A DNA stretch of 56,710 nucleotides from a virus. Position 1 is the stretch's first letter, and each line of letters begins with the position of its first letter. Under the pieces are notes generated by a model. That model made no database searches. It was not told the DNA's origin and was given only the letters and a program-made list of their open reading frames with translations. The DNA is taken from positions 1 through 56,710 of the IMG/VR virus record IMGVR_UViG_3300009168_000049; one strand, written 5' to 3'. Below are positions 1 to 56,710 of this stretch, in pieces. The position numbers and the translations under genes were made by a program.

Positions 1-21
1 GAGGGCGGGACAACAACAGTT

Positions 22-456
22 ATGCGCTACCATCAACCCGACCTACAAGCTATGCTATGGCATAGCCGAGAGTGGATTGGTTCACGGCGCTGGGTCTTCA
101 TCCTCGCCGCAGTTCCCGCCGTGTTGTTCGCACTGACCACCACCAAAGCCAAGCCGAAGCCGCCGCCACCAACCTACATCGAGCAAGTGACCCAGCAAGG
201 CGACAGCTTCGTCGAGCGGTTCGGCGAGGAAGGCCCGGCGGTAATCAAGGTGCGCACGATACCCATCGTGCGCACCTCGACACTCTCCGTTCCGGTGCCG
301 GAGAATCCGCCGTCCACAATACCGGTGGCCGAACCTACGCCACCGGTGCGTCAGCGTGAAGCCGCCGTGCGCGTGTCACGCGGTGGTGATATCTGCCAGC
401 GCCACAATATGAAGAAGGTGATGGTTGGCCGCTATCGCTGGAGATGCCGGCGATGA
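22..456 (+). CDS. Membrane-anchored protein, unknown function
   Basis: A 144-residue protein I do not recognise. A hydrophobic segment at about residues 24-42 (core FILAAVPAVLFAL) is followed by a Pro/Lys linker (KPKPPPP), so it reads as an N-terminally anchored protein with its bulk outside the cytoplasm. The C-terminus is basic with a Cys-His pair (CQRHNMKK) and ends WRCRR, a tail common in small phage proteins. A weak GGGCGGG lies upstream of the ATG; a second in-frame ATG at 52 is possible. It overlaps the next gene by four bases. If the genome is circular, this gene would follow the repeat region at 56.6 kb. Confidence 0.7.
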   Translation: MRYHQPDLQAMLWHSREWIGSRRWVFILAAVPAVLFALTTTKAKPKPPPPTYIEQVTQQGDSFVERFGEEGPAVIKVRTIPIVRTSTLSVPVPENPPSTIPVAEPTPPVRQREAAVRVSRGGDICQRHNMKKVMVGRYRWRCRR

Positions 457-686
457 CCGATGTGCACCAGAAGATGGTGGATCGTATCATGTTCGATGAG
501 GCGATCCGCCTCGGTGATGACGCCGCTCGCCGCGCCGACCGCTATCGCGAGATGAGCGTGCTGGCCATCGATGCCATCGAGGGGGCGCTGCTCGCGCTCA
601 AAAGCGGCCGCAGCCAGCAGGCGCGTGAACGTCTGGAGGCCGCCGTGAAACAGATTACGGTGCACACGGCGCGGCTGGTGAAATGA
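453..686 (+). CDS. Small helical protein, unknown function
   Basis: A 77-residue, mostly helical charged protein with no recognised family. I chose ATG 453 over ATG 444. GGAG at 440-443 is well spaced for 453 but abuts 444, and 453 gives the ATGA overlap with the previous stop. It overlaps the methyltransferase gene downstream by four bases, so the two are probably co-translated. Confidence 0.75.
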   Translation: MTDVHQKMVDRIMFDEAIRLGDDAARRADRYREMSVLAIDAIEGALLALKSGRSQQARERLEAAVKQITVHTARLVK

Positions 687-1270
687 GCACCACCGATAAA
701 CAGCAGCGGCGGCAAGAGCGTGAGCTCGCACTGGCCAAGAAGATCGTGGCCCTGCCGACCAAGCACTACGGCGTTCTGTATGCGGACCCACCCTGGCGCT
801 TCGAGCCGTACTCGCGCCAGACCGGAATGGATCGCGCGGCGGACAATCACTACCCGACGATGACCACCCAGGACATCATGCTGCTGCGCGTGCCGGCCGC
901 CAAGGACTGCGTGCTATTCCTCTGGGCCACCGCACCGATGCTGCCGGCCGCGCTCGCCGTGATGGCGGCATGGGGTTTCACCTACAAGAGCCACTGGATC
1001 TGGAATAAGGATCGTGTCGGCACCGGCTACTGGGCGCGCAACAAGCACGAGCTGCTGCTGATCGGCACTCGCGGCGAGATTCCAGCACTGGCTCCGGGCA
1101 CCCAGCCGCCGTCGGTGCTCAACTACCCAGCCATTCGCCACAGCGCCAAGCCGCCCGAGTTCCGGGCACTGATCGAAAAGTTTTACCCAAACCTACCCAA
1201 ACTCGAGTTGTTCGCGCGTGGCGAGGCACCGGCAGGGTGGGACTTTTTTGGTAACGAGGCAGTGCCATGA
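683..1270 (+). CDS. MT-A70 family adenine-N6 DNA methyltransferase
   Basis: A 195-residue protein. The catalytic DPPW motif lies near residue 36 (YADPPWRF). It is followed by the family's LFLWAT-type strand, a hydrophobic WGFTYKSHWIWNK segment, RNKHELLLIGTRG, and the late HSAKPPEF motif. This order is typical of phage MT-A70 enzymes, which transfer a methyl group from S-adenosylmethionine to adenine N6. Here it probably modifies phage DNA against host restriction or times phage functions. No cognate nuclease of restriction type is adjacent, so an orphan methylase is likeliest. It is linked by four-base overlaps to genes on both sides. Confidence 0.9.
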   Translation: MSTTDKQQRRQERELALAKKIVALPTKHYGVLYADPPWRFEPYSRQTGMDRAADNHYPTMTTQDIMLLRVPAAKDCVLFLWATAPMLPAALAVMAAWGFTYKSHWIWNKDRVGTGYWARNKHELLLIGTRGEIPALAPGTQPPSVLNYPAIRHSAKPPEFRALIEKFYPNLPKLELFARGEAPAGWDFFGNEAVP

Positions 1271-1797
1271 CGTGGCAAACCTGTATTGATTTTCCCGGCT
1301 ACGAAGTGTCGCGTGATGGACAGGTCCGTCGCGTAGTTCATGTGTCTCACGCAAGTGTGCCGCCGGGAATCTTAAAAGCTGCTGTCGACAAGGATCACGG
1401 TTATCCGTACTTGAAGCTGCGTGACAAGGATGGCGTGGTGCGTAAGGTGTATATCCATCGTCTAATTGGAAAAGCGTTTCACAATTTGACGGATGATAGC
1501 CATATCGATCATCGCTGGCATGATCCTGCTGATCACACCAGCATTCGTGTAGCGACTCACACGCAGAACATGCGTAACGCCAGAGGCTGGCGCAACAGTA
1601 GCTCGCGGTTCAAAGGTGTTTCGTGGCTTGCGGCAAAACGTAAGTGGTACGCTTGTATCGAACTCGACGGTCGTACCAAGAGTCTTGGCCGGTACGAATC
1701 AGAACAGGACGCAGCACGAGCCTACGACCGTGCGGCGCTAGCTGCGTGGGGTGAGTACGCTTACCTCAATTTCCCGGCTGAGGCGGAAGCGACATGA
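1267..1797 (+). CDS. HNH endonuclease with NUMOD4-like start and AP2 DNA-binding domain
   Basis: A 176-residue protein. The N-terminus (FPGYEVSRDGQVRR) is NUMOD4-like. An HNH core follows (IHRLIGKAFH then HIDHRWHDPADHTSIRVA), and the C-terminal 60 residues (FKGVSWLAAKRKWYACIEL, then GRYESEQDAARAYDRAAL) form an AP2/ERF-type DNA-binding domain ending in YLNFP. This is the standard architecture of phage free-standing homing endonucleases. It sits between the methyltransferase and small hypothetical genes with only four-base overlaps, so it appears fully integrated into the operon. It is probably mobile between related phages. Confidence 0.88.
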   Translation: MTWQTCIDFPGYEVSRDGQVRRVVHVSHASVPPGILKAAVDKDHGYPYLKLRDKDGVVRKVYIHRLIGKAFHNLTDDSHIDHRWHDPADHTSIRVATHTQNMRNARGWRNSSSRFKGVSWLAAKRKWYACIELDGRTKSLGRYESEQDAARAYDRAALAAWGEYAYLNFPAEAEAT

Positions 1798-2057
1798 GTA
1801 ACGATCACGATATCATCCTCAAGGATCTGACCAATCACCTGGCCGACCGTGTTGATCAAGTGCTCGGTGACTTCGTGCAGAACGCCACTGTGGTTGACAT
1901 CGCACCCGAGAAGATGGCGAAGGCCATGCTCAGCGTGCTAGCTCAAAATGTTGCTTTGCTGGCGCTCAACGGTCCCGGCGCAAAGAACGAGCCAGAGTTT
2001 CTGCGCATGTGCGCCTGGTACTACCGACAGGAGATGGCCGATGTCCAACGCAAATGA
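1794..2057 (+). CDS. Hypothetical protein, 87 residues
   Basis: Unrecognised. Predicted largely helical (ILKDLTNHLADRVDQVLGDF, then a second amphipathic helix with MAKAMLSVLAQN). It starts by an ATGA overlap with the endonuclease gene and its 3' end overlaps the next gene by 17 bases. Confidence 0.7.
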   Translation: MSNDHDIILKDLTNHLADRVDQVLGDFVQNATVVDIAPEKMAKAMLSVLAQNVALLALNGPGAKNEPEFLRMCAWYYRQEMADVQRK

Positions 2058-2256
2058 TCCGCCGCAGGGCGCCAAGATCAACATCGGTGGCGGATTGATC
2101 CCGCAGCCGAACGGTACCTTCATCGGCCACATCTGGTTCTCCGATCTGCCGAACGAGGCGGTGGCGCGCAACTTCATGGCGCAGCTCGATGGCCTGGTGA
2201 AGCAGATGTTCAACAGTCCGCCACCACCAGCCGATCGGGATTTCATACGCCAATGA
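2041..2256 (+). CDS. Hypothetical protein, 71 residues
   Basis: Unrecognised soluble protein with a Gly-rich strand-like segment (GAKINIGGGLIPQPNGTF) and a C-terminal helix. ATG 2041 has GGAG at 2030-2033, and this start lies inside the end of the preceding gene. A longer open frame runs upstream to 1948 but is entirely inside the other gene, so I do not use it. Confidence 0.65.
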   Translation: MSNANDPPQGAKINIGGGLIPQPNGTFIGHIWFSDLPNEAVARNFMAQLDGLVKQMFNSPPPPADRDFIRQ

Positions 2257-2486
2257 TCGTCGATGACCTGCGCATGCGGGCCCTGGTCGCCGAGGATGGT
2301 GACCTGATGCGTGAGGCGGCCGCACGAATCGAAGTTTGTCTGGAAGCACTCACTGAGCTGATTGGTGCGCAGCCGAATGTCGAGCAGATGCTCAGCTGTG
2401 CGCGCAAGGCGCATTACGCGCTGCTGGCGAAGCACCCCGATGATCCAGACTATCGTCCGCCACTGTATCGCGGCGGCGCCACGTGA
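2253..2486 (+). CDS. Hypothetical helical protein, 77 residues
   Basis: Unrecognised. A helical bundle-like sequence (MREAAARIEVCLEALTELIG) with a Pro/Tyr-rich tail. Coupled by ATGA upstream and GTGA downstream overlaps, so it belongs to the same translational chain as the nuclease that follows. Confidence 0.7.
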   Translation: MIVDDLRMRALVAEDGDLMREAAARIEVCLEALTELIGAQPNVEQMLSCARKAHYALLAKHPDDPDYRPPLYRGGAT

Positions 2487-2899
2487 GTGACGACGAGCTG
2501 CGCAAGATCTTTCGTAAAAATCTGCGCGGCTTTGACTGGCAAGCGATCGAGACTGGCAGCACCTCCGGCGGTGTGCCGGACATGAACTACGCCGCCGGTG
2601 GTGGGATCGAAGGCTGGATCGAGAACAAGCGCGCCGATCACTGGCGCTGTGTGATCCGGCCGATGCAGATCGGCTGGTGTGAACGCCGGCTGCGCTTCAA
2701 TCCCCGCGTCTTCTGCGCGGTACGCCGGGCGCACGACGAGCTCTGGTTTTTCCACGCCAGCAAGCTGCGCGAGTTGCTCACCCAGCGAATCGATACCGTC
2801 ACCTGCATTGGGCACTGGAGTGGTGGGCCGGCGCGTTGGGACTGGCAGCTACTTTCGCGGACGCTCGGCAACGCGAATTGCAAATCCCACGACGGTTAA
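2483..2899 (+). CDS. VRR-NUC-like endonuclease
   Basis: A 138-residue protein with a GTG start overlapping the previous TGA. The region GGVPDMNYAAGGGIEGWIEN followed by K matches the VRR-NUC/PD-(D/E)XK pattern: G-x-PD, then a hydrophobic strand and an acidic residue before Lys (E-N-K). The rest is a small alpha/beta fold ending with a strand pair. In phages this nuclease often accompanies an SNF2-type helicase and is thought to act on branched DNA in replication or recombination; such a helicase is at 8774-10231 here. It ends the first plus-strand gene run. Confidence 0.75.
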   Translation: MSDDELRKIFRKNLRGFDWQAIETGSTSGGVPDMNYAAGGGIEGWIENKRADHWRCVIRPMQIGWCERRLRFNPRVFCAVRRAHDELWFFHASKLRELLTQRIDTVTCIGHWSGGPARWDWQLLSRTLGNANCKSHDG

Positions 2900-2928
2900 T
2901 CGCACAAAGCTGTTTTGATTAAGAGTTT

Positions 2929-2997
2929 CAGCGAGTTGGGTGTGCTCGCTGCTCTTCTTATGGCGTAATACATCAGCAACCTGCCTTGCCATAAGAA
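2929..2997. other. Two tandem stem-loops in an intergenic leader
   Basis: In the 183-base gap after the nuclease gene, CAGCGAG (2929-2935) pairs with CTCGCTG (2945-2951) around a 9-base loop. Then TTCTTATGGC (2955-2964) pairs with GCCATAAGAA (2988-2997) around a 23-base loop. A third hairpin follows directly (2998-3031). Three consecutive stem-loops fill almost the whole gap. No convincing promoter was seen inside it. Confidence 0.55.
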
Positions 2998-3031
2998 AAC
3001 GGCGGCTTGCTTTTACAAGCAAACCGCCGTT
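2998..3031 (-). terminator. Hairpin with U-tract on the minus strand
   Basis: AACGGCGG plus TTGCTT pairs with AAGCAA plus CCGCCGTT, with one C-A mismatch and a TTAC loop. Read on the minus strand the stem is followed by TTTTCTT, as in an intrinsic terminator. On the plus strand it is followed by AGGATC and no U-run. It may therefore block leftward transcription, or act as a structured 5' leader for the downstream gene. Confidence 0.5.
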
Positions 3032-3082
3032 AGGATCATGAACTGGCAAGCACATGACCCGTCAACCAGGGAGTGGAAGTCC

Positions 3083-3559
3083 ATGGCCGATTTTATTGCT
3101 AGCACACCTCCTACCAATTCTCCAGAGCCCGATCCGATCGTCGTGAAGCTGCGCGAGCTGGTCTGGGACGCGATCGACCAGCTGCCCTGCCAGCCGAGTG
3201 ACTTCGCCGTGCTACACAAGATCCTGGCCATAACGAGGAATGGTCATGCGTCCGAGCCAGCACCAGTCGAAATTAAAACCAAAGCGCCGCGCACATTTAA
3301 GCGCAACAAGATGCGCCCTTTTATCGACCACGTCCTGCAATTCCACGATCATCCAACCGGCCGCTTCACCCAAGAAGAGATTCTAGCCGGGTTGCGCAAG
3401 ACCGATTGTGAGCTGGCGCGCGACGACAAGGTGAATTTCAAATCGATCCGTGGCGTCGTGGTCAAGTTCTCGCAGTACTACACCTATGACAAGATCGAGA
3501 AGACCTTCAGCCTGAAGAAACCCCTGCTCAAGGATCCGTTGGTGCCGCCGAAACCTTGA
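3083..3559 (+). CDS. Hypothetical protein, possible winged-helix C-terminus
   Basis: A 158-residue protein I do not recognise. The C-terminal half (FTQEEILAGLRKT, then NFKSIRGVVVKFSQYY) resembles a small winged-helix DNA-binding fold, but this is by eye only. I prefer ATG 3083, preceded by GGAGTGGAAG. An in-frame ATG at 3038 has only AGGA two bases away and lies just after the 2998-3031 hairpin. Confidence 0.7.
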   Translation: MADFIASTPPTNSPEPDPIVVKLRELVWDAIDQLPCQPSDFAVLHKILAITRNGHASEPAPVEIKTKAPRTFKRNKMRPFIDHVLQFHDHPTGRFTQEEILAGLRKTDCELARDDKVNFKSIRGVVVKFSQYYTYDKIEKTFSLKKPLLKDPLVPPKP

Positions 3560-3571
3560 TCGAGGTCGGCC

Positions 3572-4411
3572 ATGACGGACACGTCAAAATTAATTGAGGC
3601 GGTTAAGGCAGCGGTCGCCGAGGGTGAGGCCATCATCACCAAGGCGCAGCGTGATTATAAATTCGCGCCGTCGGCGGACGATGACGACGGACCGCGCATT
3701 CCTTTCAAGTCAGCGCGCGCGGTGCGGGCCGAGGCGCTGGCCGGACCCTACCAATCGACCTACGACGTGTTCACCGAGACGATCCCCGTCACCATCCAGA
3801 ATATCGTCAACTACGCACAGGCGGGGCGCTCCGTGGCGGCGGGCTGGGGTCTAGCCAAGCTGCGCGAGGACTACGAGAAGGTCGAGCCTCGGGATATGCC
3901 GGCCGACGAAATGAGCTGGGCCGCCTTCGCCCGGAAGCGTGTGCCGCTGCCCACCGAACAGCTCAACCAGTTGCTCGGGAACCTGGCCTTCAGTGGTGGC
4001 CGTTTGCAGTGTGTCAAATGCGACACACTCACGATATGCCGCTGCGGCTGCGGGGAACCCTACGTCAACGAGCACCGCTGGGCCGAGTCCGAGTCCGAGC
4101 CTGTAACGAAAGGCGAAACGAAAGTCAGCATCGGTCGCCCGCCTATTTCCGAGAAGGCTATGACGGGAGCCGAACGGCTCCGTAAGTATCGGGAACGTAA
4201 GCGAAATTCCGCACCTTTTGCCTCTGTGGCCGAGGCCCGGAGCAGCGACAAGATCGCCTTCATGAACCGGATCGACACCGCCTGGCGGTTGATCGACGTC
4301 TATGACGGCAGTCTCCCCGAACACCTCGACCAGGACATGCGTGAGCTGGCCGAGGCCACGGCCGCCAAGGCAGCCGCCTTGGTGCAACAGCTAAGGGAGA
4401 GGCCCTCATGA
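3572..4411 (+). CDS. Putative DNA-binding protein with Cys cluster
   Basis: A 279-residue protein of unknown role. Near residue 147 there is a zinc-ribbon-like cluster (CVKCDTLTICRCGCG). Around residue 195 there is a basic patch (MTGAERLRKYRERKR) preceded by GRPP, similar to segments in many phage and host DNA-binding proteins. The C-terminus is Ala/Glu helical and ends with VQQLRERPS. GAGG precedes the ATG. It overlaps the next gene by four bases. Its size and basic motif would suit a replication or transcription accessory factor, but no family is recognised. Confidence 0.75.
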   Translation: MTDTSKLIEAVKAAVAEGEAIITKAQRDYKFAPSADDDDGPRIPFKSARAVRAEALAGPYQSTYDVFTETIPVTIQNIVNYAQAGRSVAAGWGLAKLREDYEKVEPRDMPADEMSWAAFARKRVPLPTEQLNQLLGNLAFSGGRLQCVKCDTLTICRCGCGEPYVNEHRWAESESEPVTKGETKVSIGRPPISEKAMTGAERLRKYRERKRNSAPFASVAEARSSDKIAFMNRIDTAWRLIDVYDGSLPEHLDQDMRELAEATAAKAAALVQQLRERPS

Positions 4412-4962
4412 GTAAGCGCCGACGCACCCGGGCGATCCGCCACGCGTTTCGGATCAAGATCGCACACACCGGCAAGATCATCACCCACTGGGTCAAAGTC
4501 ATTGAGGCCAAGCACGACGTCTTCATCCCGCTTAAAGCTGAGCACGTCTCTCGGTCCATCACACTCGGCGGCGCTGGTAACACCCAGACCTGCACTATGG
4601 CGATTTGCGCCAAGGCCAACGAGAACTGCTTCCCGCACGTTGTCGAGGGCACTATCGACTGGTTCTACACGCGCGCCTTCGTGGTGGCGCAGGTTGACCG
4701 TAATGGTATGCCGTTGACCTGCTACGTCTACGCGCACAGCGACGGCATCGGTCGCATGAACGATACCCCAGGTGGCCAGCGCAAGCTGCTGAAAGAGCTC
4801 GAAGCCAGTGGCGATCGCATCATCCATCTGCGCCCGCTCAAGCCACGGACCGACCGGCGTTCGCCACAGGCCGGCCGGCGTGATGGCAGTCGCACCAAGG
4901 TCACGACGCTGCGCGGTCCACGGCTGCGCTGGGCGGTCGCCCAGGCTGGTGCTGTGGTCTAG
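4408..4962 (+). CDS. Hypothetical basic protein
   Basis: A 184-residue protein with strongly basic ends (MSKRRRTRAIRHAFRIK at the start; RPLKPRTDRRSPQAGRRDG near the end) around a strand-rich core with four Cys. It may bind nucleic acid. It is the last gene before an intergenic region with two opposed promoter-like sequences; the leftward one would transcribe antisense to this gene. Confidence 0.7.
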   Translation: MSKRRRTRAIRHAFRIKIAHTGKIITHWVKVIEAKHDVFIPLKAEHVSRSITLGGAGNTQTCTMAICAKANENCFPHVVEGTIDWFYTRAFVVAQVDRNGMPLTCYVYAHSDGIGRMNDTPGGQRKLLKELEASGDRIIHLRPLKPRTDRRSPQAGRRDGSRTKVTTLRGPRLRWAVAQAGAVV

Positions 4963-5002
4963 TCAAGTAATACGGCATGCGAGTCTCTGCTTGCATGTCG
5001 TT

Positions 5003-5031
5003 CATCTAGCACAGCACGAGAGCAAAGTCAA
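5003..5031 (-). promoter_or_regulatory. Leftward sigma70-like promoter, mirror copy
   Basis: On the minus strand TTGACT (complement of 5026-5031), a 17-base spacer and TAGATG (complement of 5003-5008) form a sigma70-like promoter. The sequence mirrors the rightward promoter at 5066-5093: ATCTAGCAC at 5004-5012 is the exact inverse complement of GTGCTAGAT at 5084-5092. A transcript would run antisense to the gene at 4408-4962. Confidence 0.5.
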
Positions 5032-5065
5032 TAGCTCATTTCTAGTTATGCATGCAAATAAGAGC

Positions 5066-5093
5066 TTGACTTTCTGGTATCACGTGCTAGATT
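5066..5093 (+). promoter_or_regulatory. Rightward sigma70-like promoter
   Basis: TTGACT (5066-5071), a 16-base spacer and TAGATT (5088-5093). It lies 28 bases before the start codon at 5121, which has a clear AAGGAG ribosome site at 5108-5113. It is the likely promoter of the 5121-7221 gene run. Confidence 0.6.
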
Positions 5094-5120
5094 ACGGTCA
5101 TCGCAACAAGGAGACCTGCC

Positions 5121-5288
5121 ATGAAGACAGTGATCAGATTGAACGGACCTGGCGGCGAGCTCGCCAAGGTCGTGCTCGATTACGACGACGCCACCACCGA
5201 GGCCATCGCCCAGGCCGCTATTGATATCATCGCGTCCTGCATGTCGATGAGCACAGGCGACACCATCACCGTGACGGACGAGGACTGA
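5121..5288 (+). CDS. Small hypothetical protein, 55 residues
   Basis: Starts MKTVIRLNGPGGE and ends TITVTDED; Ala/Ile-rich in the middle. Unrecognised. ATG follows AAGGAG with 7-base spacing and is the first gene after the promoter at 5066-5093. The ends of this protein and the next (TITVTDED and TIKVTEFQS) are similar, and both have the pattern 'amphipathic helix, then D/STI-VT strand'. The two may be an old tandem duplication. Confidence 0.8.
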   Translation: MKTVIRLNGPGGELAKVVLDYDDATTEAIAQAAIDIIASCMSMSTGDTITVTDED

Positions 5289-5289
5289 C

Positions 5290-5469
5290 ATGCGACTCGC
5301 ATTGATCGAGCTGTGTGATCATGAGGGCTATACCCTCGACACCCGCAGCGTGCCGCTGTTCGAAGGCGAAAGCCATACCGCGTTGGTCGACACCATGCTG
5401 CAAGCCTGGGCCGAGATGATGCTGCGCAATCCCGGCAGCACCATCAAGGTCACGGAGTTTCAGTCGTGA
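5290..5469 (+). CDS. Small hypothetical protein, 59 residues
   Basis: Starts MRLALIELCDHEGYTLD and ends NPGSTIKVTEFQS. Unrecognised, but similar in layout to the preceding 55-residue protein. The start is one base after the previous stop, and its stop overlaps the next GTG start. Confidence 0.8.
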   Translation: MRLALIELCDHEGYTLDTRSVPLFEGESHTALVDTMLQAWAEMMLRNPGSTIKVTEFQS

Positions 5470-6023
5470 AGCCGCCGCGCCGCCCGTCTAGTATTCTGGC
5501 ACCCGGCCTGCCCGGCGTACGCGTGTACACGCCTGATGAGGCCAAGGAAATAATGAACAGCAAGTGGTGCTGTGAGCATTGCGAAGCTTTGCATGCCGTC
5601 AAGAAGCGCGCGTTTAACAACTCGTTCGTGGTGCAATTGTCGGCGCTGTACCGCTACTTCCAGCGCCCGGCGATCTACAGCAATCTGCAATTCCACCTCG
5701 ACGACACGTCAGGGCACTGGGTGCACGGCGCGCACTATCTGCTGCACTCGGGTCTCCACCCGGAGTGTTCGAAGCTTCGGTTTTGGGGCTTGATCGAGTT
5801 GCATGGCGGGACAAAAGAAGACGGCAATCCGCGCAATGGCTACCTCCGCATCACCGCACGCGGCAAATTTTTCTGCGACCGCAGGTTCAAGATCTACCCG
5901 CACATCCTGACCCGCAACCAGCAGGGTGGTCACGTCGGATATGTCGATGGCGAACTGGTCGGCATCGTCGACGCTGGCGGCATCGGCTTCAACTACAACA
6001 AGGAAATAAGGGGCTGGACATGA
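5466..6023 (+). CDS. Hypothetical protein with CxxC motif
   Basis: A 185-residue protein starting with GTG that overlaps the previous TGA. It contains WCCEHCEALH near residue 35, which could hold a metal, and ends with a strand-rich section (GHVGYVDGELVGIVDAGG). It resembles unassigned proteins of alphaproteobacterial phages. It overlaps the following 45-residue gene by four bases. Confidence 0.75.
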   Translation: MKPPRRPSSILAPGLPGVRVYTPDEAKEIMNSKWCCEHCEALHAVKKRAFNNSFVVQLSALYRYFQRPAIYSNLQFHLDDTSGHWVHGAHYLLHSGLHPECSKLRFWGLIELHGGTKEDGNPRNGYLRITARGKFFCDRRFKIYPHILTRNQQGGHVGYVDGELVGIVDAGGIGFNYNKEIRGWT

Positions 6024-6157
6024 AACATTGGGAAGACGTCTACATCGCCGGCGAAAAAGGCTTCTGGTACGTCATCATCGGCGACCTTCGCGCTGGCTAT
6101 TTTCACTATCTAGAGCAGGCCAGACGGTACGTTCGGCAAAACGTTGCAGCGCCATGA
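6020..6157 (+). CDS. Small hypothetical protein, 45 residues
   Basis: Short aromatic-rich protein (GFWYVIIGDLRAGYFHYLEQ). Unrecognised. It has ATGA overlaps with genes at both ends, the main support that it is translated. Confidence 0.65.
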   Translation: MKHWEDVYIAGEKGFWYVIIGDLRAGYFHYLEQARRYVRQNVAAP

Positions 6158-7221
6158 AACCCGCCCCCACGCTTGCCGACGACATCATGCGCGAGTGGTC
6201 ACGGCGCAGTTATCGTGAGATCGATCCCAACAACTGGGTGGCCAGCCACATCGCCCAGGCGCGCAAGTTCGTGCTCGACGAGAGCATGTCGACCTTTATG
6301 GCCGACCTGTCCTACACCACACTGAATGCCTGCAAGACTGACGCGAAGCGGCATCACCTGATCGAAAGCATGCGCCGTTTGGCGCGGCTGCCGCACGCCA
6401 TCACCTGGATTGAATTTGACAAGCAGGCGCACCGGCGGCGGGTCAAGGAAGCCTACCACCCGGAGATCGTCGCCGAGCCGGATTCGGTACCGGATCGCAC
6501 CGGCTGGCTGCTGATGCAGCACCCGAAGATCGAGACTGCGTTCATGGCGCTGCATTGTACCAGCCACAGCTGGGACGGCGCCAATAGCCGGCAGTTTTTG
6601 CCGAACGCTGGACAGTTCGCCTATGCCTGGACTTGCGATGACAGCGTGCCGCCGTGGCCGCGCGATTCGTTTTATCACCAGGATCAGCCGTGCTATCTCG
6701 AAAGTGGCGATCCATCAACTATTGCAACGCCAGCCGGCATCTTAAGCGGCGTGTTGAGCTATCAAACGGAATCGTTTTCCATTCTGCAAGCGCCGTACAT
6801 GTCGCGCAAAGCTGATGCGGTGTTCCGGAAAATGGCCGGTCGATATTTCAATCCGCTCGGCGAGATGGCGCACGACGCGCGCTATCTGTGGAGCCTGCTG
6901 GCCACCTTGAACGATCTGCCCACCACACAGGCCGAGATCAAGTCGGACAAGGGCTATCTCTCGCGCGGCAGCTACAAGCGGTTCTGCGATCACACCGTGA
7001 TCAGCCTGACCGTGCCGGCCAAACGTTATGCGCTGGTGGCGAAGCGCGCCATTGCGATCGCCCGGCGGCGCGGCCACCAAGTGCGCGGCCACTTCCGTAT
7101 CAACCGCTGGCATCCGGGCGAGCGCATCTGGGTGCGAGAACATACCCGTGGCGACACGTCGCTTGGATTTGTCCTGCACGACTACACCGTTTCACATGAA
7201 AAACAGCTATTGACTTCTTAG
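6154..7221 (+). CDS. Conserved phage protein, unknown function
   Basis: A 355-residue protein, one of the largest in the left block. From memory its C-terminal part, RRRGHQVRGHFR then WVREHTRGDTSLGFV, is a conserved signature in unassigned proteins of many alphaproteobacterial phages; I know no function for it. The N-terminal half is helical. ATG 6154 overlaps the previous stop. An open frame extends upstream to 6028 but lies inside the neighbouring genes. The 3' end overlaps the -35 of the next promoter (7210-7215). Confidence 0.8.
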   Translation: MKPAPTLADDIMREWSRRSYREIDPNNWVASHIAQARKFVLDESMSTFMADLSYTTLNACKTDAKRHHLIESMRRLARLPHAITWIEFDKQAHRRRVKEAYHPEIVAEPDSVPDRTGWLLMQHPKIETAFMALHCTSHSWDGANSRQFLPNAGQFAYAWTCDDSVPPWPRDSFYHQDQPCYLESGDPSTIATPAGILSGVLSYQTESFSILQAPYMSRKADAVFRKMAGRYFNPLGEMAHDARYLWSLLATLNDLPTTQAEIKSDKGYLSRGSYKRFCDHTVISLTVPAKRYALVAKRAIAIARRRGHQVRGHFRINRWHPGERIWVREHTRGDTSLGFVLHDYTVSHEKQLLTS

Positions 7222-7237
7222 TTGTTTATGCTATTAT
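7210..7237 (+). promoter_or_regulatory. Strong sigma70-like promoter
   Basis: TTGACT (7210-7215), a 16-base spacer and TATTAT (7232-7237), among the best promoter matches in the window. The -35 is the last coding sequence of the upstream gene. It drives the metallopeptidase gene at 7275. The in-frame ATG at 7236 lies inside the -10 and so cannot be that gene's start from this promoter. Confidence 0.7.
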
Positions 7238-7274
7238 GAGAACAGTTGAAACCTGCCAAGGAAAGATCCCGAAC

Positions 7275-7730
7275 ATGATCCGTTTGACTGGCGCTGAGCT
7301 ACAGGCTGCACGTCGCGCCGCAGCCGAGAAGTTCCTGGCGATCGGCACCTTCTATGTGCCAGCCGGCTGGACTGTGAAGTATCGTAAAGCATTGAGCGGT
7401 CGCTGCATCTATCGCACCAAGACCATCGATGCGCCCAAGCCGGTAACGCGCAAGGCACTCTACATCTTCCTGCATGAGTGCGCACACGCGGTGCTGCACT
7501 ATCCCATCGTGGAGCGCAGCCTGTCTGAGTACAAGCGCAAGCCCAAGCACGTGATCGAGCTGGAGGCCGAGCAGTGGGCGCACGCCACGATGCGCCAGCA
7601 CGGCATCGCGGTGCCGCGCGCCATGACGGTGCGCGCCAAGGATTATGTCGCACGCAAGATCCTTCAGGCCGAGCTGCGCGGCGCCAAATCGATTGACCCG
7701 GCGGCGCGTCGCTACGCAAGGAGAGGGTGA
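7275..7730 (+). CDS. ImmA/IrrE-like zinc metallopeptidase
   Basis: A 151-residue protein. The zinc-binding HExxH motif is HECAH (in FLHECAHAVLH, near residue 71). A downstream acidic ligand candidate lies in IELEAEQWAHA, the same layout as ImmA/IrrE (COG2856). ImmA-type peptidases cleave phage or ICE repressors; others of the group serve in phage accessory regions without a known target. ATG 7275 follows AAGGAAAG at 7258-7265. It has its own strong promoter (7210-7237). A possible substrate is the HTH protein at 55580 or 12699, but this is inference. Confidence 0.75.
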   Translation: MIRLTGAELQAARRAAAEKFLAIGTFYVPAGWTVKYRKALSGRCIYRTKTIDAPKPVTRKALYIFLHECAHAVLHYPIVERSLSEYKRKPKHVIELEAEQWAHATMRQHGIAVPRAMTVRAKDYVARKILQAELRGAKSIDPAARRYARRG

Positions 7731-7981
7731 TGGGCGAATGGGTTGAAGAAGATTACGCCCGTTGGGTAGCCGATCAATACGAGGAGAGGATGATGGTTGT
7801 CGTCGCTAATAAATATCAACCGGTCACGTTGCCCACGGCGCAGGAGGCCGAGCAGATGGCGGCCGAGCGTGAGGAGTGGGCGCGCCAGGCACGCGAGAAG
7901 GATCTGATCGGCACCGCGCGCGAGTACGAGCTGACCGCGCTGTTGCTGCGCGCTCTGGTCAAGCAGGAGGCAGCAACATGA
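7730..7981 (+). CDS. Hypothetical charged helical protein
   Basis: An 83-residue acidic, helical protein (AQEAEQMAAEREEWARQARE). Unrecognised. ATG 7730 forms a TGATG overlap with the previous stop and has AAGGAGAGG upstream; a GTG at 7727 is possible. A GAGGAGAGG followed by ATG at 7790/7793 could allow a shorter internal product. Confidence 0.7.
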   Translation: MGEWVEEDYARWVADQYEERMMVVVANKYQPVTLPTAQEAEQMAAEREEWARQAREKDLIGTAREYELTALLLRALVKQEAAT

Positions 7982-8166
7982 GCATCCGCATCGTTTGGCC
8001 CGAGACCCTGCTGCTATCGCATGCGGTGATCGAGGCGTGGTTCGTCGAGGAACTGGAGAAGGGCACTATTCCGCCGCACGAAGTCAATGCCAGAACCCCC
8101 GAGGCGATGGCCGAAGCATTGCACAACGCCGGCCGGATCCGGCTTGCCAGCAAGCAAGTTTACTGA
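7978..8166 (+). CDS. Hypothetical protein, 62 residues
   Basis: Starts MSIRIVWPETLLLSHAVIEA. Unrecognised. It has an ATGA overlap with the preceding gene and probably shares its transcript. Confidence 0.75.
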   Translation: MSIRIVWPETLLLSHAVIEAWFVEELEKGTIPPHEVNARTPEAMAEALHNAGRIRLASKQVY

Positions 8167-8187
8167 TACCACGAAATGGAAATGATC

Positions 8188-8499
8188 ATGTCGTACGAGC
8201 TCACCAAGTTTCCCAAGAACGTCCGCTACACCATGATGGAGAATCACCTGTTCGACATGCTGCCGAAGAACGGTAAGCGGGTCAGCAGTGCTGATATCGC
8301 CGATGGCCGTAAGGCGCTGGGCAAGTGGGACGTCAAGTTCCCGCTCAAGAACATCACCGTGGTGATGAACAATCTCATCGAGAAGATCGACGCCAATCGC
8401 GAGACATTCCGGCTGGCCAAGGACGGCAAGTATCCGGGCCACCCGGAAGTCGAATACTGGCTCGAGCCGCGCAGCAAGAAGAAGGCGAACGGCAAATGA
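8188..8499 (+). CDS. Hypothetical protein, possible winged helix
   Basis: A 103-residue basic protein. A stretch (VSSADIADGRKAL, then PLKNITVVMNNLIEKI) could form a small winged helix, and the C-terminus is Lys-rich (RSKKKANGK). I start at ATG 8188 (MSYELTKF), preceded by GGAAA, rather than 8176, which has no ribosome site. Confidence 0.75.
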   Translation: MSYELTKFPKNVRYTMMENHLFDMLPKNGKRVSSADIADGRKALGKWDVKFPLKNITVVMNNLIEKIDANRETFRLAKDGKYPGHPEVEYWLEPRSKKKANGK

Positions 8500-8774
8500 A
8501 AACCGTCACTGTGATCCGCGCCGTTGAGTTTGCCAACGGCGCACCCTGTCCGCATGCCGGTCAGTGGCTCAAGTCGTTCGACCACAACGCCTACAAGGGC
8601 CGTGGCTACGGCGTCTACACCGATGACCCACGCAAGGCGCTGCGCTTTGCCAGTCCCGGTGAGGCGATGGCCTTCTGGGCGCGCCAAGCGGACGTCAATC
8701 CGATTCGCCCGGACGGCCAGCCGAACAAACCGCTGACGGCGCTGACTGCTAGTTTCGAACAGCTGGTGCTGTGA
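8496..8774 (+). CDS. Hypothetical protein, 92 residues
   Basis: Starts MKTVTVIRAVEFANG and contains YGVYTDDPRKALRFASPGEA. Unrecognised. It overlaps both neighbours by a few bases and directly precedes the helicase gene. Confidence 0.75.
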   Translation: MKTVTVIRAVEFANGAPCPHAGQWLKSFDHNAYKGRGYGVYTDDPRKALRFASPGEAMAFWARQADVNPIRPDGQPNKPLTALTASFEQLVL

Positions 8775-10231
8775 TGCTCGCCAAGACACCAGCATACCAA
8801 CCCAAGCTGCCGCGCTGGAAACACCAGAACCAGGCGATCGCTGCGCTTAATGATCGCAAGGCGTTCGCCTTGTTCATGGAAATGCGCACCGGCAAGACCA
8901 AGACCGTGCTCGACGAGTTCGGCCAGGACGAGCTCGACGGCACGATCCATCAGATGCTGGTGGTCGCACCGGCCGGCGTCTATCGCACCTGGGAAGCCGA
9001 CGCCAAGAAGCACCTGTCCGACGAGCTGGTGGCTGACGTGCGCTTTGCCTTGTGGGAATCCGGACCGAACGCCGCGCAGCAGCGCGCGATGCGCGCGTTC
9101 ATGGCTTACCACGGACCGCGCATTCTGCTGGTCAATGTCGAGGCGCTCTCGACCGTAAAAGCCGCGCGTGAGCTGTGCCTGGAGTACATGCAGCAGGGAC
9201 TGACCACGATGGTGATCGATGAGAGCACCACCATTAAGAACCCGACTGCTTCGCGTACGCGCTTCTGTATTCAAGCGGCCAAGTACGCAGCCAAGCGGCG
9301 CATTCTTTCCGGGTTGCCGTCACCGCAGTCACCGCTTGATGTCTACGCCCAGTTCAATTTTCTCGGTGATCATCCGTTCGGTTTCCGCAGCTTCGATGAA
9401 TTCAAGCGACGCTACGCTGTCATCCAGCGCAAGCCGTTTGGGCCCGGCGGCCGCATGGTTGATGTTATCGTCGGTTACCAGAACCTCGACGAGCTCAAGG
9501 AGAAGATGCGCCCGCACATGTTCCGGGTGCGGCTGGCGGATTGCTACGACTTGCCGGAGAAGATGTTCATCACCCGCGACGTCGAGATGACCGAGGCACA
9601 GGAGGTCGCTTACTCCGACATGCTCGACTATGCGGTGGCCGAGCTGGAGAACGCCGAGCGCGTGACAGCGACGATCGTGTTGACCCAGATGCTGCGGCTG
9701 CACCAGATCCTGTGCGGCGTGACGATGAGTGATGACGGCGTCGAGAGCGACATCCCCGAGAACCGCACCGACGAGATGATGAGCATCCTCGAGAACACGG
9801 AAGGGAAAGCGATCATCTGGGCCGCCTATGATGCCAACGTCCGGCGCATCACCACCGCCATCGAGAAGGTCTACGGCACAGGATCAACCGCGCGCTTCTG
9901 GGGCGGCAATCCCAAAAGCCGCGAAGCTGAGGAGCGTGCATTCAAGACTAATCCGAAATGCCGGTTCATGGTTGCTACGGCGGCCGCCGGCGGTCGCGGC
10001 CGTACTTGGGATGTGGCGGATACCGTCATCTACTACTCCAACACATTTTCGTTGGAGCACCGCATGCAAAGTGAAGAGCGTGCGCAAGCGGTCGGCAAGG
10101 GCGGCAGTGTCGGCTACTACGATCTGCGCTGCTACGGCACGATCGAGGACAAGATCATCGACGCGTTGCGCACCAAGATGAATCTAAGTGACGCCATCAC
10201 CGGCGATAACTGGCGCCAGTGGATCGTGTGA
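8774..10231 (+). CDS. SNF2/superfamily-II DNA helicase
   Basis: A 485-residue protein. Motif I is MRTGKTKT near residue 38. Motif II is a DEST variant (VIDESTTIKN), and motif III is LSGLPSPQSPLDVYAQF. The C-terminal RecA-like domain has the motif V-like GGRGRTWDVADTVIYYS and motif VI-like MQSEERAQAVGK. This is the phage SNF2-type helicase common in replication/recombination modules, where it remodels or unwinds DNA using ATP. It is the only clear replication enzyme in the window. ATG 8774 gives a TGATG overlap; GTG 8771 is an alternative. Confidence 0.92.
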   Translation: MLAKTPAYQPKLPRWKHQNQAIAALNDRKAFALFMEMRTGKTKTVLDEFGQDELDGTIHQMLVVAPAGVYRTWEADAKKHLSDELVADVRFALWESGPNAAQQRAMRAFMAYHGPRILLVNVEALSTVKAARELCLEYMQQGLTTMVIDESTTIKNPTASRTRFCIQAAKYAAKRRILSGLPSPQSPLDVYAQFNFLGDHPFGFRSFDEFKRRYAVIQRKPFGPGGRMVDVIVGYQNLDELKEKMRPHMFRVRLADCYDLPEKMFITRDVEMTEAQEVAYSDMLDYAVAELENAERVTATIVLTQMLRLHQILCGVTMSDDGVESDIPENRTDEMMSILENTEGKAIIWAAYDANVRRITTAIEKVYGTGSTARFWGGNPKSREAEERAFKTNPKCRFMVATAAAGGRGRTWDVADTVIYYSNTFSLEHRMQSEERAQAVGKGGSVGYYDLRCYGTIEDKIIDALRTKMNLSDAITGDNWRQWIV

Positions 10232-10527
10232 TGCCGCGCAAATGGAAAACAGTTCGTGTCGTCGTCGAGGTTTCGGTTTTGGGTGATTACTCGGAGAATG
10301 ATCTGGTTTGGGACGTACGCCATGCCTTTGCCAACTCAACCGAGTCGCTCGACCGTAAGGTGATCCGAGAGGGCGTGCAGACCGGACTGATTCAGGTCAA
10401 GCAGATGAACAAGGTGCTAGCCGCCGCGATCCGTCAACAGGTCGATAAGCGCACAACCAGCATTGAATCGGAGCTGAATAAAGTCGCGGCGGTTAAAACG
10501 GCGTTGGCCAAGAACGGATTGCTGTGA
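10231..10527 (+). CDS. Hypothetical protein, 98 residues
   Basis: Starts MPRKWKTVRVVVEV, with a beta-rich start and a helical C-terminus. Unrecognised. ATG 10231 overlaps the helicase stop by one base (TGATG), so it is probably made with the helicase. Confidence 0.75.
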   Translation: MPRKWKTVRVVVEVSVLGDYSENDLVWDVRHAFANSTESLDRKVIREGVQTGLIQVKQMNKVLAAAIRQQVDKRTTSIESELNKVAAVKTALAKNGLL

Positions 10528-10694
10528 TGAAGGTCTACGTGGTGATGGGCAACGATTATCCCGACTCGGTCTTCTCGACCGAGAAGAAGGCCGAGGCTTA
10601 TTGCGACAAGCGCCGCGCTGAGAAGTCCGGTGTGCATCAGCCGCGCGTCTACTGGCGCGCTTATGAATTCATTGTCGATGAGAAGAAGCCATGA
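10527..10694 (+). CDS. Small hypothetical protein, 55 residues
   Basis: Starts MKVYVVMGNDYPDSVFSTE and ends EFIVDEKKP. The start is a strand, then a short helix with KKAEAYCDK, a pattern seen in many tiny phage proteins. TGATG overlap upstream and ATGA overlap downstream. Confidence 0.8.
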   Translation: MKVYVVMGNDYPDSVFSTEKKAEAYCDKRRAEKSGVHQPRVYWRAYEFIVDEKKP

Positions 10695-11041
10695 AGACCT
10701 ACCAGCATCTCGTGATGGACTGGATCATGGCGTGCTTCTCGAATGAGATCGTGCGCAACCGGCAGGAACGCAATCATCGCTTCCTCGAAGAGTCGCTGGA
10801 ACTGGTGCAGTCACTCGACTGTACCCGTGAGGCGGCACACCGGCTGGTCGATTACGTGTTCGACCGACCGCAGGGCCAACCGGCACAGGAGCTGGGCGGC
10901 GTGATGGTGACGATTGCGGCGCTGAGCAGCGTGCACGGGTTCGACATGTGGCAAGCCGGCGACGCTGAACTGGCCCGTGCCTGGGAGAACATCGACAAGA
11001 TCCGCGCCAAGCAACAAATCAAACCGCAGCTTTACGAGTGA
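10691..11041 (+). CDS. MazG-like nucleotide pyrophosphohydrolase family protein
   Basis: A 116-residue all-alpha protein with the MazG-type acidic motif RFLEESLELVQS and the second helix region ELGGVMVTIAALSSVHGFDM. Both are characteristic of phage MazG-like proteins. Such enzymes hydrolyse (d)NTPs or ppGpp-like substrates, coordinating magnesium through the acidic residues. Its length and spacing fit this family. In a phage it may adjust nucleotide pools or damp stringent signalling. Confidence 0.8.
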   Translation: MKTYQHLVMDWIMACFSNEIVRNRQERNHRFLEESLELVQSLDCTREAAHRLVDYVFDRPQGQPAQELGGVMVTIAALSSVHGFDMWQAGDAELARAWENIDKIRAKQQIKPQLYE

Positions 11042-11042
11042 G

Positions 11043-11372
11043 ATGATGCGTCTGGTGATTCTGGAATCGCCCTACAACGGCGACGTCGAACGCAACAAAC
11101 AATACGCCCGTGCGGCGCTGCGCGATTCGCTCAAGCGTGGTGAGGCGCCTCTCGCCTCGCATCTGCTCTACACCCAGCCGGGTGTGTTGCGGGATGACGA
11201 TGTGGTCGAGCGTGCCATGGGCATCGCAGCGGGGTTGGCGTGGGGCCGGCATGCCGAGGCTACCGTGGTCTACCAAGATCTCGGCATCAGTCCGGGTATG
11301 TGGCAGGGGATCGAACGTGCTGAACGCGAGGGACGTCCGGTCGAACGACGGAATTTACAGGAGCCAACATGA
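11043..11372 (+). CDS. DUF7768-like protein (deoxyribosyltransferase-like fold)
   Basis: A 109-residue protein with the hallmarks ILESPYNGDVERN near the start, RGEAPLASHLLYTQPGVL in the middle and YQDLGISPGM later, as in the widespread phage DUF7768 group. The fold is thought to resemble nucleoside 2-deoxyribosyltransferases, but the activity is not established. The start is one of two tandem ATGs (11043, 11046). It ends with an ATGA overlap. Confidence 0.78.
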   Translation: MMRLVILESPYNGDVERNKQYARAALRDSLKRGEAPLASHLLYTQPGVLRDDDVVERAMGIAAGLAWGRHAEATVVYQDLGISPGMWQGIERAEREGRPVERRNLQEPT

Positions 11373-11650
11373 GAACATTTGCACCGATCAGCAAGCTCGA
11401 TACGGCCTGCGCCGTCGTCGCGTTTCTGAACACCCACAAACTGACGATGACCTATGAGGAGTTCGCGAAGATCGTTCAGCATCCACAGTGGCTGGTCGGC
11501 GACCTGCTCGATGACGTGAACACCCGGCACAAGATGAGCGGCGGCAAGGACATGATTACGGCCTGTATCGTGACCAAGCGTGGCCGCCCTGGCGATGGCT
11601 ACCACGCTTGTGCCCGTTCTCTCGGACTCGAATCGGAATTGACCCAGTGA
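11369..11650 (+). CDS. Hypothetical protein, 93 residues
   Basis: Starts MRTFAPISKLDTACAVVAF. Helical with a short basic section. Unrecognised. Coupled to both neighbours by overlaps. Confidence 0.72.
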   Translation: MRTFAPISKLDTACAVVAFLNTHKLTMTYEEFAKIVQHPQWLVGDLLDDVNTRHKMSGGKDMITACIVTKRGRPGDGYHACARSLGLESELTQ

Positions 11651-11970
11651 GGGTGGCTTTGCGCGATCTGCTGCCAGAGCGCCGGCGCAGTGTCACGTTC
11701 AACATGACCTTCGGCGGTCAGAATACGCAGTTCGCCATCACCGTCGGCTTTTATGCCGATGACCGGGTCGGCGAGATCTTTATCGACGGAGCCAAGGTTG
11801 GTTCCGAGATGAGCAGCATCACCCACGACAGCGCCGTGCTGACGTCGATGGCGCTGCAATACGGCGTGCCGCTGAACACGATGCGGCACGCCTTGAGTCG
11901 CAATCCGAATGGCGAACCGCTCACCGTGCTCGGTGCGGTGCTCGATAGGATTGCGAAAGAGTATCTATAA
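11647..11970 (+). CDS. TSCPD-domain protein
   Basis: A 107-residue protein whose body (GEIFIDGAKVGSEMSS, then LTSMALQYGVPLNTMRHAL, then LTVLGAVLD) matches the TSCPD domain at the C-terminus of some B12-dependent ribonucleotide reductases. Here it stands alone, as in other alphaproteobacterial phages and bacteria, and the name-giving TSCPD cysteine is absent. Role unknown, possibly a partner of a host reductase. GTG start overlapping the previous TGA. Confidence 0.78.
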   Translation: MRVALRDLLPERRRSVTFNMTFGGQNTQFAITVGFYADDRVGEIFIDGAKVGSEMSSITHDSAVLTSMALQYGVPLNTMRHALSRNPNGEPLTVLGAVLDRIAKEYL

Positions 11971-11983
11971 AAAGGAGTCAACA

Positions 11984-12343
11984 ATGACTGAGGCAGACCA
12001 CACGCGCTTAAGTGCGCTCACTACTGACGCGCTGCGCGCCGCAGGTGACAAGACCGTCGACGACGTGCGCAACATGTTGAAGACCGCCGACGAGATGCAT
12101 GCAAAATTGCATGCCGACGGCGAAGCGTTCATTGCCGCCATCGGCAAGCAGGTGCTCGGCATCACCGACTCGGTGTCCGCCTATGTGGCGTTCTGCCAGC
12201 AGACGGTGAAGATGTTCAACGCTGCCGGCGATGCAGCGCGCAAGCTCAACGGTACAGTCGAGCCGATTGCCAAGCGCAATTGGGAAGACGAACTAAACAA
12301 AATCCAAGCCAGCGTACCTTCCAACACCGATGGGAGGCGCTGA
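11984..12343 (+). CDS. Hypothetical helical (phasin-like) protein
   Basis: A 119-residue, almost entirely helical protein (LSALTTDALRAAGDKTVDDV, then AYVAFCQQTVKMFNAAGDAA) with a phasin-like look, but I would not assign that function. Strong ribosome site AAGGAG before ATG 11984. The frame is open upstream to 11909, inside the previous gene. Confidence 0.78.
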   Translation: MTEADHTRLSALTTDALRAAGDKTVDDVRNMLKTADEMHAKLHADGEAFIAAIGKQVLGITDSVSAYVAFCQQTVKMFNAAGDAARKLNGTVEPIAKRNWEDELNKIQASVPSNTDGRR

Positions 12344-12702
12344 TGTTTCGCATCGTCTTCCAATGCGATGATCGCAAGCTGGCCGACGCACTGCGCGGCC
12401 TCACCGGCATTGCCATCGGTTCGCCCGAGGTGCTGCCGGTGATCAACGGCGCGCTGAAGAACGGCAAGGTCGTGGCTAAGAACGATGGCAAGATCGAAGA
12501 CCTGTTCCTCGACTACGCCAAAAAGCTGCACCTGACCACGTTCAGCCACGAGACGCTGCGTGATTTCTGCCGGCATCTCGGCCGGCCGGAGACGACGGCG
12601 CACTACTACGCCAAGCAGCTGGTCACCAAAGGTGTGCTGAAGAAGAGCAACGGCGGCAAGGGCAAGGGCGTCAAGGTCAGCTACGCCGTGGTGAAATCAT
12701 GA
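12343..12702 (+). CDS. Putative winged-helix DNA-binding protein
   Basis: A 119-residue protein. The C-terminal half (HETLRDFCRHLGRPETTAHY, then KQLVTKGVLKK) reads like a winged helix-turn-helix, followed by a Gly/Lys-rich tail and a terminal strand. GGGAGG precedes the ATG. Unknown target. Confidence 0.72.
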   Translation: MFRIVFQCDDRKLADALRGLTGIAIGSPEVLPVINGALKNGKVVAKNDGKIEDLFLDYAKKLHLTTFSHETLRDFCRHLGRPETTAHYYAKQLVTKGVLKKSNGGKGKGVKVSYAVVKS

Positions 12703-12962
12703 AGACGTACGGCAGTTACGTCTTCCGCACCAAGGATCCTGCGATAGACGAATTCCGAACGGTGGTCGAGGACCACTTCGGTCACCGCGTCACGTCCAAG
12801 GATCTCAAGCAGATCGCCGAGGAAGGTGGTCCGACGACGCCGGCGATGCGCGGCTGGTTCTTCGGTAAGACGCGGCGACCGCAGAGCGCCAGCATGGAAG
12901 CCGCCGGGCGCGCCATTGGTTACAAGCGCCAGTGGGTGAAGATGAATGGGAGCGGCAAATGA
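12699..12962 (+). CDS. Putative HTH regulator
   Basis: An 87-residue protein with a helix-turn-helix-like order (VTSKDLKQIAEEGGPTTPAM, then RGWFFGKTRRPQSASMEA). The pattern of a short phage Cro/C1-type or XRE-like DNA-binding protein. It may regulate the left block. ATGA overlap at the start. Confidence 0.65.
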   Translation: MKTYGSYVFRTKDPAIDEFRTVVEDHFGHRVTSKDLKQIAEEGGPTTPAMRGWFFGKTRRPQSASMEAAGRAIGYKRQWVKMNGSGK

Positions 12963-13135
12963 AGTCGTTCTACATTCTACGCAACGGCCGGGTGGTTTAC
13001 AGCCCCGGTCATTATGACGAAGACGATGCGCTGCGCATCGCTACCAAAGCCGCGCACGAGAATCCGCGCGCCACCTTCAAGGTGGTGCAGGTACTGCACA
13101 CGGTCAGCTTTGCGCGCAACAGGGGCGAAAAATGA
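12959..13135 (+). CDS. Small hypothetical protein, 58 residues
   Basis: Starts MKSFYILRNGRVVYSPGHYD with a short helix DDALRIATKAA. Layout like 10527-10694. Unrecognised. Overlaps both neighbours by four bases. Confidence 0.75.
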   Translation: MKSFYILRNGRVVYSPGHYDEDDALRIATKAAHENPRATFKVVQVLHTVSFARNRGEK

Positions 13136-13455
13136 GTCATCCGACTTGGCGGCTGCTGCATCCGGCTATGACAGCGGAACACATCGGTCCGTATCTTCCG
13201 TACTTCCTCGTCGTCGAGGATGAGCGCAAAGCCGCCGAACAGTTCAACGAGCGTTACATCCACGGAGGTTGGAGGGCATTCGGGCAAGACAAATTTCAAT
13301 TGTCTGACAATAACACGTTAAAATATCCGGGTGACCCACCGCTCAAGCCGCTAGCGATGACGACACTGCGCGACGAAACAATTCTGCTGTACCAGAGCGA
13401 CATATTCGTTGTTGTGCAGCCGGATCGTTCGTTTGAAGTGGCTCGAATGGATTAA
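13132..13455 (+). CDS. Hypothetical protein, 107 residues
   Basis: Starts MSHPTWRLLHPAMTAEHIG. Strand-rich C-terminus (ETILLYQSDIFVVVQPD). Unrecognised. ATGA overlap at the start. Confidence 0.72.
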   Translation: MSHPTWRLLHPAMTAEHIGPYLPYFLVVEDERKAAEQFNERYIHGGWRAFGQDKFQLSDNNTLKYPGDPPLKPLAMTTLRDETILLYQSDIFVVVQPDRSFEVARMD

Positions 13456-13456
13456 T

Positions 13457-13666
13457 ATGAGCGACCGTGCCTGGGCTATTGTGATCCTGATCACGTGGCT
13501 CGCGGTCGCGATGGAATTGCTGCTGCGTCGCTGGGAGCGGCGCAGGATACGCCGCAAGTTGCTCAAGACCCTGAACCGTTACGGTAGCTACCATTTTGCT
13601 AAGCCACAACAGGAGGAAGGTGATGCACGCACACGCGCTGAAGATCGCGGCCGATCAGGCCGCTGA
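13457..13666 (+). CDS. Small membrane protein
   Basis: A 69-residue protein with one N-terminal membrane helix (AWAIVILITWLAVAMELLL) followed by an Arg-rich segment (RRWERRRIRRKLLK), which puts the C-terminus in the cytoplasm. Its last 44 bases overlap the next gene, so the C-terminal DARTRAEDRGRSGR is encoded in the overlap. Confidence 0.68.
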   Translation: MSDRAWAIVILITWLAVAMELLLRRWERRRIRRKLLKTLNRYGSYHFAKPQQEEGDARTRAEDRGRSGR

Positions 13667-13787
13667 ACAACTCAAGACCGGCAACGAGGAAACTCAGTTG
13701 GCGGCAGTCCTCGCTGGTGTTGTGGCACTGCTGCGCCACGCCGCCGATCGAGAAGAGATTTCCGAGATCGAAGACGAGGAAGACTGA
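13623..13787 (+). CDS. Small acidic helical protein, 54 residues
   Basis: Starts MHAHALKIAADQAAEQLK and ends EISEIEDEED. Strong AGGAGG-type site just before ATG 13623. Unrecognised. Last gene before the 13796-13820 hairpin. Confidence 0.75.
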   Translation: MHAHALKIAADQAAEQLKTGNEETQLAAVLAGVVALLRHAADREEISEIEDEED

Positions 13788-13790
13788 ACG

Positions 13791-13820
13791 AAAAAGCCGG
13801 GCCTCTGGGAGAGGCCCGGC
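13791..13820 (-). terminator. Intrinsic terminator, minus-strand orientation
   Basis: GCCGGGCCTC (13796-13805) pairs perfectly with GAGGCCCGGC (13811-13820) around a 5-base loop. Read on the minus strand the hairpin is followed by TTTTT (complement of 13791-13795). On the plus strand it is followed by CAGTCG with no U-run. It lies between two plus-strand genes. Confidence 0.75.
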
Positions 13821-13873
13821 CAGTCGATAGCAGGCAGACTGAAGACAGTAGTCATCAACCAAGGAAGCATACC

Positions 13874-14059
13874 ATGCGATTCGTCAGCGCCGCTATGCTT
13901 GTGATGGTCGTCATCGCAAGCGCCCAGGCCGGCACCTCATGCACCACCCGCAAGTCGGGCAGTGTCACCATCACCTCGTGCTCGGACAGCGGCACCAAGA
14001 CCTCGACCACCTGCCGCTCGTACCGGTCGGGCAGCGTCACCAAGACCAGCTGCACGTGA
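13874..14059 (+). CDS. Small secreted Cys-rich protein
   Basis: A 61-residue protein with a signal peptide (MRFVSAAMLVMVVIASAQAG, cleavage probably after AQA). The mature 40 or so residues are Ser/Thr-rich with four Cys and an internal repeat (KSGSVTITSC and RSGSVTKTSC). Unrecognised. AAGGAAG precedes the start. No membrane anchor, so it is likely released to the periplasm. Confidence 0.75.
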   Translation: MRFVSAAMLVMVVIASAQAGTSCTTRKSGSVTITSCSDSGTKTSTTCRSYRSGSVTKTSCT

Positions 14060-14241
14060 TGGTCGTCGATCTGAACAAGATGATGCTGGCGATGGACGAA
14101 GCCGAGATGCGCGCACGTTGCGCCATCTGCGGCAAGCCCAAGCGCAAGAGCTGCGATGACGAGGGCTGGCTCGAAGCCATCGGCCCAAAGCCGGACGGCT
14201 CCTACATCACATCGCGTCCGTGTCCGAACCGGGGAGCGTGA
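14059..14241 (+). CDS. Small CxxC protein, 60 residues
   Basis: Contains CAICGKPKRKSC and a later PCPNRG, so it could hold one zinc ion. Unrecognised. Its ATG overlaps the previous TGA by one base, and its stop overlaps the next ATG. Confidence 0.7.
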   Translation: MVVDLNKMMLAMDEAEMRARCAICGKPKRKSCDDEGWLEAIGPKPDGSYITSRPCPNRGA

Positions 14242-14525
14242 TGCCAACCTTCAAATCCCGGCGCAGCGGCGTCGATCTGCGCGATGTGGTGGAGAAAACG
14301 ATGGCTAATCTCAGTCCGGTTCAACACGCCGGCCTGCGGCTCGACAGCCGTTTCAAGTTCGGCGACCGCGTCATCGTCGATGACGATCACTCCCTGGTCG
14401 CCGTGGTCACTGCGATCTTGTGGAAGACCACATCCTGTTCGGTCGAAGTTGCCTGGGTGCACAGCGGCGACCTAAAGAGTGCCTACATCGACGAGTGGCG
14501 GCTCAACCCGGCAGAGAGTCAGTAA
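14241..14525 (+). CDS. Hypothetical protein, 94 residues
   Basis: A soluble protein whose C-terminal half is strand-rich (FGDRVIVDDDHSLVAVVTA, then VAWVHSGDLKSAYIDEWRL), resembling small SH3-like phage proteins. Unrecognised. One-base overlaps with both neighbours. Confidence 0.75.
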   Translation: MPTFKSRRSGVDLRDVVEKTMANLSPVQHAGLRLDSRFKFGDRVIVDDDHSLVAVVTAILWKTTSCSVEVAWVHSGDLKSAYIDEWRLNPAESQ

Positions 14526-14926
14526 TGTATGCCCGCCACACCACCGTGCCGGTTGAGCAGACCAGAACCGAGATCGAGCGCACGCTCAAGCGTTACGGCG
14601 CGAGCAGCTTTGCCTATTACGCCGAACCACGGCGTGCCTCGGTGATGTTCGAAGCCAGCCACCGGCGTATTCGCTTCGATCTGCCGTTGCCGCCCGGTGA
14701 GGATGCCAAGGAAGCCAAGCTGCGCCGCTCCAAGTGGCGCGCGCTGCTGCTCTGCATCAAGGCCAAGCTGGAGAGCGTCGAGAGCGAGATCGAGACCTTC
14801 GAGGAGGCGTTCATGGCGCACGTGATCATGCCGGACGGCCGCACCGTGGGCGAGCACGCGATCCCGCGCATCGCTGCCGCCTACGAGAACCACGAAGTCG
14901 GACCACTCTTACCGGGACCAAGATAA
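14525..14926 (+). CDS. Hypothetical protein, 133 residues
   Basis: Starts MYARHTTVPVEQTRTEIERT. Alternating helix and strand (FAYYAEPRRASVMFEASHRR), then a long helix (LLCIKAKLESVESEIETFEE). In my recollection such proteins recur in alphaproteobacterial phages without a function. TAATG overlap upstream. Confidence 0.78.
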   Translation: MYARHTTVPVEQTRTEIERTLKRYGASSFAYYAEPRRASVMFEASHRRIRFDLPLPPGEDAKEAKLRRSKWRALLLCIKAKLESVESEIETFEEAFMAHVIMPDGRTVGEHAIPRIAAAYENHEVGPLLPGPR

Positions 14927-15204
14927 TGTCACAGGCGATCTGGAAATTCACATTGGAAGTGGCTGACACACGCGAGATCGAGATGCCGCTCGGCTCGATC
15001 ATCCTGAGTACTGCACTCCAGCACGGTCGCATTCAGTTGTGGGCCATGGTCGACACCCAGACCCCCCACAAAGAGAACCGTCAAATCGCAATTGTCGGCA
15101 CTGGCCATGAGATGAGTTCGTTCACGGCGAGCGGTAAGTTCATCGGAACGGTGATCTCAGGAAACTTTGTTTGGCACGTCTTCGATATTTCGAGGCGGAC
15201 GTGA
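14926..15204 (+). CDS. DUF7352-like protein
   Basis: A 92-residue beta-rich protein: WKFTLEVADTREIEMPLGS, then IQLWAMVDT, IAIVGTGHEM and a final FVWHVFDI. This order is the DUF7352 pattern of small phage and host proteins of unknown function. Overlaps both neighbours. Confidence 0.75.
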   Translation: MSQAIWKFTLEVADTREIEMPLGSIILSTALQHGRIQLWAMVDTQTPHKENRQIAIVGTGHEMSSFTASGKFIGTVISGNFVWHVFDISRRT

Positions 15205-15347
15205 CCATTTCCCTCGACGTGCTGATCGTGGCGTTGGTCGGCTACGCGATCTGGCGGCTGACGCGCTCACCGCGCAGAGGGCATGGACGCAATCTCGGTC
15301 CCTCGCAGATCACCAAGCGGCCGCCGCCACCGGGACGGAGTCGGTGA
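15201..15347 (+). CDS. Small single-span membrane protein, 48 residues
   Basis: GTG start overlapping the previous TGA. The hydrophobic segment ISLDVLIVALVGYAIWRL is followed by a basic Pro-rich tail (RSPRRGHGRN, KRPPPPGRSR), so one membrane helix with a cytoplasmic C-terminus is likely. Unrecognised. Confidence 0.6.
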   Translation: MTISLDVLIVALVGYAIWRLTRSPRRGHGRNLGPSQITKRPPPPGRSR

Positions 15348-15532
15348 TGGGTCACCGCACGCAAACCCACTGCTTCAGCGGACACGAATTCACGCCGGAG
15401 AACACGTACTTCTCCCGGCGCAAGCGCGGCACCTACCGCCGCTGCCGAGCCTGCACGCTGGAAGAGAACAAGCTCTGGGATGTCTACAAGCGCGGCCCGC
15501 AGCATGCACCGAAGAAAAAGAAGCGACGCTGA
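15347..15532 (+). CDS. Zinc-finger protein, paralogue of 17899-18081
   Basis: A 61-residue protein with C-x2-GH-x-F-x3-NTY, then RRCRAC, and a Lys-rich end (APKKKKRR). The Cys/His layout matches the zinc-binding N-terminal part of some phage HNH proteins, but the HNH core is missing. It is clearly paralogous to the protein at 17899-18081: both start MGHRTQTHC and end with the same KKKKRR. The DNA similarity continues into the start of the next gene. Probably a nucleic-acid-binding remnant or a small regulator. Confidence 0.72.
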   Translation: MGHRTQTHCFSGHEFTPENTYFSRRKRGTYRRCRACTLEENKLWDVYKRGPQHAPKKKKRR

Positions 15533-15538
15533 CCCGAC

Positions 15539-15793
15539 ATGAAGGCCGATCCGATGGACGAAGCTGTGCGCGAGTGGTTCGGGAAGCACGATGCCTACCA
15601 CAAGGCATCCGCCGCATATAACGCGCGCCTTGTCCTTGTGAGAGCCGAACGTGAGCGCGGCAACTGGACCATGCCGATGGATGCGGAATACCGAGCACTC
15701 AACGATGCACAGTCTGCCGCCATCGCCGCCGCTGAAACTCTCTACCAATCGCTGAAAGCGCCGCTAACCGGCCAAAAAGAAGATGAGACATGA
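15539..15793 (+). CDS. Hypothetical helical protein
   Basis: An 84-residue helical protein (KASAAYNARLVLVRAERERG). It starts MKADPMD; the gene after the paralogous zinc finger at 18088 starts MKYEPMD, and both end with LTG(Q/R)K. The gene pair was probably duplicated as a unit and then diverged. Confidence 0.72.
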   Translation: MKADPMDEAVREWFGKHDAYHKASAAYNARLVLVRAERERGNWTMPMDAEYRALNDAQSAAIAAAETLYQSLKAPLTGQKEDET

Positions 15794-16026
15794 GCAGACC
15801 AGCACTGATCACCTGCGCGGCCTGCGGCGAACCGATCACCGATAATCAGAATTATAGGTACAAGGGGCTGTACTATCACATGGATCATCTGCCGACCTAT
15901 CCGCCGGGGCCGGAGCAGGTGCTGCGCGCACTGCGGCTGATCGAGTCGCGTGCCAAGGGCAATGCGCGCGAGGAGATTACGCTCGGCGATATCGAGTGGG
16001 CGATTCAGGAGATGCAAAAACCATGA
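15790..16026 (+). CDS. Small zinc-finger-like protein
   Basis: A 78-residue protein with CAACGEPI near residue 9 and HMDH near residue 30, a plausible CxxC-HxxH zinc site. A helical C-terminus follows. Unrecognised. Coupled to both neighbours. Confidence 0.7.
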   Translation: MSRPALITCAACGEPITDNQNYRYKGLYYHMDHLPTYPPGPEQVLRALRLIESRAKGNAREEITLGDIEWAIQEMQKP

Positions 16027-16157
16027 CCCTGTGTATCGCTATCGCTGTTCTGCTCACCGGCGTCCTGGCGTTCGGGATCTATGCGCGCTGGACTTGGAAC
16101 AGCGCACTGCGCGAAGCCGAGCCTTGGCTCGACAAGAAAAATCACGGTGAACCCTAG
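16023..16157 (+). CDS. Small single-span membrane protein, 44 residues
   Basis: The N-terminal hydrophobic helix CIAIAVLLTGVLAFGIYA is followed by a polar tail ending KKNHGEP. Unrecognised. ATGA overlap upstream; its stop abuts the next ATG. Confidence 0.65.
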   Translation: MTLCIAIAVLLTGVLAFGIYARWTWNSALREAEPWLDKKNHGEP

Positions 16158-16367
16158 ATGCAAACGCCACAGCAGCTGCGTCAAGCGATCTGGCTCAATT
16201 ATATCGCGCAGGCGACGGCCGCCCTCGCCGGTGCGGTCTGTCTCTATTCAGCCATCGACAACTGGCTGATCGGCCGCCCGTTCTGGAGTGCGGTGATGAC
16301 GGCGCTGGCGTTCTGGAACGGCCACAACTTTGTCCAGCACCGGCTGAGGCAGCACCGTGGCTACTAA
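16158..16367 (+). CDS. Small membrane protein, two segments
   Basis: A 69-residue protein with hydrophobic stretches at about residues 12-31 (IAQATAALAGAVCLYSAI) and 42-52 (FWSAVMTALAF). The ends are basic or polar (QHRLRQHRGY). It starts directly after the previous stop. Role unknown; a holin-like role cannot be excluded. Confidence 0.65.
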   Translation: MQTPQQLRQAIWLNYIAQATAALAGAVCLYSAIDNWLIGRPFWSAVMTALAFWNGHNFVQHRLRQHRGY

Positions 16368-16548
16368 ACGCGCGCATCATTTCGGTACCGCCTTTTGTGA
16401 AGACCCGATCTGTGGCCTGCACATTACCGGCTACGACAAAGACGGCCGCGTGATGTGCGAGATCGTCATGACGCGTGAGGTCACGCTGGAGCTGATGCAA
16501 ATTTGTAAGGACGTGCTCTATGATAAGGCGACGCGACATGACGCCTGA
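16357..16548 (+). CDS. Hypothetical protein, 63 residues
   Basis: GTG start inside the end of the preceding gene. Contains CEDPICGLHITGYD and VMCEIVMTREVTLELMQIC, a strand-strand-helix layout. Unrecognised. Confidence 0.6.
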   Translation: MATKRAHHFGTAFCEDPICGLHITGYDKDGRVMCEIVMTREVTLELMQICKDVLYDKATRHDA

Positions 16549-16780
16549 CGAATACGTTCCCGCCGACGACGTCGCGATGACGTTCTGGATGATCAGCCGG
16601 AGTCCAAACGGCTATCTGCTGCACATCAACAGCGCGCTGACCACCGGGCTGACCCGCAACGAGTCGGAGGCGTGGCACGCGCCAGACCCTGACCTGCTGC
16701 GCGACATGCTGCCATCGGGACTGCGCAACATCGGCCGTAACCAGCGTGACGAACCGAACCTTCTGGAGATCTGGGTATGA
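16538..16780 (+). CDS. Hypothetical protein, paralogue of 19796-20029
   Basis: An 80-residue protein. The C-terminal third (LPSGLRNIGRNQRDEPNLLE) closely matches LPPGLRNIGRHDSDNPAILE of the gene at 19796, and 21 bases in a row are identical. The N-terminal part of both is a strand-rich WMISRSPNGY-type segment. ATG 16520 in the same frame, with AAGGA upstream, is an alternative start. Function unknown. Confidence 0.7.
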   Translation: MTPDEYVPADDVAMTFWMISRSPNGYLLHINSALTTGLTRNESEAWHAPDPDLLRDMLPSGLRNIGRNQRDEPNLLEIWV

Positions 16781-16995
16781 ATACAGCGGAGACCGATGTT
16801 GTGCTGGATTGGCTGCGCAAGGCCGCAACGTCCATCTACATCGCGGTCGATAAATCCGCCGCCGACGATATCTCCGGCGGCCTGATCAAGGCTGCTAACA
16901 CAATCAAAAACCTGCGCGAGCAGCTGGCCACCTGTCGCGAACTGCGTAGCTACGACGCTGCCGAGCTGGCGCGGCTGAGGAGGCGACCAGAATGA
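16777..16995 (+). CDS. Hypothetical helical protein, 72 residues
   Basis: Two helices (VVLDWLRKAATSIYIAVDK and IKNLREQLATCRELR). Unrecognised. Four-base overlaps at both ends. Confidence 0.72.
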   Translation: MNTAETDVVLDWLRKAATSIYIAVDKSAADDISGGLIKAANTIKNLREQLATCRELRSYDAAELARLRRRPE

Positions 16996-17264
16996 AAACC
17001 AAGAAGATGGCGATTCGGCTGGCGCTGCGCCACGAGGGTCACTTCTGGAACGCCTACATGGCGCAGCGTGATACCATGGACAATGCCAAGCTGATCGGCT
17101 CGGTGGTCATCGGCGCGGTCAATCGCGATCCCGTGCTGAAACAAGACTTCATGGATCTGATGAAGCGGGTGATGGCGCAAGCCATCGTCGAGGTGACCGG
17201 CCAGGAGCCGGACACTTGGGAAACCGGCCAGGCGCCAGAGATCGAACAGCCGGGGCATTCTTAA
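16992..17264 (+). CDS. Hypothetical protein, 90 residues
   Basis: Starts MKTKKMAIRLALRHEGHFWN. Helical with a Pro/Glu-rich tail. Unrecognised. Immediately upstream of the vWA gene. Confidence 0.75.
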   Translation: MKTKKMAIRLALRHEGHFWNAYMAQRDTMDNAKLIGSVVIGAVNRDPVLKQDFMDLMKRVMAQAIVEVTGQEPDTWETGQAPEIEQPGHS

Positions 17265-17284
17265 AATCCAACAGGAGACGTACC

Positions 17285-17899
17285 ATGCAACACGATTTCA
17301 TTCTGCTCGACCGCTCCGGCTCGATGCAAGACAAGTGGGACGAGTCGCTCTCGTCGATCAACGCCTACGTCAAGAAACTGGCCGACGACAATGTCGATAC
17401 CGGCGTGACCTTGGCGACGTTCGATTATCACGATGGCTTCAAGTTCGATGTGATCCGCGACCGGATCATTCCGAAGACCTGGCACACGGTGACCGACAAA
17501 GACGCCACGCCGCGCGGCATGACGCCGTTGAATGACGCCACCGGGCGCATCGTATCGCTGGCCGAGGCCGGCAACTACGACAAGGTCGCGATCATCATCA
17601 TGACCGACGGGCTGGAAAATCACAGCCGTGAAATGACCGTCGATCAGGCCAAAGCAGCACTCGACCGCTGCCGCGCCAAGAATTGGCAGGTGATCTTCCT
17701 CGGCGCCAACTTCGACAACGCCCAGCAGGCCGCCAGTTATGGCAACGCTGCGCACGCCACGGTGCAGGTGGCCAAGGCCAACCTCGCCGGCACGATGCAT
17801 CAAGCTGCGAATATGCGCGCGGCTTATGCTTCGGTCGGAGCGCCGATGGCCTTCACCGACGAGGAGAAGAAGAAAGCCGCAGCCGATCCGTTGGTCTGA
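17285..17899 (+). CDS. von Willebrand factor A domain protein
   Basis: A 204-residue, essentially single-domain vWA protein. The MIDAS residues are visible: DRSGSM at residues 8-13, the Thr of RGMTPLNDATG, and the Asp of IIIMTDGLENH. It has no signal peptide, so it is cytoplasmic. Family members bind metal-dependent partner surfaces and often work with a MoxR-type ATPase; none is seen here. AGGAGA precedes ATG 17285. The upstream open frame to 17216 lies inside the previous gene. Confidence 0.85.
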   Translation: MQHDFILLDRSGSMQDKWDESLSSINAYVKKLADDNVDTGVTLATFDYHDGFKFDVIRDRIIPKTWHTVTDKDATPRGMTPLNDATGRIVSLAEAGNYDKVAIIIMTDGLENHSREMTVDQAKAALDRCRAKNWQVIFLGANFDNAQQAASYGNAAHATVQVAKANLAGTMHQAANMRAAYASVGAPMAFTDEEKKKAAADPLV

Positions 17900-18081
17900 T
17901 GGGCCACCGTACTCAAACCCACTGTATACACGGCCACAAGTTCACGCGGGAAAACACCTACATCGAGCGCACGCGCAACAACCGCCGTCGTTGTCGTGCG
18001 TGCGCGCTGGCTGATAACAAATACTGGGATGTCTACAAGCGTGGATCGCAACATGCGCCGAAGAAAAAGAAGCGACGCTGA
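17899..18081 (+). CDS. Zinc-finger protein, paralogue of 15347-15532
   Basis: A 60-residue protein with C-x2-GHKF, ENTY, RRRCRAC and a KKKKRR end, matching the 61-residue protein at 15347 along its length. The paralogues differ mainly in the stretch between the two Cys pairs. Its ATG overlaps the vWA stop by one base. The vWA gene and five others lie between the two copies. Confidence 0.72.
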   Translation: MGHRTQTHCIHGHKFTRENTYIERTRNNRRRCRACALADNKYWDVYKRGSQHAPKKKKRR

Positions 18082-18087
18082 CCCGAT

Positions 18088-18324
18088 ATGAAGTACGAGC
18101 CGATGGACATCGCGAAACGACTGCGTGCGCGCGCTGACGAACAAGAGCGCAACAATAGTTACGAGTTTGACCGCGAGATGGACCGCGAGGCCGCAGACGA
18201 GATCGAGCGGCTTCAAAAGGGATGGCAGACGGCATTCAACGCCGCGATAGCGCATCAAGAAGAAGTCGAGCGACTCCGTGCTGAAAACGAGCGGCTGAAA
18301 GCGTTAACCGGCCGAAAGAACTGA
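18088..18324 (+). CDS. Hypothetical coiled-coil protein
   Basis: A 78-residue protein made mostly of one long charged helix (LRARADEQERNNSYEFDREM, then EEVERLRAENERLKAL). It follows the zinc-finger paralogue in the same way as 15539 follows 15347, and starts with the similar MKYEPMD. Confidence 0.72.
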   Translation: MKYEPMDIAKRLRARADEQERNNSYEFDREMDREAADEIERLQKGWQTAFNAAIAHQEEVERLRAENERLKALTGRKN

Positions 18325-18336
18325 GAGGTGGCGAAT

Positions 18337-18486
18337 ATGGATTACAAAAGCGCCTACGAAACGGCTGAGGCGGAGCTGGCCAAGACGAAGACCGAGAGTG
18401 AGCGCCTGGATGCCGTAATCAAAGAGATGGCGGCCGATCTTACCAAAGCGGTCGAGGAGTACAACGCGGCGGTCGTCAAGTCGTAG
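18337..18486 (+). CDS. Small coiled-coil protein, 49 residues
   Basis: A single charged helix (YETAEAELAKTKTESERLDA). Unrecognised. GAGAGG lies upstream of ATG 18337. Confidence 0.65.
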   Translation: MDYKSAYETAEAELAKTKTESERLDAVIKEMAADLTKAVEEYNAAVVKS

Positions 18487-18489
18487 GGA

Positions 18490-18543
18490 CCGCTCGCAAG
18501 CAAGGGGTGGGGCGAACGGGGGGAAGAGGGTACCTGCGAGCGG
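18490..18543. other. Inverted repeat in a 113-base gap
   Basis: CCGCTCGCA (18490-18498) is exactly complementary to TGCGAGCGG (18535-18543), with a G-rich 36-base interval. It directly follows the stop at 18484-18486 and precedes the AGGAG of the gene at 18600. It could be an mRNA processing or stability element. No U-tract follows on either strand. Confidence 0.4.
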
Positions 18544-18599
18544 CCCAACTGCCAAATGCCCGACCAACGAAATGGTTTCACACCAACAGGAGCGACACG

Positions 18600-18818
18600 A
18601 TGGCCAAAGAGATTGCGCGCAAGACCGACGAGACCATGAACGCTGGCCTGCGGCCGACGCCGAAAGAGAACCTGGCCAACGCCATCTTTTCCTGCACCTA
18701 CACCGAGCTGATGGAGATCGGCACCGAGATGTCCGAGTTGGCGCAGCGGCGCAAGCGGCTGGAGTCGAAGGAGGAGTTCGCCGCGCTGCTGCACTACTGG
18801 GCCAGCCAAGCACAATGA
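18600..18818 (+). CDS. Hypothetical helical protein, 72 residues
   Basis: Starts MAKEIARKTDETMNAGLRPT. Helical (YTELMEIGTEMSELAQRRKR). Unrecognised. AGGAG precedes ATG 18600; the open frame upstream to 18507 crosses the hairpin region and is unlikely to be coding. Confidence 0.75.
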   Translation: MAKEIARKTDETMNAGLRPTPKENLANAIFSCTYTELMEIGTEMSELAQRRKRLESKEEFAALLHYWASQAQ

Positions 18819-19081
18819 AGACCTTCGATTACCCGGCGCGCTGCGCCTTCTGCCAGCATGCGGTCGAGGCGGCAAGCGCCGTGGACGGCCAGCAGGCACC
18901 GGCGCCGGGTGATATCACGCTGTGCATTCAATGCGGCGAATGGAATATTTTCACGCGACGCGGACGGCTGCGCAAGCCGACCGGTGACGAGTACGTCGGC
19001 ATCGTGGCGAATCCCACGACGAGCAAGCTACGCATGGCATGGCTGATGATGAAAGCGCAGAATGCAGATCGGCCGAATTAA
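18815..19081 (+). CDS. Zinc-ribbon-like protein
   Basis: An 88-residue protein with CAFCQH near residue 10 and CIQCGEW near residue 37, giving two CxxC pairs as in a zinc ribbon. A basic segment follows (TRRGRLRKPTGDEY). Possibly nucleic-acid binding. ATGA overlap upstream; 20-base overlap with the next gene. Confidence 0.74.
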   Translation: MKTFDYPARCAFCQHAVEAASAVDGQQAPAPGDITLCIQCGEWNIFTRRGRLRKPTGDEYVGIVANPTTSKLRMAWLMMKAQNADRPN

Positions 19082-19310
19082 GGGTGCGACGCGCTTGCTG
19101 GGAAAATCCCAGGGCTATCTCGGCCTGCCGGTGCGTGACGAGTTGATCAACGATGCGGTCAACGGCGAGAATACACCGGCGATGGTGACCGCCTGGTTTC
19201 CGTCACCACGCGAGCTGGCTGCACTGAACGCCGGAGCACCGGTGCATGTTCGAATCCTCGGCACCGGCCACCCGCCGATCATGGTCGAGGTTGGGGAGCC
19301 GCCCGAATGA
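19062..19310 (+). CDS. Hypothetical protein, 82 residues
   Basis: Begins MQIGRIKGATRLLG. The C-terminal half (MVTAWFPSPRELAALNAGAP, then HVRILGTGHPPIMVEVG) resembles small unassigned proteins common in phages. Unknown function. Confidence 0.72.
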   Translation: MQIGRIKGATRLLGKSQGYLGLPVRDELINDAVNGENTPAMVTAWFPSPRELAALNAGAPVHVRILGTGHPPIMVEVGEPPE

Positions 19311-19636
19311 GCTGGGCAGTCGGCATCGGCAAGGACGGCCGGGATATCGGCTACGGCGTGCCGGCGCTGTGCGACCTGCCCGGCTGCGACAAACGGATTG
19401 ACCGTGGTCTCGCTTACGTCTGCGGCATGATCAACACCGACGGCGAGGATCGCGGCTGTGGGCTTCATTTCTGCGTCGAGCACCTGCTCTATTCGGATCG
19501 CTATCGCTCGCAGTTCTGTCCCTATTGCTGGCCGAGACGGCGCAAGGCGCTGGTGCGCAAGCCCGACGTTGAAGAATGGGTGACGCACAAGATGACCGAT
19601 CCGTCGTGGCAAGAATGGAGAGACCAGCAACGATGA
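19307..19636 (+). CDS. Cys-rich putative zinc protein
   Basis: A 109-residue protein with CDLPGCDKRI, CGMINTDGEDRGCGLHFCVEH and FCPYCWPRRRK (segments near residues 22, 39 and 64). There are enough Cys/His for two zinc ions in a treble-clef or RING-like layout, followed by a basic stretch. Unrecognised. ATGA overlap with the preceding gene. Confidence 0.75.
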   Translation: MSWAVGIGKDGRDIGYGVPALCDLPGCDKRIDRGLAYVCGMINTDGEDRGCGLHFCVEHLLYSDRYRSQFCPYCWPRRRKALVRKPDVEEWVTHKMTDPSWQEWRDQQR

Positions 19637-19806
19637 AGCTCAAACGATTCTTAACCTATTTCATGCGCGTGCAGCACAGCGAGCCGGATGAAACGGTTGT
19701 TCACTTCAGGATGGACGACCAGGAGCGGCTGATTCTGCACTCCATCGAATTTGATGCGGACACCAACAACTGGACGGTCCACCTGAAGAGGACGCATGAC
19801 CGATAA
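19633..19806 (+). CDS. Small hypothetical protein, 57 residues
   Basis: Starts MKLKRFLTYFMRVQHSEPDE. Strand-rich. Unrecognised. Overlaps both neighbours (4 and 11 bases). Confidence 0.7.
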   Translation: MKLKRFLTYFMRVQHSEPDETVVHFRMDDQERLILHSIEFDADTNNWTVHLKRTHDR

Positions 19807-20029
19807 CCGATTCATCATCCTGTGGACGATCTACCAGCGCCCGAAAGATTATCCTAAAGGTTACGTCGTGCGCCGCCACTATGCGATGGCTGACGGCAGC
19901 GTCAAATATGATACCAAAGCTTGGGTGGCCGACACGCTCGAAGAGATTCGCGCCGGGTTGCCGCCGGGACTGCGCAACATCGGCCGCCATGACAGTGACA
20001 ATCCGGCGATCCTGGAAGTGTGGATATGA
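19796..20029 (+). CDS. Hypothetical protein, paralogue of 16538-16780
   Basis: A 77-residue protein whose C-terminus (LPPGLRNIGRHDSDNPAILE) is nearly that of the protein at 16538. The N-terminus (RFIILWTIYQRPKDYPKGY) is strand-rich. Function unknown. ATGA overlap with the next gene. Confidence 0.72.
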   Translation: MTDNRFIILWTIYQRPKDYPKGYVVRRHYAMADGSVKYDTKAWVADTLEEIRAGLPPGLRNIGRHDSDNPAILEVWI

Positions 20030-20346
20030 TCGAGGACAAGCGACTCGCAGAGGCCGGCTACCTCCAGTTCCTCATGGATAACGGTTACTTGGTGCCAACC
20101 CCATTACCGAACGGGCGCTGGATGGCGATCCTGCCGCTGATGTTCACCTATGCGATTGTCACCGGTCGAACTGGTGACACCAGTGGCTACGACAATCGTT
20201 GGTGCTACCCAACACTCGCACAGGCCGTTGTCGCCATTGCCACATGGGACGGCATGGGCGATCCGCCGGACGGCTGGATCCGCCAGCCCGGCACCGGACG
20301 GCGCCGCCCGGACGGCGATCCTGCCGCCGAATACGTGGCGTTCTAA
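20026..20346 (+). CDS. Hypothetical protein, 106 residues
   Basis: A Trp-rich protein with WCYPTLAQAVVAIATWDG, then PPDGWIRQPGTGRRRPDGD and a final AEYVAF. From memory, proteins with this W-P-S/T-A and GW-R-TGRR order recur in alphaproteobacterial phages, function unknown. ATG 20026 overlaps the previous TGA. Confidence 0.75.
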   Translation: MIEDKRLAEAGYLQFLMDNGYLVPTPLPNGRWMAILPLMFTYAIVTGRTGDTSGYDNRWCYPTLAQAVVAIATWDGMGDPPDGWIRQPGTGRRRPDGDPAAEYVAF

Positions 20347-20600
20347 TGCGCGTGCGCCGGCGATCCGACATCAGGAGCGCGTGGCAGTATACCGATGTGC
20401 TGGCGACGCCGCCGGGCTGGGTGCGCAGCTACACCGACAACGACGCGGTCGGCGATCTGTATCTGGTGCGTTTGTCCGGTAAGCAACGGATTAACCTGGG
20501 CGACTGGCTAGTGCAGAACCTCGACGGTGCCCCGGATTGGTACGACGCTGAGAGCTTCCATCGCAATTGGGAATTCATCTCGCACGAGCCGGTTCCCTGA
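20346..20600 (+). CDS. Hypothetical protein, 84 residues
   Basis: Basic start (MRVRRRSDIRSAWQY), strand-rich middle (DLYLVRLSGKQRINLGDWLV). Unrecognised. TAATG overlap with the previous gene. Last gene of the small-gene chain before the surface-protein genes. Confidence 0.72.
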   Translation: MRVRRRSDIRSAWQYTDVLATPPGWVRSYTDNDAVGDLYLVRLSGKQRINLGDWLVQNLDGAPDWYDAESFHRNWEFISHEPVP

Positions 20601-20619
20601 CATCGTTCAGGAATTGCCG

Positions 20620-20647
20620 TTGCCTGTTCACAAAATAGTGGTATCAT
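20620..20647 (+). promoter_or_regulatory. Sigma70-like promoter for the surface-protein genes
   Basis: TTGCCT (20620-20625), a 16-base spacer and TATCAT (20642-20647), in an AT-rich pocket of the 123-base gap before 20724. It would give the first PEP-CTERM-like gene its own transcript with a leader of about 70 bases. Confidence 0.5.
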
Positions 20648-20723
20648 TATTTAAGAAACTGGACTAGGCTTTCAGGGTTGCAACAAGCGTGAATGCTTAT
20701 CCCACTCCATGGAGGACTAAACG

Positions 20724-21458
20724 ATGCGACGCTTTCTTGCGGCGGCCGCCATTCTCGGCGCCCTGTCCGCTCCTGCCTACGCCGTTACGGTCAATGTCGG
20801 TGACGTCGGCCTTAGTGGTACCACCCAGATCCAGGGCTATGCCGACGTTGGTGGTGTTGCTGTCCCGATCTCGGGCCTGACTGGAACGCTGTATCTCCAG
20901 TACGATGGCGCTACGCTCAACGCCAATGGCACCCAGACGTGGAATTTCGATTACACCGTCACCAATACCTCAAGCGGCAACACGACGATGTCGTCGATCA
21001 CCTCGTTCGGATTGAACACGACCCCGAACGTGGCCGGTGCCAATAGCACCGGACTATACGATCTGGCGCTGCTCAATCCGCAGTTCCCGAACGTCGCTGG
21101 CGCCAACGTCATCGAAATGTGCTTCTCGGCGGGCCAGAACAGCTGCAACGCGAACGGCAATACTCTGACGCCCGGCCAGTCTACGAGCGGTGAATTCAAC
21201 CTGATCTTTGGCTCGGCTCTAACGAGCATCTCGCTCGACGACGCTTACTTCCGCTTCCAGAACATCGACTCAACAGTGCCCTACCTCAACGGCGGCTCTG
21301 GAGTCGGCTTCGATGTTGGCGGCGTCTGCCCCGGCTGCACCCCGACCCCGCAGGCGGTTCCCGGTCCCATCGTGGGTGCCGGCCTGCCTGGCCTGATCGT
21401 CGGTTGCCTGACCCTGATGGGTCTGGCGCGCCGCCGTCGCAAGGCAGCGGTGGCTTAA
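20724..21458 (+). CDS. Exosortase-type (PEP-CTERM-like) secreted protein, cistern-like
   Basis: A 244-residue protein. The signal peptide is at residues 1-21 (MRRFLAAAAILGALSAPAYA, cleavage near AYA). A Gly/Thr/Asn-rich beta-type ectodomain follows, with a Cys pair near residues 133/140 and CPGC near residue 203. The C-terminal sorting module is VPGPIVGAGLPGL, a hydrophobic helix (IVGCLTLMGLA) and RRRRK. This is the tripartite exosortase/PEP-CTERM arrangement in the variant I know from Bradyrhizobium-type bacteria. GFDVGGVCPGC recalls the 'cistern' subgroup. GGAGG precedes the ATG. The protein would be displayed at or released from the host surface, which is odd cargo for a phage. Confidence 0.85.
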   Translation: MRRFLAAAAILGALSAPAYAVTVNVGDVGLSGTTQIQGYADVGGVAVPISGLTGTLYLQYDGATLNANGTQTWNFDYTVTNTSSGNTTMSSITSFGLNTTPNVAGANSTGLYDLALLNPQFPNVAGANVIEMCFSAGQNSCNANGNTLTPGQSTSGEFNLIFGSALTSISLDDAYFRFQNIDSTVPYLNGGSGVGFDVGGVCPGCTPTPQAVPGPIVGAGLPGLIVGCLTLMGLARRRRKAAVA

Positions 21459-21463
21459 CTAAA

Positions 21464-21492
21464 AACCCCGTGGCGGAAACCGCCACGGGGTT
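21464..21492 (-). terminator. Intrinsic terminator, stronger on the minus strand
   Basis: AACCCCGTGGCGG (21464-21476) pairs with CCGCCACGGGGTT (21480-21492) around an AAA loop: 13 perfect base pairs. On the minus strand it is followed by TTTTTAGTT. On the plus strand only TT then CTAG follows. It lies between the two surface-protein genes and could also weakly terminate the first one. Confidence 0.75.
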
Positions 21493-21534
21493 CTAGTGTT
21501 GCCCTAGCTCAAGATCTTTACAGGGAAGGCTCAC

Positions 21535-22092
21535 ATGAAAAAGCTTCTGCTCGCGACCGCTGCGTTGTTCGCCATGACGGTGGCATCGCAGGCGGCCATG
21601 TTCAACATCCTGACTCCCGATCCAACCAGCCAACAGGGCAATTTCTCTCTTGCTCCCGGCGCTGGCCCCTTTGAGGATCAGGTCACCTTCACGATCACCC
21701 AAGCGTCCACATTCACCATCGCCAACGCGACCAACACCTACGCATCTCCTCAAGATCAAATCACCGGCTGGAATGCCGCGATCTGGGATGCGGGTCTCGA
21801 TCAGATCGTCAACAACGCGGATGACAACTTGCTGTTCGGTCCGCAGGCCGCGTCGGCCTGCATCATCACGCCGAACTGCCAGATCGTCGGCGGTTCTGGC
21901 TTCCTGAACGGTCCCGGCATCTTCTACGCCGAGTTCCAGGGTACCGGCAGTGGCACCAGCGGCTACAGCGGCAACATCTCCGTCGCCGCCGCCCCCGTTC
22001 CCGGTCCGATTGTCGGCGCAGGCCTTCCCGGTTTGATCGTCGGTGCGCTCGCCTTCCTCGGATGGCGGCGTCGGCGTCAGGCGGCAGCCTAA
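21535..22092 (+). CDS. Exosortase-type (PEP-CTERM-like) secreted protein
   Basis: A 185-residue protein. Signal peptide at residues 1-20 (MKKLLLATAALFAMTVASQA), a beta-rich ectodomain with one Cys pair (ACIITPNCQIV), then VPGPIVGAGLPGL, a hydrophobic helix (IVGALAFLGW) and RRRRQ. The sorting module is identical in sequence to that of the preceding protein through the motif, while the ectodomains are not obviously related. This suggests they are sorted by the same host machinery but do different things. GGGAAGG precedes the ATG. Confidence 0.85.
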   Translation: MKKLLLATAALFAMTVASQAAMFNILTPDPTSQQGNFSLAPGAGPFEDQVTFTITQASTFTIANATNTYASPQDQITGWNAAIWDAGLDQIVNNADDNLLFGPQAASACIITPNCQIVGGSGFLNGPGIFYAEFQGTGSGTSGYSGNISVAAAPVPGPIVGAGLPGLIVGALAFLGWRRRRQAAA

Positions 22093-22115
22093 GCGACAAG
22101 CACAGCGGCCCGGCC

Positions 22116-22454
22116 GTGGACCCTCTCAGGTTCAAGGCTCGGGCCGCAGCTTTGGCCGTCTTCAAGCTGTACCGCTCTGGGTGCAACCTTAATCAAATTG
22201 CCGAACGGCGCGGTATCTCCAGGCAACACGCCTGGAAGCTGGCCACAGAGGGTCGTGAGCTTGTCCACGGGATTGAAAGCGGCGATCCCAGCTGGGAGCT
22301 AAGCCCACGTAGCCGCAATGCGCTGCTGATGTGGGGCGAGGGAACGACTCCAGAGGCGGTGGCCAAGATCGATCTCACGCGCGTTCCCAACATCGGCAGC
22401 AAAAGCCGTGAAGAGATTCTCGATTGGCTGGCCCGGCATGCGCCGGCTGTATGA
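22116..22454 (+). CDS. HTH protein with RNA-polymerase alpha-CTD-like domain
   Basis: About 112 residues from GTG 22116; ATG 22062, inside the previous gene, is an alternative, and neither has a clear ribosome site. The N-terminal part (FKLYRSGCNLNQIAERRGIS then RQHAWKLA) is a helix-turn-helix. The C-terminal part (LSPRSRNALLMWGEGTTPEA, then LTRVPNIGSKSREEILDWLA) matches the alpha-CTD pattern: a helix after LS-R, a short 'G-T-P/I' turn, and the HhH-like 'PNIG-KS--EI' motif. That domain binds AT-rich UP elements and sigma or activators. It may retarget host RNA polymerase. The family call is by eye. Confidence 0.7.
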   Translation: MDPLRFKARAAALAVFKLYRSGCNLNQIAERRGISRQHAWKLATEGRELVHGIESGDPSWELSPRSRNALLMWGEGTTPEAVAKIDLTRVPNIGSKSREEILDWLARHAPAV

Positions 22455-22656
22455 TCGCTTCGAAGATTGGGCCAATAACCCGCTGCTCCCGCCGCGCCCC
22501 GGGCGCTCCTTGAACCCGCGCCGCATCGACGTCCTGATCGCCCTCTTCGGCGCAATCTGCGTCGGGTATTACTGGTGGATGGAAGGCCTCCTGGGCGCTG
22601 CCAAAGGGGCGCTGGCGTACGCATTCGTCACGATGGTGGCGTTGTGGCTCCTCTGA
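22438..22656 (+). CDS. Small membrane protein, possible holin-like
   Basis: A 72-residue protein. Basic N-terminal region, then two hydrophobic segments (IDVLIALFGAICVGYYWWM and GALAYAFVTMVALWLL) to the very end. A holin-like function is conceivable because lysis genes lie just beyond on the other strand, but nothing proves it. Last plus-strand gene before the convergence point. Confidence 0.65.
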   Translation: MRRLYDRFEDWANNPLLPPRPGRSLNPRRIDVLIALFGAICVGYYWWMEGLLGAAKGALAYAFVTMVALWLL

Positions 22657-22660
22657 CGCA

Positions 22661-22690
22661 AAAACGCCCGGAGGAGGGCCTCCGGGCGTT
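22661..22690 (-). terminator. Intrinsic terminator at the convergence point
   Basis: AACGCCCGGAGG (22663-22674) pairs perfectly with CCTCCGGGCGTT (22679-22690) around an AGGG loop. On the minus strand TTTTTG follows, at the natural end of the leftward late transcripts. On the plus strand TT then CTGCC follows, five bases after the last rightward gene. It probably acts in both directions, better leftward. Confidence 0.8.
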
Positions 22691-22823
22691 CTGCCTATCG
22701 GACAAGGAGAGGGTTGGCTGGGGGCTAACGCACCCCGTCCGACAAGTTCAACAACCTTTACAGATCGGCGGCGGTGCTGGTGGGTAGAGCGGCAGAGGCG
22801 GCACCTCGCTCTCTACAGCCCGG

Positions 22824-23006
22824 TCATCGTATAGGGGAGCCGTACACCGAGATGCCGAGGATGCCAACCAGGATGAACAAAACCAGCCACGAGCCGAACG
22901 GTGCCCACGGGTAGTTTGGCCCGGCCGGTCGCCACGGATTTTGCGCGAAGATTCCGAAGAGGCCGACCAGCACAAAGATCAGCCAAAACCAGATGTTGGC
23001 GCCCAT
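22824..23006 (-). CDS. Small membrane protein, two segments
   Basis: A 60-residue, almost wholly hydrophobic protein (IWFWLIFVLVGLFGIFA, then SWLVLFILVGILGISV) with a Pro/Trp-rich loop. AAGGAG is well placed before the ATG. It is the last gene of the leftward series; its two-span layout and place near the endolysin make it a holin candidate, unproven. Confidence 0.7.
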   Translation of the reverse strand: MGANIWFWLIFVLVGLFGIFAQNPWRPAGPNYPWAPFGSWLVLFILVGILGISVYGSPIR

Positions 23007-23027
23007 GACCGTTTCTCCTTGAGCTGA

Positions 23028-23053
23028 CTGGTGGGGGAGAAGTCCCCCACCAG
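23028..23053 (-). other. Intergenic stem-loop
   Basis: CTGGTGGGGGA (23028-23038) pairs perfectly with TCCCCCACCAG (23043-23053) around GAAG. It lies between 23070-23600 and 22824-23006. No U-tract follows on the minus strand, where the AAGGAG of the next gene comes shortly after. It may be a pause, processing or stability element. Confidence 0.45.
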
Positions 23054-23069
23054 CATGCGTCGTGGTGCG

Positions 23070-23600
23070 CTACGCCTTGGGCTGTGCCGTTGGCGGCAGT
23101 GGCTGTCCGGCTGTCGGAGGCACCGGCTGACCCGATGCGTGCGGCGGCATGCCACCACCGGGTAGGCCCTGATTGGGCTGATCGGGATTGACCGGAATGG
23201 TCGGCACGTTCGGCTGCCCGGGAGGCTGCGGCTTCTCCGGCACCGCCGGCGTGATCGAGACCCATTCGAAGCCTTTGCCGGGGATGTACGCGACCACCCA
23301 GAGACCTGCACCAGGCGATGAGCCAGGCGCAGGCGGCTTGGTGCCAGCCGGCGGCATGTGGATCGGATGCGAGGGCAGGCCGCCGCCGCCGGGGAGGCCC
23401 TGTGAGGGATGTCCGCCTTGACCCGGCAGGCCCTGCGAGGGGTGTCCAAAGCCGGGAAGACCCTGATCGGGGTGACCAAAGCCAGGAAGACCCTGACCGG
23501 GATGCGGCAATCCGCCGATGCCGCCGATGTTGCCGAAGCCGGGATCAATCGGGCCGCCGCCAACTTCTTGAATCACCAAACATAAAGCAAGTTTTGCCAT
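23070..23600 (-). CDS. Gly/Pro-rich low-complexity protein
   Basis: A 176-residue protein with tandem imperfect repeats of about 9-12 residues near positions 30-76 (GLPGFGHPDQ, GLPGFGHPSQ, GLPGQGGHPSQ). A short folded-looking section follows (LWVVAYIPGKGFEWVSITPA), then a Pro/Gln-rich C-terminus. No signal peptide is clear. AGGAGG precedes the ATG. Function unknown; the repeats suggest an extended spacer. Confidence 0.72.
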   Translation of the reverse strand: MAKLALCLVIQEVGGGPIDPGFGNIGGIGGLPHPGQGLPGFGHPDQGLPGFGHPSQGLPGQGGHPSQGLPGGGGLPSHPIHMPPAGTKPPAPGSSPGAGLWVVAYIPGKGFEWVSITPAVPEKPQPPGQPNVPTIPVNPDQPNQGLPGGGMPPHASGQPVPPTAGQPLPPTAQPKA

Positions 23601-23653
23601 CGTCTCAGTCCTCCTGTTGTGCGCGTTACTGCGCGGTCACTGACTTCGCAAGC

Positions 23654-23746
23654 TTATGGCGCTGGCGCCACCCAAATCGGTGGTGGTGCAGGCAGCGGGG
23701 TGGCGACGTTCTTGGCGCACGGTGCTGAACAACGAACGACGATCAT
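23654..23746 (-). CDS. Tiny Cys/Pro peptide, 30 residues
   Basis: Sequence begins MIVVRCSAPC and ends with a Pro-rich tail (PLPAPPPIWVAPAP). A GGAGG site lies 6 bases before the ATG, inside the end of the endolysin gene, and the ATG overlaps the endolysin stop (ATGA). The N-terminus matches the 50-residue protein at 47204-47356 (MIPVRCSAAC). That recurrence is the best evidence it is real. Function unknown. Confidence 0.55.
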   Translation of the reverse strand: MIVVRCSAPCAKNVATPLPAPPPIWVAPAP

Positions 23747-24909
23747 GTCGGTCCTCCGATCTGTTGGCCGTTGACAAAAACGATCACATCGCCGGACACC
23801 TCGATGTCGATCCGGGCCGGCGGCGGTAGCACGATCTCCGGCGGCAGGATCGGCGCTTCGATGTCGAGCGGACCGGCGAGAGCGGTGGCGATGGCGTCGA
23901 TGATATCATCGAAATTGTCGTCGTAGAGATCGCAGTCGGCTTCGCTATCGACGAAGCAGGTTTCCAGCATCACGCTCGGCTTGTCGGTCTGATTGAGAAA
24001 CATCAGGTCGGTACGCTTCTTGCCGCCGCGATTGATGAAGCCGCCGGCCTTGGCAATCGCTTCGGAGAGCTGGCCGGCGAGCGCGGCCTGGCTGACGTAG
24101 AGCACCTCGACGCCCATTGGCTTCTCCACCTGCTCGAAGGCGTTGAAGTGCACCGAGATGTCCAGGTCGCGCTGCTGGTCGTTGTGGTGATCGACGATCC
24201 GATTCAGGTTCTCCGATTGTGAGCTCGAGACATCGTCATGGAAAACGTTGACGTGGGTGCCACGCAAGCTGAGCTGCTCGGCCAGGGCGTCGACCACACG
24301 GCGCGCCTGGTCAACCTCGTCGATGATGCCGTGGGCACCGCGCACGAACTTGCCGTGGCCGGATGAGATGACGATCCGTTCGTAGGCCATGAGGGTCTTC
24401 TCCTCCGGGTGGCCGCGATAGAGCCGCAGCGCCTCGTGCGCCATCTCACGGCGCCAGTCTTCGTGTGGCACGCCAGGGCGCTCATACAGGCGCCAGAACG
24501 ATTCCACCTTCTGATCGAGCGTGGGACAATCACACAGCGCCGGATAGTAGATGCCGTCAATGGTGCCGCCGCCGATCAGCACCCGCTGCTCCCAGGTCTC
24601 GGTCACCTCGTGGGTGAAAAAGGCCAGGCAGGCCTCGTCATACTCAAGTTCGTCTTCGGAATAGAGATTGTAGTTGTTGGCGGCGCACCACTTCTCTAGA
24701 TCGTCACGCCGCGAGCCGGTCCACATCGCCCAGCCGTAGCCGCCGCTGCCGCCGACCTCCTCGCGGTAGAGAAAGCCGCCAGTCTCGACGCCGAAGCTGC
24801 CCAGCGCGGAGGCGGACTCCTCGTCGTCCATCATCAGCAGGTCGATCATCAGCTGCATGATCCCAGGCGCCTTGCGCTGGAACTCCGGCGTGATCGGTGC
24901 GCTGCTCAT
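23743..24909 (-). CDS. Two-domain endolysin (tail-lysozyme-like plus amidase)
   Basis: A 388-residue protein. The N-terminal half (ALGSFGVETGGFLYREEVGG, then YGWAMWTGSRRDDLEKWC) resembles the phage tail-lysozyme/muramidase domain, with the Glu of VETGG as likely catalytic acid. The C-terminal half is an Amidase_3-type N-acetylmuramoyl-L-alanine amidase: SSGHGKFVRGAHGIIDE near residue 183, then SVHFNAFE and VMLETCFVDSEAD, which hold the zinc ligands and catalytic Glu. No signal peptide, so a holin is needed. A beta tail (IDIEVSGDVIVFVNGQ) follows and might bind the wall. It would cut both glycan strand and peptide stem. Confidence 0.85.
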   Translation of the reverse strand: MSSAPITPEFQRKAPGIMQLMIDLLMMDDEESASALGSFGVETGGFLYREEVGGSGGYGWAMWTGSRRDDLEKWCAANNYNLYSEDELEYDEACLAFFTHEVTETWEQRVLIGGGTIDGIYYPALCDCPTLDQKVESFWRLYERPGVPHEDWRREMAHEALRLYRGHPEEKTLMAYERIVISSGHGKFVRGAHGIIDEVDQARRVVDALAEQLSLRGTHVNVFHDDVSSSQSENLNRIVDHHNDQQRDLDISVHFNAFEQVEKPMGVEVLYVSQAALAGQLSEAIAKAGGFINRGGKKRTDLMFLNQTDKPSVMLETCFVDSEADCDLYDDNFDDIIDAIATALAGPLDIEAPILPPEIVLPPPARIDIEVSGDVIVFVNGQQIGGPT

Positions 24910-24910
24910 G

Positions 24911-25222
24911 TCAGCATGGCGGTGGTGACCAGTTCAGAATCGATTGACGCGAGCGCGCGTAGGCGCTGATGCCAATGTGCAGGCCACGCGAGGCGCGGGC
25001 CGGCTGATCGGACGGATCCTTCAGCCAGGTGTCGTAGACGCTGACGGTGTGACGCTTGAGGCCTTCCTCGATGCCGGCGAACATGATGGTGCGGGTGCGC
25101 TCGCGCGTGTCGGCATCCATGCAGGTTGCTTGTGGCGTCAGTGTCGGTATCGGCGTCGCTGCTGTCGCGATGTGCAGCCCGACGATGACCAGCACCCCGG
25201 CAGCAACAGCCAGGTTGTTCAT
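24911..25222 (-). CDS. Secreted protein near the endolysin
   Basis: A 103-residue protein with a signal peptide ([20 protein letters not shown]). The mature part is helical (RERTRTIMFAGIEEGLKRHT, then YDTWLKDPSDQPARASRG) and ends in WSPPPC. An ATGA overlap with the fibre gene supports the frame. A rival 108-codon frame at 24906-25232 has no plausible protein character. Periplasmic; position suggests a role in lysis, but it is not a recognisable spanin. Confidence 0.75.
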   Translation of the reverse strand: MNNLAVAAGVLVIVGLHIATAATPIPTLTPQATCMDADTRERTRTIMFAGIEEGLKRHTVSVYDTWLKDPSDQPARASRGLHIGISAYARSRQSILNWSPPPC

Positions 25223-28047
25223 CGCGCAGCAATCTGCTGTTTCAGCGTCTCGACTTCGGCGGACAACTCTTTGACTGCGTTGATCAGGGCAAACATCAAT
25301 GGACCCGGATCAATGCTGCGGATATCGTCGACCGCAACACCGTCGATGGTCCCGGCGCGCTTGCCGATGATCTCGGGGAAATGCGGTTCGGCTTCCTGCG
25401 CGATCAGACCGATGAACTCTTTTGCTTCTTGAGCCACAGTGTGGTGTGGACTGCGTCTGAACGGCGCAGTCTCATTCTCTCTCAAATCTACACGTTCTTC
25501 AGGATACTTAGGCGTACCTTCTGGAATGTCGTTGCCCTTGTAGACGTAGCGCACCGGCCGCAGTGCGTTGATCGAGGCTAGACCATTCTCGTAGTTACCG
25601 AGAACGTTTTTGATTCGTGCATCCGAGCTATCGGCCCACGATCCGCCGCCGGGTTTCCATGCGCCGCCCGCACCGAAGAGCTGCATACTATTATAAGTGA
25701 TATTAAGCCAATGTGTATATGTCGACGACCCATCAGCATTGGATTGATCGAAGAAGATTTGATTGGAAAAATTATACCAACCATGAGCACCGTAGCCGGT
25801 GTTGTAGATTGAGAATCCTGCGGCGTCTCCACCCCACTGGATCCGCATGTAAGCACCGGTACAGGCGATGGTACCATTATTAGTTAGTGTACCGGTGATA
25901 ATTGTTGGCTTATATAAATTGATTGTAGTATCAAACATAGCAAGCCAAGCACCACCACCAGCAGTCAGAATACCGACATTGCCCGCTCCTCCTGCTCTAA
26001 TCTGATACGCCCACCCATCGTAATAAATACCGGTCGTCGCGGGTCCACCCCATGCGGCAGCGCCGCCGTAGGATGTGGTGAGATAAGAACCTGCAATCGT
26101 ACCGCTGCTACTAATCGCACCACTACTGAGTGTACCACCAAGAGAAAGCGGACCGGTCAAAGTAAAAGCCGATCCATCCCAGTAGAGATATTTAGCAGAG
26201 GCGCTTCCAAAATATAGTACACCCGTCGTCGGTGCCGCTGCTCGATATACCGTGAGATCACCAGACATAATATCGCCGGTCTTCGCCACACGATTGTTTG
26301 CATTGGCGTTGGCGGCGCTGTCGCCCGCATCGACGTAGGTCTTGTTGGTTATGTGCTGACCAGCCGTAGGCGCAATCGGCGCATCGATTGTCCCGGTAGT
26401 GTTGAGCGTCATCACGAAACGGCTGGTATTCGCGTCAACAAACGTCAGCCCGGCATTGTCACCTCTAACAGCGAGCCCCCACTTGCGCGGCATCCCGGGG
26501 TAGGTGCTCTCCCAGTACTGTTGATAGGAGCCATCCGACCGCAACAAATTGACGTGTACGCCGTTTAGGCTTCCGGTCATCGTGTCGCCAGCCTTGAGCA
26601 CGCGCAGCGCATCCTGCGTATCGACGTAGATGGTGGTCGCCTTGCCCGTATCGCCCGCGTCAACGTAGTCCTTGCGCACCGCCTGGTTCGCCGCAGGTCC
26701 GACCGGCAGGCCCAGGTGCCCCGACATGACATCGCCGGTTTTTGCGACGCGCAGATTATCGCCGGTGACAATCGCGGCCGCGTTGGCGGCATCGCCGGCG
26801 TCAACGTAGGTCTTATCGGCCTTTGTTGTGTCGGAGGGGTGGCGATGATCCTCACGCGAGAACGAGTCCGAGGTGCCGACCGCACCCGGCGTGCCGTCCA
26901 TCAGCGGCATGGCGGTGCCGGGCGATCCAGCACCAGCCGGGCCGGTGGCACCGGTAGCGCCAGGGTCGCCTTTATCGCCTTTTGGTCCCTGAATACCCTG
27001 CGGGCCCGGCTGTCCCTGCTGTCCCGTCGAGCCGGTGGCGCCGGTGTCGCCCTTCGGTCCTTCTGGCCCAATCGGACCCTGCGCGCCGGTGGCGCCGGTC
27101 GGACCGGCCGGCCCAGGGACGGTGCTGTCGTTGCCCTGCGGGCCCTGCGGACCGACGGCGCCGCTGTCGCCCTTGATGCCCTGTGGGCCCTGCGGACCAA
27201 CCGGGCCAATCGGACCTTCGATCCCTTGTTCGCCCTCCGGACCCTGGACGCCCTGAATGCCCTGATCGCCCTCCGGTCCCTCTGGTCCCTGCGGACCGAC
27301 CGTGCCTTGCGGTCCCTGCGGACCAGGAGGGCCCTGGATCGAGCCGCCGGAGACCCAGGCTGTGCCGTCCCATATCCACAGCGAATCGTCTTCCTCGACG
27401 ATGTAAGCGTCGCCTTGAATATTCTCGATTGGGTTTGAGGGTAGGTCGCCCGAGGTCGGCACCGATCCCCGCATGGTGATGCCGGTGCCGGCTTCGCCCT
27501 GCGGACCTTCCGGACCTTGGACGCCCTGCGGTCCGGCGACACCCTGATCGCCCTTCGGACCCTGGGTGCCTTGGACGCCCTGATCGCCTTTGACGCCCTG
27601 TGGACCCTGCGCGCCGGTCGCGCCAGTCGCACCGGTGGCACCCTGTGGGCCCTGCGGCCCCGGTACGGTCGAAGCGGCGCCGGTGTCGCCCTTGGGGCCT
27701 TGCGGCCCGGCAGGACCGACCGGGCCTGGCACCGTCGAAGGCGCACCGGTCGGACCGGCGGGACCAGGTGGGCCAAGCGGTCCTTGCGGCCCTGGCGGGC
27801 CGGGTGGACCTTGTTCGCCGCCGGCGCCTTCGCTGCCGAGCACGCCGTTTACCAGCCACAGCGGTTCTTGGATTTTGATGGCGGCGGCCGGACCGCGCTC
27901 TGATTCACTCCGGCCGACCAGGGTCTGGCTGTCGGTCAGCACCACCATCTGGTCGTTATAATTGGTGAAGAGAGCACGCTGAATCGGCGCGCCGGTCTCC
28001 GGATTTAAGGTCGACCTATCGGTCGGGTAAACTTCGGGAGCCGTCAC
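25219..28047 (-). CDS. Collagen-like tail fibre with S74 intramolecular chaperone
   Basis: A 942-residue fibre. After about 70 residues it has long Gly-X-Y collagen-like blocks ([16 protein letters not shown] and many more, roughly residues 76-195 and 245-385). A 45-residue insert separates them ([20 protein letters not shown]). Repeats of TYVDAGD-type segments and a beta-rich shaft follow. The last 140 residues are a Peptidase_S74 chaperone domain ([18 protein letters not shown], then [19 protein letters not shown]). These domains trimerise the fibre and usually cleave themselves off before the SD-R-K motif. GTG start with AAAGGTG upstream. Probably the main receptor-binding fibre. Confidence 0.88.
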
Positions 28048-28056
28048 CGCACACCT

Positions 28057-29400
28057 TTAAGGGATGTATTGTCCGCCGGAACCCGACGATCCGACGATTG
28101 ACCCCGGCATCGTCTGCCCCCACGCCGAGAGCACGCTGTTGCCGGTGACATCGTACATCTTGCCGGTGGTGTTCATATTGTGATTGCGCGTCTTGCCGAA
28201 CGACATGACGGCGAGTTCGCGCAACAGCATCGAGGCCGCATTTGCGTTCGTGTCGACATACCAGAAGTCGGCACCATTGATGTGGATCGAGCCGTTCCAT
28301 TGTCCGCCGTAGCAAGCGACAATGCTGCCGAGCGCCAGGCCACGGCCGTTGAACTCGTACGAGCCTTCTGTCGTGCTGCCGATGGATCCAGCGAAGCAGT
28401 GGATGAACGTGCTGTACTGGTTGGCGACAGTCGAATCCCAATTACACCGGTCGAAGATCACATTGCTGTTGTCGAGCCGCGTGATGCTGCCTTCGAACGG
28501 TTGCGCAACATCGCGCTGGAACGTAATACCGGTCACAACACATTGGGCCAAGCCACGGAAGAACAGGTTGCCTTTCGAGTTGTTGCCGAAATCGATGCTG
28601 CTGAGCTTGTAGTTCAGCCGGTCGGCAGGATCGACCGATGACAGCGTGACGCCGCCACCGAACGGACCGATGATCGCGCCCGCATAGGTGCCGGGGATGC
28701 CGAGCTTCAGATTCATCACGAACAGCGGCGTCGCTGCGTAACGCGCACCGACACGACCCCAGGCCCCTTGAATAGTGCGAAACGCTTTCGACGCTTCGTT
28801 GGCCGAGCCATCGCCGGTAGTGTCGTTGCCGTCGGTGCGGATCCAGATATCGACGCCGCCCTTGACGATCAGTGGCACCTGTGAGGGGAGCAAACCGAGG
28901 TGGAAGAAGTTTCCGTTCCAGTAACAAATCCGATGCGGAATGCCAGCACGGAAATCGCCGCTCTCGACCATTTGGTAATCGTTACGTCGAACATAGACGA
29001 GACCAAGGCCGTCAACGTTAATCCTCATTACACCTTGGTTGGTAATGGCTGGGATAACAGTTAGAACTAAATAATCATTGTAGCGTGTGACTCTTGGATC
29101 AAGATTTGCGCGGTAATCGAACGGCCCATCCCACAGGATCGCGCCTTGAGGAAGACCACGTTGATTGATGTAATTAACAGCACGTTCAATGTGGGTAAGA
29201 CTGCCGCAATCGTATTGCAGCTCAGCCTTCATGATCAAATTCATCTGCTCCGCAAGCATGGCGTTTGCGGCAGCAGGATCAAAACGTGGCTGACAGCGAC
29301 TGGTCGAGTACCAGAGTTCATCGCACCCCGTCGTGTTGACGTCGGGGAGAGAATTCCGGGCATCTGCGGGCGGGACGCCACTATCAGGGAACATGGGCAT
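28057..29400 (-). CDS. Tailspike/fibre protein with beta-helix-like body
   Basis: A 447-residue protein. The N-terminus (MPMFPDSGVPPADARN) looks like a virion-attachment segment. The middle (DIWIRTDGNDTTGDGSANEA then SKAFRTIQGAW) is the entry of a pectate-lyase-type right-handed beta-helix, followed by repeated short strands with Asn turns. Such spikes bind or cut surface polysaccharide. Several Cys are spread along it. Catalytic residues cannot be named from sequence alone. Confidence 0.78.
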   Translation of the reverse strand: MPMFPDSGVPPADARNSLPDVNTTGCDELWYSTSRCQPRFDPAAANAMLAEQMNLIMKAELQYDCGSLTHIERAVNYINQRGLPQGAILWDGPFDYRANLDPRVTRYNDYLVLTVIPAITNQGVMRINVDGLGLVYVRRNDYQMVESGDFRAGIPHRICYWNGNFFHLGLLPSQVPLIVKGGVDIWIRTDGNDTTGDGSANEASKAFRTIQGAWGRVGARYAATPLFVMNLKLGIPGTYAGAIIGPFGGGVTLSSVDPADRLNYKLSSIDFGNNSKGNLFFRGLAQCVVTGITFQRDVAQPFEGSITRLDNSNVIFDRCNWDSTVANQYSTFIHCFAGSIGSTTEGSYEFNGRGLALGSIVACYGGQWNGSIHINGADFWYVDTNANAASMLLRELAVMSFGKTRNHNMNTTGKMYDVTGNSVLSAWGQTMPGSIVGSSGSGGQYIP

Positions 29401-29423
29401 AGGCGGATTCTCGCTGTTTTTGG

Positions 29424-30629
29424 TTAAGCGGATCGTGTCTCAAGGGCTGCTACCCGCTCCATCAGGGTGGCGTTGATGGCGGACAGCTCCTTGATGGCGT
29501 TGATCAGTGCGTAAGTCAGCGCGCTCGGATCGAGGTCACGCAGATCGGCGACCATCGTACCGTCGATCATCGCTGCACGCTGGGTCACTATCTCGGGAAA
29601 TGCCACTTCGGCATCCTGCGCGATCAGGCCGATGAATTCCTTCTGCTTCACCGCCGCATCGTGGTGCGGTGAGTTGGCGTAGGGCACGGTCAGTTCGCGC
29701 GGTTCGGCCTCATCCGGCGGCGGCAAAGCTGCGTAAGCTGAGGGAGGAACGTCAGCTGGTGTGTCATTGCCTTTGAACGTGTAGCGTACTGGGTTGAGGG
29801 TCAGGATGGCATCAAGACCACTCTCGTAATTACCGATCACGGTCTTGATGCGCGCATCGGATGAGTCAGCCCAGTCGCCGCCACCAGGTTTCCATGCGCC
29901 GCCAGCGCCGAATAGCTGGCAGCTGTCAGAAGCGATTTGAAACCAATTTCCAGCAGGACCACCATTACCGTAAAAATTACTGAAGCGTATGACCCCTGCT
30001 GCTGCATACATACCAACAGAATAACCCGCACCTGTATTATAAAGACCGATACCAATATTATCGTATGGATGTCTAATCGTTGGACTAGGATAATCTATAT
30101 AGAACGGCCCACCATTAATATTAACTGTACCGACATTCAGTGTATTCACCGTGGCTACGCCACCGACAGCGAGCGTACCGTTGCACTGAAGATGCGTGTA
30201 CGCGCCAAGATTATAAGCGTTGAGCGTACCGTTGATCGAACCAGCGTTTGCAAGGAGCTGATTGGCGTTTACGTTACCGCCGAAGGTGCCATGAAGTCCA
30301 TTGATGGTACCAGCTGCGTTGATATTAGCATTGCTGGTCAATTGAGCCGCAGTAACCGTACCTCCAACTGAAGCATTTCCGCTACATGATAGCGATGGGA
30401 GAGTCAGCCCTCCCGTCATCGTATCGCCGGGCACATTCACGAAATTGGTTGTGTTGGCGGCGTCGGTGGCGGACTTGATGGCGTCGCTTTCCGCCTTGGT
30501 GTAGGAATCAGAAGGCGTGACCGAGACGGTGCTGGCCCACGCAAAACCATTCCACTTGTACATCGCACTCGATACCGGATCCGTGTAGACCTGGTTGAGC
30601 GCCGGGCTTGCTGGAAAATCCATTGCCAT
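29424..30629 (-). CDS. Tail fibre with S74 intramolecular chaperone
   Basis: A 401-residue protein. The start (FPASPALNQVYTDPVSSAMY then KWNGFAW) is a typical fibre N-terminal module. A beta-rich Asn/Gly shaft follows, and the C-terminus is a Peptidase_S74 domain ([18 protein letters not shown], then [20 protein letters not shown]). The C-terminal domain is paralogous to that of the 942-residue fibre, so the phage has two self-processed fibres, probably by duplication. Confidence 0.85.
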   Translation of the reverse strand: MAMDFPASPALNQVYTDPVSSAMYKWNGFAWASTVSVTPSDSYTKAESDAIKSATDAANTTNFVNVPGDTMTGGLTLPSLSCSGNASVGGTVTAAQLTSNANINAAGTINGLHGTFGGNVNANQLLANAGSINGTLNAYNLGAYTHLQCNGTLAVGGVATVNTLNVGTVNINGGPFYIDYPSPTIRHPYDNIGIGLYNTGAGYSVGMYAAAGVIRFSNFYGNGGPAGNWFQIASDSCQLFGAGGAWKPGGGDWADSSDARIKTVIGNYESGLDAILTLNPVRYTFKGNDTPADVPPSAYAALPPPDEAEPRELTVPYANSPHHDAAVKQKEFIGLIAQDAEVAFPEIVTQRAAMIDGTMVADLRDLDPSALTYALINAIKELSAINATLMERVAALETRSA

Positions 30630-30641
30630 CTGGGTCGGCCT

Positions 30642-31490
30642 TTATTTGGTGAGGCTGGCGACGGTCGCAGTCAGTGATGCGACCTGCGCTTCAAGGGCGG
30701 CAATTCTGTTGTCGTCTGCTTCAGACAGTACGCCCGCATAGGTGCCGGATCCGCCCGACGCTTGGACCCATTGCCCGGTGTTCGCGTCCACGTACCAGAT
30801 CCACAACACGCCGCTGTTACTCTTCCACCATAGTTTTCCTTGTGTCGGATTAGCCGGAGGCGCGTCAGAGACGGTGACGCCACCGAGCTGCGCGATCAAG
30901 CTTGCTATCGTCATGCCGCCGTCGGCAATCAGATTACCGGTGGTACCATTGAACACCGCAATATTGAGATTGTTTGCAACAGTAGGCGGACCGGCGACCT
31001 TGGTATTGATGATGACATTCTGCGCAGCATTCTGAGCATCAGTGTAGGCAATCGCAGCCGCACGAATTGCAGCAATCGTCTCTCCGGAATCCTTGACGTA
31101 CCGACCTGAGTTTCCATCCCAGATGACGAGGGTGTCGGTGATCGCCGGCGGCACCGCTGGCACGTTGATCTTTCCGTCCAACGCCGCCTGGTTGGTCGCA
31201 ACCCACGCCGCAAAGGCGGTACACAGATTTCTCAGTGACGCGCAGGACCATGTCCCGTCCGGGTCTAGGCACTCGGCAAAACTGAGCAGCTCGGAGACGA
31301 TGGCGTTGATCTGCGCCGGCTGGATCCGCGCCTCGCAATTCGACGGCAGCGCAGTGAGCAGGCAGCTTGACGTGAATACCGGCGCCGGTGAGTAGGCGTT
31401 GGAGACCTCCGGCGGATTCGTCGGCGCTCCGGCTGCGTCGCGATAGACGACACCGCCAGCAGTTTCGATTTCAGGAAGGATGCCGGGCAT
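30642..31490 (-). CDS. Putative tail fibre / tail-associated protein
   Basis: A 282-residue protein from ATG 31490, which makes a TGATG overlap with the upstream gene's stop and has GAGG upstream. The N-terminal 100 residues are Cys-containing (SSCLLTALPSNCEARIQPAQ). A fibre-like middle (TDTLVIWDGNSGRYVKDSG) and a small module (GKLWWKSNSGVLWIWY) follow, then a coiled-coil end (RIAALEAQVASLTATVASLT). The layout suits a fibre connector or trimer. Family not certain. Confidence 0.7.
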   Translation of the reverse strand: MPGILPEIETAGGVVYRDAAGAPTNPPEVSNAYSPAPVFTSSCLLTALPSNCEARIQPAQINAIVSELLSFAECLDPDGTWSCASLRNLCTAFAAWVATNQAALDGKINVPAVPPAITDTLVIWDGNSGRYVKDSGETIAAIRAAAIAYTDAQNAAQNVIINTKVAGPPTVANNLNIAVFNGTTGNLIADGGMTIASLIAQLGGVTVSDAPPANPTQGKLWWKSNSGVLWIWYVDANTGQWVQASGGSGTYAGVLSEADDNRIAALEAQVASLTATVASLTK

Positions 31491-32371
31491 CAGCAGCACC
31501 TCGAAATAGTCGACGGACAGTTCGATGGCATCATCGAACGGACGATGCATTCGGCGGCGAGCACGCCGGGCCAGACGATGGCCGGCAGTCCGGCCGGACG
31601 ATCACAGCCCTGGTCCCACACGGCGTGAATCTTCGGCCGTGGCAGCAGGGTCTCGCAGATGTCGCCGGAGCCGCAGCCTTCGATCCAGTCGCGGGTCTGG
31701 CAGATCTCGAAGTGAGTTGGGCCTGACTCGCAGCCGTAAGGATCGCACTCCGGATCATCGACCACGGGTGTGGCCGGCACCGGCTTGATCTCGGCACCGA
31801 GCGGATCGATCACCCAGTTGAGGCCGCAGATGTTCTTGATCACGCCCATGTTGGCGCGGGTCAGCGCAATCGCGATGCCGCGCTTGACCGCGCATTCCAG
31901 CTCAGGCGGAAAGTCGGCGCCGCAAAACACCGGACCGCATTCGCTATAGATCTCGTAGGGCGTGATCTCGCCGAGCAGCACCGAGCGGCAGTGCTGGTTG
32001 TAGCAGTCCTCCCACTGAAGCCGCGCCAGATGATTATCCAGCGTCGTCACCGCCGTGTACGGGTTGCTCTCGCGTAGCGCCGGCCACAGGCCGGTGTGCA
32101 CCACGTGGCGCAGCTTCAAGACCGTATAGATAGCATGCAAGATGAGGGACGGGCAGCGTGGATCGGCGATCAGCGGGCACTGGGCCGGGTCGTCGTTGCT
32201 CTCGAAGTAGCTGATCGCGGCCGCCTTCCAGTAGTCCCACAGGGGGCCTGACGGCAGCAGGTTCATGAACGCCACGAACGTGCAGCACAGGTCGTTGCCG
32301 CACAGCGGCGGCGGACAGCATCCTAAATCCTCGGGCGTCGCAACGGTGACACATCCATCGGCACTCAGCAT
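31490..32371 (-). CDS. Baseplate-proximal tail protein, Mu gp48/YmfQ-like
   Basis: A 293-residue protein. The segment FMNLLPSGPLWDYWKA matches the 'LLPpG-aW' signature of YmfQ/DUF2313 proteins (Mu gp48), and it sits directly after baseplate J as gp48 does in Mu. It is unusually rich in Cys (GCCPPPLCGNDLCCTF, then ICGLNW, ECDPYGCESG, SGDICETLLP, SRCC). It probably links baseplate to fibres. Confidence 0.72.
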   Translation of the reverse strand: MLSADGCVTVATPEDLGCCPPPLCGNDLCCTFVAFMNLLPSGPLWDYWKAAAISYFESNDDPAQCPLIADPRCPSLILHAIYTVLKLRHVVHTGLWPALRESNPYTAVTTLDNHLARLQWEDCYNQHCRSVLLGEITPYEIYSECGPVFCGADFPPELECAVKRGIAIALTRANMGVIKNICGLNWVIDPLGAEIKPVPATPVVDDPECDPYGCESGPTHFEICQTRDWIEGCGSGDICETLLPRPKIHAVWDQGCDRPAGLPAIVWPGVLAAECIVRSMMPSNCPSTISRCC

Positions 32372-33576
32372 GTGGGCCTCAACGAGTCAGGCCCGGTGAA
32401 GATCACGTCGTTGATGCACGGCAGTACATCGCATTCGGGTTCAAGATCACCGCAGGTGGTGACCCACACATCCTCACGCGACCAGGTCACACCGTCGGGC
32501 GGCACAAAGCGTGCCGAGGTGTTGATCTCGGTGCCGAGCACCGAGGCGACGATGAGATCGATCTGCTTCACCCGCAGCGGCATCGAGGGACAAATGCGGG
32601 TGAACAGCTCGCGCACGTAGTTCTCGATGGTCTGCTTTTGTGCCGTGGACGGACAGCCGGCGATATCGATCACCACGTCGGTCATCAATGGTCGCGGCAT
32701 GAATACTTTGCCGCAGACGCCGATCTCGACCTGGCCCTCACCGTAGCCCTGGTGCTCACCAAACATCCAGTCGGTGAGATCGTCGACCACCTGCTGCGGC
32801 GGGATCCCGCACGGGAAGACGCCGTCGAACAGCACGTAGAATTCCATCCGGTTGCCGCAGTTGGCGCAGCCGCATTCGCCGCACTCGGCGGTACAGCGGC
32901 AGCAGGTGCCTTCGCGCACGCACACCCGCGTGGCACAGGGGAACTCGAGAAACTTCTGCTTGATCCACGCCATGGTGGCGCGCGGCTGATAAGCCAGTCG
33001 TTCGACATAACGCTTGCGGAAGTCTTCACAGCTCTCTTCGCCGCTGCCGCCACAAAACTGACCGCCGCAGATTTGCACCTCGGCGTTGATGCCGGGCGCC
33101 GGCGTGGTGAGCGTGCCGGTGGTGACACCACCCGCCGCATTCATATCGGCGCCTGGCACCAGGGCGCGAATGCGGATGATCACCGTGCCTTCCGCCGACA
33201 GTGTCAGCGGCACCGAACCGACCGAGACGAAGGTGCCGATCTCGGTCTGGATCTCCAGCGACGGCGGCACCGGCGCATAGGCTGTGCCGGTCAGCCGGGC
33301 ATAGCCTTCGGCGTGCGAGGGCGGCCGTGGGTAGACGCCGTGCTGTGCCGCCATCTTGTAGAGGTTCTCGCAGCACGCCGTCTCTGGATTGGTCTCACGC
33401 CACATCTGATCGGCGACTGCATAGAACTGCTCGGCCGCAGCGTAATCATTGGTGACGACGTACCACTCGTTCGATTCCGGGATGACCTTGCCGCCGCCGA
33501 GCACAGTCGAAGAGAACATGTTCGACAAATGGTCGAACAATGCCTGCGGATCGGGTCGCGGAATAATGCATGACAT
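32365..33576 (-). CDS. Baseplate J-like protein (Mu gp47 family)
   Basis: A 403-residue protein at the Mu gp47 position. Typical features are a beta-domain with YARLTGTAYAPVPPSLEIQT and VSVGSVPLTLSAEGT, a TPAPGINAEVQICGG middle, then SCEDFRKRYVERLAYQPRAT as in the family's 'RR----' helix. Unusually, a Cys-dense stretch (RVCVREGTCCRCTAECGECG, then CANC) lies near residue 220. It forms the baseplate wedge/ring. Confidence 0.82.
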   Translation of the reverse strand: MSCIIPRPDPQALFDHLSNMFSSTVLGGGKVIPESNEWYVVTNDYAAAEQFYAVADQMWRETNPETACCENLYKMAAQHGVYPRPPSHAEGYARLTGTAYAPVPPSLEIQTEIGTFVSVGSVPLTLSAEGTVIIRIRALVPGADMNAAGGVTTGTLTTPAPGINAEVQICGGQFCGGSGEESCEDFRKRYVERLAYQPRATMAWIKQKFLEFPCATRVCVREGTCCRCTAECGECGCANCGNRMEFYVLFDGVFPCGIPPQQVVDDLTDWMFGEHQGYGEGQVEIGVCGKVFMPRPLMTDVVIDIAGCPSTAQKQTIENYVRELFTRICPSMPLRVKQIDLIVASVLGTEINTSARFVPPDGVTWSREDVWVTTCGDLEPECDVLPCINDVIFTGPDSLRPTC

Positions 33577-33582
33577 GATGCG

Positions 33583-34128
33583 TCAGTGCCAAACCCAAGT
33601 CTCGGAGACAAAGCTGCCCGCCAGGTTGATGCGGCTGCGCCCCGTAGTGGTGGTCACGGTAACCGCGACGGCCACACTGTTGGAGCCGCGATAGGTCGCT
33701 TCAACCTCGACGGATTGCGCAATGCCGAGAGCTATCAGTTTCCCCATGTCCGCTCGCACGGCTGCGCCGATCATCTTCACGGCGTCAGCAGTGCGAACGT
33801 ACGATTTCTCCGCTGCATTCCACAGCGTGGAGCCGATGTAGAGACCATCGTCCCGGTAGGATTCGGACCAATGGCCGTACGTGGCGGCCGGTGTCGGACA
33901 GCGCGCGTCAGTCCGTGCCCGGGTGTTGAGGATATTGAGGATCAATCCTTGCAGCCAATCGTCGGTCTTGATGGTGCGACCGTCTGGTTCGCTCGACTTC
34001 TCGTATTCCAGTCCCGGGATCGCACACTCGACGCCGCACGTATTGTAGCTGCCGCACGCCTGCGCGCGCGTCGTCCAGAAGATCCGGCGCTGACCGACCT
34101 TTTGGTCGAAGCAGGGATCCGTGAGCAC
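33583..34128 (-). CDS. Baseplate protein, Mu gp46-like
   Basis: A 181-residue protein, GTG start. The segment DWLQGLILNILNTRARTDAR and YGHWSESYRDDGLYIGSTLW correspond to the Mu gp46 layout. The C-terminus is strand-rich (VEATYRGSNSVAVAVTVTTT). It lies between the spike and baseplate J genes in the Mu order. Structural part of the baseplate. Confidence 0.75.
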   Translation of the reverse strand: MLTDPCFDQKVGQRRIFWTTRAQACGSYNTCGVECAIPGLEYEKSSEPDGRTIKTDDWLQGLILNILNTRARTDARCPTPAATYGHWSESYRDDGLYIGSTLWNAAEKSYVRTADAVKMIGAAVRADMGKLIALGIAQSVEVEATYRGSNSVAVAVTVTTTTGRSRINLAGSFVSETWVWH

Positions 34129-34131
34129 GGA

Positions 34132-34713
34132 CTAGACCAACTCAAACTGCGTAGGCTGACTGCCACCGCTGGATTTCTTCTCCTCCTGCTTGTTGCCTTC
34201 GAAGCTGGGCGGCTTTTCGGTGGCGCGTACCACCTCCGGCGTCTTCACCAGCTTGTTGACCACCAGCTCGCCGTCGATGATCACCTTCTTGGCGCGGATG
34301 ATCACCTGATCGCCTTTGACCTCGAATTCGCCCTTCTCGCCGACCGCGAACTTGTTCTTGGTCAGGTGCGCCAGCTTGTCGGAGAAGTGCAGCGCAAATT
34401 CCTGATCGGTTGGATGCTGAATGCCGCCTTCGTTCTCCGGCCAGCGCCGCTGCTTGTCATGCGGGACAGTCAGCACGGCCACTTTCAGCATGGTGTCGCT
34501 CGATGACGCGAGTAAAAACACCTCGGCATCGGTGTCCTTCTTGAGCTTGAACGACGCGCTGCCGATCATCGTGAAGGCTTCTTGGTCTTCGGTATCGGTA
34601 CCTTTGACCTTGATGGTGGAACCTTGCTCCTCGTAAGTCAGTTCGCCATAGACGTGCCGCTCGACACCGTCTTGCACATCCTTGGAGCGTGCGCTGTAGG
34701 GCAGGAACGTCAT
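34132..34713 (-). CDS. Baseplate spike, Mu gp45-like
   Basis: About 193 residues from ATG 34713 (ATGA overlap with the hub gene); a start at 34731 is inside that gene. An N-terminal beta-domain is followed by HPTDQEFALHFSDKLAHLTK and VGEKGEFEVKGDQVIIRAKK, the repeating strand pattern of the membrane-piercing spike. The C-terminus is a Lys/Glu-rich, Ser/Gly-rich tail; the His-x-His iron tip seen in P2/Mu spikes is not evident. Confidence 0.75.
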   Translation of the reverse strand: MTFLPYSARSKDVQDGVERHVYGELTYEEQGSTIKVKGTDTEDQEAFTMIGSASFKLKKDTDAEVFLLASSSDTMLKVAVLTVPHDKQRRWPENEGGIQHPTDQEFALHFSDKLAHLTKNKFAVGEKGEFEVKGDQVIIRAKKVIIDGELVVNKLVKTPEVVRATEKPPSFEGNKQEEKKSSGGSQPTQFELV

Positions 34714-36047
34714 GCTGTCTCTCCAAACCACGGGGGTAGCGTTAATGGTGGCGCTTCAGCTTGTTGCTGCGGCTCGAGTGCTGCTCTGGCGAGCTCATCG
34801 GCCAGTGACATGAACGGCAGATCACCGAGCTGTGGCGGTGACCAGGCTTCCGGGTAGCCGTCGGCCGGGATCGGAATATTGGCCTGACTGCGCCGCGCCG
34901 ATCCCATATCCATGTTGAGGTTCGACAGTCCGAAGCCGCCTTCACTGCCTTCACTGCCACCCGATGGCGGCGGCGACAGGGTCAGCGTGGTCTTCAATTC
35001 CGTCTCGGCGTTGACGTGATAGGTGAGCTCGGTGCATTCGAAGGTGTCGAAGATGCCTTCCGGCGGCACCTCGACGTAGTGCGTGTTACCAATGTCCCAG
35101 GGCTGGCCCGATGGCGTCTGCACATGGAACACTTCGATCGTGATCTTCTTGCTCGCGGTGTTGCGCTTGTTCATTTCGAAGCGCGCGCGCCGTTCTAGCT
35201 CTTTATCGGTAGCGTCACCGTAGTGTTGCACGGTCAATAGGTTTTTGCTTTTGACCGATTTGTTTTCGACCGTCTTGTGGGTCTTCTCCAACGCCTTTTT
35301 ACCGCGAATACCTTTCTTGGTGCGCTGGCCTTTCACCTTGACTTTGGACTTCGCCTTGTCCTCAGACTGCTCAGCCGAGAAAGTCAGAATATTCTCGCCC
35401 AGGATTAGCGCATCGCCGCTGCCGGATTCAGTACCGACCCCATCGGTGACGCGCAGCTTGCCGTCACGCGTCTCGTACATGAAGTAGCAGTTCTCCAACG
35501 CCACCCGGTGCAGCTCGTCGATCACCCGCGCACCGTCGCGAAAGCGTTGCTTGTCGAGCTTGATCGTCTCTCCCTTCCACTCCAGCTGCACCTGCCATGG
35601 CTCGATCAGCTTTTCGACCACCTCCTTGGTGGTTGGCTGCATCATGTTGGTGGTCGGATGCTGGTGCGAGCTGTCGATCAACCGTTTGGTCTTGCCGCGC
35701 GCGGATATTTTAATCGTGTATTCGTTCGGCCCGATCGAGACGCTGGCTTTAGTATCTTTGGCGCCCTTGCCTTCCTTCTTGTTGCTCTCATCGGCGCCCT
35801 TCTTGCCCTTCTTGGTGCCACTGCCCTCACGCTTGTCGACAGTGCCGGTGAAAGCCAACTGGCCGCCGATGTAGACGGTGATCTCGGCACCACATTTGGC
35901 CGCTTGCACCATCGGCCCGGATGGCATGGCGCCGGCGAAGATGGTGACACTGAGTGAACCGGTCAGCTCGTCCTTGGACCGTTGCAGAGTCATTTCCGTC
36001 CAAGTATCGAGTACCGATCCGCCGATGGCGATCACGACCGGTTTCAT
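34710..36047 (-). CDS. Tail hub protein, gpD/Mu gp44-like
   Basis: A 445-residue protein with the hub layout: an N-terminal beta barrel (WTEMTLQRSKDELTGSLSVT), then EVVEKLIEPWQVQLEWKG and AGGDALILGE-type strands (DALILGENILTFS). The C-terminal part (GIFDTFECTELTYHVNAETE) has the usual 'v-y----g-ttlel' end. A Lys/Gly-rich insert sits near residue 80 (GSGTKKGKKGADESNKKEGK). It joins tail tube to spike in the baseplate. Confidence 0.8.
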   Translation of the reverse strand: MKPVVIAIGGSVLDTWTEMTLQRSKDELTGSLSVTIFAGAMPSGPMVQAAKCGAEITVYIGGQLAFTGTVDKREGSGTKKGKKGADESNKKEGKGAKDTKASVSIGPNEYTIKISARGKTKRLIDSSHQHPTTNMMQPTTKEVVEKLIEPWQVQLEWKGETIKLDKQRFRDGARVIDELHRVALENCYFMYETRDGKLRVTDGVGTESGSGDALILGENILTFSAEQSEDKAKSKVKVKGQRTKKGIRGKKALEKTHKTVENKSVKSKNLLTVQHYGDATDKELERRARFEMNKRNTASKKITIEVFHVQTPSGQPWDIGNTHYVEVPPEGIFDTFECTELTYHVNAETELKTTLTLSPPPSGGSEGSEGGFGLSNLNMDMGSARRSQANIPIPADGYPEAWSPPQLGDLPFMSLADELARAALEPQQQAEAPPLTLPPWFGETA

Positions 36048-37237
36048 ACCGGCGACACACCCGACACAATCATGCCGAAGCGACCATTAGCATCGAGCAC
36101 GTTGCGTTCCTCGAGCTCACGGTGGCGCTTGGCGTCTTTGTAGATCGTGTAGGCGGCGACCAGCGGGTGCACGCCACCGGAGAAGTTGACCAGGATCTGC
36201 CCCGGCAAACGGTAGGATAGATCGTGCATCATCTTGCTAAACTGCGTGGCGTAGTTGGTGATCTCAATGAACAGCTTGTTGTCGCACTCGGCATAGGCCG
36301 CCTTGGCTTCGTCGTTGAACACCGCCAGCACCGTGTTCATCGTCGCGAGACACTCATCGATGGTGATGTACTTGCGCCCCATCGCGGCTTCCGCCATACC
36401 GATACCGGATAAAATCCGGTGTCGGCTGACGACTGCCTCATCGCTGTCCATCGCCGGTCCGGGGGGCAAGCCCGACGACGTAACCGCGACATTGGCGAGT
36501 TTGCGAAAAATATTAAACTTGTTTCTAGCGTCGACGACATTGCGACGGATCACACCAAAACCTTGCACCAGGGCGTCATCGACCACCGGCGCCGACAGCG
36601 CCAGGCCATCGTCCTTGGCCACCTCCCACATGCGAAAGATCGCGCGCCAGTCGTTGGCCGGTGAACCGGAGACCACAATGTGTTCAGCCACCGTGGCGAC
36701 CGATGCAAGCAAACCCTGCGCCTTGTTGATGACGTCGAGCTTCCACGGTTGCGGTACCGCCGCAGGCCGGTAGTCACTCAGGAAAGACGTTTGTGATGCC
36801 GCAAAAAGCCCAGTGGTGATGATGCCGAAGATCGAACCGAGGATACCCGTAAAGCCCGTGTTCGCTTCGACGAACTCCATCTCAGCAGACGTTTCGCCCG
36901 CCGAACTCTCCAGCTGGTCCTTAACCTTGACCGAGCGGCATGCCACCATGACGCTGCCACGTGTCGGATGGACCAGGAGACCTGGTCCCGGAGACTCGCA
37001 TGCTGCGAATAGAGCCTGGCTATCGCCAACATGGTTGTCCTCGCGGAAATAGGCGGTGAGCGCGTAGACCCGGATCTTGCGCCCGAGATCAGCGTAGGCG
37101 GTGTGCTCACCAAAAGGAAATTCACCCTCCGCGCCGCGCCGCCCACCCTGGATGTCAGCCTCGGTGCAATAAAACAGCACGCCTTTGAACGAGGCGGGAA
37201 CGACATCCTTGCCGATGGCGCAGGCGCTACGGGACAT
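36044..37237 (-). CDS. DNA circulation-type tail protein (Mu gpN-like)
   Basis: A 397-residue protein. The N-terminus ASFKGVLFYCTEADIQGGRR, GEFPFGEHTAYADLGRKIRV and GPGLLVHPTRG match the DNA_circ_N domain of Mu gp43/N, a baseplate hub component. The gene sits directly after the tape measure as in Mu. ATGA overlap with the hub gene downstream. Confidence 0.82.
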   Translation of the reverse strand: MSRSACAIGKDVVPASFKGVLFYCTEADIQGGRRGAEGEFPFGEHTAYADLGRKIRVYALTAYFREDNHVGDSQALFAACESPGPGLLVHPTRGSVMVACRSVKVKDQLESSAGETSAEMEFVEANTGFTGILGSIFGIITTGLFAASQTSFLSDYRPAAVPQPWKLDVINKAQGLLASVATVAEHIVVSGSPANDWRAIFRMWEVAKDDGLALSAPVVDDALVQGFGVIRRNVVDARNKFNIFRKLANVAVTSSGLPPGPAMDSDEAVVSRHRILSGIGMAEAAMGRKYITIDECLATMNTVLAVFNDEAKAAYAECDNKLFIEITNYATQFSKMMHDLSYRLPGQILVNFSGGVHPLVAAYTIYKDAKRHRELEERNVLDANGRFGMIVSGVSPV

Positions 37238-40200
37238 TAGGTGACCGCTTTCTGTGCGCCGGTATCAGACTGACGCGCCGCCGTCTGCGCCAGCCCGTTG
37301 ACGGTGATGGTGACGTTGGCCACTGCCGAATTGATCTTTTGCAAGGCGGCATCACCGAACTTCGAGCCCGCGCCTGATGCGCCGCCATCGATTGAGGCGA
37401 TCGCGGTTCGGCCCGCACCCTCGATGGCCGTTTGGCCGCTCTGGAAAGTCGAATCGAACATCGACTTCGCCGGCGTGAAATCATAGATGCTGTCGATCGG
37501 TGGCTTGATGCCTGCCGGAGGGACGGTCCCAGTCGGCGCACCGGGAAACGCACCCGGCGGAATCACGATCGGCAGACCACCGGGCGGCGCTGTGATCGGG
37601 ACCGGTGTTTGCGGAAACGCACCGGTTGGCGTGGTGGGCCCTGGTTCCAGGTACGGCGCAAACACGCGTTTCATCGCGTCCTCCACCACCGGCCCCACCC
37701 AATTGCTCACCGCACTCGTTCCCGGCCAACCAGTCGGCGTCATTGGTACGCCCGCATATCCGGTCTGATCGCCGACCGGCGTCCAGCCGGGTGCTGCGAT
37801 GAGTCCACGGCCGCCAACCACGACGGTATCGGTGTTGATCACTGGAGTTTGACCACCCACTGGAATTCCGCCGGGCGGCGCGATCACAGAGGGAAACGTC
37901 TCGACCGGCTTGTAGTCACCTAGCGTCCACGGCACTGCAACTGGCGGCGTGGTTGTTGGAATGGCCCAATTGCGCACGTTTTTAGCGGTACCAAAATCTC
38001 CCGTTCCGCCGGTCTCGATGATATCTTTGTAGTAGTCCGATCGCTCTTTGGCCGCTTTGAGCTCAGCAGCGAGCTGGTCAACCATCTGCCGCTGCACCGC
38101 GATGAATTTCTGATCCGGCCGGCGCGCTTCTTGAGCTTTTTTAAGTGCGTACTCGTTTTGCCGGTGCGTCATATACTTGGTGTAATATTCTTGATTGGCT
38201 TTCGAGTATTCGCTGATAATTTGGTCTTGTGTGACACCTTCCGGCAATCCGCCTGGCTGCGCGTTGTAGAGATCGTACGCGGCCCCACCAAGCACGGCAG
38301 CGGCACCCAAGCCAGGAACAAAGCGAGCCGCCAATAAAGCTCTCCGTACGAAGGGACTGCGCGCCAGTGCGGCTGCTCCGGCACCACCCAGCCCCATGCC
38401 GAGGAGTGATGATCCTGCCAGCACGCCAGCTGCCGCCGTCAACGCAGCCGCTGACCCACTCAAGGCGATACCCGCTGCGCCGAGTGGCGCCGTCATCGGG
38501 TTCATCATAGCCGTCATGCCGGCGCTCAGCGCCAGGGGGACTGTGGTCATCGCCCCTTTGAGCATGCCTGCCGGATCGAGCGTACCTTCGCTTATGCCAC
38601 GCGCGAACTCGCCCATCCCTTTGGCGACTCCGCCCATCATGTCGGTGAGCGGCTCGCGCATCGTCATGATCGTTGCGCCCACCACACCCTGGAATTGGTT
38701 TTGCAGCTGCTGGGTGGCGGCGGTGACCGACTGTCCGGTGATCTTGCGTACCGCGCCGATGCCGCCCTTCTCGTCGACCCGTTCAAAGCGTTGCGTGTCC
38801 GCGTTCCACGTCCCCAGCGCCGCTTCAAGCGTTTGCTTATTTTCTTGGTAGCGAAACAAGATCGACATCAGCGCGTCGGTCGCCGTGCGATCTCCGGTAA
38901 CCTTCTCGGCAAACTGTTTGACCTTCGCTGGATCTGCGATATCTGCGCCCAGCTTGGGTATGGCGTGCTTTTCGAGCCAGCTGATCGGGTCTTTTTGCAG
39001 CAGATCGTAGTCGACCGTCGGGCCGTAAATCGGGCCGCCTTTCGCTCCCTTCCTGCCCCGGCGCCCCGGCTTGTCGGGAGCCATGCCGATAATCGGCCGC
39101 CATCCCTGTTCGATTTGCCCCGCATTGATCGCCTTGGTGATACCGCGACCACCAAGCTGCTTGATCATCTGATTCCAGCCGACCGCCGCCGTGGTCCCCA
39201 TTTCCTCGCCCATGAGGAGGACCGTGGCCATCGATCGTTCATTCGCGGCATAGCGCGAGCCGCGCATGTAGGTAGCCATTTTGCGGTAGAAGCCACCGGT
39301 CATTTCCTCACCGATGGTGGGGATCATGACACGCAGGAAATTCATCTGTCGCTCAGCCGCGACTTTGTTGAAATTGCCGATACGCGAATCGCCTGGTTTA
39401 ATCTCTCGGCCAGCTTCGTCGATATCACCGGCCCGGAAGGTCAGCTTGCCGGCTTGCTCCAATCCTTTAATGAAGTTGATCGAGTCGTCACTGGCATCCT
39501 GGAAACTGCGACCGAGCGCGACCTGCAAGCGGATCGTTTCTTCCATCTGCCCGGTAAGAAACTTAGCGGCTTGGACGTCGCGTGCAGTGCCGTAAGCTTC
39601 CGAGAAGCGCCGCATCCGCTGGCCAATGTTGAGGAAGGCACCGCCTGCCTTGTCGCCCTCAGCCTGCAACTCGTTGACGGCATAAATACCCGCCGCCTGC
39701 TGGATGGCTGGCAGGTTCTTCATCTGCCACGATGTCATGCCGACGTCGAAATCTTTGGTGCCTTCAACAGCGGCTCTGCCGATCTGACGGCCAATCGTCT
39801 GAAGCGAGTTGGCTCCAAGCGTGCCGAGGGCTACGCCACCCGCCAGCCGTCCGAGCAGGCCCTGACCACCGGCGCCGAATGCGCCGTGACGGCCGCCACC
39901 GCCGCCAGCGCCACGACCAGCGCCTGCGCCACCCGGAGGCCAAGTGCCGGCAATACGAACAGCACCAATGACCCGAACCGGGATGATACCGACGCGCCCA
40001 ACACCACCGAGCCCAGTGCGCGTTGGAATCATGCCTCGGACAGCCTGTACGGCACTCTGCGCAGCATGCGCATGAACCGCAGAAAGCTGCCGTCGCATGT
40101 TGGCCAGGCTGGTAGGATTAAGCCTGACATTCAGTGACGTTCCGCCACCGTGTCCGCCAAGCCGATCGATCTCTTTGCGCAATGATCGGAGATTGCGAAT

Positions 40201-40362
40201 TGCCGATTGAACGCCCTTGTCGTTGATCTTGATCGTGATCGAAGTGCTTTTCAGCGAGTTCGCGGTATCAAATAGCTTTTTCAGCTCCGCGTTGATCTTT
40301 CGGATCTGCGCAGAAGATTTGTCGGTAACCTTAAGCGTGGCTTGTTCGGTGAACGATGCCAT
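37237..40362 (-). CDS. Tape measure protein
   Basis: A 1041-residue protein, the longest gene. Helical N-terminus (VTDKSSAQIRKINAELKKLF), Gly/Ala-rich hydrophobic regions (about residues 600-690: LALSAGMTAMMNPMTAPLGA), coiled sections and a Pro/Gly-rich C-terminal third (PPGGIPVGGQTPVI). Tape measures set tail length; by the usual one-residue-per-1.5 angstrom rule, a tail of about 150 nm would be expected. It follows the tail assembly chaperone pair, as usual. Confidence 0.85.
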   Translation of the reverse strand: MASFTEQATLKVTDKSSAQIRKINAELKKLFDTANSLKSTSITIKINDKGVQSAIRNLRSLRKEIDRLGGHGGGTSLNVRLNPTSLANMRRQLSAVHAHAAQSAVQAVRGMIPTRTGLGGVGRVGIIPVRVIGAVRIAGTWPPGGAGAGRGAGGGGGRHGAFGAGGQGLLGRLAGGVALGTLGANSLQTIGRQIGRAAVEGTKDFDVGMTSWQMKNLPAIQQAAGIYAVNELQAEGDKAGGAFLNIGQRMRRFSEAYGTARDVQAAKFLTGQMEETIRLQVALGRSFQDASDDSINFIKGLEQAGKLTFRAGDIDEAGREIKPGDSRIGNFNKVAAERQMNFLRVMIPTIGEEMTGGFYRKMATYMRGSRYAANERSMATVLLMGEEMGTTAAVGWNQMIKQLGGRGITKAINAGQIEQGWRPIIGMAPDKPGRRGRKGAKGGPIYGPTVDYDLLQKDPISWLEKHAIPKLGADIADPAKVKQFAEKVTGDRTATDALMSILFRYQENKQTLEAALGTWNADTQRFERVDEKGGIGAVRKITGQSVTAATQQLQNQFQGVVGATIMTMREPLTDMMGGVAKGMGEFARGISEGTLDPAGMLKGAMTTVPLALSAGMTAMMNPMTAPLGAAGIALSGSAAALTAAAGVLAGSSLLGMGLGGAGAAALARSPFVRRALLAARFVPGLGAAAVLGGAAYDLYNAQPGGLPEGVTQDQIISEYSKANQEYYTKYMTHRQNEYALKKAQEARRPDQKFIAVQRQMVDQLAAELKAAKERSDYYKDIIETGGTGDFGTAKNVRNWAIPTTTPPVAVPWTLGDYKPVETFPSVIAPPGGIPVGGQTPVINTDTVVVGGRGLIAAPGWTPVGDQTGYAGVPMTPTGWPGTSAVSNWVGPVVEDAMKRVFAPYLEPGPTTPTGAFPQTPVPITAPPGGLPIVIPPGAFPGAPTGTVPPAGIKPPIDSIYDFTPAKSMFDSTFQSGQTAIEGAGRTAIASIDGGASGAGSKFGDAALQKINSAVANVTITVNGLAQTAARQSDTGAQKAVT

Positions 40363-40541
40363 TAGGGTTTGCCCCCGGCGAGCATGATCCGGGTGCGAGT
40401 CTCCTGTTTATGGACCCTGGAAAAATTGGCGATCCGCAACGTGAGCTGCGGAATGGTGAGCATTCGAAGGTCGCCCGCCGAGGCGGAGTAGTAACGATAC
40501 TCTTCCGCTCGCTCTACGACTCGACCGGCGACCCGAGAAAA
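40362..40541 (-). CDS. Frameshift extension of the tail assembly chaperone
   Basis: An open frame in the -1 phase relative to the 213-residue gene at 40514-41155, which it overlaps; it runs to 40362, touching the tape-measure start. It encodes about 58 residues (begins SRVAGRVVERAEEYRYYSAS, ends RIMLAGGKP). It has no start codon with a ribosome site. A TTTT run at 40538-40541 in the context CAT TTT CTC could allow a -1 slip, giving a fusion of about 264 residues. This is the standard gpG/gpGT type arrangement before tape measures; the exact slip site is inferred. Confidence 0.55.
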   Translation of the reverse strand, partial: FSRVAGRVVERAEEYRYYSASAGDLRMLTIPQLTLRIANFSRVHKQETRTRIMLAGGKP

Positions 40542-41155
40542 TGCGGTAAGACATCGCGCAGCATCGTCATGCCGTCGGCGATCGTGATCTGGGTCAGACC
40601 CCACGACGGCAGTGCACTCAGGCTGCTGTCGAGTGGCTTGGCCAGCGTCTCGATCATGTACTTGGTTTGCTGCACACTGTCGGCGGCCGAGAGCACATCC
40701 TCGATGTCGCCGTAGGTCTTGGCGAGAAACTCGAGCTCGCGGATTGGCGGCTTACCCTGCCCAGTTGGGATCGGCGTTCCCAGCTCAAACACGATCGCTT
40801 TGTCGATACCGTCACCCTCGCGGATCACCTTGCCAGGAGTGCCTTCCTCGATGTTGCCAAGAGCTTTGTCGATCGTGCGCGCCGCTGGAATCGGCATACT
40901 CAGGATGTCGGCCATCGTTACCGGCACCTGCACTCCGTTTGCGTAGTAGGTGACCTGTCGCACCATGCGCACGCGCTTAAGACGGCCCTCCCACGTCTTG
41001 GGTTGCCGCAGCGTTTGCGCCTCCGCAATGTGTTCGGTGAACGCCTGGAACATCAGCTGCTTGACGCTGGCGCTGTCGATCAGTTTGTCGCCCAGCTGGA
41101 ACGAGATTGCGACTCGTTCCGGCTGGAATGGCAGCTTCGTGACGTTCTCTACCAT
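40514..41155 (-). CDS. Tail assembly chaperone (gp41/gpG-like)
   Basis: A 213-residue protein between tail tube and tape measure, the canonical chaperone place. Beta-rich N-terminus (VENVTKLPFQPERVAISFQL), helical C-terminus (IEDVLSAADSVQQTKYMIET). It ends near an alternative -1 frame at 40362-40541, so a longer fusion product is likely. It would escort the tape measure during tail assembly and be absent from the virion. Confidence 0.75.
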   Translation of the reverse strand: MVENVTKLPFQPERVAISFQLGDKLIDSASVKQLMFQAFTEHIAEAQTLRQPKTWEGRLKRVRMVRQVTYYANGVQVPVTMADILSMPIPAARTIDKALGNIEEGTPGKVIREGDGIDKAIVFELGTPIPTGQGKPPIRELEFLAKTYGDIEDVLSAADSVQQTKYMIETLAKPLDSSLSALPSWGLTQITIADGMTMLRDVLPHFLGSPVES

Positions 41156-41158
41156 GAA

Positions 41159-41605
41159 CTACGCCGCTGTTGCGAAGGTGGGCTGGATGACCTGTTCAGT
41201 AGTCTCCAACGTTCCTGCTGGCAACAGCTCGTCGATCTCCTTGAACGAGATCGTCAGCGTCACCTCGTGGGTGTCGGATTTATCGTCACCGGTGCCGGTG
41301 CCTTTGGCGGCGCTGTAGACCAAGCCGTTGAAGTACTCGACCTGGAGCGTCACGTCACTACAGCCCTGGTACATCGCCAGCGGAATGCGCAGGTCTCTGA
41401 TGACCTTGATCTCCACCTCCGGGTTGGTCGGTTGCCGCTTGACGTAGCCCTGCGGCAGTGGATCGTTGTTGTAGGGACACAGCCGCCAAGTCGGCAGATC
41501 TTCCGACGAGAGCTTGTGCGAGATCGGTCCGTAGATCGCACCGGTATCGCAGTCGAGAAACGTCATCAGGATATTCTTGACACCAACTTGATTTTCACAC
41601 GTCAC
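41159..41605 (-). CDS. Tail tube protein (Mu gpM-like)
   Basis: A 148-residue beta-rich protein (VEIKVIRDLRIPLAMYQGCS, VTLQVEYFNGLVYSAAKGTG, EVTLTISFKEIDEL) just after the sheath gene, as in Mu. Length and place fit the inner tube protein. Three Cys are present. Confidence 0.8.
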   Translation of the reverse strand: MTCENQVGVKNILMTFLDCDTGAIYGPISHKLSSEDLPTWRLCPYNNDPLPQGYVKRQPTNPEVEIKVIRDLRIPLAMYQGCSDVTLQVEYFNGLVYSAAKGTGTGDDKSDTHEVTLTISFKEIDELLPAGTLETTEQVIQPTFATAA

Positions 41606-41626
41606 GGGACGATCTCCTTTCGCTGA

Positions 41627-41779
41627 TTATTTGTGCCGGGCGCCTTTGCGTGCAGGCAATTTACCGCCCTTGTCGGAGCGGCTGAACTTCTTGCCCACCT
41701 TTTTCGGAATGCCGAGGGTGGACTTCCCCGAGGCAGCGGCGCGCATGGCGCGCCGCTGTGCTTCTGATTTGGGAGGCAT
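41627..41779 (-). CDS. Small basic protein, DUF3008-like
   Basis: About 50 residues from ATG 41779 (GGAG upstream). [20 protein letters not shown] followed by [19 protein letters not shown] matches a widespread family of small Lys/Arg-rich phage proteins with the 'MPPKSKAQRRAM---A-G-STLGIPK' start. Function unknown; perhaps DNA or capsid associated. An extension to 41809 is open but unsupported. Confidence 0.75.
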
Positions 41780-41810
41780 CTCTCTGCTCCAGCGATAGAT
41801 CATCACCACG

Positions 41811-43328
41811 CTAGCAGTTGCTCAACATGGCCGGTTGCGCGTTGACGATGATGGTGGAGATGCGGACCGGCGGCCGGTAGGTGAAGTCGATCCACAACTT
41901 GCCCGGAATGCCCTGGCATTTCGGCGCCACCTCAAAGTCGGTCTTGAGCTGGATATCCTGGTCGATGTTCTCGAATTCCGAGAACAGATAGCCGACCTGG
42001 CTCTTCGCCCAAGCCCGGAACTGACCGAGGATCATGCGCGGGTTGGTACCACGAACGCCAGCCGGCACCGTGGTGTTCTTGGTGAACAGGCCGAGACCCA
42101 CCACCTGGCCCAGTGCAATCGCCGCCTGATCGGCGGTCGCGGCCGCGAGACGCCGCGAGTTGACGTTCCACCAGGTCGCGTTGAGCCGACCGTTCTCATC
42201 GTAGCGATTGTTGGTGGAGTCATTAACGATCATCGGCTGGGTCATCGAGCCGGTGCCACCCTGGAGCGGAACGGTGACGACAAAGCCGGTGGCCTGAAGC
42301 AGCTGCTGCTCGTCGAAAGTGAAGCACTGGAAGCAGGCTTCCGGCTGACGCAGGCAAGGCAACACACCGAAGTTCGGTCCCTGCACGCTCATCTCCGGAT
42401 GATCGATGGTCGAGCAGCAGGAATGCGCCGCATAGGCTGCGGCTTTCAGCCAGCCCGCAATCGGATCAGTTGTGCACTGGGCAATGCGGCTGACCTCGGC
42501 CGAGTTGGTGTCGGCGGCGAGAATCTGACCGAATGAGCCGTAATTGTAGGTGTAGCCGTGACCGAAGCACTGCGGCTTGTCGCACGACCAGGCCGAAGCG
42601 ATGTAGGCGATCATCGCATCCTGCCAGTCATCATTAGCATAGAGCATGCCGATGCAGCAGTAGCAGCACTCGCCGAGGATGGCCTGATAATCCGGCACGA
42701 CGATGGCACCGTGCGCACCCTGCACGGTCTGCGTAAACGCCATCTCGACACCAGCCGGCGCGTAATCACGCCGTTGGTGCCAGTTGTAGATGACGTTGAG
42801 ACCGTTGCCGACAGTGCCCGCATTCTTGGCGGTCAGCGTGATGACGCCCGCTGTTGCAGCAGCGGTAAAAGGCAGACCAGGTTCGGCTTCGAGCGCCAAC
42901 ACGATATTGGCAGCAATCTCTGTCGCGGTGTCGGCTTCGTGCACCCGCACAGAAGTGTTGTAGCGACCATCGACCATGAACAGATCGACACGGCCATCGC
43001 TTTCCGCGTCTCCGGTGAAGGTCAACGTGTATGCCGCCTTGGTGGTGGCCCCCATGTCGGCGTCGTCCCAGGGCAACGCGAAGAACTCCATCGCGTTGTT
43101 CGGGCAGCAAGCGAACGCCGTCTTGAGTCCTTCAGCGATGATGCTGCCTTCACCAAACAACCCATCGACATCACGCAGCGACGGAATCTTGAGCAGCTCG
43201 CCACTAAGGGCAGTGCCCGTGTCGAGCTTCTGACCCTCGATCAGAATTCGGCACTTGCTCTTGTAAGCGTTGAGGGAAGGATCGAAGCAGATGCGGATCG
43301 CGCCGGACCGCAGGCTGTCGATTGACAT
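41811..43328 (-). CDS. Contractile tail sheath protein (Mu gpL-like)
   Basis: A 505-residue protein before the tail tube gene. The core ([38 protein letters not shown]) and the C-terminal [20 protein letters not shown] match the Mu gpL/sheath class. Cys-rich sections ([43 protein letters not shown]) are unusual for a sheath. The major contractile component of the tail. Confidence 0.85.
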
Positions 43329-43371
43329 GGGGTCGCTCCTTTTCGCCGGGTCGGCGGGTTAGGGGTTTGGA

Positions 43372-43668
43372 CTACTCGCGAGGCTTCGGGGCGCCGGTAC
43401 CGGGCGCTTGCTCACCGGTCGGTTGGATGGTCTGGCGGCCGCCACCGACGTTTTGTGCGGTCGGGCCTTTCTCGTACGACTTCGGCCGGCGTGGTGCTGC
43501 ACCGGTAGCCTTGTCATCGCCGCCTTCGACTTCGAGATCGCCCCAGTGATGCACCAGGCGGCGAATGTACGGGTCGTCGGTGACTGGGATGAATTTGTCG
43601 GATGGAATCACGCGGCCTTCGAAGAACGCCTTGCGGCCTTCCTTTGCCTTCACGTAGATCATGGCCAT
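43372..43668 (-). CDS. DUF2635-type tail protein (Mu gp38-like)
   Basis: About 98 residues from ATG 43668 (AGGAGG upstream); an upstream frame to 43767 lies inside the previous gene. MAMIYVKAKEGRKAFFEGRV then DKFIPVTDDPYIRRLVHHWG is the DUF2635 pattern ('VK----G-----G--VP-----RRL--GD'). A disordered Pro/Gly-rich tail follows. Just upstream of the sheath gene, as in Mu. Confidence 0.75.
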   Translation of the reverse strand: MAMIYVKAKEGRKAFFEGRVIPSDKFIPVTDDPYIRRLVHHWGDLEVEGGDDKATGAAPRRPKSYEKGPTAQNVGGGRQTIQPTGEQAPGTGAPKPRE

Positions 43669-43706
43669 GTCTGGCCTCCTGTTTGTCGAGGTGGAAAAAC
43701 GGGTCG

Positions 43707-44270
43707 TTACGGGCATGGATCCACCGGCTCGGGACAAGGATCCGGAACGCAGCTCGCCGGCGCACACAGACTAAAGCCGATACTAAACGGCTCGCCGAAC
43801 TCCGTGACTGGCGCACACCAGCGATAGGTCGCCATGAACGTGAAGGTCAGCGTGACGGCGAACGGCTCAGCCTCGATCACCAGTCCACGAAAAGCAATGC
43901 GCTCACCACCGGGTGTTTCCCAGCGCGTCAGATTGGCCAGCAGCTTGTCGCGAATAGCTTCGTAATCGTAGTAGCTCCAGAACGGCGTCTCGGTACCGTT
44001 GGCCTTCTTGTAGCGCGCTGGCTCCAACCAGAAATCGACGATGAAGGTATCGACGATTTCGAACATGTCGTGGCTGCTGCGCTGTGGCGGATCCGCAGTC
44101 GAGCGAATAAACGCCACCATCGCCAGCGGCAGTGTCGGCACGTTCTCCTTGGTGATGGAGACCTCCGACACCGCCAGGGCTCTCCCGCCGAGCTCGGGAA
44201 ACCACAAGCCAATCTGCTCGGCGAGCGCCGGTAGAAAACGCACCTTCGGCGGTTTTACCAGCGCATTCAT
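43707..44270 (-). CDS. Tail terminator-like protein (Mu gp37-like)
   Basis: A 187-residue protein between gp10-like and sheath genes, where Mu gp37 lies. The core (IGLWFPELGGRALAVSEVSI, THDMFEIVDTFIVDFWLEPA-type strands, VIEAEPFAVTLTFTFMATYR) suits a tail terminator. The C-terminus is a Cys/Pro tail (CAPASCVPDPCPEPVDPCP). Confidence 0.65.
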   Translation of the reverse strand: MNALVKPPKVRFLPALAEQIGLWFPELGGRALAVSEVSITKENVPTLPLAMVAFIRSTADPPQRSSHDMFEIVDTFIVDFWLEPARYKKANGTETPFWSYYDYEAIRDKLLANLTRWETPGGERIAFRGLVIEAEPFAVTLTFTFMATYRWCAPVTEFGEPFSIGFSLCAPASCVPDPCPEPVDPCP

Positions 44271-44273
44271 CGA

Positions 44274-44495
44274 TCAGGAATTCTGCTCGTCTTTGTCATA
44301 CACATCGAGCCTGCGCGCGATGTCGTCGACGGTGACGTTGTGCTTCACCGACAACTGCTGTGCAATCTGCTGCTTGGAGAAACCGGCTGCGGTCAGCCTC
44401 CGGTACTCGCCGGCAAGCATCTCGTCCTGCGATGGCGGAGGCGCATCCGCTGCGATGTCTTCTTGGTTCTTGGTGTCGTCTTCGTCTGGAATCAT
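44274..44495 (-). CDS. Small acidic protein with HTH-like end
   Basis: About 73 residues from ATG 44495 (GAGGAG upstream). Acidic disordered start (MIPDEDDTKNQEDIAADAP), then a helix-turn-helix-like end (RLTAAGFSKQQIAQQLSVKH). Embedded in the head-tail joining genes. Role unknown. Confidence 0.7.
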   Translation of the reverse strand: MIPDEDDTKNQEDIAADAPPPSQDEMLAGEYRRLTAAGFSKQQIAQQLSVKHNVTVDDIARRLDVYDKDEQNS

Positions 44496-44512
44496 TGTCT
44501 TTACTCCTCGGG

Positions 44513-44878
44513 TTAAACTCTCGACCATTCCACCCAGCGCCCTAGTTTACCGGCTTGCATGCCTTCCTTCAGGGCATCGTCACTCATTTTGCGCCGTGCC
44601 ATCTTGCTGGTGCCACGGCGCAAGAACCCGGAGTATGGCGCACTGGTACCAATCGTGACAGAATCATTCGTGACTTCCGATCGGATCGTCGCTTTCAGCC
44701 GTCCGGTCCGGCTGTTTGGCCAGGCGCCCGGGCTGCTCGCCGGCGGATAGTTGCCCATGCCACTGCGAAAGGCTTTCGTCCCGGCGTCACCGATTGCGTG
44801 CATCCAGCGCCGGATCTCTTCGACATTCTTGCGAGCGTGAAAGCGCCCCCAAGGTGAAAACTCGATCGTGATGCTCAT
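44513..44878 (-). CDS. HK97 gp10-like / virion morphogenesis protein
   Basis: A 121-residue protein with the gp10-like layout: helix VEEIRRWMHAIGDAGTKAFR, then PNSRTGRLKATIRSEVTNDS and SVTIGTSAPYSGFLRRGTSK, the typical 'TG-L--SI-----GTSAPYA---EFG' run. It belongs to the head-tail joining or tail completion group. Confidence 0.75.
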   Translation of the reverse strand: MSITIEFSPWGRFHARKNVEEIRRWMHAIGDAGTKAFRSGMGNYPPASSPGAWPNSRTGRLKATIRSEVTNDSVTIGTSAPYSGFLRRGTSKMARRKMSDDALKEGMQAGKLGRWVEWSRV

Positions 44879-44958
44879 TGCGTGTTGGCCGCGAACAGGA
44901 CGATGGCACAGATCACGGCCAGTGCGAGCAGCGCCACGACCACGGTCCGAGTGTTCAC
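44875..44958 (-). CDS. Tiny single-span membrane peptide, 27 residues
   Basis: MNTRTVVVALLALAVICAIV then LFAANTQ: one hydrophobic helix with short polar ends. GTG start overlaps the stop of the upstream gene (GTGA) and its stop overlaps the next ATG (ATGA), so the three genes are chained without gap. The chaining is the main evidence. Unknown function. Confidence 0.5.
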   Translation of the reverse strand: MNTRTVVVALLALAVICAIVLFAANTQ

Positions 44959-45401
44959 AGCGCGACCGATGAGGGTTGCGGCCGCAGACTATCCTGTGGC
45001 GGGATTGCCTGATCCGACTTTTCGATCAGGCGCGTGGTCAGCGTGGTCCAGCCTTTAATTTCGGTATAGCCAAGCACCTTGTACCAGCGCGGCTGTGCCT
45101 TGCGGAATTCCTCGTAAATGAACGCGGTATCACTAAACTCGGCCAAGCCATCGCGCACCGTGATGGCGTGCGTCGCCTTGGTGACTGGATCCAGAATAGA
45201 ATAACCAACCTGGCCGACGAATGACGGCAGTCCGTAGTGCGACTTGATCCGCGCCCAGGCCCAGACCACACCGACCCGGCGCAGCTCCATGGTCGACGCG
45301 TTCACCACGACGTCCTTTTGCGAACACAGCGCCACGCGATGGGTCAGCTCGTGAATCTTAGGAGCGCCGGGATCCTTCACGACTTTAGCTCCATCAGGCA
45401 C
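44955..45401 (-). CDS. Head-tail joining protein
   Basis: A 148-residue protein, GTG start. The body (ELRRVGVVWAWARIKSHYGL, then PRWYKVLGYTEIKGWTTLTT) resembles phage head completion/stopper proteins with a 'R--KVLGV-----G--L-L---' end. Position between adaptor and gp10-like genes supports this. Confidence 0.65.
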   Translation of the reverse strand: MPDGAKVVKDPGAPKIHELTHRVALCSQKDVVVNASTMELRRVGVVWAWARIKSHYGLPSFVGQVGYSILDPVTKATHAITVRDGLAEFSDTAFIYEEFRKAQPRWYKVLGYTEIKGWTTLTTRLIEKSDQAIPPQDSLRPQPSSVAL

Positions 45402-45565
45402 GTATGCCGCCGGATATTTGGCTCCAGCGGCTTCTCGATACCAAACATGGTCAGCACTGGCTCACCACGGTCGGCCATCTGACGCGCCTCCGGACAATCG
45501 GCCCGATGCGCCAGCACGCCACCGCGACCGTCACTGGTCAACGCGATATCACGAACGTCATTCAC
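45377..45565 (-). CDS. Small hypothetical protein, 62 residues
   Basis: GTG start at 45565 (MNDVRDIALTSDGRGGVLAH) after the previous stop. Contains RADCPEARQMADRGEPVLTM and RRHTCLMELKS. Unrecognised; in the head-tail gene group. It overlaps the next gene by 25 bases. Confidence 0.6.
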   Translation of the reverse strand: MNDVRDIALTSDGRGGVLAHRADCPEARQMADRGEPVLTMFGIEKPLEPNIRRHTCLMELKS

Positions 45566-45752
45566 TGGGTGCTTCCGAAGTAGTAGACGACGACGGCGGC
45601 TGAGGTTTCTCAACCGCAGCCAAAATTGCTTGCTTCAGTTCATCCGTCGGTGGCTTGCGACCGTAGTCGGTTTCGTCCCACCATCGCTGCTTTAATTCAA
45701 GCGACAGCGTCATGAACTGCGGAGTACCAATAAAGTCAGGATCTTTGCTCAT
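45558..45752 (-). CDS. Small hypothetical protein, 64 residues
   Basis: Starts MSKDPDFIGTPQFMTLSLEL; acidic, Ser/Pro-rich end (PQPPSSSTTSEAPSE). TGATG overlap with the upstream adaptor gene. Unrecognised; head-tail region. Confidence 0.65.
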   Translation of the reverse strand: MSKDPDFIGTPQFMTLSLELKQRWWDETDYGRKPPTDELKQAILAAVEKPQPPSSSTTSEAPSE

Positions 45753-46453
45753 CAGAATGCCTCCGGGTCGGCCACCCTCCAAGTTTCGAGCGCCCCGGAG
45801 ATCATGGCGATATTGTTGCTGCCCTGAAGGCCAGCAAGACCGGCGCGGGTCTCGACCCGGTTGCGCTGGGTGAGCAGCTCGTCACCTGGATGCTCGATAC
45901 ACCAGGTGATGAATTGCAGCATGCCGAGAACAACTGTCGCCGGCACATCCTGCACTGACTTGTAGCCGGCTCGATACGAAATCAGCATGCCGCCGTTGAT
46001 GTTCATCACCGAGCACGGATCGCAACAGTTCGACAGATCGATGAAGTCCTTGCGAATCGGAATGCGGATCTTGCGCATGCCCGGGGCGATACGAAACATG
46101 GTGCGGTCGTTCACGTGATTACCGCCGTATAGGTAGACATAGCCATCGGCGCTGGGATACTTCAGCCGATACGGATAGGTCATGCGGTGGGTGCGCGTGC
46201 TGGACGGCACCTCGACCGCTTCCTCGACCGTGCGCTGTCCCGAGAGCAGCAGCCCGGTGTACTGCTGCGCCGATTCCAGCGAGGCCGACCGATAGAGCCG
46301 CAGCTGGTCGTCAGTAGTGGACGGTACGTCGTCGATCTTGGCATGGCTGCGAATGAACTCGATACCAAGCCGGGCGTCCCAATCGAACGTCTTCTCCTCG
46401 CCGATGGGGATCGGCGAGACGTTGAGCGGTTTGTTGGGAACGAAGCCTAGCAT
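45752..46453 (-). CDS. Head-tail adaptor (HK97 gp6-like)
   Basis: A 233-residue protein. The helix-rich N-terminus (IEFIRSHAKIDDVPSTTDDQ, then YRSASLESAQQYTGLLLSG) carries the gp6 pattern 'K-HLR-------DD--I---I-AA-----YTG'. Unlike short gp6 proteins it has an added beta section and a Cys pair (SNCCDPCSVMNING) before a helical C-terminus. Confidence 0.7.
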   Translation of the reverse strand: MLGFVPNKPLNVSPIPIGEEKTFDWDARLGIEFIRSHAKIDDVPSTTDDQLRLYRSASLESAQQYTGLLLSGQRTVEEAVEVPSSTRTHRMTYPYRLKYPSADGYVYLYGGNHVNDRTMFRIAPGMRKIRIPIRKDFIDLSNCCDPCSVMNINGGMLISYRAGYKSVQDVPATVVLGMLQFITWCIEHPGDELLTQRNRVETRAGLAGLQGSNNIAMISGALETWRVADPEAF

Positions 46454-47145
46454 TTAATGATACCAATATCAAAGCAGTCAGTCCGGCTGAAACAAACACA
46501 GTCGCAGTCCATGGCTGTTTGCAACACGGTGAGCCGCCACACCTCACACTCGCTCGCCGCCGGTGAGACAATCACCGGAAAACTGACGTTGAAAAAGCGG
46601 CTGTCGACCGAGGCCGGTCCGACACTGACATGCGGCGTCGCGATCACGGCGGCCGCATCGATGCCGACGGCAATCATCACCTCAAAGACGGTCGTGTTGG
46701 TGCCATCGGAGGCGGAGACGTAAAACCGCTCCTCGCCCTTGAAATTGGTCGACGGCAGATAGGTAAACGAGCCATCGGGCTTGAGATCAAGCTTGCCGTG
46801 CTTCGGCCCATACAGCGTCAGCAGCTTGAAGGTGAGTGTGGTCAGCTCGGGATCGATGATCATATGGGTGAGCGTGTTTTCCAGCGGCGCATTCATCGCG
46901 GTGGAAAACTTCACGTCCGAGGTCGCTTGCGGCGGCATGTTGCTGCCGACCGGCGCCGGACAAGTGTCCATCTGCTCGATCTGGAATTGGGGCGTGCAAT
47001 GCAGCTGGCCAATCGGCACCGCCCACGGCGCGTAGCCGACCGAGACCTTGGTCACCGTCCCAGGCTTGAGATTGATTTTCTCGCAGCAGCACTTCTGACA
47101 GGCCGCATCGACCGCCGTGTAATCCTCGACCGTGAAATGCATCAT
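46447..47145 (-). CDS. Putative capsid decoration protein with cadherin-like domain
   Basis: A 232-residue protein. The middle section (GPKHGKLDLKPDGSFTYLPS then TNFKGEERFYVSASDGTNTT) matches bacterial cadherin-like repeats ('G-L-L--DGSFTYTP---F-G-D-F-Y---D'). The ends are Cys-rich (DAACQKCCCEKINL; CDCVCFSRTDCFD). Such beta sandwiches often decorate capsids. Start M or second M (ATG ATG). Confidence 0.68.
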   Translation of the reverse strand: MMHFTVEDYTAVDAACQKCCCEKINLKPGTVTKVSVGYAPWAVPIGQLHCTPQFQIEQMDTCPAPVGSNMPPQATSDVKFSTAMNAPLENTLTHMIIDPELTTLTFKLLTLYGPKHGKLDLKPDGSFTYLPSTNFKGEERFYVSASDGTNTTVFEVMIAVGIDAAAVIATPHVSVGPASVDSRFFNVSFPVIVSPAASECEVWRLTVLQTAMDCDCVCFSRTDCFDIGIIKC

Positions 47146-47170
47146 GGCTGCGTTCCTGTTGGAGAGGTGG

Positions 47171-47195
47171 CCGGAGGCCCGTTAAGAGCCTCCGG
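47171..47195 (-). other. Intergenic stem-loop
   Basis: CCGGAGGC (47171-47178) pairs with GCCTCCGG (47188-47195) around a 9-base loop, between 47204-47356 and 46447-47145. No U-tract on the minus strand. May modulate or stabilise the mRNA. Confidence 0.4.
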
Positions 47196-47203
47196 TGCTC
47201 ACA

Positions 47204-47356
47204 TCACTGTGCGCGTTGCTCGCGTGCAGTCGACTCGTTCTCAGCCGCCGCAGCCTCAGCGGTCGCGGTGGTGGTGGCGCAGTCGAAGCAAGGCGGGGTG
47301 GCAAGTGCGATAGCCGGATTGGCTCCGCAAGCAGCACTACATCTCACTGGAATCAT
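47204..47356 (-). CDS. Small Cys-containing protein, 50 residues
   Basis: MIPVRCSAACGANPAIALAT then PPCFDC and an Ala/Thr/Glu tail. Four Cys pairs-like positions (C6, C10, C23, C26). AAGGAGAG is well placed before ATG 47356, inside the end of the upstream gene. The N-terminal signature also occurs in the 30-residue peptide at 23654-23746. Unrecognised; head region position suggests a virion or assembly role. Confidence 0.65.
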   Translation of the reverse strand: MIPVRCSAACGANPAIALATPPCFDCATTTATAEAAAAENESTAREQRAQ

Positions 47357-47618
47357 GACGCTCTCCTTTCTTGAGCTTCGGCTTGGGTAGTTCAGGTGCC
47401 GTGTAGGCCTCGATCTCGGCGTCGGTCATCGGCCGCGCGTAGCCGTGAGTGATCAGGTAATTCGCGGCCTCCGGCGGCAGCGCCGCGAACTTGGTCCCCT
47501 TGTCCCACTCGATGCGCACGGTCGGCATAAAGTAAGACGGTTTGTAATCAAACCACTGGCTGTCCGCTCCTTGACCAGTCGCGACATTCATCACAACGAG
47601 GACTTCGGTATCTGCCAC
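47337..47618 (-). CDS. Hypothetical head-region protein, 93 residues
   Basis: Contains AALPPEAANYLITHGYARPM then TDAEIEAYTAPELPKPKLKK: the first half strand-rich, the end a Pro/Lys tail. From memory, small proteins of this kind accompany capsid decoration genes. Unknown function. Confidence 0.7.
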   Translation of the reverse strand: MADTEVLVVMNVATGQGADSQWFDYKPSYFMPTVRIEWDKGTKFAALPPEAANYLITHGYARPMTDAEIEAYTAPELPKPKLKKGERHDSSEM

Positions 47619-47998
47619 GGGGTAAACTTTCGTTGGAGCTTCGCGATCCAGCCGAGATCCGGATTTATCTTGCGCTTCAATTTGACGGTGGCACGCACAT
47701 CGTCCGGCGTGTCGACCTCCTGAATAACGCGGATGAACCCGTAGATATCAGCCGTGAAAGCCAACTGCTTGGATGATTCCGGACCGACCAGCCGCATCGA
47801 CATTGGCGACAGCATCGTCGGACGACCATTGGCCACCAGGATGTCGGCAACGTTCGGCACGTAGGGACTGAACTGCGCACCGTTATCGGAGGCAAACACG
47901 AACAGCCGGCCGAGCTTGCCGGTGGGAGGAAGCTGGCCCCGAATGAAAACCCGATCCCCGGGGCCGACCCGCAGCGTATTGCCGACTTGCACCCTCAC
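47591..47998 (-). CDS. Hypothetical head-region protein, 135 residues
   Basis: GTG start. Beta-rich (VGNTLRVGPGDRVFIRGQLP, then LGRLFVFASDNGAQFSPYVP), basic C-terminus (KLKRKINPDLGWIAKLQRKF). Unrecognised; lies directly after the two decoration-type paralogues. Confidence 0.7.
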   Translation of the reverse strand: MRVQVGNTLRVGPGDRVFIRGQLPPTGKLGRLFVFASDNGAQFSPYVPNVADILVANGRPTMLSPMSMRLVGPESSKQLAFTADIYGFIRVIQEVDTPDDVRATVKLKRKINPDLGWIAKLQRKFTPWQIPKSSL

Positions 47999-48001
47999 GG
48001 A

Positions 48002-48421
48002 TCAGGTTCGCGGTCCAGACAACGAGATCACCACTTCGATCTTGCCGGTATCACCACTCACCGGCTCCACCTGGATGAACGCATCCGGCTTGCACGGCAA
48101 CGTCGCCGTACAGATCGCACCGGCTTTGGTGCCGGCCGGAATGGTGATGGAGACATCACCCACCGGAACGGCGCCCCAGGACGCCACGCAGGTGGGCACG
48201 TCCTGCACTTTGTACTGCGGCAGCAGTGGCGCGCACGGATTCACCGGATCCGGTGGTGCGGCCGCGAACTCGAAGACCGCATCGGCCACGATATCCGCCA
48301 CCACGTGAAACGTGAACGAAAAACCGGCGTGACGGCGCAGATCGACCGCCGGCTGGAGGTTGACTGCGGTGATTGCTCGCCACGCCACCACACCTTGATG
48401 TTGAGACGCAAAGTTGATCAT
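48002..48421 (-). CDS. Putative capsid decoration protein, copy 2
   Basis: A 139-residue beta-rich protein that is a clear paralogue of the next upstream gene (48483-48875). Both begin with N-x2-ASQHQGV-AW, have RRH--FSFTF, an APP--(V/A)-PC motif, I(P)-AGTKAGAICTA-LPC(K/R)PDAF and end LSGPR. A tandem pair right after the capsid gene suggests decoration or head-fibre subunits. Unrecognised family. Confidence 0.75.
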   Translation of the reverse strand: MINFASQHQGVVAWRAITAVNLQPAVDLRRHAGFSFTFHVVADIVADAVFEFAAAPPDPVNPCAPLLPQYKVQDVPTCVASWGAVPVGDVSITIPAGTKAGAICTATLPCKPDAFIQVEPVSGDTGKIEVVISLSGPRT

Positions 48422-48441
48422 GCCGAACTCCCTGTCGCAGA

Positions 48442-48469
48442 GCGTAGCTGCCCGAGCGGGCAGCTACGC
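48442..48469 (-). other. Strong stem-loop between decoration paralogues
   Basis: GCGTAGCTGCCC (48442-48453) pairs perfectly over 12 bases with GGGCAGCTACGC (48458-48469) around a GAGC tetraloop, in the 61-base gap between the two paralogues. No U-tract follows on the minus strand. May set relative expression or mark an mRNA processing site. Confidence 0.55.
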
Positions 48470-48482
48470 CTGCTCTCTGCTA

Positions 48483-48875
48483 TCAGCGTGGGCCGGACAG
48501 TATCGCAACAGCCTGCACGGCGGCTGCTCCAGTGCCGACCAGCTGGACGAAGGCGTCGGGCCGGCACGGCAACGCGGCCGTACAGATCGCACCCGCCTTG
48601 GTCCCCGACGGAATCACAAATCCGGTGGTCGGATTGGGTGGTCCCAGATCGTAGCAGAGCAGCGTCTCCGGCACGTCGTAAAACGCACCGGGGACACACG
48701 GATCGGCATCGCTCGGCGGTGCCGCCTGCACCTTGAAGCTCGCGTTCGCCGCAAGATCCGCAGTGGTCTTGAAGGTGAACGAGAAGTTGTTGTGACGACG
48801 GATGTCGATGGGAGCACCCGCCGTGCCGCTCCAGGCCAGCACGCCCTGGTGCTGACTCGCGCCATTCAGATTCAT
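48483..48875 (-). CDS. Putative capsid decoration protein, copy 1
   Basis: A 130-residue beta-rich paralogue of 48002-48421 (shared ASQHQGVLAW, RRHNNFSFTF, GTKAGAICTAALPC, LSGPR). AAGGAG precedes the ATG. It lies directly downstream of the capsid gene, so it is transcribed at high level with it. Confidence 0.75.
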   Translation of the reverse strand: MNLNGASQHQGVLAWSGTAGAPIDIRRHNNFSFTFKTTADLAANASFKVQAAPPSDADPCVPGAFYDVPETLLCYDLGPPNPTTGFVIPSGTKAGAICTAALPCRPDAFVQLVGTGAAAVQAVAILSGPR

Positions 48876-48892
48876 AGTGATCTCCTTATGTC

Positions 48893-48908
48893 GTCAGCCG
48901 CAGCTGAC
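48893..48908 (-). other. Short stem-loop after the capsid gene
   Basis: GTCAGC (48893-48898) and GCTGAC (48903-48908) around CGCA, in the 35-base gap between capsid and first decoration gene. A small hairpin, listed because each gap in this group holds one. Confidence 0.35.
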
Positions 48909-48910
48909 TG

Positions 48911-50353
48911 CTACGGGCCTACGGTCAGGATCGACACCGCCGGGCAACAGGCAACGAAGCCGCCGTCCTCGGCGCCGAACGAGTAGGCAACGCACCACGC
49001 GGATGACTTGCCTTCCCACTGCTCGATCCACAGCGGCCGCTTGTTGACGACGTAATAGGCCTGCTTCCAAGCCCCCGTCGCCGCGATGAATGACCCGGTG
49101 ATGAACGGCGCACCGGCACCACCGAGCGTCATGTTCTGGGTCGGATCCGGCAGGCAGTTGGAAATGCGAATGCGCTCACGCACATCCGTCGGGCTGTAGG
49201 TCATCAGGCCGTCGCCGAACAGGAAGCGGCCGTTGTTGTCGACCATCGATGCCAGGTAGGCGAACGTGTTCTGGTGCATCACCGTGGTCACCTCGCCGTA
49301 CTCCACCGGCACGCTGCCGTGGAAGGCACGGAATTCGATGTGGTCGAAGGTGGTGCCCTTGGACTTGCGCTTGGTGAAGCAGTCGGCGGTCAGCCAGCCG
49401 AGCGGCTCGTTGATCCCGTCGCCCACCATGGTGGCGCGGTTGCGGTTGATCCGGTAGGACCGCGCCGCCGCGTTGTACATGAAGTTCAACAGATCGTAGT
49501 TGGCCTCGGCCAGCGTCTTGCGCTGGAAGCAAAACACGCCACGGAAATCCGAGACGCTGCCGCTCTTGAAGGTGATGTTACCTTCCGGGCCGTATTCGGC
49601 GTCACACTTGGCGTCGCAGTCGTACTTGCCGATGGCGCCGTAATCCATCACCTGCGGGTACATGAATTGCGACTTGCCGACGGTGACCGAGTTGTAGAGA
49701 TCGAGCAGCTCGGCACATTCGACGATACAGTTCAGCTCGATGCCGAGCATCTCAGGGCTGAACATGGCGCTGTCGAGTGAGGACGCCTCGAAGGCCTTGC
49801 GCTCTGGCTCGGTGAAGGTGCGCTTGATCTTGTCGCGGGATTCGATGCCGACCTGCATCAGCTTGCGCACGGCGCCACGATATTCCTTGGCGTCGACCAG
49901 GTTGTCGAGGTCGGGCTTGAAGTCCCACTCCGAACCGCCCTTGAACAGGAAGGCACGGCGCTGAAGCTCGATACCAGCTTCGCGGTCCGAGGTCTCCAGA
50001 TCCTTGCCGCCCTTGATGATCGGGGCGTCCATCTCCTTCTTCACCTGGTTGAGCGCCTGCTCAAGCATTTGCATCTGCTTGATCTGCTCGGCGTAGTCGG
50101 CGGCATTCTTGAGCACCGTTGCCTTCAGCTCGTCGGTGGTCGCCTTGACGCCGCTGTAGTGGTTGGTGAGATCGGTGAACTTGGTCTCGGCTTCCTTCTT
50201 GGATTTCTCGAGCGCCGTGACGATGTTGCCCATCTCCGTGGTCAATGGAGCCAGCAGCGCCTCGGCGGTCTTGACGTCTGGGGGTGCTTCCTTGGTGAGG
50301 AATGCGCCCTTGTACACGCTCGACTTGAGCGCGTTCAGCTTGGCCTTGTTCAT
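48911..50353 (-). CDS. Major capsid protein (HK97 fold)
   Basis: A 480-residue protein. The N-terminal about 120 residues are a coiled-coil delta/scaffold domain (VTALEKSKKEAETKFTDLTN, then LKNAADYAEQIKQMQMLEQA) expected to be removed by the prohead protease encoded next upstream. The HK97-type body has SAMFSPEMLGIELNCIVECA and MVGDGINEPLGWLTADCF, the usual 'GDG---P-G' motif. A CDAKCDAEYG insert adds Cys. It forms the icosahedral shell. Confidence 0.88.
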   Translation of the reverse strand: MNKAKLNALKSSVYKGAFLTKEAPPDVKTAEALLAPLTTEMGNIVTALEKSKKEAETKFTDLTNHYSGVKATTDELKATVLKNAADYAEQIKQMQMLEQALNQVKKEMDAPIIKGGKDLETSDREAGIELQRRAFLFKGGSEWDFKPDLDNLVDAKEYRGAVRKLMQVGIESRDKIKRTFTEPERKAFEASSLDSAMFSPEMLGIELNCIVECAELLDLYNSVTVGKSQFMYPQVMDYGAIGKYDCDAKCDAEYGPEGNITFKSGSVSDFRGVFCFQRKTLAEANYDLLNFMYNAAARSYRINRNRATMVGDGINEPLGWLTADCFTKRKSKGTTFDHIEFRAFHGSVPVEYGEVTTVMHQNTFAYLASMVDNNGRFLFGDGLMTYSPTDVRERIRISNCLPDPTQNMTLGGAGAPFITGSFIAATGAWKQAYYVVNKRPLWIEQWEGKSSAWCVAYSFGAEDGGFVACCPAVSILTVGP

Positions 50354-50371
50354 TGGGAAAACCCTTGATGT

Positions 50372-51130
50372 TTAAGGAAGATGCGCTCGCGCCTTGGCGA
50401 TCAGATCGGCCATTGGCTTGAGCATGGATACATCCAGCAAGGGATGCGACGGCACGGGCGCCTTATCCACCAGCAAGGGTGTTTTCGGCTGAAGCAGGTG
50501 CACATTCTGTTTCGCCCAAAGGGCTAACCGGTGCGCCTGATTCCGGCTGTTGCAGAGTCCTTCGGCCACGATGGCACGTTCGAACTCGGCAAGAGTTTCC
50601 AATTCTTTCACGAAAGTCATGGTGGCATCTTTTTGGCTCGGGAACGTTACGATGGATACCTCCATCAGATCGCCCTTCTGCACGATCAGCCACGGATCGT
50701 CTTCGTCCTCCATCACGTCGTTGAATTCGTATTCTTCGAGCGTGAAGCCGACGGAAAAATTCAAACCGCCATTGTGCTTGAGGACGGTGTGAATATCCTT
50801 GACGTAGCCGACGTCGAGATAGAGTTGCGCTTCGAGATGCAGCTTGTCGTCGGCTTTGGTCTCCAGCTTCACGATCTTGCCGCCAACCTTATTCCAGTCG
50901 TGGCCGATCAGCAGCTGCACACCACCGGGCCCGGCAAGACCTTTCTTCTTGATGCTCTCATCGAACGCCTTGGCCATCACCTTGTGACCATGACGGTCAG
51001 TACTCGGCGTCGAGGCAACGCCCGCAATATAACCCTCCGGGACTCCGGCCGAGGCGTCCAACTTGATCTCATTGAACGCGATATCACACTGAATGCGGTC
51101 GCCGCGTGCCCACTTGGGTGTCATGGTCAT
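50372..51130 (-). CDS. Prohead protease (HK97 family, U35)
   Basis: A 252-residue protein. The family layout is seen: EGYIAGVASTPSTDRHGHKV, the catalytic His in LLIGHDWNKVGGKI, the Ser region LNFSVGFTLEE and DLMEVSIVTFPSQKDATM. It trims the capsid delta domain during maturation. Four-base overlap with the portal gene. Confidence 0.88.
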   Translation of the reverse strand: MTMTPKWARGDRIQCDIAFNEIKLDASAGVPEGYIAGVASTPSTDRHGHKVMAKAFDESIKKKGLAGPGGVQLLIGHDWNKVGGKIVKLETKADDKLHLEAQLYLDVGYVKDIHTVLKHNGGLNFSVGFTLEEYEFNDVMEDEDDPWLIVQKGDLMEVSIVTFPSQKDATMTFVKELETLAEFERAIVAEGLCNSRNQAHRLALWAKQNVHLLQPKTPLLVDKAPVPSHPLLDVSMLKPMADLIAKARAHLP

Positions 51131-52443
51131 TGTAAGGCTCTCCCACCATTGGCTTGCGGCTCACGATCATTCTCGTTGTCGTCGCGGCCGTTGGCAGCCG
51201 GTGCTGCCGGTTTCAATTCGATGAGCTTGTCTTCGCCCGCCTTCGGCTCGAAGCCGAGCACGTCGCGCTTCTCGTTGTTCGACAGGAAGGTGACCTGGCT
51301 GAGCGTCTTGCCGAGGTTGGCGCGGCCTTCCCACAGCGCCGGCACCTGATCGAGATCGAACTTGATGCGCGCACCCGCAGGGCAGAGGGACTGGGTCATG
51401 CCGGCCGCGATCGGGATCAGGTAGCAAGGCACGATGGTGTCCTGCCAGTAGGAGAGGCGAGACTCGACATAGTTGGATGCGTACTTGGCAGCGTCGGCGC
51501 TGCCGAGGCCAAGGAGCGCGACCGGCACACCGAAGACGCCAGCAATCTGCCGCGTCATGTCGTCGAGCGGCAGCTTGGAGTGGATATCCGAGAGCTTGTT
51601 GTCGAGCGTGTGCACTTTGACGTCGGTGTTGTAGAGAAACAGAATCTCACCAGAGTTCTCGCCGCCGGGCCCGGCCTCTTCGAGGTGCTTAAGCAGCGCC
51701 TCCTTCTGCTGGCGCGTGATCGTCTTTTCCGCCGTGATCACGTACTTCACATTCGGATGGCCCGAAGCCGTGTCGAGCGCGCGCTGCATCAGCGCGTGGA
51801 TGATGCGCAGCGGAACGTTGAGGCTCTCAATCGCCGCCGGCGCCTTGTTGTATTCGACCAGGCCGCTGATGGAGGGAAAGGCGATCTCGGCCGCATAGGA
51901 GGGCTTGGGTTCGCGGCGCTCGGCAGTACGTCGTGATGGCAGCGTGGTCTTGTTCGGCCCTTGCCCGTACTCGTAGTTATCCACCACGCCACGAGAATTG
52001 AGCACACCGCGCATGTGCTTGGCGGCCAGTGGATAAATCCCGTTCGGCATGCCGTTGGTACCGATGCCGACTTTGAAATGCGCTCGCGCATAAAGCATCA
52101 GATTCAAGGCGATCCAGTACTGAAGCTGCTGGGCCGTGTAGGTGTCGTTGGGGCTTTTCAACAGGTCGTTCAACGCCTTGATCTTGGACGCGCCAAGCCG
52201 CTCCGAGGCATTTACTTCCGGATCTTCTTCGCAATACCACGGCACGGACTGGACCGAGGAGGCGATGAAATTGGTGATTCTGTATAACTGCGGGGATTCC
52301 CGCTGCGCTACGTCGGCAGTGATGATGGCCTGGGTCGAGAGGAAGCGAACCGACTGCCCACCCATGATAAAGATGGGTGAGTTCGGCTCCTCGACCTCGG
52401 TGCGCTCCGGCTTGCGCTTGGTGAAGAATTCAATGAGGCCCAT
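51127..52443 (-). CDS. Portal protein (HK97 family)
   Basis: A 438-residue protein with the usual signatures: FIASSVQSVPWYCEEDPEVN, ALNLMLYARAHFKVGI, PLDDMTRQIAGVFGVPVALL and GLGSADAAKYASNYVESRLS. It forms the dodecameric ring through which DNA enters. The C-terminus is disordered and acidic/polar. It overlaps both neighbours. Confidence 0.9.
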   Translation of the reverse strand: MGLIEFFTKRKPERTEVEEPNSPIFIMGGQSVRFLSTQAIITADVAQRESPQLYRITNFIASSVQSVPWYCEEDPEVNASERLGASKIKALNDLLKSPNDTYTAQQLQYWIALNLMLYARAHFKVGIGTNGMPNGIYPLAAKHMRGVLNSRGVVDNYEYGQGPNKTTLPSRRTAERREPKPSYAAEIAFPSISGLVEYNKAPAAIESLNVPLRIIHALMQRALDTASGHPNVKYVITAEKTITRQQKEALLKHLEEAGPGGENSGEILFLYNTDVKVHTLDNKLSDIHSKLPLDDMTRQIAGVFGVPVALLGLGSADAAKYASNYVESRLSYWQDTIVPCYLIPIAAGMTQSLCPAGARIKFDLDQVPALWEGRANLGKTLSQVTFLSNNEKRDVLGFEPKAGEDKLIELKPAAPAANGRDDNENDREPQANGGRALQ

Positions 52444-52625
52444 CAGTGCAACTGCCGTTGGATGACCGGGACTTCACGTCGCTGCTGATCGAGCATCGAG
52501 GCGAGCGCCGCCATCGCCCGATAGATATCGACGACGACTGCGGGGCCGGCTTCGTTCGGATGTTCGCAATAGTGCTCAGCCGCCTTGTTGCAGGCGGCGG
52601 CCAGGCGCTGGAGATCGTCGTTCAT
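52443..52625 (-). CDS. Small hypothetical protein, 60 residues
   Basis: Helical protein (LQRLAAACNKAAEHYCEHPN, then VDIYRAMAALASMLDQQRRE) between terminase and portal. TGATG overlap upstream, one-base overlap downstream. Unrecognised. Confidence 0.7.
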   Translation of the reverse strand: MNDDLQRLAAACNKAAEHYCEHPNEAGPAVVVDIYRAMAALASMLDQQRREVPVIQRQLH

Positions 52626-52813
52626 CAGACCTGACGGCGAACCACGGCATTACGGCGCGCAGCCAGCGCCGAGGCCTGCACCACCTTGGGCGGAGCCGTC
52701 TCGGGTGCATGGTTCATGCGCACCGGTGCCACGCGCGTTTGCGGCGCGTGCTGGCTCTGCCGATTCGAAGTGACTGGTCTTGCGTAAGTTTTGCCGCCGC
52801 ATCCGCACCCGAT
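52625..52813 (-). CDS. Small Cys/Gly protein with apparent ATC start
   Basis: A 62-residue frame between terminase and the 60-residue gene. The N-terminal residues read (I/M)GCGCGGKTYARPV, like small phage proteins starting M-x-C-x-C-G-K. A perfect AGGAGG (complement of 52819-52824) stands five bases before ATC at 52813, and the stop overlaps the next ATG. No ATG/GTG/TTG is at the right place in this frame. A competing frame (GTG then ATG at 52804) has poorer third-position GC and no coupling. A non-AUG start is therefore inferred. Confidence 0.5.
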   Translation of the reverse strand: MGCGCGGKTYARPVTSNRQSQHAPQTRVAPVRMNHAPETAPPKVVQASALAARRNAVVRRQV

Positions 52814-52831
52814 TGGAGCCTCCTATTACTG

Positions 52832-54139
52832 CTACCAGATTTTAAGCTTGAGCACGCCGCCGCTGTCGTCGTCGTCGAGCGCGGTGTCGTTGGCCACATC
52901 TTCGGTGGCGTAACGGGTCGCATCCCAGCCGTGATTAAAAGCGTCGACCGGGGTGCTGAGAGCTTGATTGGTCAGCTTGTCGGTCATCCAGCTGTAGAGA
53001 TGCGCCTCTTCCTGCATCTTTTCGCAGTTCGGGTCGATGATAATCTCGTAACCCTGGAGCCAGAGAATGCCCGACTTGACCGAGCCGGGGCCCTTCTTGG
53101 CCGGCACCGCATTGATGCCGCGTGATTGCAGGAATTCGATGGTGCCGGGCTGGCTTGAGTCACACTTGACCTGATCACCATCGACGCGCGTGACACTGCG
53201 CACCAGGTGCGGCAGCTGATCCATGGTGACGCGGCCGCTAGCTTCGTTGGCGATGTAGATTTGTTTTTGCGTGGGGAAGACGAACACTTTCACCACGAAA
53301 GAAGGATCACTACCGAAACCAAAGTCCATGCCGTAATAAGGAGACATATCAGCAGGAACGTCGGGCCGCCCGACTCGGACGTTAGTAAATACCTTGGTCT
53401 CATAGGAGACATCGTATTCACCTTCCCACACGTGCATGTAGCGAGCACGGTTGCCGTCCTTGAGGACTTGCATCTCACCAGGCATCTCGGTGTGCTCGAA
53501 GAACGGATTATCGCGCCAGCTGACTTGCGTGACGATGGAGCGTTTGGGCGGCGGACCGTCGCGGAAATACTTGTCGACCGGGTCGGTGGGCTTTTCCGGG
53601 TTCCAGGTCCAGATCAGCTCCGACCCGGCGGCACGCACGGTTGGCAGCAGGATCTCCATGGACTTGGCACTGATGGTCTTGGCCTCTTCGATCCAAACGA
53701 TATCCGCGCCTTCGAGGGAACGGATCGATTCAATGTTGCGCTCCAGGCCGACGAAGATGAACTGAGATTTCGTGCCATCATGAATGATGTAGCGGTCGGT
53801 GATGGTGTACTGGTTAGCCATGCCGAGGGAACGAATCCGTTTCTCGATCAGTTCTTTGCTGGAGTCGCGGATCGAGTTCTGGAATTGGCGAGCGCAGACG
53901 ATGCGCTTTCGTTGTTGCGAAGCTTTAATCGGCAAGTAGGTTGCCACTGACCAGCTCTTGGCCGATCCGCGACCGCCAAACAGCGCCTTGTGGCGATAAT
54001 CACTGAACAGCGTGTCGATGAATTTCTGCCCAAGCCGCGCATCGGCCGCAGCCTTCTTGCCGGCCGCGATGGCCGAGGCGGTCTTGGCGCGGCTGCCGTT
54101 TACCTTACGCTCAGCCAGACCAGCATAAACATCAACCAT
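52832..54139 (-). CDS. terL: Terminase large subunit
   Basis: A 435-residue protein of the Terminase_3 (PBSX-like) class. The ATPase has Walker A FGGRGSAKS near residue 55 and Walker B ADIVWIEEAK near residue 145. The C-terminal nuclease has YYGMDFGFGSDPSF (first Asp), VKCDSSQPGTIEFL and FNHGWDATRYA (last Asp). It packages phage DNA into proheads; headful versus cos type cannot be told from sequence alone. Confidence 0.92.
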   Translation of the reverse strand: MVDVYAGLAERKVNGSRAKTASAIAAGKKAAADARLGQKFIDTLFSDYRHKALFGGRGSAKSWSVATYLPIKASQQRKRIVCARQFQNSIRDSSKELIEKRIRSLGMANQYTITDRYIIHDGTKSQFIFVGLERNIESIRSLEGADIVWIEEAKTISAKSMEILLPTVRAAGSELIWTWNPEKPTDPVDKYFRDGPPPKRSIVTQVSWRDNPFFEHTEMPGEMQVLKDGNRARYMHVWEGEYDVSYETKVFTNVRVGRPDVPADMSPYYGMDFGFGSDPSFVVKVFVFPTQKQIYIANEASGRVTMDQLPHLVRSVTRVDGDQVKCDSSQPGTIEFLQSRGINAVPAKKGPGSVKSGILWLQGYEIIIDPNCEKMQEEAHLYSWMTDKLTNQALSTPVDAFNHGWDATRYATEDVANDTALDDDDSGGVLKLKIW

Positions 54140-54384
54140 GTGGCGTTTCCGAGCAGGATGCCGAGCGTGATACCGCGAAACAGGGCGCAGCAGGGGCAGC
54201 TGGTCCAGAGAAAGGCCGCGAAGCGTCCGGTCCAGTGCTGTTCATTCTGACACCAGGTTGGGACGAAAACGGTAGACGCCCAGGCGAATGCGTTGGAGAG
54301 CCAATTGTCTTCCCAGTCGGGGATCTCGCCGTCGTGATCGACATCGGCGTCAGGAGCGGGCCGATACCGAAACGGCGAGGTCAA
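54100..54384 (-). CDS. Membrane protein with CPCC motif
   Basis: A 94-residue protein, TTG start overlapping the small-terminase stop. Acidic start (APDADVDHDGEIPDWEDNWL), then a WTSCPCCALFRGITLG section and a final hydrophobic helix (TWLMFMLVWLSV). Its end overlaps terL by 40 bases. Unrecognised; the CPCC-RG stretch occurs in other phage proteins as I recall. Confidence 0.65.
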   Translation of the reverse strand: MTSPFRYRPAPDADVDHDGEIPDWEDNWLSNAFAWASTVFVPTWCQNEQHWTGRFAAFLWTSCPCCALFRGITLGILLGNATWLMFMLVWLSVR

Positions 54385-54914
54385 TTGTCAATCACCATGT
54401 TGTCTTGGGCGGCGATCTCCTTGGGCAAGAACGTACCCGAAGGGATACCGATGACGTTCACGGTCTCGACGAAAACCGGACGACCACCGCTGCCACCGTT
54501 GTCGTCGGGCATGTCGGCGCGATTGAGGCCGTAGCCACGGTGCCGGTGCACGGTCGAGAGGTAGTAGAGGATACAGCGCACATCGCCCTGGTCAATCAGT
54601 TCGAACAGCTTGGCCTCGGCCTTGTCGCCCATCGCATCGCGGGCATGCGAGAGCGCCTCGACGCAGACGTCGTGCTTCTCGATGTAGCGCAGCAGCGTGG
54701 AGCGCGGGACTTTGAGAGAACGCACCACCTGGGTGAGCAGGCCGCGCTCCTTCAGGATCATGACGGCGACTTTTTGCGGCGTGATATCATGCCGCTCTTC
54801 GGTCTTTTGGAGAGCCTTGGCCGCCCGCTCCTCCTGGGTGAGCTTGGGCTTGACGACCTTCTGGCCGTTTTTGCCGTAACCCGGCTTGTATCTGGCTTTG
54901 ATTCTTTTCGGCAT
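54381..54914 (-). CDS. terS: Terminase small subunit
   Basis: A 177-residue DNA-binding protein upstream of terL. Basic N-terminus (KARYKPGYGKNGQKVVKPKL), then a helix-turn-helix (GLLTQVVRSLKVPRSTLLRY) and a helical oligomerisation section (AEAKLFELIDQGDVRCILYY). The sequence suits TerS, which recognises the phage pac/cos site. Confidence 0.8.
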   Translation of the reverse strand: MPKRIKARYKPGYGKNGQKVVKPKLTQEERAAKALQKTEERHDITPQKVAVMILKERGLLTQVVRSLKVPRSTLLRYIEKHDVCVEALSHARDAMGDKAEAKLFELIDQGDVRCILYYLSTVHRHRGYGLNRADMPDDNGGSGGRPVFVETVNVIGIPSGTFLPKEIAAQDNMVIDN

Positions 54915-55019
54915 GTCCCTGACTCGGGCTGGAGAGGCTCCACCCGCGATGCCTTCCCTTCAGATCTTCGCCGACACCCGGTCAAGGCGAAACCCGATCT
55001 GGTAGGGGATTGGGCGGGG

Positions 55020-55049
55020 AACCTACAATCGCTTGTTACGCTTCGTCAA
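55020..55049 (-). promoter_or_regulatory. Possible leftward late promoter
   Basis: On the minus strand TTGACG (complement of 55044-55049), an 18-base spacer and TAGGTT (complement of 55020-55025), about 105 bases before the small-terminase start. The -10 is poor, so this may need an activator or may be chance. The 131-base gap 54915-55045 holds no gene. Confidence 0.3.
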
Positions 55050-55546
55050 GCATGCACCATCTTGGCGCTGTTGACCCGGGCTCTCGCGCCGCCGAACAGC
55101 GGTGTGATCACATTGACCATGCCGGCGGTGTCGGCATCGGAGGCGAGCACCGAGCGCAAGGTGGCGAGCACCCCATAGCTGAAGGTGACGGCGTCGCCCT
55201 TGTGCAGGATTTCATCGAACAAGCCATTGATTTCGGCCTGTTTTACCGCCTCGATGGCCTTGCAGGGGGCACGCCATGGCCGGCCGTTCTCATCGGCGAG
55301 AAGCGTATTGTGGCGACAGATGCCACGGGCGAGACGGATCGAGGGGTGATGCGCATCGGCGTAGCGCACGAACAGATAGCGCGGGAACAGCGGATAGTGC
55401 CGCATGACGAATTTGCCGGGACGGAGGTGATGGCGCTTCTTGAGCTGGGGCAAATACGAGTCGAAACCGAACCGTTGCAGTTCGGTGTGAGCGAGATATT
55501 CGGAGGCCGACTCGGTGATCAACGCTGCGTAGTCGGATCGCGCCAT
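55046..55546 (-). CDS. NusG/RfaH-like transcription antiterminator
   Basis: A 166-residue protein. The NGN domain is seen in YAALITESASEYLAHTELQR, GFDSYLPQLKKR and HYPLFPRYLFVRYAD (the classical 'LFPRYLF' strand). A KOW-like C-terminal section begins at KGDAVTFSYGVLATLRSVLA. It binds RNA polymerase clamp helices and suppresses pausing/termination. Lying directly upstream of terS in the same direction, it probably helps polymerase through the 30-kb late operon. AAGGGG precedes the ATG. Confidence 0.82.
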   Translation of the reverse strand: MARSDYAALITESASEYLAHTELQRFGFDSYLPQLKKRHHLRPGKFVMRHYPLFPRYLFVRYADAHHPSIRLARGICRHNTLLADENGRPWRAPCKAIEAVKQAEINGLFDEILHKGDAVTFSYGVLATLRSVLASDADTAGMVNVITPLFGGARARVNSAKMVHA

Positions 55547-55579
55547 GCCTGATTCCCCTTATGCCGTAGGGGTCATAGC

Positions 55580-55885
55580 TTACGCCTTCGGTTTAGGTCG
55601 AGTATTCTTTCGGCTCGAACCGGTCAATTGTTGGGCGGTGACCTGGTATTCCGCTGCCAGCCGGAGCAGCCGGGCGAGCGGTCCGGGGACGCTGAGGGCG
55701 CCGTACCAGTAACGCTGGCAGGTGCGCCAGGAGAGGCCGAAGGCCTTGGCGGCGGTCAAGCCGTCGTTGATCTGGAGCTTGAGGCAGAGGGTCTGGAATT
55801 CGGCTTGGGACATCGGGGCACGATCGGGTGTCGCGACGTTGAAGCGGGTGGACCAGTTGACGGTGTGCTTTTTGGAGAGGCGCAT
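55580..55885 (-). CDS. HTH regulator at the divergent control region
   Basis: A 101-residue protein with an HTH-like section (FQTLCLKLQINDGLTAAKAF then GLSWRTCQRYWYGALSVPGP) and a basic C-terminus (SSRKNTRPKPKA). ATG 55885 lies exactly where transcription from the promoter at 55892-55920 should begin, so the mRNA may be leaderless like lambda cI from PRM. A shorter start (ATG 55813) is possible. Likely represses or balances the divergent promoters through the repeats that overlap their -35 boxes. Confidence 0.72.
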   Translation of the reverse strand: MRLSKKHTVNWSTRFNVATPDRAPMSQAEFQTLCLKLQINDGLTAAKAFGLSWRTCQRYWYGALSVPGPLARLLRLAAEYQVTAQQLTGSSRKNTRPKPKA

Positions 55886-55891
55886 AGGTCC

Positions 55892-55920
55892 AGTATAGCC
55901 GGCCTCGCTTGCTACGGCAA
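55892..55920 (-). promoter_or_regulatory. Leftward sigma70 promoter of the HTH gene
   Basis: On the minus strand TTGCCG (complement of 55915-55920), a 17-base spacer and TATACT (complement of 55892-55897). The expected start of transcription, seven bases beyond the -10, is the A of ATG 55885. The -35 lies inside repeat copy 55913-55928. Confidence 0.7.
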
Positions 55921-55928
55921 GCTGACGG
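55913..55928. repeat. Operator-like repeat, copy 1
   Basis: TACGGCAAGCTGACGG. It shares the core YACGGCARNNTGACGK with three other copies. It overlaps the -35 of the leftward promoter and begins 26 bases before copy 2. Confidence 0.6.
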
Positions 55929-55938
55929 AAAACATTGT

Positions 55939-55954
55939 CACGGCAGCTTGACGT
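55939..55954. repeat. Operator-like repeat, copy 2
   Basis: CACGGCAGCTTGACGT. Contains the TTGACG -35 of the rightward promoter, so a protein bound here would block it. Confidence 0.6.
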
Positions 55955-55976
55955 ACGTTTGTGATACCATTATATC
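55948..55976 (+). promoter_or_regulatory. Rightward sigma70 promoter
   Basis: TTGACG (55948-55953), a 17-base spacer and TATATC (55971-55976). The leader to the start at 56014 is about 30 bases and holds AAAAGGTAG. Divergent to the HTH gene promoter, with the two -35 boxes about 30 bases apart. Confidence 0.7.
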
Positions 55977-56013
55977 GGCGATGGGAATGATCCCAACGAA
56001 AAGGTAGACTCAC

Positions 56014-56139
56014 ATGTTGAAGCTGATTGCGGCATGCGCACTCGCGCTGTTTACGTTCACGATGGCGGCTGAAGCGAAGAAGTGCACGGATTGGTGCACC
56101 AACAAAAGCACCGGCCAGAAATTCCGGATCCGCCGCTAA
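56014..56139 (+). CDS. Tiny secreted protein, 41 residues
   Basis: MLKLIAACALALFTFTMAAE is a signal peptide (cleavage near AEA). The mature part is about 20 residues, basic, with two Cys (KKCTDWCTNKSTGQKFRIRR). First gene of the rightward promoter; its stop overlaps the nuclease start (TAATG). Unrecognised; comparable in style to the secreted protein at 13874. Confidence 0.75.
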   Translation: MLKLIAACALALFTFTMAAEAKKCTDWCTNKSTGQKFRIRR

Positions 56140-56531
56140 TGCTGAAGCGGTTTGTGCTGGCACTCCTGCTGGCCATCGCCGGCCCGCTGTCGGCCGCCGA
56201 ACTTCGAGTCATCGACGGCGACACCGTGGTCATCGACGGCGTGAAGATCCGCATCGAGCGGATCGACACGCCGGAGACCTGGCGGGCGCGCTGCGCCGCC
56301 GAGCTCGCGCTGGGCCAGAAGGCCAAGGCGCGGTTGAGCGAACTGCTCGCCGGTCGTGATATCAGCTATGAGGGGAAGAAGCTGGACCGTTGGGGGCGCA
56401 CGTTGGGAACGGTGTATGCGGATGGCGAGGATGTTGGGGAGATATTGATCGCCGAAGGGCTGGCGGTGCGCTGGCGGCGCGGACCCAAGGCGAAGGCCGA
56501 GCGGATGGCGAAGTGGTGTCCGTCAGGATGA
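56139..56531 (+). CDS. Secreted thermonuclease (SNase family)
   Basis: A 130-residue protein. Signal peptide MLKRFVLALLLAIAGPLSAA, then the SNase core: VIDGDTVVIDGVKIRIERID with TPET (metal Asp, catalytic Arg and Glu), and DRWGRTLGTVYADGEDVGEI (second Arg). About the minimal length for a functional SNase domain. It would degrade nucleic acid in the periplasm or outside. ATG 56139 overlaps the preceding stop; an open frame to 56082 lies inside the other gene and would break the signal peptide. Confidence 0.85.
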   Translation: MLKRFVLALLLAIAGPLSAAELRVIDGDTVVIDGVKIRIERIDTPETWRARCAAELALGQKAKARLSELLAGRDISYEGKKLDRWGRTLGTVYADGEDVGEILIAEGLAVRWRRGPKAKAERMAKWCPSG

Positions 56532-56570
56532 CGGGAGATACTGGAGCCTTGAAAACTTTGGGATAATCGG

Positions 56571-56597
56571 TACGGCAGGATGACGTGAACGATTTTT
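56571..56597. repeat. 27-base direct repeat, copy 3 of the operator-like element
   Basis: Begins TACGGCAGGATGACGT and extends through GAACGATTTTT. Identical in 26 of 27 bases to the copy at 56612-56638, 41 bases further on. A degenerate copy (13 of 16 core bases) lies at 56519-56534 over the nuclease stop. Confidence 0.75.
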
Positions 56598-56611
56598 CCC
56601 TAAGCTAATAG

Positions 56612-56638
56612 TACGGCAGAATGACGTGAACGATTTTT
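56612..56638. repeat. 27-base direct repeat, copy 4 of the operator-like element
   Basis: Begins TACGGCAGAATGACGT and extends through GAACGATTTTT. Lies in the 179-base non-coding end of the window (56532-56710), which otherwise holds only a CAACA-C-TGTTG dyad near 56681. If the molecule is circular, this region precedes the gene at 22. Confidence 0.75.
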
Positions 56639-56710
56639 TACCCAAACTAAAAGAGACCACCCCGGGTTGCAAAAATACAACACTGTTGCCGTTTTGCCCG
56701 TGCCCGCACA

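Follow-up and report, generated by a model that had tools for sequence, protein, structure and literature searches.

Exosortase cargo described so far is chromosomal and is linked to exopolysaccharide and biofilm. In the PEP-CTERM/EpsH model, such cargo is exported by Sec, recognized at the membrane face, cleaved, and released at the surface (Haft et al. 2006, PMC1569441). The two phage genes described below, A and B, resemble that system in having a signal peptide, diverse ectodomains, a short Pro-containing motif, a transmembrane helix, and a basic cluster; as with EpsH, there is a Cys/Arg/His enzyme in an exopolysaccharide (EPS) locus, and tag and enzyme were found by co-occurrence. They differ in that the cargo is phage-borne and the motif is PGPxxGAGLPG, not PEP, and in that the enzyme gives no match to PF09721 and barely reaches TIGR04178. 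The GlyGly-CTERM/rhombosortase and MYXO-CTERM/myxosortase systems (PMC3237569, PMC11980579) likewise pair a tripartite C-terminal tag with an intramembrane enzyme; their enzymes and motifs are different ones, and only sub-cutoff matches to them were obtained here. A parallel in concept is Llp of phage T5 (PMC9586334), a phage protein that a host sorting route puts on the host surface; Llp, however, is sorted as a lipoprotein and acts by blocking a receptor that is known, whereas the likeness of A and B to it is one of concept.

In the literature searched, we found no description of phage-borne PEP-CTERM cargo, and a Microcystis paper that names both phage and cargo concerns host genes. Exosortase sorting as such is not new. 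Within the literature and databases searched, however, there appears to be no account of many phages using it with exchanged tags, nor of GAGLPG and the divergent enzyme that goes with this tag.

Two tagged genes in a myovirus genome

The window, by which we mean the whole stretch of DNA analyzed (56.7 kb), is an IMG/VR virus record classed as linear. Its minus strand encodes terminase, portal, major head protein, tail sheath, baseplate hub, fibre, and endolysin, and the major head protein is 47-62% identical to those of the Agrobacterium phages Milano, OLIVR4, and 7-7-1 and of two Synechococcus phages, which are myoviruses; the window phage is a myovirus. Four plus-strand genes, led by A and B, immediately precede the minus-strand block that starts at the lysis end. 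The features of the pair are as follows.

20620..20647, plus strand: promoter-like site with extended -10 upstream of A, TTGCCT-16-TATCAT with TG; weak, near chance frequency
20724..21458, plus strand: gene A, a 244-aa cistern-family (NF033947) exosortase-cargo protein (ORF and 114.3 bits)
about 20724-20783, plus strand: signal peptide of A
21357..21455, plus strand: C-terminal sorting tag of A, VPGPIVGAGLPGLIVGCLTLMGLARRRRKAAVA
21464..21492, no strand assigned: 13-bp hairpin between A and B (-30.9 kcal/mol, z -6.4)
21535..22092, plus strand: gene B, a 185-aa FxDxF-like exosortase-cargo protein with a candidate PPC-like beta-sandwich ectodomain
about 21535-21594, plus strand: signal peptide of B
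21997..22089, plus strand: C-terminal sorting tag of B, VPGPIVGAGLPGLIVGALAFLGWRRRRQAAA

The original prediction described two proteins at 20724-22092 with a signal peptide and a common C-terminal module, and the ORF check places both at these coordinates on the plus strand. The N-termini are MRRFLAAAAILGALSAPAYA in A and MKKLLLATAALFAMTVASQA in B, both with AxA-type ends, as called by a heuristic, not by SignalP. Both C-termini read VPGPIVGAGLPGLIVG..RRRR, so that the module can be written VPGPIVGAGLPGL-helix-RRRR, with the motif first, the transmembrane helix second, and the basic cluster last. The 16 tag residues common to A and B are identical as protein, while 9 of the 48 underlying bases differ, all of them silently, which argues against a recent duplication; this silent-only divergence speaks for an old separation of the two tags under selection on the protein. 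The tag DNA pattern occurs twice in the window against 0 expected by chance, and a crude filter for a signal peptide, a C-terminal helix, and a basic cluster picked only A and B among the window ORFs.

The further claim that one sorting module is joined to two different ectodomains is also upheld. Protein A clearly belongs to the NCBIfam cistern PEP-CTERM family, matching nearly the whole NF033947 model (114.3 bits, cutoff 60), and differs from that family by its phage location. B itself stays below the cutoff of the FxDxF PEP-CTERM model NF038126 (23.1 bits, cutoff 50); a scan of 45 B-family proteins gave a match to NF038126 for every one (best 1e-20), and their tag class varies. Against TIGR02595, B scores 8 bits (cutoff 16), no match is listed for A, and PGP replaces PEP; with no literal PEP and a score below the cutoff, we regard the module as a variant of the tag that falls outside PEP-CTERM as strictly defined.

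Other parts of the prediction stood only partly. Both ectodomains had been called beta-rich, and an AlphaFold model of B does contain 8 strands with a core pLDDT of about 80-90; the model of A, with a pLDDT of only 36, gives no such support. A promoter of their own had been proposed for the pair, and a promoter-like site is indeed present upstream of A, but sites of that kind lie near chance frequency in the window (3 found vs 1.2 expected), and the site is a weak promoter candidate. The hairpin between A and B, which had been read as a terminator, is strong. Its T-run, however, is on the minus strand, and the terminator scan lists the hairpin on that strand only, so that a terminator for plus-strand transcription is plausible but not clear.

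The tag in host genomes and across phages

In one Bradyrhizobium genome (G061, on a 3-Mb contig), three tagged proteins lie within an EPS locus. The same locus encodes a 327-aa membrane protein with the motifs PCSSLANMS, NVTRISLMG, and HNQWGD.

G061:C2:2711393-2712376 (L167, L182): divergent exosortase gene, also in G004, G003, G043, G096, and G208

The product is a multi-pass membrane protein in which Cys234, Arg280, and His295 are invariant in four homologues, and it passes TIGR04178 by a narrow margin (23.1 bits, cutoff 23). The first five genomes with the tag gave no exosortase when searched with PF09721, with G003, G004, and G061 among the genomes without a match, and the overlap between canonical PF09721 and the tag comes to a single genome of 61. 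A canonical exosortase was rejected as the partner in these hosts because it is absent from tag-bearing genomes. Judged from its sequence and its place in the EPS locus, the host enzyme is a divergent exosortase branch that PF09721 misses. The expectation that the host should have an exosortase is thus borne out for tag-bearing Bradyrhizobium, but not in the form of a canonical EpsH-type enzyme. A 171-aa partner gene lies 3' of the enzyme gene in G061, G004, and G003, and in many other Bradyrhizobium genomes a gene for a 75-100-aa protein ending APGPIAGAGLP-helix-RRRR adjoins it.

A profile search of 266 Bradyrhizobium genomes found the enzyme in 26 and the tag in 27, with both in 25, the enzyme only in 1 (G062), and the tag only in 2 (G024 and G224); the association has a Fisher p of 1e-31, species relatedness being ignored. 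Tag gene and enzyme gene lie within 0.2-1.4 kb of each other in ten genomes, among them G365, which does not belong to the Bradyrhizobium set. The five genomes with the top enzyme scores among intact reading frames, G003, G004, G061, G096, and G208, are those with the best VPGP tags. The enzyme profile gave no match in the tag-bearing metagenome-assembled genomes (MAGs) G002, G005, and G006, which may be incomplete, may owe their tag contigs to phage DNA, or may use another enzyme. When genomes of 84,980 species were searched with VPGPxxGAG[LF]PG[LF], 17 matches were obtained; some 13 of these are genuine tags, each of which comes from a MAG. No phage-borne enzyme was found in 28 phage records of 34-87 kb or in the viral loci examined, so phages appear to supply the cargo and the host the sorter. 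From the tag only, we infer that the host of the window phage is Bradyrhizobium.

Among viruses, the DNA pattern P[GED]PxxGAG[LF]PG matches at least 120 stretches in IMG/VR. Of the 124 viral matches listed, 91 are C-terminal tags with a basic cluster, and 33 are not C-terminal tags and were left out. One recurrent frame, APGP(E/D/L)TGAGLPG(L/C)RYPP, fits the DNA pattern in L016, L043, L103, L105, L107, and others and is not a C-terminal tag. A complete scan with the narrower pattern VPGPIVGAG[LF]PG[LF] returned 40 IMG/VR contigs, half of them already among the wider-pattern matches listed, and extrapolation from this overlap puts the wider-tag total in IMG/VR probably near 170. At least 104 viral loci carry 112 tagged genes, and 7 loci have two or three. 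The motif, which the original prediction had proposed to trace in phage and Bradyrhizobium genomes, is present in both, although few bacterial genomes have it, and the notion of a trait special to one phage falls with the number of viral loci. The tag class, moreover, switches between phages. A Sec-like N-terminus is found in 94 of 110 tagged phage proteins vs 37 of 331 control genes. The genes near viral tagged genes belong to terminase, major head protein, protease, integrase, recombination, and endolysin families, and from this variety it follows that several phage lineages carry tagged genes. Tagged ectodomains with WCLD...TQLAIW occur in L057, L069, L076, L092, L099, L106, and L118 and have weak, sub-cutoff matches to thioester adhesins (TQXA/TED). 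A whole-protein search of viral contigs with A gave no match, and the pattern search gave two relatives; A, B, and four relatives have no homologues in isolated phages (INPHARED), and a DNA search found no plasmid homologues.

A search started from the B ectodomain, not the tag, reached 59 viral loci. Sorted by our own pattern rules, with four leftovers read individually, the 58 complete B-family proteins have about 26 GAG-type tags (including that of L228, which is shortened and without a basic cluster), 28 VPLPA-like, 3 PEPxxWA, and 1 other; of the 45 B-family proteins scanned, 10 match the NCBIfam model VPLPA-CTERM and 3 match PEPxxWA-CTERM. On an ectodomain tree built without signal peptide and tag, the tag classes need about 9 changes, and at least 6 GAG-class changes are forced by well supported branches. 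The invariant residues of the ectodomain are kept across tag classes. When 259 Bradyrhizobium genomes were searched with the B profile, the host proteins that matched did so in their tag region only, and host and phage ectodomains are mostly unrelated, which together indicate that the ectodomain stays with the phages while the tag changes. A natural prediction is that tag class would follow the host enzyme.

Sorting route and possible uses of the cargo

The family matches, the tag, and the phage genes on both sides agree with the claim of exosortase-sorted cargo in a phage genome, and we consider it probable that the phage supplies A and B as cargo to an exosortase of its host, with cleavage and display as predicted steps. 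Made in the infected cell, A and B would cross the inner membrane by Sec, as their signal peptides suggest, and the C-terminal helix would hold them in the membrane with RRRR in the cytoplasm. The divergent host exosortase from the exopolysaccharide locus would recognize PGPxxGAGLPG, a step to which the observed co-occurrence points, and, if the PEP-CTERM/EpsH model applies, would cut at the motif and release the proteins to the outer surface or matrix. Phages would retain their ectodomain and exchange the tag, presumably so that it suits the exosortase of the host being infected. The surface of the infected cell would be changed, for instance with a receptor masked against superinfecting phage or progeny kept off the cell and debris. 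By analogy with T5 Llp, which does this through the lipoprotein route, receptor masking or superinfection exclusion is the use that we put forward for A and B, as a tentative proposal.

More broadly, we think it rather likely that uncultured phages of several lineages share a class of host-surface cargo that combines ectodomains of their own with a host-fitted tag (GAGLPG, VPLPA, or PEPxxWA) and often a two-helix partner as a standard means of surface remodelling, and that GAGLPG is the tag of an unnamed exosortase type. If so, exosortase sorting would be a host route exploited by several phage lineages, the tags would offer a new means of linking phages known only from sequence with their hosts, and many uncharacterized phage proteins would become testable as surface-remodelling factors. 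The pair of tag and enzyme points to an exosortase branch missed by present Pfam models.

A different use of the same sorting would be in the matrix, the sorted proteins acting as adhesins or exopolysaccharide binders by which infected or lysogenic cells aggregate and stay in, or leave, the biofilm. The enzyme and host cargo do sit in an EPS locus, floc formation in Zoogloea and Aquincola needs PEP-CTERM proteins (PMC9012009, PMC9850573), and thioester-adhesin models match one group of phage ectodomains weakly. The B ectodomain, for which there is no Pfam match, aligns in structure to PPC and collagen-binding beta-sandwiches (Z about 10, rmsd 2.2-2.4, 92-97 residues), which suggests a binding role and nothing more specific, as a common fold does not establish function. 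No sign of lysogeny was seen among the window genes examined, and on balance we regard a matrix role as somewhat unlikely.

That exosortase is not involved at all, the helix and RRRR being a plain inner-membrane anchor and the motif a good stop-transfer sequence, strikes us as improbable. A hydrophobic helix with a basic cluster could anchor a protein alone, and the NCBIfam tag models PEP_CTERM and JDVT-CTERM match B below cutoff only. An anchor, however, needs no invariant PGPxxGAGLPG ahead of the helix, the presence of the motif in host proteins goes with that of one particular exosortase, and homologues bear other recognized exosortase tags. Even less probable is a decoy role, in which A and B would keep the host exosortase busy or blocked and the host surface would lose its own sorted proteins; the presence of the tag in phages with the enzyme in 0 of 28 phage records and the two or three tagged genes of some phages would fit, but conserved folded ectodomains are needless for a decoy, and the B family keeps its invariant residues across tag classes. 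A virion role, or contamination by host DNA, is very improbable. The Foldseek matches to B, which are generic beta-sandwiches (query TM at most about 0.4), do include some tail proteins among the weak ones, but A and B have Sec signal peptides, lie on the strand opposite to the structural genes, and are flanked by phage genes on both sides, which rules out a host-DNA junction; L225/L226 have a similar layout, the isolated related myoviruses Milano and Yong-L2-223 encode no protein comparable to A or B in the parts examined, and B-family members found by ectodomain nearly all have an exosortase-type tail, so that motif-less close homologues as ordinary virion proteins are likewise rejected.

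Genes accompanying the tagged genes

The putative two-helix partner mentioned above belongs to a set of overlapping genes that begins with B.

22062..22454, plus strand: HTH and RNA polymerase alpha-CTD-like protein, 130 aa, overlapping B; sub-cutoff matches
22438..22656, plus strand: small two-helix membrane protein, 72 aa, overlapping the HTH gene; its family recurs in many phages on the downstream side of tagged genes
22663..22690, no strand assigned: 12-bp hairpin closing the B, HTH, and two-helix gene set (z -4.9)

The hairpins after A and after the two-helix gene are both strong, yet have poor T-runs on the plus strand. The HTH/alpha-CTD-like gene has one homologue, in the related locus L089. 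The two-helix family is more widespread, with 20 members in the first locus set, all co-directional with the tagged gene and all downstream of it except one that overlaps. When any small two-helix gene on the same strand within 800 bp was counted, such genes were found downstream of 29 of 101 tagged genes vs upstream of 1 of 93. The family is also present 3' of a VPLPA-type member (L245).

Another recurrent neighbor, often adjoining the tagged gene, is a small secreted repeat protein (GxxIGTATxxGNxIYxRDxxGE.. YDPxGK) in L032, L047, L085, L098, L121, L215, L217, and L223. Beside the lysis end, 23070-23600 (minus strand) encodes a proline/glycine-rich repeat protein, and similar proteins occur in L006, L272, and other phages with tagged genes. 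Elsewhere in the window, the plus-strand region encodes a von Willebrand A domain protein (17216-17899, plus strand; Pfam PF00092, above cutoff). An MT-A70 methyltransferase (683-1270, plus strand) is followed by a NUMOD4/AP2 protein (1267-1797, plus strand), and a staphylococcal-nuclease-like protein is encoded at 56082-56531 (plus strand). A NusG-like protein is encoded at 55046-55546 (minus strand); Yong-L2-223, too, has a NusG gene, which adjoins its small terminase gene.
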